Assembly: GCA_021413675.1 (NCBI GenBank)
Contig: JAIOQA010000199.1
Coordinates: forward strand, 1 to 64,000
Source of the DNA: Deltaproteobacteria bacterium
Lineage (GTDB): Bacteria > Myxococcota_A > Polyangia > Haliangiales > Haliangiaceae
Length of the DNA: 64,000 nt
Reading direction: 5' to 3'
Shown here in pieces: positions 1 to 64,000 of the stretch. Each line of letters begins with the position of its first letter. The stretch's first letter is position 1. The notes below the pieces were generated by a model, which saw nothing but the letters and a program-made list of their open reading frames with translations, had not been told where the DNA came from and searched no databases. Position numbers and translations under genes: made by a program.

Positions 1-124
1 GCGCACGCCGCGCGCCGATGATCGCCCGACCCGCGCGTGGGGCGGCCGCCCGGCGCGCCCCGGCGATCGCCGCGAGCAGCGCGACACTCGCGGCCCGACC
101 GGCCGCGATCGCCGCTCGCTGTCG

Positions 125-1366
125 ATGCCGCGCGCGCCCGGCTTCATCGACGCCGGCGGCGATCCGCGGCTCGCCACGATCCTCGCGCAGGCGCTGCGCG
201 ACGCGGGCGAGGACGACGTCGTCGCCGACAGCCTCACCCACCCGGTGCACACGTACCCCGCGCGCATGCACCCCGCGACCGCGCGCCGCCTGGTCGAGCT
301 CGTGATGGGCGACGCCGGCGACGGCCTGATCGTCGATCCGTTCTGCGGCTCGGGCACGACCCTGGTCGAGGCGCGCGAGGCCGGGCTGCGGGCGTTCGGC
401 AGCGATCTCAACCCGCTCGCGGTCCGCATCGCGAGCGCCAAGACCTGGACCGCGCCCACGCCGCGCCGCCGGCAGCTGCTGGCCGTCGGCCGCGAGATCG
501 CCGGGCTCGCGCTCGCCGCCGGCAAGGCCGCGCGCCGCGCGACCGCCGAGGAGCAGCCGTGGCGCGGCCCGCCCGGCTTCGATCCCAACGCGCGCAACCG
601 GCGCCTCGCGCGCTGGTTCGCGCCGCACGTGCGCCGCGAGCTCGAGACCATCGCCGCGCGCATCGACGACGTCCGCGCCGACGATCCCGAGCTGGCCGGG
701 CCGCTCGAGATCTGCCTGTCGGCGGTGCTCTACAAGGTGTCGTCGCGCGCCTCGGACACCGATCCGTCGTGGGTCGAGCGCAACGTGCCGCGCGGCGCGG
801 CGTCGCGCCACTTCGCGCAGCGGGTCGAGCTCCTGTGCGCGGGCCTCGACGATCTCGCGAGCGCGCCCGGCCCGATCCCGCAGGTGGTCGAGGACGACGC
901 GCGCGCGCTGAGCAAGCGCCTCGGCCCCGGCGCGGCGGCGGGCGTCGTGACCTCGCCGCCCTACGCCGGCACCTACGACTACGCCGAGCAGCACCGCCTG
1001 CGCTTCGACTTCCTCGGCATCCACCACCGCGCCCTCGACGAGGGCGAGATCGGCGCGCGCCGCGCGTGGGAGGTCGCCGCCAACCAGGGCGCCGCGGATC
1101 GCAACTGGCGCGAGTCGCTCGCGCAGTTCACCGCGATGCTGACGGTGATCCTGCGGTCCGGCGGGCGCGCCGCGCTGGTGGTAGGCGACTCGATCGCCGG
1201 CGGTCGCGCGATGCGCGCCGACGACGACATCCGCTCGGTGCTCGGGCCGGATCTCAGCCTCGCGGCGTGGGCCTGGCAGGAGCGGCCGATGCTCGGCACG
1301 ATCGAGCGCAGCACGTTCGCCGATCGGTCGAAGCGCGAGCACATCCTGCTGCTCGTCCGGAAGTAG
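125..1366 (+). CDS. DNA methylase, N4-cytosine/N6-adenine type
   Basis: 413 residues. A SAM-binding motif I (DPFCGSGTTLVEA, about residues 71-83) is followed about 190 residues later by a catalytic TSPPY (about 276-280). The region before motif I contains HTYPARMHP, a pattern I associate with amino-methylating DNA methylases. The motif I-before-SPPY order fits the alpha or gamma arrangement. It should transfer methyl groups from SAM to exocyclic amino groups of DNA bases. No restriction endonuclease or specificity gene lies beside it, so it looks like an orphan or housekeeping methylase. An RNA substrate cannot be excluded. The ATG at 125 was chosen because the protein becomes family-like directly after it; longer readings upstream are Arg/Ala shadow sequence. 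Confidence 0.8.
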   Translation: MPRAPGFIDAGGDPRLATILAQALRDAGEDDVVADSLTHPVHTYPARMHPATARRLVELVMGDAGDGLIVDPFCGSGTTLVEAREAGLRAFGSDLNPLAVRIASAKTWTAPTPRRRQLLAVGREIAGLALAAGKAARRATAEEQPWRGPPGFDPNARNRRLARWFAPHVRRELETIAARIDDVRADDPELAGPLEICLSAVLYKVSSRASDTDPSWVERNVPRGAASRHFAQRVELLCAGLDDLASAPGPIPQVVEDDARALSKRLGPGAAAGVVTSPPYAGTYDYAEQHRLRFDFLGIHHRALDEGEIGARRAWEVAANQGAADRNWRESLAQFTAMLTVILRSGGRAALVVGDSIAGGRAMRADDDIRSVLGPDLSLAAWAWQERPMLGTIERSTFADRSKREHILLLVRK

Positions 1367-1398
1367 GCGGTCACCCGAAGGGATGACAGACTGAGCGC

Positions 1399-2427
1399 GT
1401 GGCCGAGCAGCTCGACCTCTTCGGCCAGCCGTCCGCGCCGGCGGGCCTGGCGCCGGCGGCGCCTGATCCCGAGCTGGTGCGCCTCGGCGCCGCGCTGCCC
1501 GCGAACGTCTATCTCGGCACGTCCTCGTGGTCGTTCCCGGGCTGGCGCGGCCTGGTCTACCGCGACGAGCACAGCGAGCAGGTGCTCGCGCGCAAGGGCC
1601 TCGCGGCGTACGCGCGCCACCCGCTGTTCCGCTCGGTCGGGATCGATCGCACGCACTACGCCACGATCTCGAAGGACGCGTTCGCGGCCTACGCGCGCGA
1701 CGTGCCCGCGGGCTTCCGCTTCCTGACCAAGGCCCACGAGGCGTGCTCGCTCGCGGTGTTCCCGAGCCACGCGCGCTACGGCGCCGAGCGCGGCCAGAAG
1801 AACCCGCGCTTCCTCGATCCGGCGTACGCGCGCGACCTCGTGGTCGAGCCGTGGGCGTCAGGTCTGGGCGCGACCGCCGGGCCGCTGGTGTTCCAGTTCG
1901 CGGCGCAGTCGATGCCGCACCTCGGCGGCACGCCGCGCCGGTTCGCGGAGCAGCTGTTCCGGTTCCTGCGCGAGCTGCCGCGCGGCCACCTCTACGCGAT
2001 CGAGATCCGCAACGCGTCGCTCATGACCAAGGACTACGCCGCCGCGCTGCGCGCCGCCGACGCGATCATCCGCGACGGCCGCGGCGGCGTGGTGCACTGC
2101 GTGAACCTGATGCCCGGCATGCCCGCGCCGATCGCGCAGTGGCGCGCGGTCGTCGGCGATGGCGATCCGCCGGCGGCGCTGGTGATCCGCTGGAACCTCG
2201 CGCCGCAGCGCGACTACGAGTCGGCGCGCGCCGCGTTCGCGCCGTTCGATCGGCTGGTCGAGCCCGACCCGCGCGGCCGCGCCGATGTCGCCGCGCTGAT
2301 CGCCGCCGCCACCGCGCGCCACGTGCCCGCGTGGGTGATCGTCAACAACAAGGCCGAGGGCAGCTCGCCGCTGTCGGTCGCCGAGCTCGCGCGCGAGCTG
2401 GTCGACGGCAACGCGCCGCCGTTCTGA
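1399..2427 (+). CDS. DUF72 (YecE-like) family protein
   Basis: 342 residues, GTG start. The N-terminal third carries the DUF72 signature: YLGTSSWSFPGWRGLVY, then a conserved FRFLTKAHE segment. A late IVNNKAEGSSPLSV segment matches the family's conserved NN-K-GS end. DUF72 proteins adopt a TIM-barrel fold and their biochemical role is not settled. The gene starts 32 bases after the methylase stop on the same strand, so the two may be co-transcribed, but nothing links them functionally. Length and conserved segments are normal for the family. Confidence 0.85.
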   Translation: MAEQLDLFGQPSAPAGLAPAAPDPELVRLGAALPANVYLGTSSWSFPGWRGLVYRDEHSEQVLARKGLAAYARHPLFRSVGIDRTHYATISKDAFAAYARDVPAGFRFLTKAHEACSLAVFPSHARYGAERGQKNPRFLDPAYARDLVVEPWASGLGATAGPLVFQFAAQSMPHLGGTPRRFAEQLFRFLRELPRGHLYAIEIRNASLMTKDYAAALRAADAIIRDGRGGVVHCVNLMPGMPAPIAQWRAVVGDGDPPAALVIRWNLAPQRDYESARAAFAPFDRLVEPDPRGRADVAALIAAATARHVPAWVIVNNKAEGSSPLSVAELARELVDGNAPPF

Positions 2428-2432
2428 CCGCG

Positions 2433-2756
2433 CTACGCGTCGGGCTCGTCGCGGTGCCAGTCGTCGACGCGCGCGATCAGCAGCATGCCGGGCAAGAGCC
2501 ACGCGAACGCCATCGCCGCCAGGGTGCCCAGCGCCAGGATGCCCAGGACGAGGCCCGGGTCGCGCGTGCCCTGCTGCGGTGGGGCGCACCAGGTCTCGCC
2601 CAGCGGTAGCGTGTCGCACGCGCCCAGCACCGCCGCGGTCGGCCCGCCGATCGCGATCGGCGCCGTGGTCGCGCAGGTGGCGACTTGCCCGACGACGATC
2701 GCGGCGAGCAGCCAGGTCGTGCGCCGCACTCGACGCCCCTGGAGCGCAAGCCGCAT
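2433..2756 (-). CDS. small membrane protein, unknown
   Basis: 107 residues, not recognised. There are two hydrophobic segments, about residues 13-35 and 69-92, separated by a polar loop containing three cysteines (ACD, WCAPP, and an earlier CATT within the first segment). The C-terminus is short and acidic. This predicts a two-pass inner-membrane protein. It is convergent with the DUF72 gene, with only five bases between the stops. The hydrophobic pattern is the only evidence that the frame is real. Confidence 0.5.
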   Translation of the reverse strand: MRLALQGRRVRRTTWLLAAIVVGQVATCATTAPIAIGGPTAAVLGACDTLPLGETWCAPPQQGTRDPGLVLGILALGTLAAMAFAWLLPGMLLIARVDDWHRDEPDA

Positions 2757-2845
2757 ACATGATCGACGCGCACCAGGCCGCCACTATTGCGCGCAGGCGC
2801 ACGTGCGCGAGATCGCCTCGCACACTCGCGCGTTGACACCTCCCG

Positions 2846-3721
2846 ATGCCCCGCCCTTGGCTCGTCCTGCTCGCGCTCGCCGCCCTCGGCCGCTCCGCCG
2901 CCGCCGAGATCAACATGGCCGACTCGGTCGAGTGGATGACCGCCGATGCGGACGCGGTCGTCGTCGGCACGATCGCCTCGTCGACGGTGACCCCAAGCGA
3001 CGACCACACGGTCTGGGCGGTCGCCACGATCGACGTCACCGCGACGCTCAAGGGCGCGGCGGCGAAGCGCGTGACCTTCGCCGTGCAGACCGATGCGAGC
3101 GGCGTACCCGCGGGCTGGCTCGGGCACGAGGCGGTGTTCTTCCTGGTGAAGAGCGACCGGCGCGCCCATGACTCGGGCTGCGTCCGGGCGTGCCACTACG
3201 ATCGCGCGGCCTGGGCGCTGCGCCGCGGCGTCGACGACGGCGTCGTGACGCTCGACGCGAAGGCCGGCGAGGAGGTCTACACGGCCGCGTTCACCGCGCT
3301 GCGCGCGCGCGCCGACGTGGTCGCCGCGGTGAAGGCCGCCGCGTCGTCGAAGGCGACCCGGGCCATCAACGTCGACGTGCCGTGGGACAGCGACGCCAGC
3401 CACGCGCTCTACGCGGGCAGCGCTGTGTGGATGTACATCCCGATCGACGCTGCGGCCGAGGCCCGCGCGGTCGCGTGGATCGCCGACGCCAGCGTCAACC
3501 TTCGGGTCCAGGGCGTGCGCGTGCTCGCCGAGCGGCGGTCGGCGGCCACGATCCGGCGGCTGAAGGCGCTGCTCGCCGACCCGGGGTTCGCGACGGTGAC
3601 CGAGAGCGGCAAGCCGACGATTCGCCGCTACCTCGTGCGCCAGGCCGCCGACGCCGCGCTCACCGCGTGGAAGGTCGCGCACGCCGCGCCAACCATCGAC
3701 GAGCCGCTGCTCACGCCGTGA
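2846..3721 (+). CDS. exported protein of unknown function
   Basis: 291 residues. A short signal peptide (PRPWLVLLALAALGRSAAA, about residues 2-20) ends in a plausible signal peptidase I site. The mature protein begins INMADSVEWMTADADAVVVGTI, an opening seen in uncharacterised exported proteins of this phylum whose first domain resembles a beta-barrel fold. Two cysteines (about 112 and 116) are close together. The C-terminal third, from about residue 215, is helical and HEAT-like (VQGVRVLAERRSAATIRRLKALLADPGF). Likely periplasmic. Function unknown. It is convergent with, and overlaps by 11 bases, the methyltransferase on the other strand. Confidence 0.6.
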   Translation: MPRPWLVLLALAALGRSAAAEINMADSVEWMTADADAVVVGTIASSTVTPSDDHTVWAVATIDVTATLKGAAAKRVTFAVQTDASGVPAGWLGHEAVFFLVKSDRRAHDSGCVRACHYDRAAWALRRGVDDGVVTLDAKAGEEVYTAAFTALRARADVVAAVKAAASSKATRAINVDVPWDSDASHALYAGSAVWMYIPIDAAAEARAVAWIADASVNLRVQGVRVLAERRSAATIRRLKALLADPGFATVTESGKPTIRRYLVRQAADAALTAWKVAHAAPTIDEPLLTP

Positions 3722-4367
3722 CCGGCTCGAAGAAGTAGAAGTCGGAGAAGCAGCCGGTCTTGTAGTCGCCCTTGTACGGATAGCGGTTGGGCAGGTGGCG
3801 GACCAGCTTCCAGCCCGGCAGCTCGCGCGCGATCCACGCGGTGAACTTGCGGTGTCGCACGTGCGCGCCGTCGCCGCGATCCTCGTCGGTGTCGCTGGCG
3901 TAGATCGCGACGTGCTTGGTCGCGGCCGCGAACAGCGTGCGCATGTAGCGCTCGAAGACCGCGTCCTCGACCAGGTGGTAGATGACGTCGAGGGACAGCG
4001 CGAGCTCGGCGGTCTCGCCGGCGTACGCGCTCATCGGCGCGAACGTGCGGGTGGGATCGCTCGCGAACCGCGCGCGGCACGCGGCGATCGCGGCGTCGCT
4101 CACGTCGTAGCCGGCGTAGCGCGGGTAGGTCGCGAGGCTGAGCTGGTTGCCATCGCCCGATCCGAACTCGATCACCGTGGCGATGCCGCGCTCGGCGACG
4201 AAGCCGTTCAGGACCTCGGCCTTGAACTCGGCGAACTTGCCGTACGACCCGACGCCCGAGTTGCCGCCCTCCTCGTAGCGCGCGCGCCAGTAGGCCTCGG
4301 AGCCCTCGAACGGGCGGGGGCGCAGCTTGCGGACCAGCGAGGACACGAGGCCCTTGAACGTCGCCAT
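3711..4367 (-). CDS. SAM-dependent class I methyltransferase
   Basis: 218 residues. The SAM-binding core is visible as VIEFGSGDGNQLSL (about 65-78), followed by YAGYDVSDAAI and an ALSLDVIYHLVED segment (motif IV-like, about 124-135). This is a small-molecule or sugar-type methyltransferase; the substrate is not readable from sequence. The C-terminus YKTGCFSDFYFFEP is conserved in relatives located in surface-glycan clusters. I chose the ATG at 4367 because the reading frame upstream is low-complexity shadow. It lies divergently from the flippase and glycosyltransferase genes, so a role in modifying an exported glycan is a reasonable guess. Confidence 0.75.
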   Translation of the reverse strand: MATFKGLVSSLVRKLRPRPFEGSEAYWRARYEEGGNSGVGSYGKFAEFKAEVLNGFVAERGIATVIEFGSGDGNQLSLATYPRYAGYDVSDAAIAACRARFASDPTRTFAPMSAYAGETAELALSLDVIYHLVEDAVFERYMRTLFAAATKHVAIYASDTDEDRGDGAHVRHRKFTAWIARELPGWKLVRHLPNRYPYKGDYKTGCFSDFYFFEPVTA

Positions 4368-4481
4368 GCGCGCACTAGTGCACCGGCTGCGACATCCGGT
4401 CAAGGCGGCGACGCGGATCGTCTGCGCGCCGGGCGCGCGGCGATGGTTCGCCTTCTGGCGCCGTGGTAGTCCTCTGGGCTC

Positions 4482-5972
4482 GTGAGCGGCGACAGCACCG
4501 AGACGACGCAGAACCGCAAGGATGCCCAGGCCGCCGGCATCTACGCCGCCGGTCGCTCGATCGCGATGCTGATGCTGGTGCTGACCGCGGTGGCCGCCAA
4601 CCACCTCTACGGCCAGCTCGGGTTCGCGTACGTCACCGCGATCATCCTGATCTACGAGACCTCGATGGCGCTCGGCTCGCTGGGCCTGCCCGACGCGGTC
4701 TTCTACTTCATCGGTCGCTACAAGGATCGCGCCAGCGCGATCGTCCGGCAGACCTCGTGGATGCTGCTGCTGGCGGCGCTGCCGGTGACGCTCATCGCGA
4801 TCGGCAGCGCGATCTGGCTCAGCCGCGGCGACGGCAAGCTCGACCTGATCCCGGCGCTGCCGTGGCTGGCGCTGGTGATCCTCATCGAGCTGCCGACCCA
4901 GCCCGCGGTCAACCAGCTCATCGCCCACGGCTACGCCGGCACCGCCTCCTTGCTCTACGCCGGCTTCGCGGTGCTGCGCGCCGCGGCGGTGCTCGCGCCG
5001 GCGTTGACCGGCTGGTCGCTGACGACGATCCCGATGGCGATGGCGCTGCTCGGCCTCACCCGCCTGGCCGCGCACCTGATCATCCTGCGGCGGCTGTATC
5101 CGCTCGCGCCCGGCGAGCGCTGGCGGATCCGCTCGCAGATGCGCGAGATCTTCTTCTTCGCGCTGCCCGGCGGCGTCGCGGCGGGCGTCGGCAAGCTCAA
5201 CCCGCAGATCGACAAGTACGCGGTGCAGTTCATGCTCGGCACCGAGGCGCTCGCGATCTATGGCGTCGCCGCGTTCGAGCTGCCGCTCATCACGCTGATC
5301 CCCTACGCGATCGGCGCGGTCATGCAGGTCCGCTACGTCCGCCTGTTCGCGTCGCAGGAGCTGGCCGAGCTCAAGGCGCTGTGGTTCGCCACCGTCGAGA
5401 AGTCGATGGTGATCGTCATCCCGCTCGCGGTCGTGGTGGTGGTCATGGCGCGCGAGCTGATCATGCTGATCTTCACGCCCGAGTCGGTCGCCGCGGTCGG
5501 GCCGTTCCAGATCTTCACGATCGTGCTGCTGCACCGCGTGGCCTCGTACGGCGCGATGCTGCAGGCCTCGAACCAGACGCGCCTCCTGTTCGTGACCAGC
5601 GCGCTGATCGTGGGCTCGAACCTGCTGCTGCAGTGGCCGCTCACGAAGCTGTTCGGGATGAACGGCCCGGCGATGGCGACCGCGCTGGCCAACGTGCCGG
5701 CGTGGCTCTTCACGCTCGATCGCATCGGCAAGATCTACGGGCGCGGCCTGCGCGACGCGCTGCCCTGGGGCTTCTACCTGCGCACGCTGGTGATCTGCGG
5801 CGCGCTCGGCGTCGGGCTGTGGCAGCTGCGGCCGTACCTGTACGGGCCGCCGTGGCTGGCGCTGATCGAGGGCCTGCTCGCGTACGCGGTGGTCTACATC
5901 ATCGTCGGGCGCCTGACCGGCGTGCTGCGCCTCGAGGACACCGCGTACCTGCGGCGCATCGTGCGGCTGTGA
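4482..5972 (+). CDS. polysaccharide flippase (Wzx/MATE-like)
   Basis: 496 residues with about twelve to fourteen hydrophobic segments across the whole length and short charged loops. This is the pattern of the polysaccharide biosynthesis (Wzx) family of the MOP superfamily, which flips lipid-linked oligosaccharides across the inner membrane. The N-terminal tail (about 20 residues, TETTQNRKDAQAAG) is cytoplasmic. A GTG start at 4482 fits the beginning of homology. The stop overlaps the next gene's start (GTGA), so it is translationally coupled to a GT4 glycosyltransferase, as expected for a glycan assembly operon. Confidence 0.85.
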   Translation: MSGDSTETTQNRKDAQAAGIYAAGRSIAMLMLVLTAVAANHLYGQLGFAYVTAIILIYETSMALGSLGLPDAVFYFIGRYKDRASAIVRQTSWMLLLAALPVTLIAIGSAIWLSRGDGKLDLIPALPWLALVILIELPTQPAVNQLIAHGYAGTASLLYAGFAVLRAAAVLAPALTGWSLTTIPMAMALLGLTRLAAHLIILRRLYPLAPGERWRIRSQMREIFFFALPGGVAAGVGKLNPQIDKYAVQFMLGTEALAIYGVAAFELPLITLIPYAIGAVMQVRYVRLFASQELAELKALWFATVEKSMVIVIPLAVVVVVMARELIMLIFTPESVAAVGPFQIFTIVLLHRVASYGAMLQASNQTRLLFVTSALIVGSNLLLQWPLTKLFGMNGPAMATALANVPAWLFTLDRIGKIYGRGLRDALPWGFYLRTLVICGALGVGLWQLRPYLYGPPWLALIEGLLAYAVVYIIVGRLTGVLRLEDTAYLRRIVRL

Positions 5973-7096
5973 GCGTGAGCGAGCTACCGCGCGTCGGTGT
6001 GTTCACGACGACGTTCCTGCCGTACTCGCAGACGTTCATCCACGACGAGCTGCGCTTCCACACGCGGTATCGCGCCGAGGTGTTCACCTCGTGGCGCGCG
6101 AACCAGGCCAGCTTCCCGTACGAGCCGGTGCACTGCGGCGGGCGGATCTACAAGTACCTCAACCTGGCGCCGGCGTTCACGCGCCGGCTCAAGCGTGGCT
6201 TCGCGCTGGTCCACGCCCACTTCGGCGTCGGCGGTGCGCGCGCGGCCGGGTTCGCGCGCCGCGCGAAGCTGCCGCTGGTGATCACGTTCCACGGCTACGA
6301 CGTGCCGCTGCTCACCAGCCTGCGGCGGTTCACGCCCGAGTACTGGGGCTACGCGCTGACCGCGCGCAAGACCATGATGAAGGCCATGACCCTCGGGCTG
6401 TGCGCGTCCGAGGAGCTCCGCGAGATGCTGCTCGACTACGGCGTGCCGGCGGATCGCCTGCGGATCTGGCGGCTCGGGATCGATCTCGAGAAGTTCGCGC
6501 CGGGCGCGCGCGATGCGGCGCAGCCGTCGGTCGTGATGATCGGCCGCTTCGTCGAGAAGAAGGGCTTCGAGTACGGGCTGCGCGCGTTCGCCGATCAGGT
6601 CGCGCGCGGCGCGGCCGGTCACCTGACCGTGATCGGCGATGGCGAGCGCGAGGCGCGGTTGAAGGGGATCGTCGCGGAGCGGGGCATCGGCGCGCGCGTG
6701 ACCTTCACCGGCGCGGTGCCGTCGGCCGAGGTCCAGCGCCACCTGCGGTCCGCGGACATCCTGATGTGCCCGAGCGTCACCGGCGTCGACGGCGATCGCG
6801 AGTCGGGCCTGATCGTCGCCAAGGAGGCGAGCGCCAGCCAGGTCGTGCCGCTCGGCACCTGGCATGGCGGCATCCACGAGATCATCGACGACGGCGTCAC
6901 CGGCTTCCTGGTGCCCGAGCGCAACGTGACGGCGCTGTCGGACCGGCTCGGCCGCCTGCTGAGCGACGCCGCGCTGCGCCAGCGCATGGGTCTGGCCGCG
7001 CGCGCGAAGATGGAGCGCGAGTACGACATCCGCGAGCGGCTCGCGCGGCTCGAGGAGCACTACGACGAGGCGATCGCGATGCACGCCGCTCGCTGA
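5969..7096 (+). CDS. GT4-family glycosyltransferase
   Basis: 375 residues from the GTG at 5969, which overlaps the flippase stop; a second GTG six bases later is an alternative. It is a GT-B fold enzyme. The N-terminal domain holds VHAHFGVGGARAAGFAR and LVITFHGYDVPLLTSL. The C-terminal GT4 domain begins at VVMIGRFVEKKGFEYGLRAF and contains the nucleotide-sugar binding stretch ESGLIVAKEASASQ, with the conserved E-x7-E-like spacing, and GGIHEIIDDGVTGFLVP. It transfers a sugar from an activated donor to a growing surface glycan on the cytoplasmic face. A strong hairpin follows 39 bases downstream and probably ends the transcript. Confidence 0.88.
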   Translation: MSVSELPRVGVFTTTFLPYSQTFIHDELRFHTRYRAEVFTSWRANQASFPYEPVHCGGRIYKYLNLAPAFTRRLKRGFALVHAHFGVGGARAAGFARRAKLPLVITFHGYDVPLLTSLRRFTPEYWGYALTARKTMMKAMTLGLCASEELREMLLDYGVPADRLRIWRLGIDLEKFAPGARDAAQPSVVMIGRFVEKKGFEYGLRAFADQVARGAAGHLTVIGDGEREARLKGIVAERGIGARVTFTGAVPSAEVQRHLRSADILMCPSVTGVDGDRESGLIVAKEASASQVVPLGTWHGGIHEIIDDGVTGFLVPERNVTALSDRLGRLLSDAALRQRMGLAARAKMEREYDIRERLARLEEHYDEAIAMHAAR

Positions 7097-7134
7097 GCAG
7101 CGGACGGCTCGCTGATCACGACGCCGAAAAAGGC

Positions 7135-7160
7135 GAGAAGGCGGGAGGCCCCGCCTTCTC
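7135..7160 (+). terminator. hairpin after glycosyltransferase gene
   Basis: A perfect 11-bp inverted repeat (GAGAAGGCGGG / CCCGCCTTCTC) with a 4-base loop lies 38 bases after the glycosyltransferase stop. No U-run follows (TCGTTGC), so it is either a weak intrinsic terminator or a 3' stabilising hairpin. It also marks the boundary to a lower-GC stretch. Confidence 0.6.
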
Positions 7161-7624
7161 TCGTTGCACTTCGCATTGTCGTTCCGACGTTTCCCTTCTG
7201 CGAGTAACAACAACCCAACAGTTCCGTTCCGCCTACCGAGCGTCGTGCCAGTCCACTTCCGTCAGGCGTGCGCCTGATTCGGTGCGCAGTGGGACAAGAC
7301 CCATTACGTGATTCCGACCGAAGTCTGGAATCTCTTGGATGACGCGGGCACTAACAGCGCCGCTCGCGGTGTCACGAGGAATGTGACCGTGACTGGTGCC
7401 AAGAACCTCTTTTCCTCCCCGTGTGGGGCGACCGGAATCGATGCTCTGTACCGTCTCTCGATTCCTACGCTACGCCTGGTTTTCGCCGCTGGCAACGGCA
7501 AATCGACGATCGCGCTGCGGCGCAGTGACGCTCCGGAAATCGGCGTGAAGCGCCGCCGTGACTTCGCATCGCACCGCGCTGCCACGGCCGCGAGGCGCAT
7601 CCCGCGCGTGCTACACGCCGGCTC
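7161..7624. other. gene-free stretch of lower GC
   Basis: 464 bases without a supportable gene. Base composition drops visibly, with runs such as AACAACAACCCAACAG and TTTTCCTCCCC, compared with the surrounding coding DNA. One open frame (7308-7628, plus strand, 106 codons) reaches into the FkbM start, but its translation has no recognisable domain and no GC-rich third-position pattern. I see no tRNA, terminal repeats or clear promoter. It could be a remnant of transferred DNA, or the leader and regulatory region of the FkbM gene. Confidence 0.4.
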
Positions 7625-8401
7625 ATGAACCTCGTCGCGAGCGTCCGACGCGCCGTGTTCGACGTCCAGATGCGGCGCACCAGCCGCACCGATGAGCCCG
7701 AGCTCGCGCTGGTACCGGCGCTGTGCCCCGCGGGCCAGGTGTTCCTCGACGTCGGCGCCAACCGCGGCGTCTACGCCTGGGTCGCGCGCCGCGCCGGCGC
7801 CAGGGTGATCGCGATCGAGCCGCACCCCGCGATGGCCGCGCAGCTGCGCCGCGCGTTCGGCCCGGCGATCGACGTGCGCGAGCTCGCGCTATCCGATGGC
7901 GCCGGCGTGGTCACGCTCCACGTTCCTCGCCATCGCGGCCGTCCCCTGACCTCGCGCAGCTCGCTCGACCTGGGCGCCAACCCCGGGCTGGCGCTGACGG
8001 CGGTCGAGGTCGAGCGCGCGCGCCTCGACGATCTCGATCTGCCCGCGCTCGGGATGATCAAGATCGACGTCGAGGGCCACGAGCTCGCCGCGGTTCGCGG
8101 CGCGCAGGCGCGGCTGGCGCAGGATCGCCCGCCGGTCATGATCGAGGTCGAGGAGCGCCACCACGCTGGCGCGATCGCCGCGATGCGCGCGCTCATGTCC
8201 GAGGCCGGCTACGACGGCCACTTCCTGGACCTCGGCCGGCTGCGGCCGATCGGCGAGTTCGATCTCGCCGTGCACCAGCGCCGCGAGCACGCCGTCGCGC
8301 CGCGCGCCGGCCGCGCGCCGGGGACGATCTACATCAACAACTTCGTCTTCCTGCACCGCGCCGATCGCGCGGTCCGCGAGCGCCTGCGCGCGTGGCTGTA
8401 G
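7625..8401 (+). CDS. FkbM-family methyltransferase
   Basis: 258 residues. SAM motif I is VFLDVGANRGVYAWVARRAG (about 39-58), followed by VIAIEPHPAMAAQLRRAFG, and the family-defining GMIKIDVEGHELAAVRGA at about 142-159. FkbM proteins methylate hydroxyl groups of sugars, polyketides or lipid-linked glycans. Given the flippase and glycosyltransferase upstream, O-methylation of a surface glycan is the likeliest role, although a 528-base gap with a hairpin separates them and it probably has its own promoter. The C-terminal IYINNFVFLHR segment is also typical of the family. Confidence 0.85.
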   Translation: MNLVASVRRAVFDVQMRRTSRTDEPELALVPALCPAGQVFLDVGANRGVYAWVARRAGARVIAIEPHPAMAAQLRRAFGPAIDVRELALSDGAGVVTLHVPRHRGRPLTSRSSLDLGANPGLALTAVEVERARLDDLDLPALGMIKIDVEGHELAAVRGAQARLAQDRPPVMIEVEERHHAGAIAAMRALMSEAGYDGHFLDLGRLRPIGEFDLAVHQRREHAVAPRAGRAPGTIYINNFVFLHRADRAVRERLRAWL

Positions 8402-8412
8402 CGCCGCGCTGA

Positions 8413-9528
8413 TCAGCGGGCCGCGAGCGCGGCGCGCGCCGGCGCCGCCGGGACGAACGCGATGCGGTGCCCATCGGTGCCCGCGCTGGCCGAGGCGAGT
8501 GCGCCAAACGCGTCGCGGGCCGACGAGTAGAACGCGGCCATCGGATAGGTGTCGGGCGGCAGCGCGACCGGGACCGCCTTGCACGTCGCGGGATCGTACA
8601 GCCACATCGGCGCGCGCGCCGCGGTCTCGTGCGCGCCCCACAGCAGCAAGGTCGCGCCCGGCCCCGGGCGGACGAACGCGAAGTGGTCGTCGGGCAGGTG
8701 CGCACACGGCGCGGTGCTGCCTGGCGTGATCTCGACCAGCCGCTGGCCGCTGATCGTGAAGAAGCCGGTCGCGGTCGGGACCGCGCTGAGGCCACTGTTG
8801 TTGTGGTTGTCGGCGAGATCCGGCGCGGTCACGCGCACGAGCGTGTCGCCATCGCGCTCGAACAGCCGCCCGGCCCAGACGATCAGATCGCGCTCGCCGC
8901 AGGCCATCACGCCGGTCAGGCTCCACGCGTCGCTGGTCGCGTCGCGGTCGAGGCCGGCCGCTGGCACGAGCGCCGCGCCGACCTGGAGGTACGGCACCTG
9001 CGCGTGCATGTGGTCGTAGCGGCGGTGGGTGCCGAGGTGCCCGGGGATCGCGACGATCCGGTCGCCGGTGAAGCCGATGCCCGCAAACTCGACGAGCTTC
9101 TTCATCGGGTGGTCGACGGCGGCGCGCGGATCGAGGGATGGCGGGAACACGCGCGCGTAGCGCGGCTTCTTGCGCAGCCCGAGCAACGCCGCGAGGCGGC
9201 CATCGCGCGCGGTTCCGCACGCCTGCACGAACTCGGCGGCGAGCGGGCGCAGGCGCGGCGGATCGGCGAGGTCGAGCACCGCCGCGCACTCGAGGATCGG
9301 GCACGTGAGGATCAGCGCGTCGCCGTGGCGACCGGCGATCGCGAGCGCCGCGAAGCCGCCGACGGTGAGGCCGGTCGGGTCGTGGGCGACGACGCGCAGC
9401 TCGAGATCGTCGAGCCCGGCGGTGGGCGCGGGCGACGCGGTGCGCGCCGCCCTGGCAGCCGGCGCCTTGGCAGGTGGCGCGGCCTTGGTCTTCGCGGCGG
9501 GCTTCTTGGTCCTGGCGGGCTTGGCCAC
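8413..9528 (-). CDS. predicted beta-propeller-like protein, unknown
   Basis: 371 residues, GTG start at 9528. The first 30 residues are a Lys/Ala/Pro-rich disordered tail (KPARTKKPAAKTKAAPPAK). The rest is a series of beta-strand-like blocks with recurring hydrophobic-D/E-G-D patterns (GGFAALAIAGRHGDALILTCP, GIGFTGDRIVAIPGH, ATGFFTISGQRLVEITPG, GPGATLLLWGAHETAARAP), suggesting a six- or seven-bladed propeller. No signal peptide or catalytic motif is seen, so it is probably cytoplasmic, with a nucleic-acid- or polyphosphate-sticky basic tail. Function unknown. It is convergent with the FkbM gene, 11 bases between stops, and divergent from the lipoprotein gene. Confidence 0.6.
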   Translation of the reverse strand: MAKPARTKKPAAKTKAAPPAKAPAARAARTASPAPTAGLDDLELRVVAHDPTGLTVGGFAALAIAGRHGDALILTCPILECAAVLDLADPPRLRPLAAEFVQACGTARDGRLAALLGLRKKPRYARVFPPSLDPRAAVDHPMKKLVEFAGIGFTGDRIVAIPGHLGTHRRYDHMHAQVPYLQVGAALVPAAGLDRDATSDAWSLTGVMACGERDLIVWAGRLFERDGDTLVRVTAPDLADNHNNSGLSAVPTATGFFTISGQRLVEITPGSTAPCAHLPDDHFAFVRPGPGATLLLWGAHETAARAPMWLYDPATCKAVPVALPPDTYPMAAFYSSARDAFGALASASAGTDGHRIAFVPAAPARAALAAR

Positions 9529-9816
9529 GCCCGATCGTACCAGCGACAGATCCGCAGCTGGCGCGTGCTCGCGCGCGCGCATGCAATGGCCAACACACGT
9601 CGGAGCGCGCGAGAGCGCAATGCGACCGCGCACGCGTCGCGGACGATCGCCGCGACGATGTGGCGCGCTCGCGTGCGCTCCTGTCACGACCGCGCACGTC
9701 GCATCGCGCGACGGTGAGAGCACCGTGAGTGAGAGAAAGGCGCTGCGGAGCGACGGCGTACGAGTGCGCGACTCGCGTGCACCGCGGTGGTGCCGCGCGG
9801 TCACCATGGAGGATTC

Positions 9817-11292
9817 ATGTTCGATCATCTCTCTCCGTCTCTGCCCTCGCGCGCGCCGTCGTGGCGCTCCTGCGGGATCGCGCTCGCCTGCGCTGCCGCC
9901 CTCGCGGCGTGCGACGCGCTCGATCTCGCGTCCGAGACCGCCGCGGTCGGCGGCCTCTCGACCTACGACGTCGGCGTGGACTACCACGCGACCGGCGCCG
10001 ACTTCTCGGCCAGCCCATTCCTCACGCAGTACGACACGCCATCGGTCCGGCAGACCGTGCTCGCGCAGCTGCAGGGCATGGCGGATCACGGCGCGACCGT
10101 GATCTCGACGCGCATCTGGTTCGTCACCTCGCCCGGTGGCGCCGACTACGGTGAGCACTGGCGCGCGCACTTTCCGATGAGCGCGCAGGAGCAGGCCAAC
10201 CTCCGCGCGTACGCGCAGGACGTCGCCAGCATCGTCGGCAGCGGCGGCAACCGGCTCCGCCTCGACGTCACCACGCTCTGGCTCGGCGACGCCGACTACC
10301 AGCTCGGCAACCCGGCGACCGGCCTGGGCTGGGGCAACCTCTCCGCGGCCGACTTCACCAGTCGCATCCAGGCCACGGTCGACAGCGTGGTCACCGCCGT
10401 CACCGGGGTCACCCGGCCCGATGGGGTCCAGGTCGTCGACACGATCTACTTCGACGGCGAGGTCATGATCGGCGCGAAGCCCAACCAGGAGTGGTTCCTG
10501 TCGACGCACTACCCGGGCTTCGTCGCGCGCGTGAACCAGGGCGGCTTCACGCCGTCGCTGTACTTCAACGCGGCGGCGTCGCAGGCCGAGGTCCTCGACA
10601 ACGGCTTCGTCGATTCGACGTACCCGATCCTGAACCAGCACCGATCGATGTACTGGATCTATCGCAGCCTGCGGTTCATGCACGATCACGGGCTGCCGCT
10701 GCCGCCGCGCATCGACTTCTCGCTGTACCCGACCTCGACCGGCGCCTCCTACGGCCAGCTGATCGGGCGCGTGCTCGACGACGCCGATGCCACGCTGCCG
10801 TCGCTGGGCGCGCCACAGCTGTACGGCGCCGCGGAGACCTTCTACTACCTCGACAACACCGCGCGCGAGGCGCTCGGGCACGCGTTCGGCGCGGCGGCGG
10901 CGGCCAACTCGCGGCTCCGGCGCGTGACGTTCTGGACCGCGCCCGACGGCGGCGGCAATGGCGTCAACGCGGCGTACCCGTTCGAGGTCGAGGACTTCTT
11001 CCCGCCGGGCAGCGGCGGCGGCAACCTGGTCACGGCGATCGCCTGCGAGTCATCCGGTGGCGGCCGGTACAGCTGCACCGGCGACATCTCCGGCGGCAAC
11101 CCGCCGTACGCGGCGACCTGGCAGGGCGTCAGCAACACCAGCGTCGACCCGGGGTACGTGCACAACCTGGGCTACGCGGTGGGTTCGTGCGCGATCAACA
11201 AGCGCGGCACGGTGTCGTTCACCGTCAGCGACGCCGCCGGCAACGTCGCCGCGGTGCAGGGCGGCTTCCAGTGCACGCGGTTCGCGAACTGA
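9817..11292 (+). CDS. secreted lipoprotein with TIM-barrel-like domain
   Basis: 491 residues. The ATG at 9817 is preceded at perfect spacing by GGAGGA (9808-9813), which rules out the earlier in-frame start at 9787. The N-terminus has a basic region, the hydrophobic core GIALACAAALAAC and a lipobox Cys at about residue 26. The mature domain (about 45-380) opens STYDVGVDYHATGADF. It contains VVDTIYFDGEVMIG and FTPSLYFNAA segments that look like alternating strands and helices of a glycoside-hydrolase-like barrel. Asp/Glu at FDGE could be catalytic; this is inference. From about residue 400, three Cys-containing stretches form an Ig/PKD-like tail. Surface-attached, possibly glycan-degrading. 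Confidence 0.65.
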   Translation: MFDHLSPSLPSRAPSWRSCGIALACAAALAACDALDLASETAAVGGLSTYDVGVDYHATGADFSASPFLTQYDTPSVRQTVLAQLQGMADHGATVISTRIWFVTSPGGADYGEHWRAHFPMSAQEQANLRAYAQDVASIVGSGGNRLRLDVTTLWLGDADYQLGNPATGLGWGNLSAADFTSRIQATVDSVVTAVTGVTRPDGVQVVDTIYFDGEVMIGAKPNQEWFLSTHYPGFVARVNQGGFTPSLYFNAAASQAEVLDNGFVDSTYPILNQHRSMYWIYRSLRFMHDHGLPLPPRIDFSLYPTSTGASYGQLIGRVLDDADATLPSLGAPQLYGAAETFYYLDNTAREALGHAFGAAAAANSRLRRVTFWTAPDGGGNGVNAAYPFEVEDFFPPGSGGGNLVTAIACESSGGGRYSCTGDISGGNPPYAATWQGVSNTSVDPGYVHNLGYAVGSCAINKRGTVSFTVSDAAGNVAAVQGGFQCTRFAN

Positions 11293-11296
11293 CGGC

Positions 11297-13096
11297 TCAG
11301 CGGCAGATCCGCATCCGGCGGGTGTTCACGAGATCCGTCGGGGCCGCGCCCGGCTCGTCGGGGGTCACCAGCACGCTCGCGGCGGGCGCCGGGTAGCCGA
11401 GCAGGTAGCCCTGCGCCAGATCGCAGCGGAGCGACGACAGGAACGCGAGCTGCTCGGCGGTCTCGACGCCTTCGGCCAGCACCTCGAGCCCGAGGTGGTG
11501 GCCGAGCGTGACGATCGCCTGCGTCACCGTCGCGCGCTCGCCGTCGGCGGTGACGTTGTCGATGAACGAGCGATCGATCTTGAGGCAGTCGACGGCGAAG
11601 CGGGTCAGGTACGACAGCGACGAGTAGCCGGTGCCGAAGTCGTCGATCGCCAGGCGCACGCCCATCGCCCGCAGCTCGCCGAGCACCGCGGTGGTGCGCG
11701 GGACGTCGGTCATGAGCATGCTCTCGGTGATCTCGAGCTCGAGGCTGCGCGGGGCCACGTGGAACTGCGCGAGGCTCCGGCGCACGCACTCGACCAGGCC
11801 GGGTCGCTCGATCTGGCGCGCCGACAGGTTCACGGCCATCCGCAGGTGGCGGTGGCCGCGCGCGTGCCACTCGGCGAGCTGCGCGCAGGCCCGCTCGATC
11901 ACCCAGGCGCCGACCGCGACGATCCGCCCGTTGTCCTCGAGCAGCGGCACGAACTCGGTCGGCGGGACCTGCGCGCCGTTGCCGCGGCGCCAGCGGAGCA
12001 GCGCCTCGAGCGCGACCATGCGGCGGCCCTCGATCGTGAACTGCGGCTGGAACTCGAGCGAGAGCTCGCCGCGCTCGAGCGCGTGCTGCAGCTCGGAGCC
12101 GAGGTCGAGGCGCGCCTGCGCGGCCGCGCTCGACGCGCCGAAGACCTGGACGTTGTCGCGACCGCACGACTTGGCGACGTACATCGCGGAGTCGGCGGCC
12201 TTGAGCAGGTCGTCGACCGCGCCCGCCACCTCGGGATAACAGGCGACGCCCACGCTCGCGGTCACGACCAGGTGGCGATCGCCGACGACGATCGGGCGGG
12301 CCAGCGCGCGGACGATCCGCTCGGCGACCTCGGTCGGCCGCGACGTGCGATCGAGATCGTCGAGGAACACCGCGAACTCGTCACCGCCGAGCCGCGCGAC
12401 CACGTCGCTCGATCGCACCAGCTCGTGCAGCCGGTTGCTGACCTCGCACAGCACCGCGTCGCCCGCGTCGTGGCCGCAGGTGTCGTTGATCGCCTTGAAC
12501 CGATCGAGGTCGATGAACAGCACCGCGCACGCGAGGTTGCGGCGGCTCCCCAGCGTCGCCTCGATCCGCTCGCGCAGCGCGACCCGGTTGGCGGCGCCGG
12601 TCAGCGGATCGTGACGGGTGAGGTGCAGCAGGCGGTTCGAGGCCTGCTTGCGCTCGCGGCCGTGGCGGAGCGTGCGGCGGAGCGTCGGCGCGTCGACCTG
12701 GCCCTTGACCAGGTAGTCCTGGGCGCCGCACTGCAAGGCCTCCATCGCGAGCTCCTCGTCGTCGAGCCCGCTCAGCACGATCAGCGTGACCCCGGGCGCC
12801 GCCGGTTGCAGCCGGCGGATCGCCTCCAGGCCATGGGCGTCGGGGAGCGTGAGGTCGGTGATGACGAAGTCGAAGGCGCGGTGCGCGAGCGCGACCATCG
12901 CCTCGGCCACGCTGGTGGCCTGCTCGATCGTCATGCCCGGCAGCTCGGTCAGGTGGTCGATGACCAGCATCGCGTCGCCGGGGTTGTCCTCGACGAGCAG
13001 CACGCGCCCGGGCTCGCCCCAGGACGGGGTGGCTCTGCGGGCGATGTGGTGCGCGTCGACTCCCAGCGCCTGCCCCGGCAAGGACGCGTCACTCAT
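11297..13096 (-). CDS. REC-GGDEF-EAL cyclic-di-GMP enzyme
   Basis: 599 residues. The receiver domain (about 31-145) has acidic pair ED36-37, phospho-acceptor D81 (FVITDLTLPD) and K131. The GGDEF domain (about 155-320) has an intact RLGGDEF at 237-241 and an inhibitory-site RSSD (228-231) five residues before it. The EAL domain (about 330-580) has VALEALLRW at 361-369, DDFGTGYSSLSY, KIDRSF and AEGVE, so both cyclase and phosphodiesterase residues appear complete. It should make or break cyclic di-GMP under control of phosphorylation. It is the last gene of the Kai cluster, 48 bases after the hybrid kinase, and is the obvious output enzyme. Which activity dominates cannot be read from sequence. 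Confidence 0.9.
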   Translation of the reverse strand: MSDASLPGQALGVDAHHIARRATPSWGEPGRVLLVEDNPGDAMLVIDHLTELPGMTIEQATSVAEAMVALAHRAFDFVITDLTLPDAHGLEAIRRLQPAAPGVTLIVLSGLDDEELAMEALQCGAQDYLVKGQVDAPTLRRTLRHGRERKQASNRLLHLTRHDPLTGAANRVALRERIEATLGSRRNLACAVLFIDLDRFKAINDTCGHDAGDAVLCEVSNRLHELVRSSDVVARLGGDEFAVFLDDLDRTSRPTEVAERIVRALARPIVVGDRHLVVTASVGVACYPEVAGAVDDLLKAADSAMYVAKSCGRDNVQVFGASSAAAQARLDLGSELQHALERGELSLEFQPQFTIEGRRMVALEALLRWRRGNGAQVPPTEFVPLLEDNGRIVAVGAWVIERACAQLAEWHARGHRHLRMAVNLSARQIERPGLVECVRRSLAQFHVAPRSLELEITESMLMTDVPRTTAVLGELRAMGVRLAIDDFGTGYSSLSYLTRFAVDCLKIDRSFIDNVTADGERATVTQAIVTLGHHLGLEVLAEGVETAEQLAFLSSLRCDLAQGYLLGYPAPAASVLVTPDEPGAAPTDLVNTRRMRICR

Positions 13097-13144
13097 GCCT
13101 CTCGATCTCGGCCGGAACCGGCGCGGCTGTAGGCCGCTGTCGCG

Positions 13145-14982
<1,838 letters not shown>

Positions 14983-14983
<1 letters not shown>

Positions 14984-16524
14984 CAGGCACCCGCGTGGGG
15001 GTCGTCCGGCGCGGACGCGAACATGTTGTTCAGCCGGCTGCGCTCGGAGTCGAAGGTGTAGGTCGGGGTGCCGCTCAGGATGCCGTGGACGCCGCGGAAC
15101 GGTCCGTGGATGTGTGGGCCGGTGCTGTCGATCGTGTACTCGCGGATGTCCTTGTCGTGGTACGTGCCGCGCATCTTGAGCACGGTCAGGCCGCGGCGCA
15201 TCTCGCCGTGCAGCTCGACGTAGCGCAGCAGGATGATCGTGTCGGTGATCGTCGAGATGTGGGTCTCGGTGATCGACTCGCCGCCGGCCAGCATCGAGGT
15301 CGTGTTGGTCAGCATGCCGGTGATCTCGAGGTGCTTGATCGTGCTGGTCAGCGCGATCACGAACTCGCGGAACGACTTCGGGGTCGAGACCCGCTCGAAC
15401 GCCGACATGCTGTCGATCGCGACCCGCGCCGGCTTGAAGTCGAGGATGTCGCGCTTCATCTGGATCAGGTGATCCTCGAGGCCCATCACCTCGGGGTACC
15501 GGCAGACGATCCGCAGGAGCCCGTCCTTCTCGGCCTGCTCGAAGTCGACGCCCCACGACGCGGCGTTACGCGTGAGCTGCTCGCGACTCTCCTCGGCGCC
15601 GAACAACAGCGCGCGCTCGCCCGCGGCGATCGCGGCCTTGATGTACTGCGAGACCATCAGCGTCTTGCCGGTGCCGGTCGCGCCGCTGGTCAGGATGATC
15701 GAGTCGCGGTACATGCCGCCGCCGCACATCTTGTCGAGCTCGGGCACGCCCGAGGACACGCGGATCTGCGACGAGCGCTGCTTCAGCTCGATCGCCGACA
15801 GCGGGATGATCGTCACGCCGTCCTCGCCATCGATCGTGAACGGGTACTCGCCCTTGTGGTGGGTGGCGCCGCGGAACTTCAGGATCTCGACCGTCCGGCG
15901 CCGCTTCTCCTGCTCGAGCCGGTTGCGCAGCAGGATGACGTTGTCGGCGACGAACTCCTCGACGCCCCACCGGCCGACGCCGCCCTCCTCGTCGGTGCGC
16001 TCCATCGTGATCAGCGTGGTCACGCCGAGCTGCCGCAGCCCGGCGGCGATCCGGTGGAGCTCGCGGCGGATGATGTTGGGGTCGGTGAGCTGCGGGAACA
16101 GCGCGCCGATCGCGTCGAGGATCACGCGCTTGGCATTGACCGTGCGGATCGCGTTCTCGATCCGCGCCAGCAGCGCCGACAGATCGTAGGGGCCGGTGGT
16201 GATCGTCTCCTCGCCGGGCTCGGGGGTCGCGTCGACGACGGCGATCCGCTTGTCCGCCAGCAGGCCCTCGAGATCCCAGCCGAACGACCGCACGTTCTGC
16301 ATGAGATCGATCGGGGCCTCCTCGAAGGTGACGAAGACGCCGTTCTCCTCGAACTGGCGCACGCCGGACAGCAGGAACTGCAAGGCGAGCACGGTCTTGC
16401 CGCTGCCGGCGGTGCCGGAGATGAGCGTGCTGCGGCCCTTGGGGATCCCGCCGTTGGCGATCTGGTCGAAGCCGATGATGCCGGTGGGTAGCTTGGTCAG
16501 CTCGAGGGGCGGTAGGCGGCTCAT
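14983..16524 (-). CDS. kaiC: KaiC, circadian-clock-type double ATPase/kinase
   Basis: 513 residues, essentially the length of cyanobacterial KaiC (519). The CI domain (about 1-245) has Walker A GTAGSGKT 37-44 and catalytic Glu pair E68-E69. The CII domain has Walker A GATGTGKT 281-288 and Glu pair E311-E312. [14 protein letters not shown] (417-430) aligns with the cyanobacterial phosphorylation segment, placing T419, S424 and T425 at the positions of T426, S431 and T432. The tail after about 480 ([18 protein letters not shown]) resembles the A-loop and KaiA-binding tail. It should form a hexameric ATPase and autokinase/autophosphatase. Its ATG overlaps the kaiB stop by four bases. Short two-domain KaiC homologues of other functions exist, but the conserved phosphosites favour a true KaiC. 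Confidence 0.95.
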
Positions 16525-16814
16525 GGGTGCATTCCTCGGTCGAGGTGTTCGAGATCGAGGCCGATCAGGACGCGCTCGCGGTCGCTGAGGTCGCCGATGA
16601 TCTTGCGGACCGGCTCGGGCAGGCGCTTGACCAGGGTCGGCGTCGCGAGGATCTTCTCGCGCTCGGCCAGCGCCGGATGCTCGAGCACGTCGATGACCTC
16701 GACCTCGTAGAGCCCGGGGAACTCGCCCTCGCAGATCCGCCGCAGGTTGTCGATGGCGCGCTGCGACTGCGACGTTCGCCCGGTGATGTACAGCCGCAGC
16801 TTGAAGTGGCTCAT
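16521..16814 (-). CDS. kaiB: KaiB, KaiC partner (thioredoxin-like fold-switcher)
   Basis: 97 residues, close to the cyanobacterial length of about 102. Family hallmarks are all present: [54 protein letters not shown] and [16 protein letters not shown]. The last block is the part that refolds when cyanobacterial KaiB switches to the KaiC-binding form. It is expected to bind phosphorylated KaiC on the CI ring and to gate other factors. It lacks the acidic C-terminal extension seen in Synechococcus. It is flanked by ATGA overlaps on both sides: the preceding receiver protein upstream and kaiC downstream. Confidence 0.96.
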
Positions 16815-17659
16815 GATCGTTCTCCTTGGCCGAAGCGTCGCCGCTGGCCGACGCGGTAGTACTCGACGAGCAGGCCCATCATCTCGAGCGCGAGCAGGCG
16901 GGCCTCGACGGCCAGCGATCGCGCCCGCGGGCCGTCCGCGATCGCGATCGCGCGGTCGAGCGCGGTCACGTGCAGGTCGAGCAGATCGCGGGGGCCGCCG
17001 CTGGCGTCGCCGACCGACGTGATGATGCGCTCGGCCTGGACCCGCGGGACCTCGATGCGCTCGACCTCGTACGCCAGGTAGGGCTCGAGCAAGACGAAGT
17101 ACGCGCGGACGAGCTCCTCGAACCGGGCCGGATCGCGGGCCGCGATGGCGCCGGTCCCGGCGATCGCCGCGGTCACGAGGGTGGTCTGCGCGCGCGACGA
17201 CAGCGCGCGGTAGCGATCGAGCTGACCCTGCAGCTCGCGCACCTGGGCCTCGCGCACGCGGGTCAGCGCGTAGCCGATCGCGCGGTTGAGGTTGCGGGCG
17301 CGGGTGTCGTGCTTGGCGAGGTAGTCCTGCGCGCCGGCGTCGATGCACGCCAGCGCGAGCGCTTCGTCGTCGGAGCCGGTCAGCACCACGATCGGCACGT
17401 CGGTCGCGACGTGGCGCAGCGCGCGCACGCTCTCGACGCCCGCGCAGTCGGGGAGGCTGAGATCGAGCACGACCACGTCGATGGCGCGGGCCCGGAGCCG
17501 ATCGACCGCCTGGTCCATGCGCGGGACGTGCACCACCTGGTACTGGCCCAGGCCTTCGTCCAGCATCGAGCTCACCAGCTCGGCGTCGCCGGCGTTGTCC
17601 TCGACCAGCAACAGCACGCGCGGCGGCGAGCCCTCGGTCATCGTCGGTGCACCGATCAT
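16811..17659 (-). CDS. REC plus KaiA/RsbU-like helical domain (candidate KaiA)
   Basis: 282 residues; the ATG at 17659 is used, and a second at 17641 is possible. The receiver (about 14-125) is canonical: E20-D21, phospho-acceptor D66, T94, K116. A linker helix (about 125-165) leads to a helical domain, 177-272. This carries [30 protein letters not shown] and [21 protein letters not shown], which I can align by eye with the RsbU N-terminal bundle and with the KaiA C-terminal domain (SCOP KaiA/RbsU domain). Cyanobacterial KaiA has the same layout and nearly the same length (284), but its receiver is a pseudo-receiver. It is coupled to kaiB by an ATGA overlap. KaiA-like stimulation of KaiC, controlled by phosphorylation, is my inference. 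Confidence 0.8.
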
Positions 17660-17690
17660 CCACGGCCATCGTGGACCCCTGGCGAACGCT

Positions 17691-17734
17691 GGCCAGTCGG
17701 TGATCGCGGCAACCGCTGTCGGGATGTTGCCGAC
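17691..17734 (-). promoter_or_regulatory. palindrome plus conserved box before candidate kaiA
   Basis: On the minus strand a 17-base near-palindrome (GTCGGCAACATCCCGAC, 17734-17718; one arm mismatch) is followed after 12 bases by GATCACCGACTGGCC (17705-17691), which ends 31 bases before the start at 17659. The same two elements at the same spacing precede the neighbouring stand-alone receiver gene, so this is probably an operator or promoter shared within the cluster. The binding protein is unknown; the NarL-type regulator two genes upstream is a candidate. Confidence 0.55.
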
Positions 17735-17746
17735 TCCGATCGATCG

Positions 17747-18136
17747 TCAGCCCGCCGCCGCGCCGAGGAGGTCACGGAGGACCTCCCCCACACGGTCGCA
17801 GTCGAGGGCCTTGACGAGCACGCGATCGGCGCCGCCGGCCAGGCACGCCTCGCGCAGCGACGGCTCGTTGCTGGCGGTGAGCACGACCACCACGCACGGC
17901 CGCGCGCTGGCCCGGATCGTCGCGAGCATGGTCAGGCCGCTCGCGGCGCCGAGCTGGAGATCGAGGACGACCGCGTCGGGGCGGCTGGTCTCCCACGCGT
18001 GCAACGCCTGCGCGAGATCGTCGATCGGCGGCGCGACCTCGAACAGCTCGAGCTCTTCGACCTGCTGGACGATGCGCCGGGCGACCTCGGGAGCGTCGTC
18101 GACGACGAGCACGCGCGGTCGCGGGTGCCAGCACAT
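17747..18136 (-). CDS. stand-alone response regulator receiver
   Basis: 129 residues, receiver domain only. Acidic pair VVDD (11-14), phospho-acceptor D59 in [19 protein letters not shown] (Thr of the switch) and VKA lysine near residue 109. There is no output domain, so it acts as a phosphate sink, relay or protein-binding switch, like CheY or Spo0F. It lies between the NarL-type regulator and the candidate KaiA gene, with intergenic gaps of about 90 bases on both sides that hold the shared palindrome element. It may pass phosphate between the cluster's kinases. Confidence 0.88.
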
Positions 18137-18166
18137 CCTCGCACCCTGCCCATCTGTCGCGGGTGC

Positions 18167-18211
18167 GGCCAGTCGGTGGATCTGCCACGAGCGCGTCGGC
18201 AGTTTGCCGAC
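18167..18211 (-). promoter_or_regulatory. palindrome plus conserved box before receiver gene
   Basis: On the minus strand a perfect 7-bp-arm palindrome with 3-base spacer (GTCGGCAAACTGCCGAC, 18211-18195) is followed after 12 bases by GATCCACCGACTGGCC (18182-18167), ending 30 bases before the receiver start at 18136. This repeats the arrangement at 17691-17734, with ACCGACTGGCC identical in both. It reads as a duplicated operator or promoter module. Confidence 0.6.
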
Positions 18212-18227
18212 AGGCGCGAGTGGTGGG

Positions 18228-18863
18228 TCAGGTCACGAGCTTCTGATGCAGCGCGTAGCGCGCGATCTCGACGTAGGTCGTGAGCCCGGTCTTCTCGCGG
18301 ATGCGCGCGACGTAGGTCGCCACGGTCTTGTCGCTGACCTCGAGCTCGGCCGCGATCTCCTTGATCGCGCGGCCCAGCGCGATCAGGCGGAAGATCTCGA
18401 GCTCGCGCGGCGACAGCCGATCGTGCCGCGACTCGGTCACCGGCGCGGGCCGCAGGCTGGTCGCGATCTCGGCGGCGGTGTCGGGGTGCAGGTACGTGCC
18501 GCCCGCCGCGACCCGGGCGATCGCCTCGACGAGATCGTCGGCGGCGCGGTGCTTGTGGATGAGGCCGCTGGCGCCGGCCTTCATGGTCTCGACGACGTAC
18601 TCGATCCCGGTCGCGGCGGTGAGGACCAGCACCGGCACGCGCGGCGCGGCCTCGCGGATCGCGGCGAGGCCATCGAGCACGGTCGCGCCGGGCATGAACA
18701 CGTCGAGCAGGATCAGGTCCCAGGGCTGGGTCGGGAGCATGGCGCGGAGCGCGCCGTGATCGCCGGCCTCGCTGATCGCGACCTCGGGCCACGCCTCGCG
18801 CAGGATCTCGCGCAGGCCGCGGCGCGTGACCTCGTGGTCGTCGGCGATCAGGGCGTGGTTCAT
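18228..18863 (-). CDS. NarL/LuxR-type response regulator
   Basis: 211 residues. The receiver (1-120) has ADD at 7-9, phospho-acceptor D54 (ILLDVFMPG) and a VLVLTAAT switch region. The LuxR-type helix-turn-helix (about 145-205) contains LSPRELEIFRLIALGRAIKEIAAELEVSD with the usual KTVATYVARIREKTG recognition helix. It is a DNA-binding transcription regulator activated by phosphorylation. The ATG overlaps the upstream HisKA_3 kinase stop (ATGA), making a textbook NarX-NarL type pair. The nearby palindromes at 17718 and 18195 are plausible targets for this dimeric regulator. Confidence 0.93.
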   Translation of the reverse strand: MNHALIADDHEVTRRGLREILREAWPEVAISEAGDHGALRAMLPTQPWDLILLDVFMPGATVLDGLAAIREAAPRVPVLVLTAATGIEYVVETMKAGASGLIHKHRAADDLVEAIARVAAGGTYLHPDTAAEIATSLRPAPVTESRHDRLSPRELEIFRLIALGRAIKEIAAELEVSDKTVATYVARIREKTGLTTYVEIARYALHQKLVT

Positions 18864-20314
18864 GACGGTTCCGCGGCGGTCCGGGGCAGGTGCACGGTGG
18901 CGATGGTGCCGATCCCGGCCCGCGAGCGTAGCTCGACCCGGCCGCCGAGCGCGGCGGCGCGCTCGCGCATCCCGAGCAGGCCGAGCGACCGCGGGGCGTC
19001 GCTGGGCTGGAACCCGATGCCGTCGTCGGCGACGGTCAGCACCCAGGCCTCGGGCACCTCGTCGAGGCCAACCGTGACGGCGCGCGCCTGGGCGTGCCGC
19101 GCGACGTTGGTGAGCAGCTCCTGGAAGATCCGGAACATCGCGGTCGCGATCCGCTCGGGGGGCGGAGTCGGGGCATCGAGCCGCACCTCGAGGGCCAGCC
19201 CGGCGCGGTGCTCGAAGCGGCGGGCCTCGTCGCGGATCGCGGCGACCAGGCCGAGGGCGTCGAGCACGCTCGGCCGCAGCTCGAGCGCGATCCGCTGCAC
19301 GGTCTCGAGGGTCCGATCGGTCAGGCGCTCGGCCTCGGCCAGGCGATCGGTGATCGGGGCAGCGGCGTCGGGCGCGAGCCGGCGCGCGAGCCAGCGGAGA
19401 TCGAGCTTGAGGCCGGTGAGCAGCTGACCGAGCTCGTCGTGCACGGTCCGCGCGATGCGCGTGCGCTCGTCCTCGCGCACCGCGGTCAGCCGCTCGGTCA
19501 ACGCGCGCATCTCGGCGTCGCGCGCGACCAGGAGCGCGTTCTGGGCGCGGATCTCGGCCTCGCGCCGACGGCGCTCGCTGATGTTGCGGTAGATCGCGGC
19601 GTGCCCGACGACCGCGCCGGCATCGTCGTGCAGCGGGCTGACCACGCCCGAAAGAGTGATCGTGTGGCCATCGCGATGCAAGCGGTCGAACTCGCCCGTC
19701 GGCGAGGTGGCGGTGGTGTCGGGGGGCGACCGGACCAGCGCGCCGAACGGTTGACCGATCGCCTCGGCGGCGGAGTAGCCGAACATGGCCTCGGCCCCGC
19801 GGTTCCAGCTCGTCGCGATGCCCGCGGTCGTGGTGCTCACGATCGCGTCCGCGGACGCCTCGACGATCGCCGCGAGGTGCGCCGTGGCCGCGTTGGCCCG
19901 CCGCCGCTCGGCTTGCTCGCGCGTGCGCGCGATCGCGTAGCCCAGCGATCGGCGCAGGCTCTCGGCCCGCACCTCGTTCTTGGCGAGATAGTCCTGGGCG
20001 CCCTCGGCGATGCACGTGAGCGCGAGCTCGTGATCGTCGGTGCCGGTCAGCACGACGATCGGCACCTGCGGTGCCCGGCCGCGCACGTGCTGGACGCACG
20101 CCGCGCCGCGCGCGTCGGGGAGCCCAAGGTCGAGCAGCACGACGTCGACGTCGCCCTGGCCCAGGTGCGCGTTCGCCGCCGCCAGCGAGCTCGCGTGGAG
20201 GATCTGCGCGGCCGGGCCAGGGCTGCCAGCGAGGAGCTCGTCGACCAGCGCGGCGTCGCCCGGGTTGTCCTCGATGAGCAGCACCCGCAGCGCCGCGGCG
20301 GAGGCGCCCTGCAT
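18860..20314 (-). CDS. REC-PAS-HisKA_3 sensor kinase
   Basis: 484 residues. The N-terminal receiver (10-125) has phospho-acceptor D62. A PAS domain (about 145-250) includes AIVSTTTAGIATSWNRGAE. The dimerisation/phosphoacceptor domain is of the HisKA_3 (NarX/DegS) type with H292 in ARTVHDELGQLLTGLKLD. The ATPase has FQELLTNVARHA, ADDGIGF and LGLLGMRERAAALGG. It is soluble. It should phosphorylate the NarL-type regulator encoded next, with which it overlaps. The receiver end ([23 protein letters not shown]) is strikingly like that of the candidate KaiA protein, so the two receivers are probably recent paralogues. Confidence 0.92.
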   Translation of the reverse strand: MQGASAAALRVLLIEDNPGDAALVDELLAGSPGPAAQILHASSLAAANAHLGQGDVDVVLLDLGLPDARGAACVQHVRGRAPQVPIVVLTGTDDHELALTCIAEGAQDYLAKNEVRAESLRRSLGYAIARTREQAERRRANAATAHLAAIVEASADAIVSTTTAGIATSWNRGAEAMFGYSAAEAIGQPFGALVRSPPDTTATSPTGEFDRLHRDGHTITLSGVVSPLHDDAGAVVGHAAIYRNISERRRREAEIRAQNALLVARDAEMRALTERLTAVREDERTRIARTVHDELGQLLTGLKLDLRWLARRLAPDAAAPITDRLAEAERLTDRTLETVQRIALELRPSVLDALGLVAAIRDEARRFEHRAGLALEVRLDAPTPPPERIATAMFRIFQELLTNVARHAQARAVTVGLDEVPEAWVLTVADDGIGFQPSDAPRSLGLLGMRERAAALGGRVELRSRAGIGTIATVHLPRTAAEPS

Positions 20315-20330
20315 CAGCGCGCCTCCGGCA

Positions 20331-20756
20331 TCACGGCAACCTCACGATCGTGAACCAGAAGGTCTCGATCGATCGCACGATCTGCTGGAACGCGGCGAGG
20401 TCGACCGGCTTGGTGATGTAGCAGTTGGCGCCGAGCAGATAGCCCTGGGCGATGTCCTTCTCGGCGTCCGACGAGGTCAGGATCACCACCGGCGTGGTGC
20501 GCAGCGCGGCGTGGCGGCGGATCTCCTGCAGCACCTCGCGACCATCGCGCTTGGGCAGGTTGAGGTCGAGCACCACGAGATCCGGGGTCGGCGCGCCGAC
20601 GTGCTGGCCGCGCTGCAGCAGGAAGTCGATCGCCTCGGCGCCGTCGACGACGACGTGGATGTCGAGCACCAGCTTGCCGGCCTCGAGGGTGTCGCGCGTG
20701 AGCTCCGCATCGCCGGGGTTGTCCTCGACCAGCAGCACGCGAATCGGAGCGGTCAT
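20331..20756 (-). CDS. Rcp1-like response regulator receiver
   Basis: 141 residues, receiver only. VEDNPGDAELTRDTL (10-24), phospho-acceptor D64 (LVVLDLNLPKRDG), VVILTSSDAEKDI and CYITKPVDL give the pattern of the Rcp1 type that partners phytochrome-like kinases, including the longer VHVVVDGAEAIDFLLQRG insert. It overlaps the upstream PAS-PAS kinase by ATGA, and that kinase has the phytochrome-type histidine kinase end, so the pair is very likely cognate. Confidence 0.93.
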   Translation of the reverse strand: MTAPIRVLLVEDNPGDAELTRDTLEAGKLVLDIHVVVDGAEAIDFLLQRGQHVGAPTPDLVVLDLNLPKRDGREVLQEIRRHAALRTTPVVILTSSDAEKDIAQGYLLGANCYITKPVDLAAFQQIVRSIETFWFTIVRLP

Positions 20757-22141
20757 GACGGGTTGGCCACCGGGTGCAGGGTGAAGTGGAAGGTCGTGCC
20801 CACGCCCAGCTCGGACGTGAACCAGATGCGACCGCCGTGGCGCTCGAGGATGCGCTTGGCGATCGTCAAGCCGATGCCACTTCCGTCGTACTTGCCGCGC
20901 TCGTGCAGGCGCTGGAACATCTGGAAGATGCGGTCCTCGTACTGCGCGTCGATGCCGATGCCGTTGTCGGCGACGTCGAACTGCCAGCGGTCGTCGCGCA
21001 ACGCGGCGCGGATCGTCACGACCGGCGCAGCAAGGCCGCGGAACTTGATCGCGTTGCCGATGAGGTTCTGGAACAGCTGCCGGAGCTGACCGTCGTCGGC
21101 GAGCACGGTCGGCAGCGCGCCCACGTCGATCGTCGCGCCCGTCGCGCGGATCGTCGCGCCGAGCACCTGCACGACCTCGCGCACGATCACGCCCGCGGGC
21201 ACCGGCGCGAGCGGTCGACCCTGGGAGCCGACCCGCGAGTACGCCAGCAGATCGGCGACCAGCTGCTGCATCCGCTTGGCGCCATCGACCGCGAAGAAGA
21301 TGTACTTGTCGGCGCGCTCGTCGAGCTTGCTCTGGTAGCGCTGGGCGAGGAGCTCGGTGAAGCTCGCCACCATGCGCAGCGGCTCCTGTAGATCGTGCGA
21401 GGCGATGTACGCGAACTGCTCGAGCTCGGCGTTGCTGCGGCGGAGCTCGTCCTCGATCGCCTTGCGCTCGGTGATGTCGACGATCGCCGCCAGCATGAGC
21501 GTGCCCTCGGCGGCGGGCATCGGGCTGAGGCCGATCTCGAGCGGCATCTCGCTACCATCGCGGCGCCGGCCGTAGAGGTCGCGGGCCAGGCCCATCGGCC
21601 GCGCGGTCGCGGTGTAGCCAGCGACGAGCTCGGCGTGGCGCGTCCGCAGCCGCTCTGGCACCAGCAGCTCGAGCGGTCGTCCGGTGAGCTCGCCGCGCGC
21701 GTAGCCGAACAGGTCCTCGGCCTTGCGGTTGACCATGCGGATCGTGCGCGCGGCGTCGACCACGACGATCGCGTCGGGCGCGGCCTCGATCACGAGGTGG
21801 AGCTGATGATCGGCGGCGGCCAGCGTGAGGTCGGTGACCGCGGCCAGCGTCAACGTGCGGTCCGCGACGCGGAGCGGCTCGAGCCGGCGCGCGATCGGGA
21901 ACTCGGTGCCGTCGCGTCGACGGCCGAGGCGCTCGGCAGGCACCACGCTCGCGAACGGCACGCCGTCGAGCGCGCCGCCGAACAGGCGCTCGGCGGGCGG
22001 GTTCGCGAGCCGGATCTCGCCGAGCTCGTCGATGACGAGCATTGGATTACTCGCGATCGCGAGCACGGTGGCGATCGCCCCGAACCCATCAGCCCCCAGC
22101 TGGTTGTCGTTGCTGCCCACCGGTGCTCGGCAGTCGACCAT
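20753..22141 (-). CDS. PAS-PAS sensor histidine kinase, phytochrome-type core
   Basis: 462 residues, soluble. PAS1 about 20-105, PAS2 about 112-228 (VIEAAPDAIVVVDAARTIRMVNRKAEDLFGY, read in two parts). The HisKA has H249 in AYIASHDLQEPLRMVAS, the version typical of bacteriophytochrome-like kinases. The ATPase has LFQNLIGNAIKF, ADNGIGID, FQRLHERGKYDGSGIGL and IVW-like IWFTSE. No bilin-binding GAF domain is present, so the signal is not evidently light; PAS cofactors or redox state are possible. It is the first gene of the Kai cluster. A GAGGTG ribosome-binding site lies 3 bases before the ATG. It starts 29 bases after a GT2 gene on the same strand. Confidence 0.92.
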   Translation of the reverse strand: MVDCRAPVGSNDNQLGADGFGAIATVLAIASNPMLVIDELGEIRLANPPAERLFGGALDGVPFASVVPAERLGRRRDGTEFPIARRLEPLRVADRTLTLAAVTDLTLAAADHQLHLVIEAAPDAIVVVDAARTIRMVNRKAEDLFGYARGELTGRPLELLVPERLRTRHAELVAGYTATARPMGLARDLYGRRRDGSEMPLEIGLSPMPAAEGTLMLAAIVDITERKAIEDELRRSNAELEQFAYIASHDLQEPLRMVASFTELLAQRYQSKLDERADKYIFFAVDGAKRMQQLVADLLAYSRVGSQGRPLAPVPAGVIVREVVQVLGATIRATGATIDVGALPTVLADDGQLRQLFQNLIGNAIKFRGLAAPVVTIRAALRDDRWQFDVADNGIGIDAQYEDRIFQMFQRLHERGKYDGSGIGLTIAKRILERHGGRIWFTSELGVGTTFHFTLHPVANPS

Positions 22142-22170
22142 AACACCTCGCGCGCGTCACGTGCGTGAGG

Positions 22171-23220
22171 CTACGCGGCGGTGCGGTGCGTGTCGCCGTA
22201 GTCGCTGTACGTCGTCATCCGATTGCGCAGCTCGTGCTCGATCAGCAGCCGCTCGCCCGAGCCGGGCGTCTCTCCGAACGGTACGCGCCAGGCGAGGATC
22301 GCGTGATACGGCAGCGTGATCAGCATCGCCGCCGCAGCAGAGATTTTCTGATGGAAGCGCTGGTGGGCCTGCGAGTCGACCCAGATCCACGACCACGTCC
22401 ACCACAGGCCCGCGAGCACGTAGGCGGGATAGGCCCAGCGCACGCGGTCCGGGTAGTAGCGCCCGAGGATCGCGTGCACGAAGCCCATGAAGCGGGCGTA
22501 GAACTTCGCCGGCGTGAGCGAGCGCTTCGCCAGGCCGCCGTCGACATCGAGGCGACGGCGCAGCCGCGGACCGGGCTCGAACGCGAGGTACTCGCCGTCC
22601 TTGAGGCCGCGGCCGATGCGGATGCCGAGCGAGGTCTCGTCCTCGATCGGGGTGTCCTCGTCCCAGCCGCCGAAGCGCGTGAACACCTCGCGGCGGTACG
22701 CGCCGCCCGAGCCGTGCACGTAGTCGACCGGCGCGACCCGCTGATCGAAGCGCGGATAGGTGAGCGGCAGGCGCAGGCCGCGCGAGAACTTCATCACGCG
22801 GCCGTTGGCGGCGAGCCGGCGATAGAACGGCGTGATCTCCTCCTGCTCGCCCCAGTAGTGGCGGCAGGTGAGGCCGAGCAGCTTGGGGTCGGCGCGGAAC
22901 GGCGCCTCGACCTCGCGCAGGAACTGATCGCCGACCGGCAGATCGTCGTCGTCGATGCAGACGATGACCTCGCCGCGCGACGCGGCCACGCCGCGGTTGC
23001 GGGCGCGCGCGCCGCCGAGCGGGCCCGAGCGCAGCACGCGCAACCGGGGATCGGCCTCGAGCTGCCCGAGCCACGCCGCGGCCTCGGCCGGGCGATTCGT
23101 CGACTGCTCGACCACCACGATCTCGAACGAGTCGTGGTCCTGGGCGAGCACCGCCTCGATCAGCTCGCACAGGGCGACCAGTCGATTGTAGGAGCGGATG
23201 ACGACAGAGACGCGAGGCAT
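22171..23220 (-). CDS. GT2-family glycosyltransferase
   Basis: 349 residues from the ATG at 23220, where MPRVSVVIRSYNR opens the GT-A fold directly; longer readings add non-homologous sequence. The donor site is visible in IVVVEQSTNRPAE and the metal-binding VICIDDDDLP-like segment (VIVCIDDDDLPVG), with GGARARNRGVAASRG before it. A hydrophobic segment WAYPAYVLAGLWWTWSWIWV (about 276-295) and a second one suggest membrane association. It likely builds a surface polysaccharide. It is not adjacent to the flippase cluster at 4-8 kb and may even share a transcript with the downstream Kai cluster. Confidence 0.87.
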   Translation of the reverse strand: MPRVSVVIRSYNRLVALCELIEAVLAQDHDSFEIVVVEQSTNRPAEAAAWLGQLEADPRLRVLRSGPLGGARARNRGVAASRGEVIVCIDDDDLPVGDQFLREVEAPFRADPKLLGLTCRHYWGEQEEITPFYRRLAANGRVMKFSRGLRLPLTYPRFDQRVAPVDYVHGSGGAYRREVFTRFGGWDEDTPIEDETSLGIRIGRGLKDGEYLAFEPGPRLRRRLDVDGGLAKRSLTPAKFYARFMGFVHAILGRYYPDRVRWAYPAYVLAGLWWTWSWIWVDSQAHQRFHQKISAAAAMLITLPYHAILAWRVPFGETPGSGERLLIEHELRNRMTTYSDYGDTHRTAA

Positions 23221-23395
23221 GGTGGGAACGGGCGCAGGGTGCAGGGGAGTGCCGTGGGCTGTCAACAAAGCGAGTTTGGGGCCAGCCTGAAACGGCCCGC
23301 GGCGGCCGACTTGAGCGGCCGCCGCGTGGTGGAAATCTGTCACTGTCGAATTCCTGACGGCAGAAGCGACCGTTGATTGCCGTTCTGCGCCGTGG

Positions 23396-25048
23396 TCACT
23401 GCGGCTTGCCGGTCAGCGCGAACTTCGTGGTGCCGGGGCCGTAGCCGCGCACCATCACGTAGACGGCGGTCGGCTGGTCGATCGTGACCTCGCAGCTCTC
23501 GTTCGAGCCGGTCTTGTACGGGCGGCAGTCGTAGGTGGTCTGGGTCGGCGCCTTGCCGCGGCGGATGTAGAGGTCGGCGTCGTTGTCGCCGGTCATGTCG
23601 AAGACGTACGTGCCCGCGGCCAGCACCGGGGTCGTGAACTTCACGGTCTTGCTCTTCGCGACCGAGCCCGACTCGTTCATGCCGGCCCAGCCGGTCGGCG
23701 GGACGGTGCCGCCGCCGCCGGGCGTGAACGTGTTGTCCTGCTCGCCGGTGACCAGCACGACCTGCGACTTGTCGATGCCGCGGAAGATCTGCTCGTAGGT
23801 CTTGGGCTCGTCGTAGGCGGCGAGCGCCTTGACCAGCGTCAGCGTCGAGGCCGACATGTTCGCGAAGAACGCCGGCATGCCGTTGTTGACGATGTCGAGG
23901 TACTTGGTGCCGTTCGGGTCGTCGGTGTTGACCGCGCTGTGCGCGTCGTTGAGCGCGCTGTCGACGTACGCGAACGTGTCGCAGCCGTTCTGGAACATGA
24001 TCAGGTACTGACCCTTGACCCACTTGCCGTTGCGGGCGAGCGCGCGGATGTTCTGCCCGAGACCGGCGTGGCCGTTGTACGCGATGAGGTCGGCGCGGGT
24101 CGACAGCGCCTCGTAGCGCGCGCGGAACGCGCTCTCGCTGAGCCCGCGCGTGATGTTGTCGGTGAGCATCGCGACGACGTGGACCGTGCGGCCGTTGGGC
24201 AGCGTGGCGCGGAGCTCGACGTCGGGGTTGGCGACGCCGGGCGCCGACGGGATCGTCGCCGGGGTCGAGGTGACGGTGCCGAGCGCGGCCAGCGCGGTCT
24301 TCGACTTCGCGACGAAGTCGTTGTAGGCGTCGATGCCGGCGTCGGCGGCGGTGGTCGCGCCGTCCTCGTACTTGCCGAACACCGCGACGACCTCGAGCGC
24401 GTTGTCGGCCCAGACCTTGTCGTACTCGGGGAACTTGCCGGTGGTGTTGATCGTCGAGACCGTCACCGAGGCGGTGGTGGTCACGACCTCGTCGGCGGTG
24501 AACGTGCAGCCCGAGCGCGACGGGCGGAAGTAGTACCAGAGGCTGCCCGCGTCGACGTCGTGGGCGCCGGCCTCGGCGCACTTGCTCTTGTACTTGGTGA
24601 CGAACGCGTCGACCGCGGTCGAGCGCTGATCCTTGGGCAGCTTGAGCGTGAACGTCGACGGGACCGAGTCCTTGTTGCCCCACGCGACCGGCAGCTTCGC
24701 GTGATAGGTGATGAGCGTGCCGCCGCCCGGGTTCGCGGCGGTCTTCACGTTCGACAGGGTCATCGTGTCGAGGCGGCCGACCGAGTTGGCGCCGTTGAGC
24801 TGGCCGATCGTGTAGAGGAGCTGGTCCTGGATCTGATCCTCGGGGCCCCACGACGACGAGGTGATCATCTGGCCGTCGAACTCGAAGTCGACGAACACCG
24901 CCAGCGCGCTCGCGTCGTACTTGCCGTCGTCCGAGCCATCGGGCTTGGTCGCCATGCCAGCGAGGTCGTCGCTGTCGGTCATGCAGCCGGTCAGGCCGGC
25001 GCAGAAGGGCGCGGCAGCGAGGAGCAGGGTCGCGAGGCGCTTGATCAT
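23396..25048 (-). CDS. large lipoprotein with PPC domain, possible protease-like core
   Basis: 550 residues. Signal peptide with lipobox LTGC (Cys22). Residues 45-270 are beta-rich and unrecognised. The block 280-370 contains RADLIAYNGHAGLG (H327) and QYLIMFQNGCDTFAY (C356): hydrophobic strand followed by His-Ala/Gly, then hydrophobic strand followed by Cys, the pattern of caspase/gingipain (clan CD) folds. That resemblance is inference. Residues about 455-548 match a bacterial pre-peptidase C-terminal (PPC) domain (TYVFDMTGDNDADLYIRRG, CEVTIDQPTAVYVMVRGYG), common on secreted proteases. Probably attached to the outer membrane or cell surface. Confidence 0.65.
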   Translation of the reverse strand: MIKRLATLLLAAAPFCAGLTGCMTDSDDLAGMATKPDGSDDGKYDASALAVFVDFEFDGQMITSSSWGPEDQIQDQLLYTIGQLNGANSVGRLDTMTLSNVKTAANPGGGTLITYHAKLPVAWGNKDSVPSTFTLKLPKDQRSTAVDAFVTKYKSKCAEAGAHDVDAGSLWYYFRPSRSGCTFTADEVVTTTASVTVSTINTTGKFPEYDKVWADNALEVVAVFGKYEDGATTAADAGIDAYNDFVAKSKTALAALGTVTSTPATIPSAPGVANPDVELRATLPNGRTVHVVAMLTDNITRGLSESAFRARYEALSTRADLIAYNGHAGLGQNIRALARNGKWVKGQYLIMFQNGCDTFAYVDSALNDAHSAVNTDDPNGTKYLDIVNNGMPAFFANMSASTLTLVKALAAYDEPKTYEQIFRGIDKSQVVLVTGEQDNTFTPGGGGTVPPTGWAGMNESGSVAKSKTVKFTTPVLAAGTYVFDMTGDNDADLYIRRGKAPTQTTYDCRPYKTGSNESCEVTIDQPTAVYVMVRGYGPGTTKFALTGKPQ

Positions 25049-25216
25049 GAAGCGCCATTCAGCAAGGGGGATGCCATCCTACATGCGCTGTATGTGGCTG
25101 AGATCGCTTGCGATGTCGCAGGCTGATCGAGTCGCCGGCGAGGACAGGTGACCTTAGCCAGCTGGCGGATCGAGTAGCCGGCGGAAGATGACCGAGGCGC
25201 CGGCGAACCTCGGTTG

Positions 25217-25924
25217 CTACCAGCCGGGCGGGCGCGTGCCCCAGGTCGTCCCGGCCGCGGTGCCGAAGCCGATGACCTGGCTCGTGATCTCGAACGTGGC
25301 CTGGTCGAGGTGCTGGATCTCGTGTTCCTCGACCAGGCCGCCTGCCGGGACCTCGGGCGAGATCCACAGATCGGTGTGCGTGCGCTTCTCGGGAAACATC
25401 GGATCGGCCGACGCGTAGCTGATCTTCTTGCACGCGAACGCGCGGCCACCGACGGTGTGGACCTCGTCGACGACGGTGACGTCGGACAGCGTCCACTCGG
25501 CGAGGTCGTCGCCGGTCAGGCGCTCGAGGGTCAGGCCCTTGCGCGGGAAGGCGTCGTTCGGCTCGTGCTTCTCCTCGCCGGTCGCATCGATCCGGCCGCG
25601 CATGGCGCGGGTCACGGTGTCGGGCGTGACCGCGGTGATCGCGACCATCGCGGTCGTGCGGATCTCGCCGAGCGTGCCGCCGTTGACGACCCGGTACGCG
25701 TGCCAGTCGCCGACGGTCGCGGTCGCGAAGGCCTCGAGCGGCGCGGCGTGCGCATGCGCGGGCGTCGGCGGCATCGCCGGCGGCGGGACCTTCGGCGCGG
25801 GCGGCGGGGTCGGCGACTGCGGCGCCTCGATGCCGTGGTCCGAGGACAGGAACGCGTAGCCCAGACCGCCCGCGATCACCAGCAGCGCGACCGCGAGCAC
25901 GACCGACTTCACGCGCGACTCCAC
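25217..25924 (-). CDS. membrane-anchored periplasmic protein, unknown
   Basis: 235 residues. One N-terminal membrane segment (about 7-25, SVVLAVALLVIAGGLGYAFL) is followed by a Pro-rich linker (about 34-60) and a beta-rich domain of about 170 residues. That domain opens ATVGDWHAYRVVNGG and contains RAFACKKISYASAD and LWISPEVPAGGLVEEHE. WISP-VP-GG is the pattern seen in small periplasmic beta proteins that measure solubilised lipoprotein-like ligands, but I cannot name the family. Likely anchored in the inner membrane facing the periplasm. Confidence 0.6.
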   Translation of the reverse strand: MESRVKSVVLAVALLVIAGGLGYAFLSSDHGIEAPQSPTPPPAPKVPPPAMPPTPAHAHAAPLEAFATATVGDWHAYRVVNGGTLGEIRTTAMVAITAVTPDTVTRAMRGRIDATGEEKHEPNDAFPRKGLTLERLTGDDLAEWTLSDVTVVDEVHTVGGRAFACKKISYASADPMFPEKRTHTDLWISPEVPAGGLVEEHEIQHLDQATFEITSQVIGFGTAAGTTWGTRPPGW

Positions 25925-25970
25925 CCCGCGCTCGTACCACGGAATCGGGCCTGCTCAGCGCTCGTGACGC

Positions 25971-26819
25971 TCAGCGGGTCAGCTGGACGAGCTGCGCGTG
26001 CAGCACGCCGGCGAGCTGGTGCACGTGCGACGGCAGCTTGCGGCCGGGCGCGTTGCCCTCGAACGGATAGGGCGGGTTGGGATCGGGCCGGAGCGCGTGG
26101 AGGAACGCGACCTCGCCGAGCACGAGCGAGGCGAGATCGTAGACGTCGGACGGCAGCACCTGGGCGGGCTCGCCGCGCGCCGGCGCGTGATCGATCACCG
26201 GCTGGCCCGCGTGGCGGACCGCGGCGCGCGTGGCCTCGAGGCACACGAGCAGGCGATCGTAGCAATCCGCGGGGCGCAGGCCGCGCTCGAGCATCGGCGC
26301 CGGTGGCGGTTCGCCGCCCGTCAGCCGCGCGGCGTAGGCGACCGCGAGCGCGACCTGCTGGTAGCAGTCGGCGGGCCGGAACGGTCGTTCGAGCAGCAGG
26401 TTGATCTGGCGGTTGGCGGTGGCGAGCACGCCGAAGACGTCGGACGGCGTGGCCGCAGGATCGCGCGCCGGGGCCGCACTCGCGGGGAGGCCGAGGGCGC
26501 GGCGGACCTCGGCGAGCTCGCGCAGCGCCGCGTCGATCACCGCGAGCACGTGGCCCGGGCGGATCGCGCTGATCGGCGGGCCGTGCGGGATCGACGCGAT
26601 CGGATCGCCGACGATCTCCTGGCACAGGCGGTCGGCCTTGCGGAACACCGCGAGGGCCTGGAAGTAGCATTCGCGCGGCGACGCGCCGGTCACCGCGACG
26701 GCGGCGCGGCCCTCGGCGGGGCGGCCCATCTCGTGGCGGATCCCCTCGACGTCGGCGGCGAGGACGCGGGCGCGGGCGTGGCAATCGGCAGGCTCGATGG
26801 CATCGATCGATCTCGACAT
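25971..26819 (-). CDS. protein with internal helical repeats, unknown
   Basis: 282 residues; the ATG at 26819 is preceded by AGGGGAG (26828-26822) at good spacing. The protein is a chain of about five related units, each beginning with a short motif of the form P-(S/A/R)-(D/E/H)-(V/C)-(Y/F/H): SPRECYFQALAVF, TPSDVFGVLATA, RPADCYQQVALAV, RPADCYDRLLVC, LPSDVYDLASLV, LPSHVHQLAGVL. Each is followed by an amphipathic helix rich in Leu and Arg. Several units repeat Cys next to the aromatic. No signal peptide. This looks like a helical solenoid or bundle used for protein binding; no known family is recognised. Confidence 0.6.
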   Translation of the reverse strand: MSRSIDAIEPADCHARARVLAADVEGIRHEMGRPAEGRAAVAVTGASPRECYFQALAVFRKADRLCQEIVGDPIASIPHGPPISAIRPGHVLAVIDAALRELAEVRRALGLPASAAPARDPAATPSDVFGVLATANRQINLLLERPFRPADCYQQVALAVAYAARLTGGEPPPAPMLERGLRPADCYDRLLVCLEATRAAVRHAGQPVIDHAPARGEPAQVLPSDVYDLASLVLGEVAFLHALRPDPNPPYPFEGNAPGRKLPSHVHQLAGVLHAQLVQLTR

Positions 26820-26948
26820 GGCTCCCCTGGTGGCGCGTGGTGGCGCGCGCGGCGCGAGCGTAACACATGGGGTCCCATGGATATGCATGGGACCCCACGC
26901 GCATCGCGGTCGTGGGGCGGCGCCGGCCGGGCAGGCTATGCTGCGCCG

Positions 26949-27341
26949 GTGGACGCCAAGCAGGTCATCGTCATGCGCAAGGACCTCAACATGCGGAAGG
27001 GCAAGATGATCGCCCAGGGCGCGCACGCCTCGCTCAAGGTCTTCCTCGATCGCGGCGCGCCGGATGGCGGTAGCGAGGGCGAGCGCTTCGCGTTCACGAC
27101 CACGCCGGCGATGGCCGCCTGGCTGGGCGGGCGCTTCACCAAGGTGTGCGTCAGCGTGACGTCCGAGGCGGCGCTCGACGAGATCGCCGCGGCGGCGCGG
27201 GCCGCGGGCCTGCCGTGCGCGGTGATCGTGGACGCCGGCAAGACCGAGTTCGGCGGCGTGCCGACCAAGACCTGCCTCGCGATCGGCCCGGCGTGGAGCG
27301 ACGAGGTCGACGCGGTCACCGGCGCGCTGCCGCTGCTGTAG
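26949..27341 (+). CDS. peptidyl-tRNA hydrolase, Pth2 family
   Basis: 130 residues, GTG start at 26949. Pth2 hallmarks are present: KQVIVMRKDLNMRKGKMIAQ, then GAHASLKVF (His of the QxxHA motif), CVSVTSEAALDEI, GLPCAVIVDAGKTEFGG and PTKTCLAIGP. The family releases peptides from peptidyl-tRNA. Pth2 is the archaeal and eukaryotic type; bacteria normally rely on Pth1, so here it is probably an extra enzyme. It is divergent from the repeat protein, and 38 bases upstream of the radical SAM gene on the same strand. Confidence 0.88.
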   Translation: MDAKQVIVMRKDLNMRKGKMIAQGAHASLKVFLDRGAPDGGSEGERFAFTTTPAMAAWLGGRFTKVCVSVTSEAALDEIAAAARAAGLPCAVIVDAGKTEFGGVPTKTCLAIGPAWSDEVDAVTGALPLL

Positions 27342-27379
27342 GGCTTGCGCCGGCGCGCGATCCGCGCCAATCGTTCGCC

Positions 27380-28255
27380 GTGCGCTACGTCGGCAAGGTT
27401 TACCGTCCCCCGTCGGAGGCCGACGCGCTGATCGTGCAGGCCACGATCGGCTGCTCGTGGAACCACTGCACCTACTGCGACATGTATCGCGACAAGCCGC
27501 GGTTCGCGGTGCGGCCGCTCGCCGAGACCCTCGCGGACCTCGCGGGCGCCGCGCGCGAGTACGGCGATCAGGTCGAGAAGGTGTTCGTCGCCGACGGCGA
27601 CGCGCTGGTCATGCCGATGGATCACTGGGAGCCGATCCTCGCGGCGTGCCGCGCGAGCTTCCCGCGGCTGCGGCGCGTGAGCTGCTACGCGACCGCGGGC
27701 AACATCGCGGGCAAGACCGACGCGGAGCTCGCGCGGCTGCGCGCGCTCGGGCTCGGCATCCTCTACATCGGGCCGGAGTCCGGCGACGACGCGACCCTCA
27801 AGGCGATCGCCAAGGGCGCGACCGCCGCCGAGCACGTCACCGCCGCCCAGCGCGTGCGCGCGGCGGGCCTCGAGCTGTCGGCGATCTTCCTGCTCGGCGC
27901 CGGCGGGATCGAGCGATCGGCCGAGCACGCGGCGGCCTCGGCGGCGCTGGCGAGCGCGATGGATCCGCACTACCTCGCCGCGCTGACCCTCACGATCGTC
28001 CCCGGCACGCCGCTGGCGAAGCTCGCCGACCGCGGACGGTTCACGCTGCCGTCGGTCGCGGCGCTGCTCGGCGAGCTGCGTACGTTCGTCGCCGAGGCGC
28101 GCCCGACCGACGCGCTGTTCCGCACCAACCACGCCTCGAACTACCTGCCGGTCGGCGGTCGCCTGCCGCGCGACGGCGCGCGCCTCGCGGCCGCGATCGA
28201 TCGCGCGCTCGCCGGCGAGATCGCGCTGCGCCCCGAGCATCGGCGCGGGCTGTGA
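27380..28255 (+). CDS. radical SAM protein
   Basis: 291 residues, GTG start at 27380. The iron-sulfur motif is IGCSWNHCTYCDMY, a C-x4-C-x2-C spacing seen in one radical SAM subfamily (often written CPHNxCTFC). It is followed by VEKVFVADGDALVMP, LRRVSCYATAGNI, ILYIGPESGDDATLKAIAKG and LSAIFLLGAGG, the standard strand sequence of the TIM barrel. There is no B12 or TRAM domain. The substrate is unknown. The C-terminal FRTNHASNYLPVGGRLPRD is conserved in close relatives. Likely co-transcribed with pth2. Confidence 0.88.
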   Translation: MRYVGKVYRPPSEADALIVQATIGCSWNHCTYCDMYRDKPRFAVRPLAETLADLAGAAREYGDQVEKVFVADGDALVMPMDHWEPILAACRASFPRLRRVSCYATAGNIAGKTDAELARLRALGLGILYIGPESGDDATLKAIAKGATAAEHVTAAQRVRAAGLELSAIFLLGAGGIERSAEHAAASAALASAMDPHYLAALTLTIVPGTPLAKLADRGRFTLPSVAALLGELRTFVAEARPTDALFRTNHASNYLPVGGRLPRDGARLAAAIDRALAGEIALRPEHRRGL

Positions 28256-28366
28256 TGCTGGGGTAGCGGCGGGCGTCGCCTCCCCGAGTCACACCCGGCG
28301 ACACCTCGATCGCCGCGCGACCTCGGCCTAGCGTGCCCTCGCGGACTTGCTCCGCAGGAGGCACTC

Positions 28367-29050
28367 ATGACGCTCGGACGACGGCTCGCCGCAGAGTTTC
28401 TCGGAACCGCCTGGTTGGTGATCGGAGGGTGCGGCACGGCGATCCTCGCTGGCGACGTGGTCGGCTGGGTCGGCGTGTCGTTCGCGTTCGGCCTGACCGT
28501 CGTGACGATGGCGTACGCGATCGGCCACGTCTCGGGGTGTCACCTGAACCCGGCCGTCTCGCTCGGCCTGTTCGTCGCCAAGCGCTTCGACGGCAAGGAT
28601 CTCCTGCCGTACATGGCGGCGCAGGTCGGCGGCGCGATCGCCGGCGCCGGGCTGCTCGCGCTGATCGTCAAGACCGGACACCAGGGCGCCGACCTCGGCG
28701 GCTTCGCGGCCAACGGGTACGGCGCGCTCAGTCCCAAGAAGTACGAGCTGGTCGCCGCGCTGGTGACCGAGATCGTGATGACCTTCTTCTTCCTGTTCGT
28801 GATCCTCGGCGCGACCTCGTCGAAGGCGCCGGCCGGCTTCGCGCCGCTCGCGATCGGGCTCGCGCTCGTGTTGATCCACCTGATCAGCATCCCGGTGACC
28901 AACACGTCGGTGAACCCCGCGCGCTCGATCAGCCAGGCGCTGTTCGCGGGCGGCGACTACCTGACGCAGGTCTGGCTCTTCCTGGTTGGCCCGGCGATCG
29001 GCGGTGCGCTCGCCGGGGTTGCGTACCCGGCGATCGCCGGCCGCGAATAA
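28367..29050 (+). CDS. aqpZ: aquaporin Z-type water channel
   Basis: 227 residues with six membrane segments. Both pore NPA motifs are intact: [12 protein letters not shown] (about 62-65) and [14 protein letters not shown] (about 182-185). GCGTAIL near the start and the Arg after the second NPA fit the water-selective AqpZ type. The Cys in [10 protein letters not shown] is also found in many bacterial AqpZ proteins. AGGAGG lies 6 bases before the ATG. It mediates osmotic water movement across the inner membrane. It appears monocistronic. Confidence 0.93.
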
Positions 29051-29133
29051 GCCTCCGGTCACCCACACGGGCGTGAAGACAACCTCGCCGCGGGGTCTGC
29101 TCGTCGCGAGCCGCGCGGTATGCTGGTCCGGTC

Positions 29134-29907
29134 ATGCCGCCGACCTGGGAACCGGATTTCGACTTCTACATCACGAGCATCGACGAGAAGCCCGCGTCGA
29201 TCGTCGTCGATCTGGCGGCGGCCAAGGCCTCGCCGGTCGAGAGTCATCCGGTCCTCCTCGGGATCCGCGTGCCGATGCGGCAGCCGCGCGAGGATGGCCT
29301 GCGCGACGCCGCCGAGCTCGACGCGCTCGGCGAGCTCGAGGACCGCTTCACCGAGGCGCTCGAGGCCCAGGTCGACGCGCTGTACGTCGGCCGCGTGGTC
29401 CACGACGGCGCGACCACGCTCTACTACTACGCGCCCGAGGCCCATCGCCAGAAGCTCGACGACGAGCTGCCCGCGATCACCGGCGACCCCGGCGACTACG
29501 CGCCCGAGTGGTGGGTCGACGACGATCCGAAGTGGCAGCTCTACGACGAGTTCCTGACGCCCGACGAGTACGACCAGCACATGATCTCGAACCGCCGGCT
29601 GATCGCGGTGTTCACCGAGAACGGCGACAAGCTCGAGGAGCCGCGCCAGGTCGATCACTTCGCGACGTTCCCGTCGCGGCAGCAGGCCGAGCGCGCGGCG
29701 GGCGCGCTGCGCGCCGCGGGCTTCGCGACCGACGACCTCGCCGATCCCGACAGCGACGACGCGTGGGAGCTCCAGTTCCACCGGGTCGATCACCTCGCCG
29801 AGGGCCGCCCCGACGAGTTCGTCGGCGAGATCCTCGATCTGATCGAGCCCGAGGAGGGCGACTACGACGGCTGGGGCGCGCCGCACGCGGAGATGATGGT
29901 CAACTGA
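29134..29907 (+). CDS. DUF695-RraB fusion protein
   Basis: 257 residues, acidic, no signal peptide. The N-terminal half (about 1-125) resembles DUF695 (WEPDFDFYITSIDEKPASIVVDL, FTEALEAQVDALYVGRVVHDGATTLYYY, read in parts). The C-terminal half (about 150-255) resembles the RNase E inhibitor RraB: NRRLIAVFTENGDKLEEPRQVDHFATFPS, then AAGALRAAGFATDD and HRVDHL. In Escherichia coli RraB binds and inhibits RNase E; whether this fused version does so is unknown. Probably cytosolic. Confidence 0.75.
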   Translation: MPPTWEPDFDFYITSIDEKPASIVVDLAAAKASPVESHPVLLGIRVPMRQPREDGLRDAAELDALGELEDRFTEALEAQVDALYVGRVVHDGATTLYYYAPEAHRQKLDDELPAITGDPGDYAPEWWVDDDPKWQLYDEFLTPDEYDQHMISNRRLIAVFTENGDKLEEPRQVDHFATFPSRQQAERAAGALRAAGFATDDLADPDSDDAWELQFHRVDHLAEGRPDEFVGEILDLIEPEEGDYDGWGAPHAEMMVN

Positions 29908-30026
29908 TCGCGTTGCGCAGAACCTGTGAAGCTTCGCTTCCGGGTTCTCGTTCGATCGATCGGCTCCGTCGAGGACGACGGCCCCGATCTCCTCCGGATC
30001 CTGAACCGCCTCGCTGCGCTCGGCGA

Positions 30027-31217
30027 TCAGCCGCCGGTCAGAGTGTGCTTCGACTGGCGGATGAGCCGGACGTACGCGGTCGACGCGCGCACCGCGAGCT
30101 CGCACAGCTCGTCGCTCGCGACATCCGGCAGGCGCTCGCCGCCGGGCGCGTGGGCGTAGATCAGGTTGACCACGCGCTGCTTCACGATGATCGGCGTGAC
30201 CAGCACCTCGATCGGCGGCGGCTCGGCGCCGATCACGGTCCACAAGGTCTGCTCGATCGGGTGCGCCGCCGATGGCGACGGGCCGCGGAACGGGCGCAGC
30301 GAGTCGTGCGCCGCCTGCAGCGCCGACGCGCCGCCGAGCGGCAGCGCCAGCGACTCGAGCGGCGCGGTCAGGCCGCGCGGGGTGGCGATCCGACCGCGCC
30401 AGCCCAGCGCGTTGGCGTCGCGCACCAGGAACGCGATGAGCGCCTCGAACCGGCCGATCGCGAACTCGACCAGCACCGCCGCGATCTGATCGCGGTGGTT
30501 GGCCTGGTCGATCCGATCGCACGCGCCGCGGTAGGGCAGGAGCGCGGGCGCCGCGGCGGTTGCCTCGGGCGGCGCCGTCGAGCGATCGGTCGCGTCGGCG
30601 GCGGCCTCGATCGGATCCACGCGCACCGGCACCGGCTCGGGCGGCTCGGCGATCGGCGCCGCGGGCTTCTTGCGCGGCTCGAGCCGGACCTGCGGCGGCA
30701 GCACCAGGCCAGCCGCGGGCTGGGTGCGGCGGCGCTCGTCGGCCTGGACCAGCGTGCGCCGGGTGCCGGGCCGGACGTAGCGCGCCTTGCGCGCGATGCG
30801 GTAGTGGCGCTCGAGGTAGTAGAGCAGCCGCAGCTCCGCGACCACGTGCGGCGCGATCGGCCGGTTGGCGTGGACCGCGAGCTCGTGCAGCGTGGCGGTG
30901 TCGCTCGGATCGACGACCGCGACCGCGAGGACCCCGTCGGGCCGGATGTGCAGCCCGATCGCGCCGTGCTGGTCGGCGAGGGTCGGGCCGATCGCCGCCA
31001 GCGCCTCGGGCGTGGCGTGCTCGAGCAGCTCCGCGGTCGCGACCGGCAGGCCGGTCAGCTCGCCGAGGAACTGGCCGAGGCCGTCGACGTCGAGGAAGCC
31101 GAGCTCGACGAGGTTGGTGCCCAGGCGGCCGCCGTACAGCACCTGCGCGCGCAGCCCGGCCTCGAGCTGGGTCAGGCTGACCGCGGCGTTGCGAAGCAGC
31201 AGCGTGCCGAGCTTCAT
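30027..31217 (-). CDS. MshEN (GspE N-terminal) domain protein with GAF-like tail
   Basis: 396 residues. The N-terminus (MKLGTLLLRNAAVSLTQLEAGLRAQ, then YGGRLGTNLVELGFLDVDGLGQFLGELTGLP) is the MshEN domain of type II/IV secretion ATPases, a fold that in MshE binds cyclic di-GMP. No Walker motifs follow, so it is not an ATPase. A Pro/Ala-rich linker (about 165-225) leads to a domain of about 160 residues (CDRIDQANHRDQIAAVLVEFAIGRFEALIAFLV, VLVTPIIVKQRVVNLIYAHAPGG) resembling GAF. This is an adaptor-like protein; cyclic di-GMP binding is inference. Confidence 0.75.
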   Translation of the reverse strand: MKLGTLLLRNAAVSLTQLEAGLRAQVLYGGRLGTNLVELGFLDVDGLGQFLGELTGLPVATAELLEHATPEALAAIGPTLADQHGAIGLHIRPDGVLAVAVVDPSDTATLHELAVHANRPIAPHVVAELRLLYYLERHYRIARKARYVRPGTRRTLVQADERRRTQPAAGLVLPPQVRLEPRKKPAAPIAEPPEPVPVRVDPIEAAADATDRSTAPPEATAAAPALLPYRGACDRIDQANHRDQIAAVLVEFAIGRFEALIAFLVRDANALGWRGRIATPRGLTAPLESLALPLGGASALQAAHDSLRPFRGPSPSAAHPIEQTLWTVIGAEPPPIEVLVTPIIVKQRVVNLIYAHAPGGERLPDVASDELCELAVRASTAYVRLIRQSKHTLTGG

Positions 31218-31244
31218 CTCAGGAGGGCCCCGCGCGAAGATAAC

Positions 31245-31922
31245 CTATCGCGCGGCGTAGCGGGTCGGATCGGCGAGCCCGGCGTCGGCAAATCCCTTGC
31301 GGCGCAGGATGCACGCGTCGCACCGGCCGCACGCGAGGTCGTCGATCGGGTCGTAGCAGGAGTGCGTGATCGCGTAGTCGACGCCCAGCGCGAGGCCGGC
31401 CCGGATGATGTCGGCCTTGGTAATCTCGATGAGCGGCGCGTGGACCTTGAAGCCGCCGGCGCGGGTCGCGACCTGGGCGAGCGCCTCGAACGCGCGCACG
31501 AACTCGGGGCGGCAGTCGGGGTAGCCCGAGGCGTCGAGCACGTTGACGCCGACGAACAGATCGCGCGCGCCGATCGACTCGGCCCAGGCCAGCGCCAGGG
31601 ACAGGAGCACGGTGTTGCGGGCCGGCACGTAGGTCGCGGGCACGTCGCCGGGCGCGCCGATCTCGGCGAGGTCGCGATCCTTGGGCACGACGACCTCGGC
31701 GGAGGTCAGCGCCGAGCGGGCTAGCGGCCGCAGATCGAGCTCGACGATCTGGTGGATCGCGCCGAACGCGGCGGCGACCCGGCGTGCGGCGTCGAGCTCG
31801 CAGGCGTGGAGCTGGCCGTAGCGCACGGTCAGCGCGTGGCACGCGAAGCCCTGGGACCGGGCGATCGCGAGGGCGGTGGTGGAGTCGAGACCTCCGGACA
31901 ACAGCACGACGGCAGCGGACAT
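31245..31922 (-). CDS. queC: 7-cyano-7-deazaguanine synthase QueC
   Basis: 225 residues. PP-loop ATP pyrophosphatase motif [12 protein letters not shown] (7-18), [35 protein letters not shown] and the C-terminal zinc-binding set HSCYDP plus [15 protein letters not shown]. It converts 7-carboxy-7-deazaguanine to preQ0 for queuosine biosynthesis, using ATP and ammonia. Length is normal. QueD, QueE and QueF are not in this window. It is 27 bases downstream of nothing on its strand and divergent from the ClC gene; the two share a 21-base gap. Confidence 0.93.
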
Positions 31923-31943
31923 CGGGCGAAGGCTAGCAGTAGG

Positions 31944-33887
31944 ATGCGTCCGGTGTCCGAACCGCGCGAGCCCGACGATGGCGTCCCGAACGCCGCGGTC
32001 GACGAGCCGAGCGGGTTGTCGGCCGCGGCCGGCGCGATGCTCCGCCCGGTCAAGAGCCTGATCGCGTTCGTCACCACCAGCGAGCCGCCGCTCGAGCTGC
32101 AGATCGTCGGGCGCACGCTCCTGCACGCCGCGCTGGTCGGCCTCGGCGCCGGTGCGATCGCGTGCCTGTTCTTCTACGGCTCCGAGTTCCTGCAGTACGT
32201 GCTGCTCGAGAAGCTCGCGGGCTACGAGCCGCTGCGCGCCCAGGGCGAGAAGGTCATCGGCGAGGCCGGGGCCGGCGCGTTTCGCTGGTGGCTGTTGCTG
32301 TTCATCCCGGCGATCGGCGCGCTGGTCGCGGGGCTGCTCTCGCGCTGGGCGCCCGAGGTCCGCGGCGGCGGCGGCGACGCGACGATCGAGGCCTTCCATC
32401 ACCGCGGCGGCCAGGTCCGCAAGCGGGTGCTGCTCGCCAAGCCGCTGGCCTCGATCGCGACCCTGGGCTCGGGTGGCGCCGGCGGTCGCGAGGGCCCGAC
32501 GATGCAGATCGGCGGCGCGCTCGGCTCGATGGTCGGTCACTACCTCAAGGTCGGCGCGCGCGAGCGCCGCGTGCTGATGATCGCCGGCGTGGCCGCGGGC
32601 ATCTCGGCGGTGTTCCGCGCGCCGCTGGGCGCGGCGCTGCTCGCGATCGAGATGCTGTACCGCGACGACTTCGAGTCCGAGGCGCTGATCCCCGCGGTGC
32701 TCGCGAGCGTCGTCGCGTACTCGGTGTCGATCTCGGTGTTCGGGCAGTCGACCCTGTTCGGCCGGCTACCGGCGTTCGCGTTCGAGCCGCGCCACATCCC
32801 GCTGTACATCGTGCTGGCGCTGGTGATCGCCGCCGGCGCGTCCCTGTTCGTCGGATCGCTGCACCTGGCCAAGCGGCTGGCGCGCAAGCTGCCGGGCCCG
32901 ACCTGGATCCACCCGGCGCTGGGCGGGCTCATGCTCGGCGTGTTCGCGACCGTGACGATCACGGTCATCGGGCCGCAGCTCGGGCGCGCCGACAAGGGGC
33001 TCGGCATCCTCGGCGGCGGCTACGGCGCCGCCCAGGTCGCGATCACCGGCGCCGACTGGCTGTCGACCGGGTGGACCGGCGTGGAGATCTTGCTGGTCCT
33101 CGCGGCCGCGAAGATCGTCGCCGCAAGCTTCACGATCGGCACCGGCGGTAGCGCCGGCGACTTCGCGCCGTCCCTGGCGATCGGCGGCATGCTGGGCGGC
33201 GCGTTCGGGCTGGCCGCGCGGCTGGTCCTGAACGACCCGACGATCCAGCCCGGCGCGTTCGCGCTGGTCGGCATGGGCGCGTTCTACGGCGGCATCGCGA
33301 ACACGCCGCTCGCCGCGCTGGTGCTGGTGTGCGAGATGGCCGGCAGCTACGACCTGCTGGTGCCGCTGATGCTCGCGGAGGGCGTGGCGTTCGTCGCGCT
33401 GCGCCGGGTGTCGCTCTACCCCGCGCAGCTGCCGACCCTGCACGACTCGCCGGTGCACCGCCGCAGCCCCGATCCGCTGGCCCGGCTGCGCTGCGCCGAC
33501 ATCGTGCGCCGTGATCGCGCGATCGCGACGGTCTCGCCGGCGACCACGCTCGCGGCGCTATCGCGGATCGCCGAGGGCGCGCCCGATCAGGATGTCTTCC
33601 CGGTCATCGATCGCGCCGGCGCGCTGTGCGGCCTGGTCGCCGCCGAGGCGCTGCGCGTGGTCGCCTCGGATCCCGAGCTCGGCGCGGTCGCGATCGTCGC
33701 CGATGTCATGAGCGCGCCCGCATCCGTCACGCTCGACGCCGAGCTGCGACGCGCGGTCGAGCTCCTGCTCGGCCGCGATCTGCGCAGCGTGCCGGTGGTC
33801 GACGCCGCCGGCGCGATCGTCGGGATGATCGACGAGCACGACATCGCGGCGGTCGCGATGCGGGCGCGCGAGGGCGAGGCGCCGTGA
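31944..33887 (+). CDS. ClC-family chloride channel/transporter with CBS domains
   Basis: 647 residues from ATG 31944 (a GTG at 31953 is possible). Membrane domain about 50-480 with ClC motifs [17 protein letters not shown], which keeps the gating Glu in [20 protein letters not shown], and [17 protein letters not shown]. By eye, the second, internal proton Glu of E. coli ClC (EE in IIEEM) seems replaced by Met, hinting at a channel rather than an exchanger; this needs an alignment. Two CBS domains occupy about 525-640 and probably sense nucleotides. Stop overlaps the next gene by GTGA. Confidence 0.9.
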
Positions 33888-35416
33888 CCGACGCGGCGCG
33901 CGCGCGCTGGCTCGATCGCGGCGCGTGGATGATCGTGATCGCGGGCTGCGCGCTGGCGGCGTGGCGGCGCTGGGTGTTCCTCGCCGAGTCGCCGTACCCG
34001 CTCGGCATCGACGGCTTCTTCTACGCCGGCCAGCTGCGCTCGATCCTCGAGCACGGGCACCTCGCGTGGCCGGCCTCGCCGCTGGCGTTCTGGGCGATGG
34101 CGCCGCTCGCGGCCCTGACCGATCCGATCGTCGGCGCCAAGCTCGGCGCGGCGATCGGCGGCGCGGCGGCCGGGCTGCCGGCGTACGCGCTGGGCAAGCG
34201 GCTCGGCGGCGATCGCGGCGCGGGGCTGATCGCGGCCGCGATCGTGACCACGAGTGCTGGCTCGTTCTACCTGTCGATCGAGTTCGTGAAGCAGGGCGTG
34301 GGGCTCACCGTCGGGCTGGCCTACCTGGTCGCGCTCGTGCGCGCGCTCGAGCGCCCGACCCGCGCGCGGCTCGCCATCGCGATCGCCGCGCTCGTCGCCA
34401 CCGCGCTGACCCACAAGTTCGCCGCCGGGCTCGCGATCGCGGTGTCGATCCCGGCGCTCGCCGTCGAGCTGCGCGCGCGCGGCCAGCTCGATCGCGCCCG
34501 GCTGATCGTGATCGCGATCATCGCGGGCGGTGTCGCGGCGCTCGCGATCGCGGTCGGCGCGCTGTTCCCCGAGCGCTTCCTCGCGCTCCGCGATCTCGAT
34601 CTGCTCGCGCAGCTGTTCGGCCGCGAGGCCCGCTGGGACGCGCCGGCGCTGGCGCTGCCGCACCACAGCCTCGCGATGGGCTACGAGGCGGCGATCGCCG
34701 GCGGGCTCGCGCTGGCGGCGGTCGCGCTCGCGCTGACGCGCTACCTCGAGGCGTTCCGCGTGCCCCTCGCCGCGGCGCGCCCCGCGGAGCGCGCGCTGGC
34801 CCTCGGGTTCGCGGGCCTCGCGCTGGTGATCGCGCTGCCCTGGCTCGACGTCGGCGATCCCCAGGGCCTGGCGTTCCGCCTGCGGCTCGCGGCGTTCGTG
34901 CCGCTCGCGCTCGTCGCCGCGGCGCTCGGCGGCGATCTCGCCACCCTGGCGCCCCAGGCGTGGCGGCTGCCGGGCCTGGCGACGCTCGCGGCCGCGATCC
35001 TGCTGGTGCAGCCCGCGCGGCGCGAGGAGGGCGTGGTCCGCGCCCACCCGGCGATGGTCGCCGCGGTCCGCGCGCTCGACGGGATCGTGCCGACCGGCGA
35101 CACGGTGATCGTCAGCGAGCGCCACATCGCGTTCATGGCGGCGTGGTTCGCGCGGGTCCCGACCGCGCTCGATCCGTCGACCGTCCCGGCCGCGCATCGC
35201 TGGCGGCTGATGCCGCTGGCGTTCGTGGGCAACGGCTCGCCGCTCGACCGCGCGCTGCTCGCCGCTCGCGCCCAGCCGACGCTGGTGCCGCCGCGCGGCC
35301 TCCACCCGCGTCATCCCGACGGGCTGGTGCTCGTGCCCGAGGCGACCTGGGAGTGGGTGCTCGCCCAGCTGCCGCCCAAGGCGCGCGCCTACTATCGCGC
35401 CTGGCACACGATATAA
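33884..35416 (+). CDS. multi-pass membrane glycosyltransferase-like protein
   Basis: 510 residues with roughly ten membrane segments. The first extracytoplasmic loop has GIDGFFYAGQLRSILEHG, resembling the acidic loop of GT-C/PMT-type (Dol-P-mannose-dependent) transferases. A periplasmic soluble tail begins around residue 385 (GVVRAHPAMVAAVRALDGIVP, TVIVSERHIAFMAAWFARVPT). It may transfer a lipid-linked sugar to a protein or glycan outside the membrane; the substrate is unknown. GTG start at 33884 overlaps the ClC stop, so the two are translationally coupled. Confidence 0.68.
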   Translation: MTDAARARWLDRGAWMIVIAGCALAAWRRWVFLAESPYPLGIDGFFYAGQLRSILEHGHLAWPASPLAFWAMAPLAALTDPIVGAKLGAAIGGAAAGLPAYALGKRLGGDRGAGLIAAAIVTTSAGSFYLSIEFVKQGVGLTVGLAYLVALVRALERPTRARLAIAIAALVATALTHKFAAGLAIAVSIPALAVELRARGQLDRARLIVIAIIAGGVAALAIAVGALFPERFLALRDLDLLAQLFGREARWDAPALALPHHSLAMGYEAAIAGGLALAAVALALTRYLEAFRVPLAAARPAERALALGFAGLALVIALPWLDVGDPQGLAFRLRLAAFVPLALVAAALGGDLATLAPQAWRLPGLATLAAAILLVQPARREEGVVRAHPAMVAAVRALDGIVPTGDTVIVSERHIAFMAAWFARVPTALDPSTVPAAHRWRLMPLAFVGNGSPLDRALLAARAQPTLVPPRGLHPRHPDGLVLVPEATWEWVLAQLPPKARAYYRAWHTI

Positions 35417-35573
35417 ACTGCATGATCGTCGACGGTGGCGCGGCTGCGACCCCCCGCGACCGACGCTGCGGTCACACGCCGTGATCAGCCAGTCTCGATC
35501 CGTCAGCAGCGGTTAGCCCCCGCGATCGTCGGGCTTCGCTTGCAATGCGGCGGGTATTGGCAAAGATTCGCGC

Positions 35574-38330
35574 ATGCGCAAGCTCGCTACCGTCGCGCTC
35601 GTGGCCTTCGCCACGGCGTGTACGCCGTCCACACCGACCTTCTCGCTGAAATACGCCGAGAAGCGCGGCACGATCGAGAAGAACGGCCTCCGCTTCGTGG
35701 TCGTGCCCGACTCGACCACCCAGATGGCCGAGGTCGACGTTCGTTACGACGTCGGCTCGCGCGAAGATCCGGTGGGCAAGGCCGGCCTCGCGCACCTCGT
35801 CGAGCACCTGATGTTCCAGCAGCGGCCGGACGGGCCCGCGACCCCGCCGCTGATGCACTTCATCGATCAGCTGACGACGTTCTTCAACGCGTTCACCGAG
35901 TGGGACAAGACCCACTACATGCAGCTGTCGCGCGCCGACCAGCTCGACTCGATGCTCAAGATCGAGGCGATGCGCATGTTCTACGGCTGCCAGACGATCG
36001 CGCCCGAGGAGTTCCAGCGCGAGCTCGAGGTCGTGCGCAACGAGATCCGCTGGCGCGGCGGCGACGCCCAGGGCCAGGCCGAGCAGATGATCCTGTCGTC
36101 GGTGTACCCGAAGGGGCACGCCTACCAGCGCGAGATCGGCGGCAACGATCGCCAGCTCGCGTCGATCACGCTGCAGGACGCCTGCGACTTCATGAAGAAG
36201 TACTACACGCCGGAGCGGGCGGTGGTCGTGGTCGCCGGTGGCGTCGACGTCGACGAGACCGTCAAGACCATCGAGAAGTGGTTCGGCGCGATGGAGAAGC
36301 GCGAGTCGGCGCCGCGCGTCGAGGTCGCGCCGGTCGTGATGACGCCGGGCCGCGCCACGTTCGACGTCGACGTCGAGCGGCCGCAGGTCCACGTCGCGTG
36401 GGCGCTGCCCGCGCACAACACGCCCGAGGGTGAGGCCGCGCAGTTCGGCATCTGGGGCGCGTTCTTCGGCGCCGCGGCCAAGGCCGAGGAGTACGGCTTC
36501 GCGACCCAGGTCACGCCGCAGCTGCTCGGCGGCCAGCTCGCGCCGGTGTTCGTGATCTCGGTCGAGCTCAAGGACATGGGCAAGCTCGACGAGGCCATCG
36601 AGTTCGTGATGAAGGCCGCGCGCCAGGCCGGCCGCGGCTACGATCAGATCGACTACCAGCAGCTCGAGAACCTCAAGGCGCGGCGCAAGGCATCGTTCAT
36701 CGCGGGCATCGAGCCGCTGACCAGCCGCACGCTGCAGATCGCCGAGGCGGTGCAGTTCGACAAGGAGATGTCGTTCGGCTCGTCCGACGAGTACATCATC
36801 CACGAGCTGCAGAAGATCGACGGCTTCGACGGCAACCGCGTCCGCGACGCGGTCTCGAAGGCGCTGGCGCCCGACAAGGCCAAGATCATCATCATCCGCA
36901 ACACCAAGGAGGGCGTGAAGGGCGACGTCCGCGCCTCGATGCAGTTCCAGACCAAGAGCGACGAGAAGAAGGAGCTCGCGGAGGTCGATCCGCGCGAGGC
37001 GCTGCGCCCGCTCAAGGTCGCGGCCGAGCTCAAGGCGCTCAACGGCGCCAAGCGGTTCGAGCTGGGCAACGGCATGAAGGTCGTGCTGCTGCCGGTCGAC
37101 GCGATGCCGCTGGTCTCGACCGAGCTGACGTTCAACGTCGGCACGTCGGCGGCGCCGGGCATCGCCGACGCGGCGGCCAGCTTCCTCAGCCTCCCGATCG
37201 ACGCCGCGGCGGTCCAGGCGGCGGGCCTCAACGTCGGCTGCGAGGCCGGCCCCGACACCACGACCTGCTCGACCGGCGGCGTGAACATCTACCTCGACGT
37301 CATGATCAACGCGCTCGAGCGCCTGGTCCGCGCGGGCGAGTACTCGCAGGACGGCATCGAGAGCTACGCCAAGAGCTACCGCGATCGCATGAAGCTCAAG
37401 GACAGCCAGACCGACTACGAGTTCCAGCGCCAGACCCTGGGCGCGCTGTTCGGCGCCGACCACCCGTACACCAAGGGCGGCGCGGTGCCGGCGTCGGCGA
37501 TCAACGGCCTCGGCCGCGATCAGCTGACCAAGTTCCGCAACGCGCACTACAGCGCGAGCAACGCCACGCTGGTGATCGCCGGCAACTTCGATCCCGCCAA
37601 GGCCGAGAAGACCGTGCGCGCGGCGTTCGGCGGCTGGGGCCGCGGCAACACCGATCAGGCGGTGCCTGCCACCCAGCGCCAGCGCACCGGCCCGGAGTAC
37701 ATCGGCGTCGTCGGCAAGGACCAGCCGCAGACCACGATCCGGATCCTGTATCCGGCGCCCGCGGGCGTCGATGGCTCCGAGGCCGCGCGCCGCGTGCTCG
37801 CGCAGATGCTCAACGAGCGCATGCAGGACATCCGCTTCAAGCTCGGCTCGACCTACGGCACCTACGCGCGCCGCGGCAACGCGCTCGGCCCGACCGCGTA
37901 CGCGATGGGCGGCGACGTCGACACCGCGCGCACCGGCGAGTCGCTCAAGGCGATGCGCGCGGGCGTCGCGGTGCTGCAGCACGTCGCCGCGGGCACCGCC
38001 ACCGACGACGAGCTGTCGATGTTCGCGATCGACTTCGTGCGCGCGCGCCGCAAGCTGGTGCAGGTGCTGCTCGGCGAGTCGACGGTGTCGGAGGAGCTGG
38101 CGCGCCGGCTCGGCTTCATCAGCATGTACGGGCTGCCGCCCGACTTCTACAACCAGCTGCTGCAGCGCACCGCCGCGGTGTCGCTCGCCCAGCTGAAGAT
38201 GCTGATCCAGACCGAGCTGGTCCCGGAGAACGAGATCATCGTGACCAAGGCCAGCCGCGAGACCATCGAGAAGACCTTCTCGGAGGCCGGCCTGACCAGC
38301 GTCAAGATCGTCGAGCCCGACTACAAGTGA
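35574..38330 (+). CDS. M16-family zinc metalloprotease, lipoprotein
   Basis: 918 residues. Lipobox FATAC (Cys16). The inverted zinc motif HLVEH lies at 74-78, with the distal zinc Glu in VVRNE at about 157, so the N-terminal M16 domain is active-looking. The second M16 module (from about 495, FELGNGMKVVLLPVDAMPLVSTELTF, read in parts) lacks HxxEH, as usual for the regulatory half, and ends with GSTYGTYARRGN and LGFISMYGLPPDFYNQLL. It degrades peptides in the periplasm or at the outer membrane. Full length for the two-copy family. It is followed by an intrinsic terminator. Confidence 0.92.
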   Translation: MRKLATVALVAFATACTPSTPTFSLKYAEKRGTIEKNGLRFVVVPDSTTQMAEVDVRYDVGSREDPVGKAGLAHLVEHLMFQQRPDGPATPPLMHFIDQLTTFFNAFTEWDKTHYMQLSRADQLDSMLKIEAMRMFYGCQTIAPEEFQRELEVVRNEIRWRGGDAQGQAEQMILSSVYPKGHAYQREIGGNDRQLASITLQDACDFMKKYYTPERAVVVVAGGVDVDETVKTIEKWFGAMEKRESAPRVEVAPVVMTPGRATFDVDVERPQVHVAWALPAHNTPEGEAAQFGIWGAFFGAAAKAEEYGFATQVTPQLLGGQLAPVFVISVELKDMGKLDEAIEFVMKAARQAGRGYDQIDYQQLENLKARRKASFIAGIEPLTSRTLQIAEAVQFDKEMSFGSSDEYIIHELQKIDGFDGNRVRDAVSKALAPDKAKIIIIRNTKEGVKGDVRASMQFQTKSDEKKELAEVDPREALRPLKVAAELKALNGAKRFELGNGMKVVLLPVDAMPLVSTELTFNVGTSAAPGIADAAASFLSLPIDAAAVQAAGLNVGCEAGPDTTTCSTGGVNIYLDVMINALERLVRAGEYSQDGIESYAKSYRDRMKLKDSQTDYEFQRQTLGALFGADHPYTKGGAVPASAINGLGRDQLTKFRNAHYSASNATLVIAGNFDPAKAEKTVRAAFGGWGRGNTDQAVPATQRQRTGPEYIGVVGKDQPQTTIRILYPAPAGVDGSEAARRVLAQMLNERMQDIRFKLGSTYGTYARRGNALGPTAYAMGGDVDTARTGESLKAMRAGVAVLQHVAAGTATDDELSMFAIDFVRARRKLVQVLLGESTVSEELARRLGFISMYGLPPDFYNQLLQRTAAVSLAQLKMLIQTELVPENEIIVTKASRETIEKTFSEAGLTSVKIVEPDYK

Positions 38331-38348
38331 TCGGCTGACGACCGCGCG

Positions 38349-38377
38349 CGAGCCCCTGCGCGGGGCTCGACGCGTTT
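38349..38377 (+). terminator. intrinsic terminator after M16 protease gene
   Basis: An 8-bp perfect stem (CGAGCCCC / GGGGCTCG) with loop TGCGC is followed after four bases by a TTTT run. It lies 18 bases after the stop at 38330 and is a good Rho-independent terminator. Confidence 0.75.
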
Positions 38378-38480
38378 TCGGCGTGAGCGAGTCGCCCGCA
38401 GATCGGCGACGCCAGGCGGTGAGGGAGCGTTGCCACTCCCTGCCTGTGCGGAGTCGAGGCGAAGGGACGTACGGTCACCC

Positions 38481-39137
38481 ATGGCCAAGGGAGAGCCGAT
38501 CCGCAAGGGACCCGGGTTTTACGACATCACAGCCGGGATGCTGGTGATCGGCAGGCGCGTCGAGACCTCGCTGCCGCCGGCGCAGATTCTGAAGGTGGTC
38601 GACACGGCTAACCAGCTCGGTCCGCACGACGACTTCCGCTGGGTGGCGGCGGCCGATTTGACCGGCTGGAAGGCCGGCAAGACGCCGATCTCGTTCACGT
38701 GGGCGTTCGGCATCAAGATCGAGACCGGCATGGCCGATAACGGCCCGTCGGCGCCATTCGCGCTGGCCGACATCGAGAAGAAGACCGCGGTGGCCAAGAA
38801 GGCGCTGACCACCACCTTCTGGAAGCAGCTGGCCGCGACGCTGCCCGAGGCAGCGGGCGCGCGGTTGCTGGCGGCGCCGGTGGCGCCGACCCTGGCGGCG
38901 TTCGGCCCGCTCGCATCGGTGTACCTGGCGTACGGAACCGAGACGGCCAAGGGTAAGGGCCTGGTGCGTGGTCAGGACATGCGGCAGGAGTCCCATCAGA
39001 CGGGCATCAAGGGCGTGACCGTGGCGACCGCCGAGGACTGGGGCGTGGTCGCGGTCGACCTGTCGAAGCCGGCCCACCAGACCCACCGCAAGGGCATCAA
39101 GGACGGCGCGTACTACCTGGTCGCGCGCTACGACTGA
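38481..39137 (+). CDS. hypothetical protein
   Basis: 218 residues from ATG 38481; the ATG 51 bases earlier would add a low-quality leader. No family is recognised and there is no signal peptide. The N-terminal half looks beta-rich (GFYDITAGMLVIGRRVETSLPP, FRWVAAADLTGWKAGKTPISFTWAF) and includes a helical LPPAQILKVVDTANQLG. A middle hydrophobic stretch (GARLLAAPVAPTLAAFGPLASVYLAYG, about 135-160) could be membrane-associated. The C-terminus is His/Lys-rich (SKPAHQTHRKGIKDGAYYLVARYD). Base composition is slightly lower in GC than its neighbours. Confidence 0.55.
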   Translation: MAKGEPIRKGPGFYDITAGMLVIGRRVETSLPPAQILKVVDTANQLGPHDDFRWVAAADLTGWKAGKTPISFTWAFGIKIETGMADNGPSAPFALADIEKKTAVAKKALTTTFWKQLAATLPEAAGARLLAAPVAPTLAAFGPLASVYLAYGTETAKGKGLVRGQDMRQESHQTGIKGVTVATAEDWGVVAVDLSKPAHQTHRKGIKDGAYYLVARYD

Positions 39138-39171
39138 GGCTGCGGTCGCGCGCGTTCGAGCGGGTCGCCCG

Positions 39172-40539
39172 CTACTGTGCGGTCGGCGAGACGGTCGCCA
39201 TGCTGCCGACCTGGACCGCGGTCTTGAAGTGGATGCGGCCGACGGTGCCACCACCGCCGCCCGCGCCGCCCGCGGCGTTGCCGCCGCCCTGGGAACCGAG
39301 CTGGCCGCCCAGCGCACCGCCCTGGTTCGCGCCGCCCGCGCCGCCGTTGCCGCCGTTGGTGCCCTGACCGCCGGCCGCCCGGTTGCCGTCGTTGTTGCGG
39401 CCATCGGATCCGGCGGTGCCGCCGAACGTGTTGTTGTCGACGTGGCCCTCGCCACCGCCGCCGCCGTTGGCGGTGAGCCGCGCGAACGTGCCGAGCGTGA
39501 TCGCGGGCGCGTCGAGGAGGATCGATCCGCCCGAGCCGCCGCCCGCGCCGCCCGCGGACTTCTGCGCGAGCGGGCCGCCGGCGCCGCCGCCGCCGTTGGC
39601 GCTGACCATGCCCGAGAGGCTCAGGCTCGGGGTCGTGATCTGCACGGCGCCGCCACCGCCGCCGGACGCGCCGCCGTTGTTGCCGCCGCTGCCGCCGTGG
39701 CAGCCGCCGCGCAGCGGGCTGAGCGTGGTGCCACCGTTGGCGACGCCGCCCGCGGCGCTGGCCGGGTTGCCGGTGGCCTTCTCGATCAGCCCGCCGGTGC
39801 CGCCAGCCGCGCCGTAGCCGCCGCCGCCACCGCCGCCGCCGCCGGTGCCGCCGTCGCTGTCGACGATCGCCGCGCCGTCGACGCCGAACCCGGCGCCGTC
39901 GACGGTCGGGCTCGCGCACGCGGCCGCATCGCCGGCGCCCGGGCCCGCGGTGTGGCCGACGGCCGAGGCGTTGATCGCGCCGTTGATCGTGACCGAGGTC
40001 AGGCCGACGAGCACCAGCGGTCGCGAGCCGGTGACCTTGAGGGTCGCGGTCAGGTTGATCGTGATGTTGTTGGCCGAGATCACCGCGACCATCGGCCCGC
40101 CGCCGGTCTGCGCGACCGCGGCCGCGTCGACGGCGACGTCGGTGCTGCCGGTCGTCAGCGCGAGGGTGTCGGTGTTGAACGTGTAGGTGCCGCTCCCGAG
40201 CGTCAGATCGCTCGAGGTCGCCGGCACGGTGCACTTGTCGATGTTCGCGGGATCGAAGCCGAGGCCGGTGCCCGGGCAGGCCGCGTCGGGCGTCGCGTCG
40301 ACGGTCGCGTCGGCGCGGGCATCGATGGCGGGCGGCGCGGCGTCGGCGCGCGCGTCGATCGCCGCGGCATCGGCGGGCGCGGCGTCCTCGCGCGCGTCGA
40401 TCGCGAGCGAGCCGTCGATCTGCGCGCTGTCGATGCCGCCGTCGTCACCACCGCCGGCGGGCATGCCGCCCTTGTCGAAGCTGCAGCCTCCGATCAGTGC
40501 GGCGCAGGCCAGGTACAGATGCCAGCGAAGCGAAGCCAT
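39172..40539 (-). CDS. glycine-rich lipoprotein
   Basis: 455 residues. Lipobox IGGC (Cys19), followed by an Asp/Ala-rich low-complexity segment built from repeats of the type DARADAA (about 45-90). Residues 100-200 form a beta-helix-like domain (TYTFNTDTLALTTGSTDVAVDA, ITINLTATLKVTGSRPLVLVG). From about 200 to the end the protein is dominated by Gly-Gly-Ala/Asn runs with a few conserved hydrophobic steps (GSILLDAPAITLGTFARLTA). Such proteins occur in families in myxobacteria-type genomes and are predicted surface lipoproteins. Role unknown. The repeated GCC/CCG codons are the cause of apparent DNA repeats here. Confidence 0.75.
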   Translation of the reverse strand: MASLRWHLYLACAALIGGCSFDKGGMPAGGGDDGGIDSAQIDGSLAIDAREDAAPADAAAIDARADAAPPAIDARADATVDATPDAACPGTGLGFDPANIDKCTVPATSSDLTLGSGTYTFNTDTLALTTGSTDVAVDAAAVAQTGGGPMVAVISANNITINLTATLKVTGSRPLVLVGLTSVTINGAINASAVGHTAGPGAGDAAACASPTVDGAGFGVDGAAIVDSDGGTGGGGGGGGGYGAAGGTGGLIEKATGNPASAAGGVANGGTTLSPLRGGCHGGSGGNNGGASGGGGGAVQITTPSLSLSGMVSANGGGGAGGPLAQKSAGGAGGGSGGSILLDAPAITLGTFARLTANGGGGGEGHVDNNTFGGTAGSDGRNNDGNRAAGGQGTNGGNGGAGGANQGGALGGQLGSQGGGNAAGGAGGGGGTVGRIHFKTAVQVGSMATVSPTAQ

Positions 40540-40616
40540 AGACGCTCAGACTACCGCCGGTGCGGATTGGAACGCACGATCTGGCTCACGCTTCTGGTGT
40601 AGGTATGATCCCGCCA

Positions 40617-41648
40617 ATGTCGGGACCGCGCCTGTTGTTCGTCGCTGCTGGTGCGGGCGTGATCGCCGCGGTCGCGTGGTGGCAGTGGCCGCGCAGCGCG
40701 CCATCGATCGCGAGCGCGCGCGACGCGGGCGCGGCGCCGGTCGCGCGGGTCCCCGATGTCCGGAAGCCGGACAATACGGCGTGGTCCCCCGCCGATGGCG
40801 TGGCGCTCGACGTCCGCGACGAGCGCGGCGCGGCCGCGGCGGGCGCGCTGGTCCGCGCGACCCGCGACGGTGGCATCGTCGCCGAGGCTGCGACCGACGA
40901 CGCCGGCCGGGTCGTGTTGCCGCTGACGCCCGGTCGCTGGCACGTCGACATCGCCGATCACGTCGTCGAGGGCGCCGCCACCCTCGAGCTCGACGTGCCG
41001 CCCGCGACCCCGGTCGCGCTGGTCGCGGAGATCGGCGACGCGGTCGCCGAGGCCGCGCCGCCGGCCCCGGGCGCATCGCCGTCGGGCGTGGTCGGCGTGG
41101 TCACCGCCGGCGGCGCGCGGCTCGCCGACTTCACCGTGGCGCCGGTGTTTCTCGGAGGGGTCGGTCCGGGCCGGCCGGTCGTCAACGATCGCATCCCCCA
41201 GCCGATCGCGCTGCCCGCGCGGCGCTACCTGGGCACCGCCGGCGCGTTCCGCTGGGAGGGCCTGGCGCCCGGCACGTACCTGCTGCACGTCGGCAGCCCG
41301 GGCTACGGCACCGGCGCGGTCAGGGTCAACGCGATCGCCGGGGGCTTCGGTGACGGCTCGATCGCGCTGGCGCCGGCGGCGTCGCTGTCGGGCACGGTCT
41401 CCGATGGCCGCGCGGTGCCGATCGCCAACGTCATGGTGCGCGCCACCGTCGACGGTGCGGTCGTCGCGCAGGCGCGCACCTCCTCGGACGGCATCTACCT
41501 GCTCGAGGGCCTGCCGGCGGGCCCGGTGGTCGTGTCGGTCGCGACCAGCAAGGGCGAGTGCACCGCCGACGACACGCCGCTCACGGTCGCGGCCGGCGCG
41601 CGCACCACGCGGCGCATCGAGATGACCTGCGCGTGGCAGGGCCATTAG
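40617..41648 (+). CDS. membrane-anchored protein with carboxypeptidase-regulatory-like domains
   Basis: 343 residues from ATG 40617 (ATG 40605 is possible). One N-terminal anchor (RLLFVAAGAGVIAAVAWW). Three beta-sandwich repeats of the CarboxypepD_reg/DUF4198-like type follow, showing the family's A-G-A-x-V-R and T-D-x-x-G-x-(F/Y) features: AAGALVRATRDGGIVAEAATDDAGRVVLP (about 75-105), GAFRWEGLAPGTYLLHVGSPGYG (about 210-232), VPIANVMVRATVDG with RTSSDGIYLLEGLPAGPVVV (about 277-315). Periplasmic. Probably a structural or binding protein. Confidence 0.72.
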   Translation: MSGPRLLFVAAGAGVIAAVAWWQWPRSAPSIASARDAGAAPVARVPDVRKPDNTAWSPADGVALDVRDERGAAAAGALVRATRDGGIVAEAATDDAGRVVLPLTPGRWHVDIADHVVEGAATLELDVPPATPVALVAEIGDAVAEAAPPAPGASPSGVVGVVTAGGARLADFTVAPVFLGGVGPGRPVVNDRIPQPIALPARRYLGTAGAFRWEGLAPGTYLLHVGSPGYGTGAVRVNAIAGGFGDGSIALAPAASLSGTVSDGRAVPIANVMVRATVDGAVVAQARTSSDGIYLLEGLPAGPVVVSVATSKGECTADDTPLTVAAGARTTRRIEMTCAWQGH

Positions 41649-41659
41649 GCGCGCGATCG

Positions 41660-41986
41660 CTACGCCAGATCGATCCACACGTCGTCGCCGACGAGCGTCA
41701 CGCGATAGCGCGGCAGGCGCAGCCGCGCGTCGTGCGTGCACTGCCCGGTCGCGAGCGCGAACTGGTAGCTGTGGCCCGGGCACGTGATCACCGGCGCGCC
41801 ATCCACGATCTCGATCTCGCCATCGGCGAGCGCGACGTCCTCGTGGGGACACACGCCGGCGCTGGCGTAGATCGTCCCCGCGACGTTCACGACCAGCACC
41901 GGCCACGGCAGGCCGACGACCGCGATCGCGCGCTGGGCGCCGGGCCCGATCTCGTCGGCGCGACACAGGCGGATGCGCAGCGCCAC
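41660..41986 (-). CDS. Rieske-type ferredoxin
   Basis: 108 residues, GTG start at 41986, two bases after the upstream permease stop. The [2Fe-2S] ligands are visible: C-P-H in GVCPHEDVALADG (about 46-48) and C-P-G-H in VITCPGHSYQF (about 69-72). This is a stand-alone, bacterial-type Rieske ferredoxin that normally shuttles electrons to an oxygenase or nitrite reductase-like partner. No such partner is adjacent; its neighbours are two peptide-type ABC permeases with which it seems to share a transcript. Confidence 0.88.
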   Translation of the reverse strand: MALRIRLCRADEIGPGAQRAIAVVGLPWPVLVVNVAGTIYASAGVCPHEDVALADGEIEIVDGAPVITCPGHSYQFALATGQCTHDARLRLPRYRVTLVGDDVWIDLA

Positions 41987-41988
41987 GG

Positions 41989-42810
41989 TCAGCGCCCTCG
42001 CTGCTGCGGATCGTAGCGATCGCGCAGCCCGTCGCCGGCGAGGTTGGCGGCGAGCACGACCCACATGATCGCGAACCCGGGCGCGAGCGCGTAGTGCAGG
42101 AAGCCGGCGTGGCCGAGGAACGCGCGGCCCTGGCTGAGCATCGCGCCCCAGGTGTAGTCGATCTGCGGGCCGAGCCCGAGGAACGACAGCGTGGCCTCGA
42201 CGAGGATCACCGTGCCGAAGCTGAAGCTCATCTGCACCAGCAGCGGGCCGAGCAGGTTGGGCGCGATGTGGCGCCGCATGATCCGGCGATTGGAGGCGCC
42301 GACCGCGCGGGCCGCGAGCACGAAGTCGCGCTCGCGCAGCGCGAGCACCTGACCGCGCGCGACGCGGGCGTAGCCGACCCAGCCGTTGGCGATGAGCGCC
42401 GCCATCACCAGCCCCAGGCCCGGCCGCTTCACCACCGCCACGATCGCGATGTTGAGCAAGAGCCCGGGGAACGCCAGCAGCACGTCGACGATGCGCATGA
42501 CCAGCTCGTCGATCCAGCCGCCGAAGTAGCCGGCGACGATGCCGAGCGTGAAGCCGATGAGCGCCGACGCCGAGACCACGCCGAGGCTGAAGATCAGCGC
42601 CTCGCGCGCGCCCCACAGCAGCTGCGAGAGCGCATCTGCGCCGTTCGAGTCGGTGCCCAGCCAGTGCTCGCCGCCCATCGGCGCGAACCCGTGGAGCAGA
42701 TCGATCTGCGACGGGTCGTACGGCGCGATCAGCGGCCCGAGCACGCCCACGATCACGAAGACCGCGAGCATCGCCAGGCCGATCATCCCGCTGGGCGACA
42801 GCTTGTTCAT
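41989..42810 (-). CDS. ABC transporter permease, DppC/OppC type
   Basis: 273 residues with six predicted membrane segments. The N-terminus has the OppC-type N-domain with [19 protein letters not shown] and [21 protein letters not shown]. The binding-protein-dependent transport (EAA) loop is in [24 protein letters not shown] (about 180-203). It forms a heterodimeric channel with the DppB-type permease just upstream, with which it overlaps by ATGA, for uptake of peptides or similar solutes. The matching ATPases and binding protein are not encoded nearby, so they must lie elsewhere. Confidence 0.9.
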
Positions 42811-43742
42811 GCTCTGCGGATCCGCGGATCGACCAGCCCGTAGGCGAGGTCGACGAGCATGTTCACGACCATGTAGATGACCGCGACCACCAGCACCACG
42901 CCCTGCACGATGGGGTAGTTGCGCTCGTTGATGGCGTCGAGGAGCAGCGTGCCGAGCCCCGGGCGCGCGAACACCTGCTCGACGACGAGCGCGCCCGACA
43001 GGAGCGAGCCGAACTGCAGCCCCGCGACGGTGATCACCGGCAAGAGCGAGTTGCGCAGCGCGTGGCGGTAGCGGACCGTGCCCTCGGAGAGGCCCTTCGC
43101 GCGCGCGGTGCGGATGTAGTCCTCACCGAGCACGTCGACCATCGAGGTCCGGGTCATGCGGGCGAGCATCGCCATCAGGTGCACGCCGATCGCGAACGCC
43201 GGCAGCACCAGCGCGGCGAGGCCGGTCTCGGTCGGGCCGGGTGCCCAGCCCAGGTGTACGAAGAACACCAGCAGGAGCACCGGCGCGAGCAGCATCAGCG
43301 GCATCGTCAGACCGGCGAGCGACAAGGTCGTCGCCGCGGTGTCGACCCAGGTCCCGCGCCGTACCGCCGCGAGGATCCCGAGCGGGATGCCGAGCACGAA
43401 CGCCACCAGCATGCCCGCGAACGTCAGCGCGACGGTGTTGGGCATGACGTAGAGCACGCGCCCGAGCACGGTCGGCTTGTTCTTCGGATCCGGGCACTGG
43501 TGGCCGAGCGAGCCATCGGCGATGTGGTCGAGGAAATCGGTGAACTGCGTGGCCAGGGGCTTGTCGAGGCCCATGCACTCCTCGATCGCCTTGCGCTGAC
43601 CGGGCGTGGCGTCGCCGCCCGCGAGGAGGTCGACCGGATCGCCCGGGACCATGTGCAGGAACAGGAACACCAGCAGCGAGGCGCCCAGCACCGCGATCGC
43701 GCCCGAGCCCAGGCGCCGCAGGATGAAGGAGCCGATCGACAC
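42807..43742 (-). CDS. ABC transporter permease, DppB/OppB type
   Basis: 311 residues from GTG 43742; a TTG nine bases earlier is an alternative. The family opening [34 protein letters not shown] is present, with the EAA loop in [29 protein letters not shown] (read in parts, about 224-252). Six membrane segments. The N-terminal periplasmic loop has an unusual insertion with two cysteines (EECMGLD and GHQCPDPKN, about 56 and 80), which may form a disulfide. Partner of the DppC-type permease encoded next. Confidence 0.9.
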
Positions 43743-43792
43743 CGGGGACAACGGTCCGGGGTGAGCGATCCGTTGTCAACCGCGGGGCGCGG

Positions 43793-44314
43793 TCAGTTGC
43801 TCGGGGCGACCGCGCAGAATCGCTGCGGGTTGTCGCCGAGGCGCGTGCCCGGCTCGGGCACCGGCTCGCCGCCGTGGGCCTTCATGAGCGCCAGGTCGCG
43901 GCACTCGAAGCCATCGCGGCAGTCGCTGTTGTCGCTGCAGGTGCGCATGCAGTAGCGCAGCTCGGAGGTCCGGGTCACGCAGTGCCCGTCGAGCTCGCAC
44001 AGCTCGTCGGCGCTGCAGTCGTCGGTCCCGTCCGAGGCGGGGAGATCTTCCTTCTGCGGGTTGCAGGTCCGGTTCTGGAACGAGCCGGTGAAGAACCGCA
44101 CGCAGGTCGCCTCGCTCGGGCACGAGTCGTAGTCGCAGCCGATGATCGTGCAGTAGCCGCCGCCGCCCGGGTCGCAGGCGCGTCCGCCGCTGGTGGTGCC
44201 GGCGTTGCAGTCGTCACTCGTGCTGCACGAGTCGCCGATCTCCGAGCCGCATCCGGCAGCTACACCTGCCAGCCCGATGGCGAGGGCAGCGACGACGACA
44301 CGGACTGGGCGCAT
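43793..44314 (-). CDS. cysteine-rich lipoprotein
   Basis: 173 residues from ATG 44314 (an ATG four codons earlier is possible). Signal peptide with lipobox VAAGC. The mature part has about fourteen cysteines in a regular array: [38 protein letters not shown], then [15 protein letters not shown] and [20 protein letters not shown]. The C-x(5)-C and S-D-N-S-D-C-R-x-G-x-x-C patterns recall the small disulfide-rich modules found repeatedly on myxobacterial surface lipoproteins. Function unknown; likely outer-membrane surface. Confidence 0.75.
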
Positions 44315-44383
44315 GGCGGGCGGCATCCTAGCGGCGGGTTGGACCCCTGGCAAGGCGCCAGGGTTGCCCGTAGGGTCGGGGGA

Positions 44384-44836
44384 ATGCGTGCCGTCATCCA
44401 GCGGGTCCACCGCGCGCGGGTCGAGGTCGCTGGCGAGGTCGTCGGCCAGGTCGGGCGCGGCCTGCTGGTGCTGCTCGGCGCCGGCGCCGGTGACACCGAG
44501 GCCGACCTGGCCTACGTCGTCGACAAGCTCGTCAACCTGCGGATCTTCCCCGACGACGACGGCAAGATGAACCGCTCGGTGCTCGACATCGGCGGGGGCG
44601 TGCTGTGTGTGTCGCAGTTCACGCTCTACGGCGACACGCGCAAGGGCCGTCGCCCCGCCTTCGCCCTTGCCCTCGAGCCGGTCGCGGCGCGGGCGCTCTA
44701 CGAGGCCTCGCTGGTCCGCCTCCGCGCCGCGGGGATCGGCACGGTCGAGGCCGGCGTCTTCGGCGCGGACATGCAGGTCGAGCTCGTGAACGACGGCCCG
44801 GTCACGATCCTGGTCGACTCGCGCAAGCAGTTCTGA
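44384..44836 (+). CDS. dtd: D-aminoacyl-tRNA deacylase
   Basis: 150 residues, full length for the family. [21 protein letters not shown] opens the protein. The catalytic-site motifs SQFTLYGDT (about 77-85) and [12 protein letters not shown] (about 136-147, the N-x-GPVT motif) are both intact. It hydrolyses D-amino acids from mischarged tRNA. A GGGGGA ribosome-binding site is directly upstream of the ATG. It is divergent from the Cys-rich lipoprotein. Confidence 0.95.
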
Positions 44837-44841
44837 ATGGG

Positions 44842-45894
44842 CTACGCAGCGTCCGCAGGCGCCCACTGCTCATCGCGCAGGCGTGACCATGCCGCTCGGA
44901 TCTGCGCGGGCTTCATCTGGGACTGCTTCCGGGCGTTCCATTGGTGGACTTTGTCGACCACGTCGGTGAGATCATCTGTCACTGCGCCATGGTGCAAGAC
45001 CCAGTGCACCGTCCCCAGGAGCTCCATTCCGAGCGGGGTCTCGAACCCATCGATTAGCCGTCGGACCCGTTCCAGGCGTCCTTGGGTCTCCGCCTGCCCA
45101 GCGAGCGCAGCCTGCGCCGCGTCAACCGCCCCAGGGAGCAATTCGAGAGGCGTCTCGCGCCGGTTGGCCCCGTCGCCCACGCCGCGCGTGTAGTGACCCT
45201 CCATGTCGCGGAGCACCTTCCGCAATCCGTCGGCGTACGGTCCGTAGTGGTGCGCTCCATATTCGAGTCGCAGTGGTTCGCCACTCTCCTGGAGGAAGTA
45301 CGCAAGCTTCTGCACTTCGACCAGCGTCAGCCGATAGCTGTACACGGTCGCAAGGTACTGATCCATCAAGGCGATGATCGCGGCTCGCTGCGGGTTGAGG
45401 CCTCGTTTCGCGCGGCGATCAATGATCTGCTCGGCCGTCGGCGCATGCCCCGGCTCGAAGAGTACGACCCGCACCTCGGGCATCGTCGCAAACGCGTCCA
45501 CGATCAAGGGGCGTACATGCGCCCATTCGAGCCCGCCGTTGCCGCAACCCAGTGGTGGGACCGCGATCGAGCGGATGCCTAGACGGGCTACCTGAGCCAG
45601 CAGATCACGCAACCCATCGCGGACGTAGTCGAGCTTCGAGGGCTGCCGCCAGTGGGCCTTGGTCGGAAAGTTGATGATGAAGCGGGGCGGCGCGACGCGC
45701 TCCACGATGTGCATGCGCCCCGTGACGACTTCCCCGGCCCGACACGCGCGCTCGTACGACGCGAAGCTCTCCGGGAAGGCCTTCTTGAACTGCAACGCGA
45801 GGCCCTTGCCCATCACACCGACGGTGTTGACGGTATTGGTCAGCGCGTCCACCTCGGCCGCGAGAAGGTTTCCTGTTCCGCGTTCGATCGTCAT
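44842..45894 (-). CDS. darG: DarG antitoxin, DNA ADP-ribosyl glycohydrolase
   Basis: 350 residues. The N-terminal macrodomain (about 1-155) has the DarG pattern: MTIERGTGNLLAAEVDALTN, TVNTVGVMGKGLALQFKKAFP, SIAVPPLGCGNGGLEW. It removes ADP-ribose from DNA. The C-terminal half (about 175-345) has LTLVEVQKLAYFLQESGEPLR and HHYGPYADGLRKVLRDMEGHYTRG, the segment that in DarG binds and neutralises the toxin. It follows darT with a 10-base gap, toxin first, as in known DarTG operons. GC content is visibly lower than in flanking genes, consistent with transfer as a defence island. Confidence 0.92.
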   Translation of the reverse strand: MTIERGTGNLLAAEVDALTNTVNTVGVMGKGLALQFKKAFPESFASYERACRAGEVVTGRMHIVERVAPPRFIINFPTKAHWRQPSKLDYVRDGLRDLLAQVARLGIRSIAVPPLGCGNGGLEWAHVRPLIVDAFATMPEVRVVLFEPGHAPTAEQIIDRRAKRGLNPQRAAIIALMDQYLATVYSYRLTLVEVQKLAYFLQESGEPLRLEYGAHHYGPYADGLRKVLRDMEGHYTRGVGDGANRRETPLELLPGAVDAAQAALAGQAETQGRLERVRRLIDGFETPLGMELLGTVHWVLHHGAVTDDLTDVVDKVHQWNARKQSQMKPAQIRAAWSRLRDEQWAPADAA

Positions 45895-45904
45895 CGGGAT
45901 CGTA

Positions 45905-46531
45905 CTAGTAGTACCACTGCGGCCTGACCGCGACGGTCGCGCGAGTCGGCAGCGGCGCCAACAGATCGCAGACGCGTGCGGCGACCGCGTCTGAGAGCAC
46001 GCCGATCGCGCCGATCGCTTCCCACGCGAAGAAGTCCTTTACCAGGAACTCGGCGTCGCGTTCTTCTCCGACCTCGCTCCAGTACTTGAGCGGCATGACG
46101 TCCCATCGGACCTCGTTGAGGAAGCGCAGGTCGTCGAAGTGCTGCGCATACGCCGGGAGTGGATGTCGGTCGGAGAACGCCCACGCGCGGCCGAGCGAGG
46201 TCGCCCGTTCGACGCTGCTGACCAAGTGCACGACATCAGCCTGGCCGCCTGGATAGTCCGCGTGGCCGCGATCGATCGCGTACAAGAATCGAGATCGACA
46301 GCAGAAGTGGAACGGAACGTACTCGCCGAGTTTTCCATTCTGCGTGGTGTCGACCGTGCGCTTCATGCGCTTGTCTTTGATCCCGCGGTTCCCGATGTTC
46401 GCGACCGCCACGCCTCGTTCGATGCACTTCGCGTGGCTCCACAGGCCGCCCGCCGCGATGATGCTGGGCAGGTTGTCCACCTTCGTGACGTGGAAGATCT
46501 TCGGATTGGCGGGGACCTCCGAATCGCTCAT
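45905..46531 (-). CDS. darT: DarT toxin, DNA ADP-ribosyltransferase
   Basis: 208 residues from ATG 46531; longer frames add unrelated N-terminal sequence. The family opening KIFHVTKVDNLPSIIAAGGLW places the NAD-binding His at 14. GNRGIKDKRMKRTVD and VPFHFCCRSRFLYAI follow. The catalytic Glu is predicted at 161 in ERDAEFLVKDFFAW. It attaches ADP-ribose to thymidine in single-stranded DNA, blocking replication unless DarG reverses it; some DarTG systems protect against phage. Toxin residues appear intact, so the antitoxin is presumably required. A/T-richer than its neighbours. Confidence 0.92.
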   Translation of the reverse strand: MSDSEVPANPKIFHVTKVDNLPSIIAAGGLWSHAKCIERGVAVANIGNRGIKDKRMKRTVDTTQNGKLGEYVPFHFCCRSRFLYAIDRGHADYPGGQADVVHLVSSVERATSLGRAWAFSDRHPLPAYAQHFDDLRFLNEVRWDVMPLKYWSEVGEERDAEFLVKDFFAWEAIGAIGVLSDAVAARVCDLLAPLPTRATVAVRPQWYY

Positions 46532-46587
46532 CTGCGAACTCCAGCGTGGCAGAGACCTGGCCGCTCGTCGATGACCGCGCTGGCGGG

Positions 46588-46616
46588 CTGAAAACCCGCG
46601 CCACTCCCTGTATGGT
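46588..46616 (+). promoter_or_regulatory. possible sigma70-type promoter before FadL-like gene
   Basis: CTGAAA (46588-46593), a 17-base spacer and TATGGT (46611-46616) each match four of six consensus bases. The GTG start of the porin gene lies seven bases after the -10, so a transcript from here would be leaderless. Support is weak, from spacing and bases only. Confidence 0.3.
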
Positions 46617-46622
46617 CGGACC

Positions 46623-47885
46623 GTGTCCGGGGGGAACCGCGCAGCGCTTGCGTTGGTGGCGCTGATCGCGTCGACCGCGTCCGCGCGCGCGTCCACGCTC
46701 GACATCTTCGGGTTCGGCGGCCGATCGCCCGGGCTCGCCGGCACCGGCGTGGCCACCGCCGACGACTACGACGCGACCTTCCTCAACCCGGCGGGCCTGG
46801 CGTACGCGACCCACAAGCGCGCGACCCTCGGCGTGCTGTACGGCTCGTTCGATCTCGTGCTCGCCGGGCAGCGCACCGATACCCAGCCCGCGCGCGGCAG
46901 CGTGATCGGCGGGCTCGTGCCGATGCCGCTCGGCGGCGTGCTGAAGGATCGCGTCGGCCTGGGCTTCGGCTTCTACGTCCCGCTCGACACGCTCAACAAG
47001 GCGGCGGCGCCGTTCCCGGGCGTGCCGAGCTTCGCGTTGCTCGCGACCCGCAGCCAGGTGATCGCGATCCAGGTCGCGGTCGGCGTGCGCGTGAAGGACC
47101 ACCTGTCGATCGGCGCCGGCGTGATCGCGCTGGCTGCGCTGCGCGGCAACATCGATGTCACCACCGACGCGGCCGGCCGCTTCACGACCTTCTCCGAGGA
47201 GCGCCTGGTCACGCAGTTCGCGCCGGTGCTGGGCGTGCGCTACGCGATGCCCGCGAAGCAACTGACCCTCGGCGCCACGTTCCGCGCGCCGTCGCGCTCC
47301 GACTTCGACATCGAGGTCACGAGCGATCTCGGCGACGCGATCCCGCTGTCGTTGCCGCCGATCCGCATCGCCGGCAACGCGCAGTACGATCCGCTGACCG
47401 TCGCGACCGAGGTCGCGTGGCAGGCGCGCCCCGATCTGCTCGCGTCGCTGCAGCTGCAGTACCAGCGCTGGAGCGCGTTCCCGTTGCCGACGGAGAACCC
47501 GGTCAGCGGCACGCCGCCGCAGGCGCCGCCGGGTTTCCACGACACCGTCGTGCCGCGGCTCTCGCTCGAGTACGTGCACCCGGTCGGCCCGAGCCGGTTC
47601 ACCGGGCGCCTCGGCTACGCGTTCCTGTGGTCGCCGGCGCCCGAGATGCGCGGCCGGCAGTCGCTGCTCGACAACCACCGCCACCTCGCGGCGCTCGGCC
47701 TCGGCTGGTCCGATCGGCGGACGCCAGTGCGCATCGACGTCTGGGTGCAGGCGCAGTACCTGCAATTCCGTCGGCACACCAAGGACGCGGGGCTGTTCGA
47801 GCCCGACGACACGCTGCCGTTCATGACGATCAGCACGCGCGGCCACGTGCTCGCCAGCGGGCTCACCGTCGGAGTGGATTTATGA
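46623..47885 (+). CDS. OmpP1/FadL-family outer-membrane protein
   Basis: 420 residues, GTG start. Signal peptide (ALALVALIASTASARA). The mature N-terminus STLDIFGFGGRSPGLAGTGVATADDYDATFLNPAGLAYA is the FadL hatch region with the conserved NPAGL. The remainder alternates amphipathic strands, ending LASGLTVGVDL with a hydrophobic residue pattern of a 14-stranded barrel. FadL proteins move hydrophobic compounds such as fatty acids through the outer membrane. Its stop overlaps the next, paralogous gene by ATGA. Confidence 0.85.
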   Translation: MSGGNRAALALVALIASTASARASTLDIFGFGGRSPGLAGTGVATADDYDATFLNPAGLAYATHKRATLGVLYGSFDLVLAGQRTDTQPARGSVIGGLVPMPLGGVLKDRVGLGFGFYVPLDTLNKAAAPFPGVPSFALLATRSQVIAIQVAVGVRVKDHLSIGAGVIALAALRGNIDVTTDAAGRFTTFSEERLVTQFAPVLGVRYAMPAKQLTLGATFRAPSRSDFDIEVTSDLGDAIPLSLPPIRIAGNAQYDPLTVATEVAWQARPDLLASLQLQYQRWSAFPLPTENPVSGTPPQAPPGFHDTVVPRLSLEYVHPVGPSRFTGRLGYAFLWSPAPEMRGRQSLLDNHRHLAALGLGWSDRRTPVRIDVWVQAQYLQFRRHTKDAGLFEPDDTLPFMTISTRGHVLASGLTVGVDL

Positions 47886-49204
47886 GAGCGGCGATCGCGA
47901 TCGCGATCGTGTGCGCCGCGGCGCCGGCGCGCGCGAACCCCGCCGACCTGTTCGGCATCGGCGCGCGCGGCCCGGCGATGGGCGGCGCGCAGGTCGCCGC
48001 CGCCGACGACGCCACCGCGAACTACTACAACCCGGCGCTGATGGCGCGGCTCGACGACATCCGCATCGAGCTCGGCTACCAGGTCGCGCTGCCCGCGCTC
48101 GCCGTCGACAACCAGCAGCTCAACGTCGATTCCGCCCGCGGCATGGACATCAACCTCGCGGTGCCCGGCAAGCTCGGCGGCGCGCGGCTCGCGTTCGGCG
48201 CGGCGCTCTATCTCCCGGATCAGCAGATCACGCGGCTGCGCAACCAGTCGGCGCAGCAGCCGCGCTTCATCGAGTACGACAACCTCCCGCAGCGGATCAT
48301 GCTCGCGGCCAACATCGCGATGTCGGTCGGCGATCGGCTGTCGCTCGGCGCCGGCATCTCGTACATGTCGTCGACCAAGGGCGCGATCAGCCTGCGCGGC
48401 CTCATCGGCCTGCCGCAGCCCGACGACAGCCAGCTCGCGCTCGCGATGGACGTCGATCTCAAGACGATCCGCTACGCGGTGCTCGGCGCGGCCTACCGGC
48501 TGAAGCCGTGGCTCGACGTCGGGGTGAGCTACCGCGGCGGCTTCAAGCTCGTCGTCGATCTGGCGTTCGGCATCCGCGGCGATGTCGGCTCGCCGGGCCA
48601 GCCGCCGGTGGTGACCAACGGCCACCTCGATCTCACCACCATCTCGCAGGACCTGTTCCAGCCGGCGCAGTACACCGCCGGGTTCGCGGCGCGGCTCACG
48701 CCGCGCTTCACGCTCGCGTTCGATCTCGCGTACCACCGCTGGTCGACGTTCGAGAACCCGTCGGCGCACATCACGATCGATCTCGATGTCGGGCAGTTCA
48801 ACGACCTCGTCAAGATCCCGCCGTTCTCGGCGCTGCCCGCGCCCAACTTCCACGACATCGTCGTGCCGCGCCTGGGCATGGAGTGGCTCGCGAAGCAGTC
48901 GGAGGCGCGCGCCCTGCGCGTCCGCGCCGGCTACGTCTACCAGCCCACGCCCGCGCCCGAGCAGGTCGGCGAGACCAACTTCATCGACGACGATCGCCAC
49001 GTCTTCTCGCTCGGCGCGGGGCTCGAGCTGCGCCACGGCCTGGGCGAGATCGTGCCGCGGCCGCTGTCGCTCGACGCGTTCGTGGCGCTGACCGCGCTCG
49101 AGCCGCGCCAGCACCGCAAGCTGTCGCCGGTCGATCCGATCGGCGACTACCGCTCGGGCGGCCACATCTGGTCGATGGGCGTGCTGTCGAGGTGGCGGTT
49201 CTGA
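47882..49204 (+). CDS. second OmpP1/FadL-family outer-membrane protein
   Basis: 440 residues. Signal peptide AIAIAIVCAAAPARA, then NPADLFGIGARGPAMGGAQVAAADDATANYYNPALMARL, the same hatch layout as the preceding gene with NPALM in place of NPAGL. Strand-like repeats run to the end (GGHIWSMGVLSRWRF, ending in the Phe typical of outer-membrane barrels). By its shared opening and adjacency it is a tandem paralogue, diverged. It overlaps the next lipoprotein gene by one base (TGATG), so three genes form one translation-coupled operon. Confidence 0.85.
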   Translation: MRAAIAIAIVCAAAPARANPADLFGIGARGPAMGGAQVAAADDATANYYNPALMARLDDIRIELGYQVALPALAVDNQQLNVDSARGMDINLAVPGKLGGARLAFGAALYLPDQQITRLRNQSAQQPRFIEYDNLPQRIMLAANIAMSVGDRLSLGAGISYMSSTKGAISLRGLIGLPQPDDSQLALAMDVDLKTIRYAVLGAAYRLKPWLDVGVSYRGGFKLVVDLAFGIRGDVGSPGQPPVVTNGHLDLTTISQDLFQPAQYTAGFAARLTPRFTLAFDLAYHRWSTFENPSAHITIDLDVGQFNDLVKIPPFSALPAPNFHDIVVPRLGMEWLAKQSEARALRVRAGYVYQPTPAPEQVGETNFIDDDRHVFSLGAGLELRHGLGEIVPRPLSLDAFVALTALEPRQHRKLSPVDPIGDYRSGGHIWSMGVLSRWRF

Positions 49205-50184
49205 TGCGCGCGCGCTGGCTCATCGGCATCGTCGCGCTCGCGGGCTGCGGCCTCGATCCGTTCGGCGAGTCCGGCGGCGTCCCGACCAACTTGCCGACCC
49301 AGGGCGCGGGCCCGTACGGCCGCCTCGAGTCCGACGACAGCACGCCGACCGACGAGCCGTTCGTGCTCGATGATCGCGACGCCGAGCTCTACGATCCGTG
49401 CGCGCTCTACGGCGCCGGCGTGCGCCTCTGGTTCACGCGCGAGGTCACCGGCGCGCCCGCCGACGATCAGCAGATCTTCCAGGTCGAGCTGCCATCGGTG
49501 CACGCGCTGCCGGTCGCCGATCCGGTGCTCGCGCTCGCCGCCGATCAGGCCTGGGAAGAGGGCCGCGTGCTCGCGCCCGGCGTGGTCGATCTCGGCGGCG
49601 GTCACCTCGTGATGTTCTACGAAGGCGGCGTCGCGAACCCGGCGATCGGCCGCGCCGACTCCACCGACGACGGCGCGACCTGGCAGAAGCGCGGCGCGCC
49701 CGTGCTCGTCGGTGCGACCGCGCCCAGCGCGGCGTTCGCGAGCGATCGCATGGAGGTCTACGTCACGCGCCCGGGGGTGCCCGGCATCTGGCGCGCGACC
49801 GCGATCGGCCTTGCGCCTGCGGATCTCACGCTCGAGGACGCGCCGATCGTCGTGCCGCGCCCGGACCTCGAGAAGGCCTTCGACGCGGTCGCGGTCCGCG
49901 ATCCGGCGATCGTCATCGAGCGCCAGCCGTCGGGGCGCCTGCACTGGGGCCTGTTCTTCGTCGGCACCAACGCCGATGACCCCGATCCGGCGGCGTCGCA
50001 TCCATCGGTGGGCTACGCCGGCTCGTTCGATGGCGACGCATGGGAGCGGTTCGGCGGCGCGGCGGCGCAGCTGTCTGCGCCCGCGACCGGTCCCTCGGTG
50101 GTGCTACCGCCCGCCTCGGGCCTCCTGATCTTCGCCGAGACCAAGCGCGGCCGGCGCGCGCTCGCCGCCGCGACCAACCCGTGA
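49204..50184 (+). CDS. lipoprotein, predicted beta-propeller (glycosidase-like)
   Basis: 326 residues. Lipobox LAGC (about Cys15). The mature protein shows five-bladed-propeller features shared with GH43/GH32/sialidase-like folds: AELYDPCALYGAGVRLWFTR, VVDLGGGHLVMFYEGG, GRADSTDDGATWQKRGAPVL (an Asp-box-like S-x-D-x-G-x-T-W), VYVTRPGVPGIWRATA, RDPAIVIERQPSG. The two coupled FadL-like porins suggest it processes or captures a ligand for them at the cell surface. Enzymatic activity is not established; the match is to fold only. Confidence 0.65.
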   Translation: MRARWLIGIVALAGCGLDPFGESGGVPTNLPTQGAGPYGRLESDDSTPTDEPFVLDDRDAELYDPCALYGAGVRLWFTREVTGAPADDQQIFQVELPSVHALPVADPVLALAADQAWEEGRVLAPGVVDLGGGHLVMFYEGGVANPAIGRADSTDDGATWQKRGAPVLVGATAPSAAFASDRMEVYVTRPGVPGIWRATAIGLAPADLTLEDAPIVVPRPDLEKAFDAVAVRDPAIVIERQPSGRLHWGLFFVGTNADDPDPAASHPSVGYAGSFDGDAWERFGGAAAQLSAPATGPSVVLPPASGLLIFAETKRGRRALAAATNP

Positions 50185-50329
50185 GATCCGTGATCTTCGA
50201 CGGTCGAGGTGGCAGGTCGACCGCCGCACGCGCGGCTACCCGACCAAATCCCGCCCCGCTTGCGCGCGCGCGGCGCAGCCGTGGTACCATTCCTGGAGCG
50301 GAGGCCCTCGGCTCGTCCGCCAACTGCCC

Positions 50330-51261
50330 ATGAAGGTTCGGTTTTGGGGCGTTCGGGGATCGATCCCCGTCCCCGGGCGGCTCACCAACCGCTACGGCGG
50401 CAATACCTCGTGCGTCGAGGTCAGGCCGCGTGGCGCCGCGCCGATCATCATCGACGCCGGCACCGGTATTCGCCGCCTCGGAAAATCACTCATGGAGACG
50501 GCGTTCGGCGATGGCGGCGGCAGCGCGCACATCCTGATCAGCCACACCCACTGGGACCATATCCAGGGGCTGCCGTTCTTCGCGCCGTTCTACACCAAGG
50601 GCAACCAGATCCAGGTCTATGCCCGGCAGCGCGAGGACACGCACCTCCAGGCGGTGTTCGCGTCGCAGACCGAGGACCCGTACTTCCCGGTGCCGCTGTC
50701 GAGCCTGCGCGCCGAGATCCAGTTCCACGAGCTGGTCGAGGGCGCGCAGTTCCAGATCGGCAACGCGACCGTCACGTGCACGCGCCTCAACCATCCGTGG
50801 ATCGCGATGGCGTACCGCATCGACGCCGACAACGCGTCGGTCGTGTACTGCTCCGACACCGCGCCGTTCACGGATGTCCTGCTCGAGCACGAGTTCATCA
50901 AGTCGCCGCCCAAGGTCGGCGCCGAGCTGCCGCAGGCGATCGCCGACAAGCTCGCCGAGATGCGCGCGGCGCTGGTCGCGATGTGCCGCGGCGCCGACCT
51001 GCTGATCTACGACACGCAGTTCACGCCCGACGAGTACAAGCGTCAGCCGCACTGGGGCCACTCCACGCCCGACGACGCGATCGCGGTCGCGCGCGAGGCC
51101 GGCATCAAGTGCCTGTGCCTCTACCACCACGCGCCGATGCGCAGCGACGACGCGCAGGACGCGATCCTCGAGGCGACGCGCGCGACGGTGCTCCACGCTG
51201 GCGACGCGTTCTCGGTGGTCGCCGCGTTCGAGGGCCTCGAGCTCACGATCGGAGAGGACGA

Positions 51262-51265
<4 letters not shown>
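50330..51265 (+). CDS. metallo-beta-lactamase-fold hydrolase (1 of 2)
   Basis: 311 residues. Opening MKVRFWGVRGSIPVPG followed by LTNRYGGNTSCVEVR and IIIDAGTGIRRLG, then the metal site SHTHWDHIQGLPFF (HxHxDH, about 67-72). Later metal ligands are suggested by RLNHPW, CSDTAP and LCLYHHAP. It belongs to the group of MBL enzymes related to phosphoribosyl cyclic phosphodiesterases and RNase Z; the substrate is unknown. It has a C-terminal extension compared with its tandem paralogue. Stop overlaps the next gene by GTGA. Confidence 0.88.
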
Positions 51266-52113
<848 letters not shown>

Positions 52114-52170
52114 TCGGCGGTCGCTGGCCGGTTGCCAGCGCGTGATCGCGGACGCGCGTATGATCGAGCG

Positions 52171-52605
52171 GTGGCGGATCCGACGCGCGTGTTCCTCTGG
52201 TCGCTCCCGAACCCGGTGATCATCGTGCCGGCGGCGACCGGCGTGATCTACTGCAACCAGGTCGATGGCGTGACCTGCGGTCGCCGCGAGCTCGAGGGCT
52301 ACCTCGTGCCGTTGCCGCGCGTCGACAGCCAGGTGTTCTCGCCCGACTGGTGGGAGCACGACTACCACGTGCGCGGCGCCGGCGACGACGACGCGTGGGC
52401 CGAGGTCTGCAAGCGCATCGAGCTGGTGCTCGCCGGCTGCGTGAGCTCCGGCGAGGCGCCGCGCGCGATCGCGGTGGTGCCCCACGCCGACAACGTCGAG
52501 GCGTGGATCCACGTCGCGTTCGAGCTACCGCGGCTCGATCCCGACGGCACCGACCGCGGGGTCGTGCGGCTCGAGGGCGTGCTGACCTGGGAGAACTGCG
52601 ACTGA
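52171..52605 (+). CDS. hypothetical protein
   Basis: 144 residues, GTG start at 52171. Not firmly recognised. The N-terminus RVFLWSLPNPVIIVPAATG leads to VIYCNQVDGVTCGRRELEGYLVPLP, where two cysteines flank a QVDGV turn. The C-terminal half (AIAVVPHADNVEAWIHVAFELPRL, GVVRLEGVLTWENCD) is beta-rich with a final Cys. No signal peptide or membrane segment. Small proteins of this type are often found as singletons near toxin or immunity genes, but nothing here supports that. Its 3' end overlaps the converging membrane-protein gene by 81 bases. Confidence 0.6.
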   Translation: MADPTRVFLWSLPNPVIIVPAATGVIYCNQVDGVTCGRRELEGYLVPLPRVDSQVFSPDWWEHDYHVRGAGDDDAWAEVCKRIELVLAGCVSSGEAPRAIAVVPHADNVEAWIHVAFELPRLDPDGTDRGVVRLEGVLTWENCD

Positions 52606-53445
52606 TCTGGCCGCCGCCGTTGCCGCGAGCACGAGGGCGAGACACGGGAGGTTCACGAGGCCGACGTTGAAGGTCGCCCCGACGGCGAGGCTCAGCGCGG
52701 TGTCGATCGCGAACCACGCGAGCACGCTCGTCACGATCGCGCGCCGGACCCAGGCCTCGCCCGAGGCGCGGCGCGCCGCCCATCCGAGCATCAGGAACTG
52801 CGCGGCGATCGTCCCACCGATCGGCCCGGCGACGAAGCGCTGCCACACGATCGCGTCGGGCGACGCGGGCGCACCCAGCCAGCCGTCGAGGTACGTGACC
52901 CAGGGCGGGAGCTGCAGCCCGCCGATCGCGATCGCGAGCCCGAGGCCGAGGTTCAGCGCGCAGACCAGCTCCAGCGCCCACCAGCCGCGTGCGCGTGGGA
53001 CGCGCGGGTGCGGCGCGCCCTGCCGGCGAAGCCGCAGGAGCAGCGGCCCGGCGATCACGAGCGGCGCGCAGTTGACCAGGATGATGTTCGAGGGCGCGCC
53101 CATCGCGGCCGACACGCTCGAGTCGATGAGCCACCAGGTCGCGAGCCCGGCCACCGAGGCCTGCCAGGCCCAGCGCGCACGGGCCGCGAGCGGGACGCGC
53201 GCGAGCCACCAGGCCGCGAGCCACTTGCCCGCGATCGAGGCGCCGAGGATCGCGTCGGTGAGCCCGGCGAGCCGCGCGACGTCGTCGGGAAGATCGCGGG
53301 CGCCGAACAGCTCGCCCGCCACGGCGCCTCGCCACCACGCGAACAGCGGGGTCGCGCCGGCGACCGCCAGCGCCGCGCCGAGCGCCACGAAGCCAAGACA
53401 CGCCTGTTGGTAGAGACGGAGCGGCCGATCAAGCGTGCGCGTCAC
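52525..53445 (-). CDS. multi-pass membrane protein, unknown
   Basis: 306 residues, GTG start at 53445, which overlaps the upstream lipoprotein stop (GTGA). Seven or so hydrophobic segments (LYQQACLGFVALGAALAVAG, SIAGKWLAAWWLAR, WQASVAGLATWWLID, NCAPLVIAGPLLLRL, LELVCALNLGLGLAIAIGG, VAGPIGGTIAAQFLMLGW, LVNLPCLALVLAATAAA) make a polytopic inner-membrane protein. Conserved DSSVSAAMGA and DTALSLAVGA segments, each after an aromatic helix, show an internal two-fold repeat. Function not recognised. Likely co-expressed with the Cys-rich lipoprotein. Confidence 0.6.
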   Translation of the reverse strand: MTRTLDRPLRLYQQACLGFVALGAALAVAGATPLFAWWRGAVAGELFGARDLPDDVARLAGLTDAILGASIAGKWLAAWWLARVPLAARARWAWQASVAGLATWWLIDSSVSAAMGAPSNIILVNCAPLVIAGPLLLRLRRQGAPHPRVPRARGWWALELVCALNLGLGLAIAIGGLQLPPWVTYLDGWLGAPASPDAIVWQRFVAGPIGGTIAAQFLMLGWAARRASGEAWVRRAIVTSVLAWFAIDTALSLAVGATFNVGLVNLPCLALVLAATAAARSVAVLPGQHALEPHDPAVGAVGIEPR

Positions 53446-53834
53446 GACGGCGACGGCCCCGTGCAGGCGGGGTCGGCGGGGTGGGCGCCGCAGTACGCCA
53501 TCATGCAATCGACCGATGGGTACGGATCGCAGCCCCGGGCGCACTGGTCCGAGGACCACGCGTCGATGCACTCCCACCACGCGATGTCCTCGTCGAGACA
53601 CCCGGCGCGGTCCTTCACCTCGGCGTTCGCGACGCAGTCGTAGCTGGCGTTGGTCGGGCAACCGGCTTCGATGAACGTCCGGTGCGCCTGCCGGCAGATC
53701 TGGATGTCGTGGTCGAGGGGCGACTGCGCCGCGGCATCGCCGCCATCGCCACCACCGCCACCGCCGCCATCGTGGACGACGATGCAGGATGCGAGGACGG
53801 ACACCGCGGCGGCTGCGAGGAGGCGGACGTTCAT
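53442..53834 (-). CDS. small cysteine-rich lipoprotein
   Basis: 130 residues. Lipobox LASC (about Cys17), then a Gly-rich spacer (GGGGGGGDGGD). The folded part has ten cysteines: IQICRQAH, EAGCPTNASYDCVANAEVK, AGCLDEDIAWWECIDAW, DQCARGCDPYPSVDCMMAYCGAHPADPAC. Even number and spacing suggest disulfide bonds. Probably an outer-membrane-surface protein; no family recognised. Translationally coupled to the downstream membrane protein. Confidence 0.72.
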   Translation of the reverse strand: MNVRLLAAAAVSVLASCIVVHDGGGGGGGDGGDAAAQSPLDHDIQICRQAHRTFIEAGCPTNASYDCVANAEVKDRAGCLDEDIAWWECIDAWSSDQCARGCDPYPSVDCMMAYCGAHPADPACTGPSPS

Positions 53835-53968
53835 GTCCCCAGGATGGCGAGGCCGACAGCGCCTCGCACCTCGCGGCGATCTCGCCCGGAACGCTCGCGG
53901 TCACCGGGACTTGCGACGATCGCCGGACCCGCGCCTCGCGTTCGTCGAGCGCCGGCACGGCGCGGTCC

Positions 53969-54598
53969 TCACCTCGCGTTCGTGACGAACCCGAGGCACA
54001 GCGTGACGAGCTCGCGCTCGATCGTGCCGTCGGTGACCAGCTCGCGCCGCGCGTGCAGCGCGTCCTCGACGACCTTCGTGCACGCGACCGTCATCACGTA
54101 GGCGACCAGCGCCGGATCGCGCCCGCCGAGGCGATCGCGGTGCATGCCGAGCAGCGCGGTCGCCGCCATGATCACGCGATCGAGCTCGGCGCGGACCGCC
54201 GCGTGCTCGGTCACGCGCCCGACGTGCCGGAACAGCTCGCTGTAGGTCGCGGCGTCGGCCGCGAACCAGCCGACCATGAACCGCACGGCGACCGCGATCG
54301 CGTCCTCGAGCGGCAGGGTCCCGATCGTGGCGAGCTGCGCGACCATCGCGTCGTTGCCGGCGCGCGCCCGCGCCTCGATCGCCTCGCGCACGGCGACGTC
54401 CTTCGAGGCGAAGTACTGGTACACGCTCCCGACGCTGACCCCGGCGCGCGCGGCGATGTGGTCGGTGCTGACGTTCTCGAGGCCGCGCTCCGCGGCCAGC
54501 TCGACGGTCGCCTGCACGATCGCATCGACCATCGCGCGCGAGCGCTCCTGGCGGGGTCGACGGCGAAACCCGTCGATGGGCCGGCGGCGCGGCGGCAT
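53969..54598 (-). CDS. TetR-family transcriptional regulator
   Basis: 209 residues. The N-terminal helix-turn-helix is typical: FRRRPRQERSRAMVDAIVQA, then NVSTDHIAARAGVSVGSVYQYFASKD (about 38-63). The C-terminal ligand domain (about 75-205) resembles the TetR_C group with FMVGWFAADAATYSELFRHVG. It likely represses a nearby promoter in response to a small hydrophobic ligand. The target is uncertain: the PHP-domain lipoprotein upstream on the same strand is the closest candidate, and autoregulation is common in the family. Confidence 0.88.
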   Translation of the reverse strand: MPPRRRPIDGFRRRPRQERSRAMVDAIVQATVELAAERGLENVSTDHIAARAGVSVGSVYQYFASKDVAVREAIEARARAGNDAMVAQLATIGTLPLEDAIAVAVRFMVGWFAADAATYSELFRHVGRVTEHAAVRAELDRVIMAATALLGMHRDRLGGRDPALVAYVMTVACTKVVEDALHARRELVTDGTIERELVTLCLGFVTNAR

Positions 54599-54662
54599 CT
54601 CGTCGATGGTAGTTCGGCCGTGATCGGCTGCGCAACCCGCCGTCAGGCCATGCGGCAGAAGG

Positions 54663-55709
54663 TCACGGCACGCGGACCGGCTGGGTCCAGGCCTTGTGGC
54701 CGCGGCGATCGACGACGACCGCGCGCACGTAGCCGCGCGGCGCGCGCGCCAGGGCGAAGCGGGTCTCGAGCTCGCGCGAGCGCGCCAGGACCGCGCCGCC
54801 GGTGCCGATGATCGTCGTCGTGTACGGGCCGGTGTCGGTGTCCGCGACCGCGATCACCAGCGCGCCGTCCGCGACGCGCGTGTCGACGAGCGCCACGCCG
54901 GTCGAGGCGTAGAAGTCGCCGGCGCCGAGCGCCGCGCGGATCGCCGCCGGATCCTTCGCCGCGCGCACCATCACCCAGCCGAGATCGCCGACGTAGGCGG
55001 GATCGCCGGCGGCGCGGACCGCGGCCGCGTCGTCGTAGTGATGCGCGTCGTCGGTGGCGACGCCGTAGATCGTGACGCCCGCGGTCAGCGCGCGATCCCA
55101 CAGCGCCTCGGTCGACGGATGCTGCGCATCGCCGGCGCTGCTCTCGACCTCGTTCTGGTTCGCGACCTCCATGAGGATCGCGCCGCGCCGCGCCAGCGCG
55201 GTGATCATCGGCGCGTCCATCATCCACGCCATGTTGGGATGGTTGAGCTGCGCGATGCCGCCGAGCTCGCGGGTCACCGCCAGCGACGCGTCGTAGAAGC
55301 CGAGGCGCGTCGTGGTGTCGAGCGCCGGCAGCGTGACGCCCTGATCGCGATCCGCGGCGACGAACAGCGCGTTGACGTGCATCAGGCAGCCCATGTCGGT
55401 CTCGGGCGGCGGATCGCAGTCGCCGAGGTTGCGGGTCAGCTCGACGCCCGGGATCGTGAGCAGCTCGTCGCTGCGGTAGGTCGTGATCGCGTTGTGGTCG
55501 GTGTAGACGAGGAAGTCGAAGCCGTGCTGCGCGTACCAGTGCGCGACCGCGGCGGCCGGCGTGGTGCTGTCGCCGGAGTTGTCGCTGTGGACGTGGAGCT
55601 GGCCCTTGAGAAAGCGCGCGCGCGGCGCCGCGGGCGCGGGATGGGCGACCGGCACCTCGTCGCGACCGCGGCACGCGGCGAGGACCAGCACGATCGCGAG
55701 CGCGCGCAT
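54663..55709 (-). CDS. PHP-domain metal-dependent phosphoesterase, lipoprotein
   Basis: 348 residues. Lipobox LVLAAC (Cys13). The PHP metal motifs follow: KGQLHVHSDNSGDST (H39, H41), YTDHNAITTY, GVELTRNLG, AQLNHPNMAW and YGVATDDAHHY, together forming a trinuclear site. PHP enzymes hydrolyse phosphate esters; the exported, lipid-anchored form suggests a phosphodiesterase or phosphatase acting on an outer-membrane or extracellular substrate. The C-terminal approximately 75 residues form a beta domain (DTGPYTTTIIGTGGAVLARS). The ATG at 55709 matches the signal peptide. Confidence 0.85.
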   Translation of the reverse strand: MRALAIVLVLAACRGRDEVPVAHPAPAAPRARFLKGQLHVHSDNSGDSTTPAAAVAHWYAQHGFDFLVYTDHNAITTYRSDELLTIPGVELTRNLGDCDPPPETDMGCLMHVNALFVAADRDQGVTLPALDTTTRLGFYDASLAVTRELGGIAQLNHPNMAWMMDAPMITALARRGAILMEVANQNEVESSAGDAQHPSTEALWDRALTAGVTIYGVATDDAHHYDDAAAVRAAGDPAYVGDLGWVMVRAAKDPAAIRAALGAGDFYASTGVALVDTRVADGALVIAVADTDTGPYTTTIIGTGGAVLARSRELETRFALARAPRGYVRAVVVDRRGHKAWTQPVRVP

Positions 55710-55740
55710 CACGCGACGGTAGCGCAGATCGGCGCGCGCT

Positions 55741-56058
55741 TCAGGCCGCCTGCGGCGGGTGGCGGTACAGCACGAACGTGAACGTGCCGACCAGCCAGAA
55801 GTCGCCGGTGCCGTCATCGGACTTGCTCGAGATCGACTCGTCGACGACGTGGGCGCACGAGCCGTGCAGCCGCGCGACCTCCTGCTCGATCCGGGCGCGG
55901 GCTGCGGCCATGAGGCTGACGTGGCAGCGCCCCCACAGCTCGTCGCGGTTGGCATACGCGTGGTGGACCCGCTCGCTCTGGGCCGTCACCTCGTGCGTGC
56001 CCTCGAGCTCCTCGGAGAGCGGAGGAAGCTCGCGCCGCCAGTAGATGATCTGGGCCAT
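55741..56058 (-). CDS. small conserved-looking protein, unknown
   Basis: 105 residues, soluble. Short and well-formed: WRRELPPLSEELEGTHEVTA, HHAYANRDELWGRCHVSLMAAA, RARIEQEVARLHGSCAHVVDESI, GDFWLVGTFTFVLYRHP. The alternating helix-strand order and paired Cys (RCHVS, SCAHV) recall YbjQ-like or small sensor-type folds, but I cannot name it. It lies between the PHP gene and the CoA-transferase gene on the same strand, with small gaps. Confidence 0.6.
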   Translation of the reverse strand: MAQIIYWRRELPPLSEELEGTHEVTAQSERVHHAYANRDELWGRCHVSLMAAARARIEQEVARLHGSCAHVVDESISSKSDDGTGDFWLVGTFTFVLYRHPPQAA

Positions 56059-56086
56059 GGGTTCAACGTAGGGATGATGACCGCGA

Positions 56087-57385
56087 TCAGGACGCGGTGA
56101 AGTGCCGCAGGCCCGCGAGCGTGCGCCGCAGCTCGCCGCGCATGTCGGGGTGCGCGATGGAGATCAGCGCCTGGCCGCGCTGGCGCAGGCCGAGGCCGTG
56201 CAGATCGACCGCGCCGTACTCGGTGACGACCCAGTGGACGTGGCCGCGGGTGGTGACCACGCCGGCGCCGGGCTTGAGCTCACCCGTGATGCGCGAGATC
56301 GTGCCGCGCGCCGCGGTCGCGGGCAGCGCGATGATCGGCTTGCCGCCCTCGGACAGCGCCGCGCCGCGGATGAAGTCCATCTGGCCGCCGATGCCGCTGT
56401 AGATGCGGTGGCCGATCGAGTCGGCGCAGACCTGGCCGGTGAGATCGATCTCGAGCGCCGAGTTGATCGCGACCGCCTTGGGGTTCTCGCGGATCAGCGC
56501 GGTGTCGTTGGTGCGATCGCACGGGTGGAACTCGACCGCGTGGTTGTCGTCGATGAAGTCGAACAGCCGGCGGGTGCCGGCGACGAAGCTCGTGACCGTG
56601 CGGCCGCGGTGGATGCGCTTGTAGCGGTTGGTGACGTTGCCGCGCTCGATGAGCGGGACCAGGCCATCGGAGAACATCTCGGTGTGCACGCCGAGGTCGT
56701 TCTTGTTGCCGAGGCGGCTGAGCACGGCGTCCGGGATCGCGCCGATGCCGAGCTGCAGGGTCGAGCCGTCCTCGACCAGATCGGCGATCAGCGCGCCGAT
56801 CGCCGCGTCGACCGCCGTCTCCTCGCCGCGCGTGTGCTCGTGCAGCGGTCGATCGGTGGCGCAGTACGCGGTCACGCGCGACAGCGGAAACGCCGACGCG
56901 CCCGAGGTGCGCGGCATCTGCGCGTTGATCTCGGCGAGCACGATCGTCGCGCTGTCGGCCGCCGCCAGCGCCGCGTCGACCGAGGTGCCGAGGGTGCACA
57001 TGCCGTGGCGATCCGGCGGCGACAGCTGGATGAGCGCGACGTCGAGCGGGATGCGGCGCGTGCGGAAGAGGTCAGGGATGTCCGAGAGGAACACCGGCAC
57101 GAAGTCGGCGCGGCCCTCGGCGACCGCGGCGCGCAGGTTGCCGCCGGTGAACAGCGAGTTGGAGAAGAACGTCCGCGCCTGCGACGCCTCGGCGAACGGC
57201 GCGCCGCCCTCGAGGTGCAGGTGGTAGAGCTGGACGTCGGTGAGGTCGGTGCGCGTGCCATCGCACAGCGTGTCGAGCAGCGCCGAGGGCGTGGCGCAGC
57301 CGCCGTGCACGAAGACGCGCTGACCCGAGGCGACCGCGGCGACCACCTCGGCGGGCGTGCGCGCGTTGGCCTTCCAGTCGGTCAT
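56087..57385 (-). CDS. acetyl-CoA hydrolase / 4-hydroxybutyrate CoA-transferase family
   Basis: 432 residues. Family landmarks: GQRVFVHGGCATPSALLDTL near the start, LSPPDRHGMCTLGTSVDAALAA, LQLGIGAIPDAVLSRLG, the catalytic Glu in INSALEIDLTGQVCADS, and IGGQMDFIRGAALSEGGKPIIALPAT, then YGAVDLHGLGLRQR. It moves CoA between short-chain acyl groups (acetate, succinate, butyrate or 4-hydroxybutyrate); the exact acyl chain cannot be read from sequence. Cytosolic. Confidence 0.9.
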   Translation of the reverse strand: MTDWKANARTPAEVVAAVASGQRVFVHGGCATPSALLDTLCDGTRTDLTDVQLYHLHLEGGAPFAEASQARTFFSNSLFTGGNLRAAVAEGRADFVPVFLSDIPDLFRTRRIPLDVALIQLSPPDRHGMCTLGTSVDAALAAADSATIVLAEINAQMPRTSGASAFPLSRVTAYCATDRPLHEHTRGEETAVDAAIGALIADLVEDGSTLQLGIGAIPDAVLSRLGNKNDLGVHTEMFSDGLVPLIERGNVTNRYKRIHRGRTVTSFVAGTRRLFDFIDDNHAVEFHPCDRTNDTALIRENPKAVAINSALEIDLTGQVCADSIGHRIYSGIGGQMDFIRGAALSEGGKPIIALPATAARGTISRITGELKPGAGVVTTRGHVHWVVTEYGAVDLHGLGLRQRGQALISIAHPDMRGELRRTLAGLRHFTAS

Positions 57386-57578
57386 CGCGCCAGCCGATCG
57401 TGAAGCATCATGTGTCGACGTTCGCGCCGCAGCGCGACGGGCGCAAGCGCAGGCGGGGAGATCGCGACCGCGCCGTGGCTGAACCGGACTATCTGCGCAG
57501 GGCTTGCGCGAGTGACGGATCGGTCGCGGTCGCGCTGCCTCGAGGTGGTACGGCAGGCATCGCGCGGCCACTGACCGC

Positions 57579-59684
57579 TCACGCCGCCGCGATCACAGCC
57601 CGCATCGCGTCGATGACGCCGCTGGGGTCGTGCGGCTTGATGACGATCGCGGCGTACTCGCCGGAGGCGGTCGCGTCGGCGGCGGTGACCAGCACGACCG
57701 GCGCGGCGCAGCCGGTGGCGCGCAGCGCGGCGAGGGCCTCCGTGCCGACCAGGCCCGACGCAGCGTCGGAGATGACCGCGGTGATCGGCACCGACCGATC
57801 GGCCGCCGAGGCGAGGGCGGCCTCGCGCGAGCCGACGACGATCGCGCGGAAGCCCTCGCGCTCGAGCGCGCCCGACATCGCGAGGCCGCTGGCCTCGGTC
57901 GCATCGACGACGAGGATCGTGCGGCGCGGCGCATCGGAGATCCGCGGCACGACCGGCGCGGCGGCGCGCGCGGGCGCGGCCGGGAACGAGAGCTCGAACC
58001 GCGCCCCGCCGCCGGGCCGGTTGGCGGCGCGCGCGAGGCCGCCGTGCTCGGCGGCGAGCGCCTCGACGGTGGCGAGGCCGAGGCCGGTGCCCTCGCTCGC
58101 GGGCTTGGTCGTGAAGAACGGCTCGAACACCCGCGGCAGCACGTCGGGCGCGATGCCCGGGCCGTCGTCGTCGACGCGGATCACGACCGCGGGCCCGACG
58201 CCGGCCTGCGCCTCGTGCGTGACCGCGAACCGGACCGCGCCGGTGCGGCCCTTCATCGCGTCGCGGGCGTTGAGGCCGAGGTTGAGCAGCGCGTTCTCCA
58301 GCGCGGCCGGATCGATCTCGATCGCCGGGAGATCGGCGGGCACCGGATCGATCTCGAGCGCGACCTCGGGCGGCATCACGCGCTCGAGCAGGCTCGCGAC
58401 CGCGGTCACCATGCGCTCGACGTCGACGGGCTCGTCGCGCGTCGGGCGCTGGCGCGCGAGATCGAGCAGGCGGTGGCCGAGATCCGCGGCCCGCCACATC
58501 GCGGCCTCGACCTGATCGAGCTCGGCGGTCGCGGCCTTGCCGACGTCGAGGCGGCGGCGCGCGAGCGCGAGGCCGGCGCTCATCACCTGCATCAGGTTGT
58601 TGTAGTCGTGGGCCACGCCGCTCGCCATCGCGCCGATCGCCTGCAGCCGCTGGGCGTGGAGCAGCTGGGCGTGGAGCCGGCGGGCCTGGGCCTCGTCGGC
58701 GCGGATCCGCACGCGCAGCGCGTGCTCGAGGTGCTGCCCGGCGGCGAGCCGCAGGCCGACCATCAGCGCCAGGCCGATGCCGGTCGCGGCCGCGATCTCG
58801 ATGACCGCGCCGACGAACCGCTCGCGCAGCGCGATCGCGCCGATCACCGCCGACAGGATCGCGATCGTCGGGACCAGCGCGTCGGTGGTCGGCGCCTCGG
58901 TGAACCGGTCGTCGTGATCGCCCGCGGCGCCGGGCTGCCGCTCCTCGCGCGCGGCCCAGATCATGATCGCGAACGCGGCGATCCACACCGGATCGAGGAC
59001 CCAGCCCGCGTCGTAGCCGTGGGCGAGCAGCGACGAGGCGTAGAAGGTCGCGGTCAGCGCGAACAGCGCCATCGCGAGGAGCAAGAGGCCGACGACCCAG
59101 CGCGGCTTGCCGTGGAGGTGCTGCCACCAGCACACCAGCCCGAAGATCACCGCGGCCCAGTGCAGCACCGGATACGCGATCGCGGTGAGCACGTAGCGCG
59201 CGTCATCGCTGGTGGTCGTGAGCTCGCCGTAGAGCGCGAGGGTCGCGAGCAGCACGACCACGCACGAGATCACGCCGAGGTCGCCGATCTGCTTGAGCGT
59301 CAGCGCGGTCGATGGCCGCCCCGCGCCGTAGCGGAAGCAGCCGACCACGAAGCACGGCGCGATCGCCTCGAACAGCGCGTCGGCGATCGACGGGAACGGC
59401 ACCAGCGTGCCGCGCAGCTCGTCGAACGACCACACCAGCATGCCGACGAACCAGGCGGCGGCGCCCAGGCCGAACCAGCGCCACGCAGCGCGCCGGTGGG
59501 GCGCGTCGATCGTGCGCGCCGTGGTGAAGCACGCGATCGCCGCGAGCCCGCTCGTCGCGGTCCACCACGCATCCGCCCAGACGTGGCCGGCGACCTCGTG
59601 GCCGGCGAGCGCGCGGGCGCCGGCGATGTAGACCGCCACCACCGCCGCCACCGCCACCGCGCCGCGTCCCCGCACCGCGCTCAT
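57579..59684 (-). CDS. multi-pass membrane sensor histidine kinase with receiver-like tail
   Basis: 701 residues. The N-terminal approximately 300 residues have about nine membrane helices (AVAAVVAVYIAGARALAG, AAAWFVGMLVWSFDEL, LGVISCVVVLLATLALYG and others), an MHYT/7TM-like sensor with no obvious ligand motif. A coiled linker leads to HisKA with the His in GAMASGVAHDYNNLMQVMSAG (about residue 358). The ATPase is complete: NALLNLGLNARDAM, DDDGPGIAPD, GTGLGLATVEAL. The C-terminal REC-like domain (ILVVDATEAS, AVISDAASG) has lost one of the acidic pair, so it may not be phosphorylated. No cognate regulator is adjacent. Confidence 0.88.
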   Translation of the reverse strand: MSAVRGRGAVAVAAVVAVYIAGARALAGHEVAGHVWADAWWTATSGLAAIACFTTARTIDAPHRRAAWRWFGLGAAAWFVGMLVWSFDELRGTLVPFPSIADALFEAIAPCFVVGCFRYGAGRPSTALTLKQIGDLGVISCVVVLLATLALYGELTTTSDDARYVLTAIAYPVLHWAAVIFGLVCWWQHLHGKPRWVVGLLLLAMALFALTATFYASSLLAHGYDAGWVLDPVWIAAFAIMIWAAREERQPGAAGDHDDRFTEAPTTDALVPTIAILSAVIGAIALRERFVGAVIEIAAATGIGLALMVGLRLAAGQHLEHALRVRIRADEAQARRLHAQLLHAQRLQAIGAMASGVAHDYNNLMQVMSAGLALARRRLDVGKAATAELDQVEAAMWRAADLGHRLLDLARQRPTRDEPVDVERMVTAVASLLERVMPPEVALEIDPVPADLPAIEIDPAALENALLNLGLNARDAMKGRTGAVRFAVTHEAQAGVGPAVVIRVDDDGPGIAPDVLPRVFEPFFTTKPASEGTGLGLATVEALAAEHGGLARAANRPGGGARFELSFPAAPARAAAPVVPRISDAPRRTILVVDATEASGLAMSGALEREGFRAIVVGSREAALASAADRSVPITAVISDAASGLVGTEALAALRATGCAAPVVLVTAADATASGEYAAIVIKPHDPSGVIDAMRAVIAAA

Positions 59685-59757
59685 CCGCGCCAGTGTATGC
59701 GACTGGCGCGCGCGCGCGTGGAGCGAATCGTGGTCGAACCGGTCGCGCGCCGGACGG

Positions 59758-61434
59758 TCAGTCGAACGGTTCGCGTTCGCCCAGGCGACCGGCGCGATCG
59801 AGTGCCGCCAGCAGCGCGCGCGCGGTGGCCTCGTCGTCGTCGCTGCCGTCGATCGCCACGCCGTCCAGCGTCGCGCCGTCGATCGCCTCGACCGAGATCG
59901 CCACGAGCCCGGCGGCCGCGACGACCGCGGCGGCCTCGCGCGGCACGACCGCGGCGATCACGCCCGCGTCGAACAGCACGCGCTCGACGAGATAGGCGCG
60001 TTCGAGCGCACCCGGGCCGCCGATCGCGATCGCCGCGCCGGCCTGGCCGAGGCGCGCGCGGCGCTCGCTGGCCGAGACCTGGGCCTTCACGTCGCGCGCG
60101 CCGCCCTCGTCGCCACCGCCGCGGATCATGCCGGCGGCGACGGTGTCGTTGGTCAGCGAGTCGATCAGGATGAACGCGCCGGTCGCGCGGTTGGTGCGGT
60201 ACGCGTCGAAGAACAGCGGCTGGTGGCTGCGGATCGCGACCTGGCCGATGTCGTTGAGCGACAGCGTCTCGGCCGGCGCCAGCCGCAGCGTCTCGGGATC
60301 GACCACGCCGGCGATGCGCTCGATCTCGGCGCGCACCGAGCGGGTGGTGTGCTTGAGCACGTACGAGCGCGCCGGATCGAGCGCGCGCTCCGACATCCAC
60401 ACCAGGTGCGCATCGAAGCGCGTGCCGATCGTCGGCGGCACGTCGGCGACCAGCATGTCGCCGCGGCTGACGTCGATCTCGTCGGTCAGCCGCAGGGTCA
60501 CGCTCATCGGCGCGAACGCGGTCGCGATCGGGCCCTCGAAGGTGTCGATCGCCGTGACCTTCGTCCGGCGTCCGGACGGCAGCGCCACGATCTCGTCGCC
60601 GACGGTGACGACGCCGGACGCGAGCTGGCCGGCGAAGCCGCGGTAGTCGAGGTCGGGCCGGATCACGTACTGCACCGGGAAGCGCAGCGCGGTCAGGTTG
60701 AGGTCGGCGTCGATCGGCACGGTCTCGAGGTGCTCGAGCAAGGTCGGCCCGTCGTACCAGGGCGCGTGGGCGCCGCGGGTCGCGACCTGGTCGCCGCGCA
60801 GGGCCGAGATCGGCAGGCACGTCACGTCCGGGATGCCCATCTCGCCGGCGATCGCGCTCAGCTCGCCCGCGATCCGCGCGAACACCGCCTCGTCCCACGC
60901 GACCAGGTCCATCTTGTTCACGCACGCGACCAGGTGCGGGATGCCCAGGAGGCTCGCGATGTACGCGTGGCGGCGGGTCTGCGCGACCACGCCCTGGCGC
61001 GCGTCGATGAGGATCACCGCGACGTTCGCCGTCGACGCGCCGGTCGCCATGTTGCGCGTGTACTGCACGTGGCCGGGCGTGTCGGCGATGATGAACTTGC
61101 GGCGCGCGGTCGTGAAGTAGCGGTACGCGACGTCGATCGTGATGCCCTGCTCGCGCTCGGCGCGCAGGCCATCGGTGAACAGCGAGAAGTCGACCTCGGC
61201 CTCGGAGCCCGCGCCGCGGGTCGCGCCCTTGGCCGATGCGCGCTTCACCGCCGACAGCTGGTCCTCGTAGATGCGGCCGGTGTCGTGCAGCAAGCGCCCG
61301 ATGAGCGTCGACTTGCCGTCGTCGACCGAGCCGACCACGACCAGGCGCAACAGCTCCTTGTGCTCGTGCGCGTGCAGGTAGCCCAGCACGTCGCGCTCGA
61401 TCTGGGTGCGCTCGTCTCCGTCAGGCGTCGACAT
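59758..61434 (-). CDS. cysN: sulfate adenylyltransferase subunit 1 with degenerate APS-kinase-like tail
   Basis: 558 residues. The elongation-factor-like GTPase domain has GSVDDGKST (35-43), a REQGITIDVAYRYF switch, ADTPGHVQYTRNMATGA and NKMDLV. Barrel domains two and three follow to about 440. The C-terminal approximately 100 residues (SASERRARLGQAGAAIAIGGPGALERAYLVERVLFDAG, read in parts) line up with APS kinase (GLSGAGKST then ALERRLFDAG) but have IAIGGPGALER where the P-loop should be, so it cannot bind ATP in the usual way. Together with CysD it makes APS from sulfate and ATP. The reading frame is open, so this is a pseudo-domain rather than a broken gene. Confidence 0.92.
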   Translation of the reverse strand: MSTPDGDERTQIERDVLGYLHAHEHKELLRLVVVGSVDDGKSTLIGRLLHDTGRIYEDQLSAVKRASAKGATRGAGSEAEVDFSLFTDGLRAEREQGITIDVAYRYFTTARRKFIIADTPGHVQYTRNMATGASTANVAVILIDARQGVVAQTRRHAYIASLLGIPHLVACVNKMDLVAWDEAVFARIAGELSAIAGEMGIPDVTCLPISALRGDQVATRGAHAPWYDGPTLLEHLETVPIDADLNLTALRFPVQYVIRPDLDYRGFAGQLASGVVTVGDEIVALPSGRRTKVTAIDTFEGPIATAFAPMSVTLRLTDEIDVSRGDMLVADVPPTIGTRFDAHLVWMSERALDPARSYVLKHTTRSVRAEIERIAGVVDPETLRLAPAETLSLNDIGQVAIRSHQPLFFDAYRTNRATGAFILIDSLTNDTVAAGMIRGGGDEGGARDVKAQVSASERRARLGQAGAAIAIGGPGALERAYLVERVLFDAGVIAAVVPREAAAVVAAAGLVAISVEAIDGATLDGVAIDGSDDDEATARALLAALDRAGRLGEREPFD

Positions 61435-62360
61435 CAGAAGTAGCCCTCGCGCTTCTTCACTTCCATCGAGCCTTCCTCGTCGTGATCGATGAGGCGGCCC
61501 TGGCGCTCGCTGTGCCGCGCCAGCAGCATCTCCTGGATGATCTCGGGCAGGGTCGTCGCCGTCGAGCGGACCGCGCCCGACAGCGGGTAGCAGCCCAGCG
61601 TGCGGAAGCGGACGACCTCGGTGCGCGGCACCTCGCCGGGCTGAAGCCGCATGCGCTCGTCGTCGACCATGATCAGCGTGCCGTCGCGCTCGACCACCGG
61701 CCGCGGCGCCGCGAGGTAGAGCGGCACGATCGGCAGCTGCTCGAGCCACGTGTACTGCCAGACGTCGAGCTCGGTCCAGTTCGACAGCGGGAACGCGCGG
61801 ATCGACTCGCCGCGCTTCACCTTGCCGTTGTAGAGGTTCCACAGCTCGGGCCGCTGGTGCTTGGGATCCCACTGGCCGTGGCGATCGCGGAACGAGTAGA
61901 TGCGCTCCTTGGCGCGCGAGCGCTCCTCGTCGCGGCGCGCGCCGCCGAACGCGGCGTCGAAGCCGTGGACCCGCAGCGCCTCGAGCAGCGCGTGGGTCTT
62001 CATGATCTGCGTGTACTTGTTCGAGCCGTGATCGAACGGGTTCACGCCGTCGGCGATCGCGCGCTGGTTCTTGTGCACGATCAGCTCGAGCCGGTTCTCG
62101 GCCACGAACCGGTCGCGGAACGCGTACATGTCGCGGAACTTCCAGGTCGTGTCGACGTGGAGCAGCGGGAACGGCAGCGGCCCGGGCGCGAACGCCTTCT
62201 GGGCCAGCCGCACCATCACGCCCGAGTCCTTGCCGATCGAGTACAGCATCACCGGCCGCTCGAACTCGGCCGCGACCTCGCGGAGGATGTGGATGCTCTC
62301 GGCCTCGAGCTGCCGGAGGTGGGTGAGACGACGCGAATCGATGGCGGCCAGCGGTTCCAC
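61434..62360 (-). CDS. cysD: sulfate adenylyltransferase subunit 2
   Basis: 308 residues, GTG start at 62360. [46 protein letters not shown] (read in parts, about 13-60) carries the ATP pyrophosphatase P-loop [47 protein letters not shown] and [18 protein letters not shown] are all conserved. It adenylates sulfate to APS, powered by GTP hydrolysis on CysN. Stop overlaps the cysN start (TGATG). No PAPS reductase or other cys genes are in view. Confidence 0.95.
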
Positions 62361-62497
62361 TATTGCGGATAGATTTCTACCCGCGCGGAGTGTCCGTCAA
62401 GGATAAAGGACGTTCGTCTGTGATGACGGAACCTCGGCGCGTCGCAACTAGCGAGAATCGTGTGCGGCGGTGGCGATCGGGAGGCCCAAACGCAGAT

Positions 62498-62528
62498 GCC
62501 CGGCGAGGGTTCACACCTCTCGCCGGGC
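62498..62528 (-). terminator. hairpin downstream of small precursor peptide gene
   Basis: A 10-bp perfect stem (GCCCGGCGAG / CTCGCCGGGC, 62498-62507 and 62519-62528), extendable by two pairs, lies 36 bases past the peptide stop on the minus strand and before the cysD start. On the minus strand the sequence after it includes a short GTTT. It probably ends the peptide transcript and insulates cysD. Confidence 0.55.
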
Positions 62529-62564
62529 CAGCGGATCTCGCGAGCTATGCGCTCGGCGTCGGGA

Positions 62565-62726
62565 TCAGTGCGTGTACTGGCAGTTGATCTCCTCGGTCTG
62601 GCACTGGCGATAGCTGCGAGCCATCATGCCGCCAGCGACCGAGCCGAGGTTCGTCGCCGAGATGGCGCGGACGGTCTCCGCGGTCAGGGCGAGCTTCTGC
62701 TTCATCGTGGGCTTGGGCTTGTTCAT
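62565..62726 (-). CDS. lanthipeptide-like RiPP precursor peptide
   Basis: 53 residues from ATG 62726 (in-frame ATGs at 62765 and 62798 are alternatives). The leader KQKLALTAETVRAISATNLGSVAGG matches the class I lanthipeptide pattern K-L-x-L-x-x-E-T-V/L-R-x-L-x-x-x-x-L-x-x-V-x-G-G (split here at residues 10-33), ending in a Gly-Gly cleavage site. The 20-residue core (MMARSYRQCQTEEINCQYTH) contains SYRQC and TEEINC, i.e. Ser-x3-Cys and Thr-x4-Cys pairs that could form two (methyl)lanthionine rings. No LanB, LanC or export gene is in this window. The codon pattern is less GC-rich than in neighbours. Confidence 0.65.
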   Translation of the reverse strand: MNKPKPTMKQKLALTAETVRAISATNLGSVAGGMMARSYRQCQTEEINCQYTH

Positions 62727-62917
62727 TTGCGTGACTTTCTTGAGGGACCAGCTCGAGCTCGCCATCGTGGTGAGCTCGACTGTCTCGGGGTCATGCATCT
62801 GAGAAGCCGCCAGCGGGCCTGTGACCGAAGAGAATCCTTCGATTATTCGGCGGAACAGATAAATCGCTGTGACTCGGATCGGCGAGAAAAGATCGGCAAT
62901 CGCCCAGCGCGCGCCGA

Positions 62918-63961
62918 TCAGCAGCGCAGGTAGAAGTCCTCGCCCATCCCGAACCAGCCGTCGACCTCGATCGGATCGAGGCCCTCGGGCTCGAGGCGGC
63001 CGTCGAAGCGGCCGAACGGGCCGCGGTAGCGGCTGTCGACGATGACGGCGTTGACGCGGACGTCGCCGGGCACGGTCGGCTCGAACCGCAGATCGACCCG
63101 GCCCGCGCGATCGCGGATGCGCCACTGCTCGCCGGCCTGGCCCGGGCGCACGCGCTCGAACTCGACCACCGGCAGCGCGCCGACCCGATCATCGATCCAC
63201 GCGCAGTTCTCGTTGTACGTGTCCGGATCCCGGACCTGGTTGCGGGTCAGGTTGAAGCCCCGCGCGTGGCCACCCTCGACCACCGCGCTGGTCACCCAGT
63301 CCCAGCGCATCACGTACGGGTAGTAGCCCTTGTGATCGTCGAGGAGCGCCAGCGAGTCGGCGGCGCTCAGCACGTGGCGCGTGCCGCCGATCTCGAGCTC
63401 GCCCTCGACCGGGAACATGCCCTTGTGCGAGTACATGCCGCCGTGCGCGAACGGCAGGCTCACGACCTGTGGCGCGCCGCGATCGACGTGCACCGTGAGG
63501 CGGCCCGCGACCTGCGGCCGCTCGCCGTGCGCGGCGAGATCGAGCTCGACGTCGAGGTGGCCGCGCGCCATGCGGTTGTGAAACGCCAGGCCGCCGCGCT
63601 TGTCGCGATACGCGTTGTCCGAGTCGAGCAGCTGATCCGCGATCCGGAACGCGCCGGGCCGCAGCTTCCACTCGTGGACGAACTTCTCGCCGCGCACGCG
63701 ATCGTAGATCTTGGCCTGCAGGAGCTGCATGACCTTCGCGTCGAACAGGGCGACGTTGAGGAACAGCTGCGGGCTCGCGACCTGCAACGCCTGCCACTCC
63801 TTGAGCCGCCAGCGGCGCAGGAAGCGCGGCAGGCCGCGGTAGTCGGCATCGATCAGGTTGGTGCGGCCGACCGGGCCGGCGAACCGGCCCAGGTGCTGGC
63901 GGCCCTCGTCGACGAGGCGAGACGGTGCGGGCGCGAACGGCGAGGTCATCGCGGCGCTCAT
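62918..63961 (-). CDS. DUF2804 family protein
   Basis: 347 residues; ATG at 63961, with a second ATG at 63949 possible. Features of the DUF2804 beta-jelly-roll family: GRTNLIDADYRGLPRFLRRWRLKEWQALQV near the start, FLNVALFDAKVMQLLQAKIYDR, NRMARGHLDVELDLAAHGERPQ, GGMYSHKGMFPVEGELEIGG, LLDDHKGYYPYVMRWDWVTSA, NQVRDPDTYNENCAWID, VDGWFGMGEDFYLRC. It is soluble and resembles lipocalin-type enzymes (the domain is related to tocopherol cyclase/AttH-like folds, by recollection). The function is not established. Its start lies close to the end of the window. Confidence 0.85.
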   Translation of the reverse strand: MSAAMTSPFAPAPSRLVDEGRQHLGRFAGPVGRTNLIDADYRGLPRFLRRWRLKEWQALQVASPQLFLNVALFDAKVMQLLQAKIYDRVRGEKFVHEWKLRPGAFRIADQLLDSDNAYRDKRGGLAFHNRMARGHLDVELDLAAHGERPQVAGRLTVHVDRGAPQVVSLPFAHGGMYSHKGMFPVEGELEIGGTRHVLSAADSLALLDDHKGYYPYVMRWDWVTSAVVEGGHARGFNLTRNQVRDPDTYNENCAWIDDRVGALPVVEFERVRPGQAGEQWRIRDRAGRVDLRFEPTVPGDVRVNAVIVDSRYRGPFGRFDGRLEPEGLDPIEVDGWFGMGEDFYLRC

Positions 63962-64000
63962 GGCGTGCAGAACGGCAGGGTGCGCGCGGACGAGAGGCGC

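Follow-up and report, generated by a model that had tools for sequence, protein, structure and literature searches.

Each of the two intergenic gaps in a kai gene cluster from a member of the Deltaproteobacteria, analysed here within a window of 64,000 nucleotides, carries a copy of one composite element that we read, with a probability of roughly 0.7 and from comparative sequence evidence, as a tandem activator operator for the cluster's NarL-type response regulator, driving a stand-alone REC gene and the kaiA3-kaiB-kaiC genes. In both gaps a 19-bp dyad (consensus TGTCGGCAAATTGCCGACA) is followed by a spacer of 16-17 bp, a CCGACT box and then 34-35 bp to a start codon. The same module occupies the corresponding gaps of syntenic NarL-kaiA3-kaiB-kaiC clusters from Rubrivivax, Ideonella, Phenylobacterium, an Acidobacteria metagenome-assembled genome (MAG) and an unassigned bacterium. 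Computation on these genomes shows the element itself, how it is conserved, spaced and placed, and that it co-occurs with the regulator gene.

The kai cluster and its relatives in other bacteria

On the minus strand the cluster runs in the order PAS kinase, REC, REC-PAS-HisKA_3 kinase, NarL-type REC-GerE regulator, first gap, lone REC, second gap, REC-KaiA-like protein, KaiB, KaiC, REC-kinase and REC-GGDEF-EAL protein. The gene for the REC-PAS-HisKA_3 histidine kinase (18860..20314, minus strand; Pfam HisKA_3, 5e-12), the probable cognate sensor, overlaps by 4 bases that of the NarL-type response regulator (18228..18863, minus strand), the proposed operator binder, whose Response_reg and GerE domains are the REC plus GerE combination characteristic of the regulators of NarL-family operators. 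Beyond the first gap lies the stand-alone REC gene (17747..18136, minus strand; 129 aa; Pfam Response_reg, 3e-20), which starts 34 nt past the box and is probably leaderless. The products of kaiB (16521..16814) and kaiC (14983..16524), both on the minus strand, score 119.5 and 729 bits against the NCBIfam KaiB and KaiC equivalog models, for which the cut-offs are 110 and 408 respectively.

The sequence-only reading of this DNA had proposed a candidate kaiA ahead of kaiB, and this proposal is backed by predicted fold. The kaiA3-like gene (16811..17659, minus strand) lies directly upstream of kaiB, as expected of kaiA3, and its product combines the two features by which KaiA3 is recognised, namely an N-terminal receiver domain (Response_reg, 3.3e-20) and a KaiA-type C-terminal helical bundle. 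A model of the C-terminal domain (pLDDT 78) returned KaiA structures as its first 11 PDB matches (best E 0.03, probability 1.00), none of these 11 reaching an E-value of 0.001; sequence similarity is weak, a sequence profile ranking KaiA first but only at an E-value of 0.06, and a Pfam scan of the protein did not match the KaiA family. The model, at these modest E-values, suggests that the C-terminal domain folds as KaiA. The full kaiA3-like protein was set aside as a query for relatives, having returned mostly other receiver domains.

Searched with KaiC, Rubrivivax (L031), Ideonella (L032), the Acidobacteria MAG (L033), Phenylobacterium (L034) and the unassigned bacterium (L035) each yielded a counterpart of the cluster, with a KaiC 83-89% identical to the window's. 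The gene order NarL-type regulator, kaiA3-like, kaiB, kaiC is common to all five; one or two REC genes separate the regulator from kaiA3 in L031, L032 and L034, and an orthologue of the HisKA_3 kinase adjoins the NarL-type gene in these three and in L035. Rubrivivax has two REC genes, each with its own copy of the element. The next best match to the window's KaiC in the sample of its own phylum is 67% identical, other KaiC matches in the phylum searches are 57-67% identical, and across samples of 401, 249, 399, 199 and 193 genomes a close cluster was found in the query's own genome only. The viral contigs searched gave no relative, and the plasmids searched yielded KaiC at 49-52% identity only. 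Since KaiC is 83-89% identical in five distant hosts versus at most 67% in its own phylum sample, the cluster is sporadic in distribution and probably horizontally acquired, as judged from records of which four of the five (all except Ideonella) are metagenome-assembled, with misbinning possible for each.

Two other loci are recorded here as separate observations. Mangrovihabitans (L038) carries two closely similar copies of kaiA3-like plus kaiB (2760-3853 and 6851-7944), only one of which is followed by a kaiC match, and a KaiC reading frame in another genome (L086; G1823:C1:4733347-4734855) contains one in-frame TGA.

Sequence and conservation of the gap element

The sequence-only reading had described a palindrome-plus-box duplicated between the two gaps, and the letters and distances it gave for both copies were all confirmed. 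On the minus strand the 17-mers are GTCGGCAAACTGCCGAC at 18195-18211 and, with one mismatch, GTCGGCAACATCCCGAC at 17718-17734; each is followed by exactly 12 bases and then by GATC(C)ACCGACTGGCC, which ends at 18167 and at 17691, leaving 30 bases to the ATG at 18136 and 31 bases to the ATG at 17659. Its division of the element into parts is corrected by the comparison with other genomes, in which the true unit is 19 bp rather than a 17-bp palindrome, and in which only CnGACw of the box is kept, the GATC and TGGCC letters being specific to the window and carrying no weight. The 19-bp distal dyads are TGTCGGCAAACTGCCGACG (copy 1; 18194..18212, minus strand), which precedes the lone REC gene, and AGTCGGCAACATCCCGACA (copy 2; 17717..17735, minus strand), which precedes the kaiA3-like gene.

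Within the host genome by itself the case for a shared element is suggestive only. With up to two mismatches allowed, strand-counted matches in the 10.8-Mb genome number 180 for the 17-mer and 52 for a reversed control; the 17-mer alone is not rare, and neither is the 11-mer box by itself. A gapped alignment of the two gaps falls in the top 0.5% of random window pairs (10/1,985). The earlier argument that identity and fixed spacing speak against chance is thin on single-genome statistics, and the element is accepted as real because comparison across genomes settles the matter.

In that comparison, matrices were built with one cluster left out at a time, and the site or sites of the held-out cluster ranked first in each of the six clusters (17.7-28.1 bits), the best score anywhere outside the sites being 12.6 bits. 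Matrices made without the window's own sites placed copy 1 first and copy 2 second in the 64 kb (19.8 and 17.7 bits; next 12.6). The nine-site consensus is invariant at positions 2, 3, 9, 14, 17 and 18. Occurrence of the motif all over the genome had been named beforehand as grounds for abandoning the claim; looked for in the six genomes (~42 Mb), the composite with at most one mismatch gave five matches, all five at kai clusters, and the control gave 0, so that for the composite this objection fails. Copy 2 (17717..17735) matches the composite with one mismatch. The 19-mer with at most three mismatches was found at nine places in the six whole genomes, and six of these lie within a kai cluster or next to one. 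Dyad-only matches at G096:C160, G000:C128 and G099:C26 were treated as chance, the box at the right spacing being absent. A sixth composite site, with two mismatches, lies on the Rubrivivax kai contig, where it precedes a REC-PAS-kinase gene and keeps both spacing and start distance.

Two side observations concern these copies. The Rubrivivax REC-PAS-kinase gene (L077, 7173-8758), on the opposite strand of the kai contig, is with its operator copy a candidate extra member of the regulon, and in the second Phenylobacterium gap (L034, 6690-6780) the CGnAAACGCGCCGAC of the first gap is repeated and the box-to-start distance kept, with the distal dyad degenerate.

The resemblance between the gaps could be a functionless leftover of a local duplication that copied a REC gene with its upstream DNA, and in Rubrivivax the REC genes and the element have indeed been duplicated together. 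Among distant hosts, however, the spacer sequences have diverged while the dyad, the box, the spacing and the -10 have persisted; the pattern is one of selection, and we consider a mere leftover exceedingly improbable. Slightly less improbable, and still very unlikely, is that the palindrome acts in RNA, as a hairpin (terminator, attenuator or 3'-end stabiliser) of the preceding gene. It begins approximately 12-17 bases past the stop codons of the NarL and REC genes, 86% of cells pair and three pairs are altered on both sides, but 11 of 81 cells are unpaired, the half-sites change one-sidedly (for example position 4/16 in three of nine sites), a T-run is absent, the region contains 0 terminator-like sites and a search for an Rfam family match found none. 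The palindrome moreover lies at a fixed distance from the box and from the start codon that follows, and it occurs after unrelated genes too. As a whole the comparison indicates that a regulator travelling with the clock genes very probably docks at the element.

Tandem sites and the predicted promoter

The distance from the 19-mer to the CnGACw box is 16 bp in seven of the nine sites, 17 bp in gap 2 and 15 bp in L033. Box and start codon are 33-35 bp apart in nine of ten cases, L033 being the exception, in a count that takes in the second gap of Phenylobacterium, which is clear on the box side only; the background for a start codon in this range is 0.10. When a second dyad was scored at 102 offsets, +22 was the best on average over the nine sites, with a local optimum of +23 for copy 1. 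The full second dyad is clear in Phenylobacterium, Ideonella, L035 and Rubrivivax A, and its left half is poor in the others. In the window the proximal weak dyad of copy 1 (18171..18189, minus strand; offset +23) has the CCGACT box at 18171-18176 as its outer half, and that of copy 2 (17695..17713, minus strand) has the box at 17695-17700, the right half matching and the left being poor. The most fitting reading of the box is probably that it forms the outer half of another dyad, a weaker one, 22 bp downstream. This reading alters the earlier proposal of a two-part operator/promoter serving REC and kaiA-kaiB-kaiC separately from the kinase genes; comparison favours the proposal as such, with the box probably dropping out as an independent element.

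A -10-like AnnnT whose T falls 6-8 nt ahead of the start codon is present in all nine sites, and none of 2,000 shuffles exceeded 6/9, in a test that allows all A/T pairs, gaps and offsets in range, the motif having been sought after the sequences were viewed. The putative -10 elements of the window are CAGGGT (18143..18148, minus strand), 6 nt 5' of the REC start codon, and CACGAT (17668..17673, minus strand), 8 nt 5' of the ATG at 17659. This constant placement of AnnnT ahead of the start codon suggests that the mRNAs are leaderless; two features, a -10 whose first base is not T and the GTG start in Ideonella, sit less well with a leaderless promoter. No consensus sigma-70 promoter (-35 and -10 hexamers 16-18 nt apart) was found in the region, and the box was rejected as a -35 hexamer because the only consistent -10-like motif stands 21-22 nt from it. 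The dyad-symmetric site sits where a NarL-family operator would, upstream of the promoter to be controlled, itself a prediction; the predicted layout comprises two sites on one helix face, around -66 and -44, followed downstream by a weak -10 and then a leaderless start.

Short open reading frames of 26-56 codons were seen at L033 213-383, L034 6780-6881 and L035 6748-6828, where no REC gene directly precedes kaiA3 or a gap follows REC. Their starts lie at, or close to, the fixed distance from the box, and their stop overlaps the kaiA3 start (ATGA), which suggests translational coupling from a leaderless leader reading frame.

The regulator and a circuit carried with the clock genes

The NarL-type protein encoded at 18228-18863 had been put forward as the regulator, and co-occurrence argues for it: among 34 KaiC loci the element is present at 5/5 with a NarL-type gene and at 0/29 without one. 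Since the five regulator-bearing loci are also the five nearest relatives of the window, this co-occurrence may reflect one joint gain and not many. The full-length NarL-type orthologues are 56-61% identical to that of the window, and the stretch KTVATY..RIR..TGL in the GerE domain is invariant in the five orthologues. It is unlikely that the operator belongs instead to another DNA-binding protein, or that the NarL-type protein represses there. The half-site architecture suits several dimeric regulator families and the co-occurrence is confounded by relatedness, but the element tracks the NarL-type gene through distant hosts that differ in their other regulators, and it is confined to kai clusters. 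As for repression, activation fits better because the sites lie upstream, at -66 and ~-37, of a weak -10 with no -35.

Under the activator reading, each gap would comprise a promoter and a tandem operator at which the NarL-type response regulator of the cluster itself acts; the binding protein, activation, the cognate kinase and the transcript start are what we infer here. The REC-PAS-HisKA_3 kinase encoded just upstream would phosphorylate the regulator, a dimer of which would occupy the strong 19-bp dyad, with its centre near -66. Two helical turns (22 bp) further downstream another dimer would sit on the weaker dyad, which has the CCGACT box near -37 as its outer half, and, overlapping the -35 region, would recruit RNA polymerase to a promoter with a weak -10 (nAnnnT) and no good -35. 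Transcription would begin at the start codon or no more than a few bases from it, giving leaderless REC and kaiA3-kaiB-kaiC mRNAs, and the clock genes would thereby answer to a two-component system of their own that accompanies them from one bacterium to another.

The arrangement resembles operators of the NarL/FixJ type in having a REC-GerE regulator beside a HisKA_3 kinase and dyad sites upstream of a promoter; to our knowledge TGTCGGCAAATTGCCGACA with a second weak dyad at +22 bp is unlike NarL or ComA sites. In cyanobacteria the SasA-RpaA two-component system controls kaiBC transcription, RpaA being an OmpR-type regulator. Two-component control of kai is thus common to both systems, whilst the regulator here is NarL-type and is encoded inside the kai cluster. 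The genes themselves recall the KaiA3-KaiB3-KaiC3 system of Synechocystis, in which the KaiA homologue likewise consists of a receiver domain and a KaiA-like C-terminal domain, and kaiA3 lies upstream of kaiB3 in one unit, as the kaiA3-like gene and kaiB do here (PMC11372060). The Synechocystis kaiC3 is located elsewhere on the chromosome (PMC11372060), whereas here kaiA-B-C are contiguous and accompanied by a dedicated two-component system and operators; that paper makes no mention of a palindrome (0 occurrences). A likeness also exists to the KaiC-kinase 'hourglass' loci of Ramlibacter, where a non-cyanobacterial kaiC stands beside two-component genes (PMC3164672); that study describes gene neighbourhoods and discusses the Rta_04330 family as possibly working without KaiB. 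Operators for NarL-type regulators are familiar elements; no description of a dedicated one, inherited with a kaiA3-B-C cluster across distant hosts, was found in open-access full text.

Regulator, operator and clock genes have remained together in distant hosts. A more speculative reading, which we think improbable, is that the operator forms the transcriptional feedback arm of a transferable heterotroph clock, in which the state of KaiC would gate the cluster's kinase, the kinase would phosphorylate the NarL-type regulator, and this in turn would drive rhythmic, leaderless kaiA3-kaiB-kaiC transcription; if true, an entire clock, together with the circuit for its input and output, would spread between bacteria as a cassette. 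An operator shared by distant hosts offers a ready reporter, names a regulator and a kinase and marks the kai clusters that carry the circuit, and it bears on whether heterotrophic bacteria with kai genes run real clocks.
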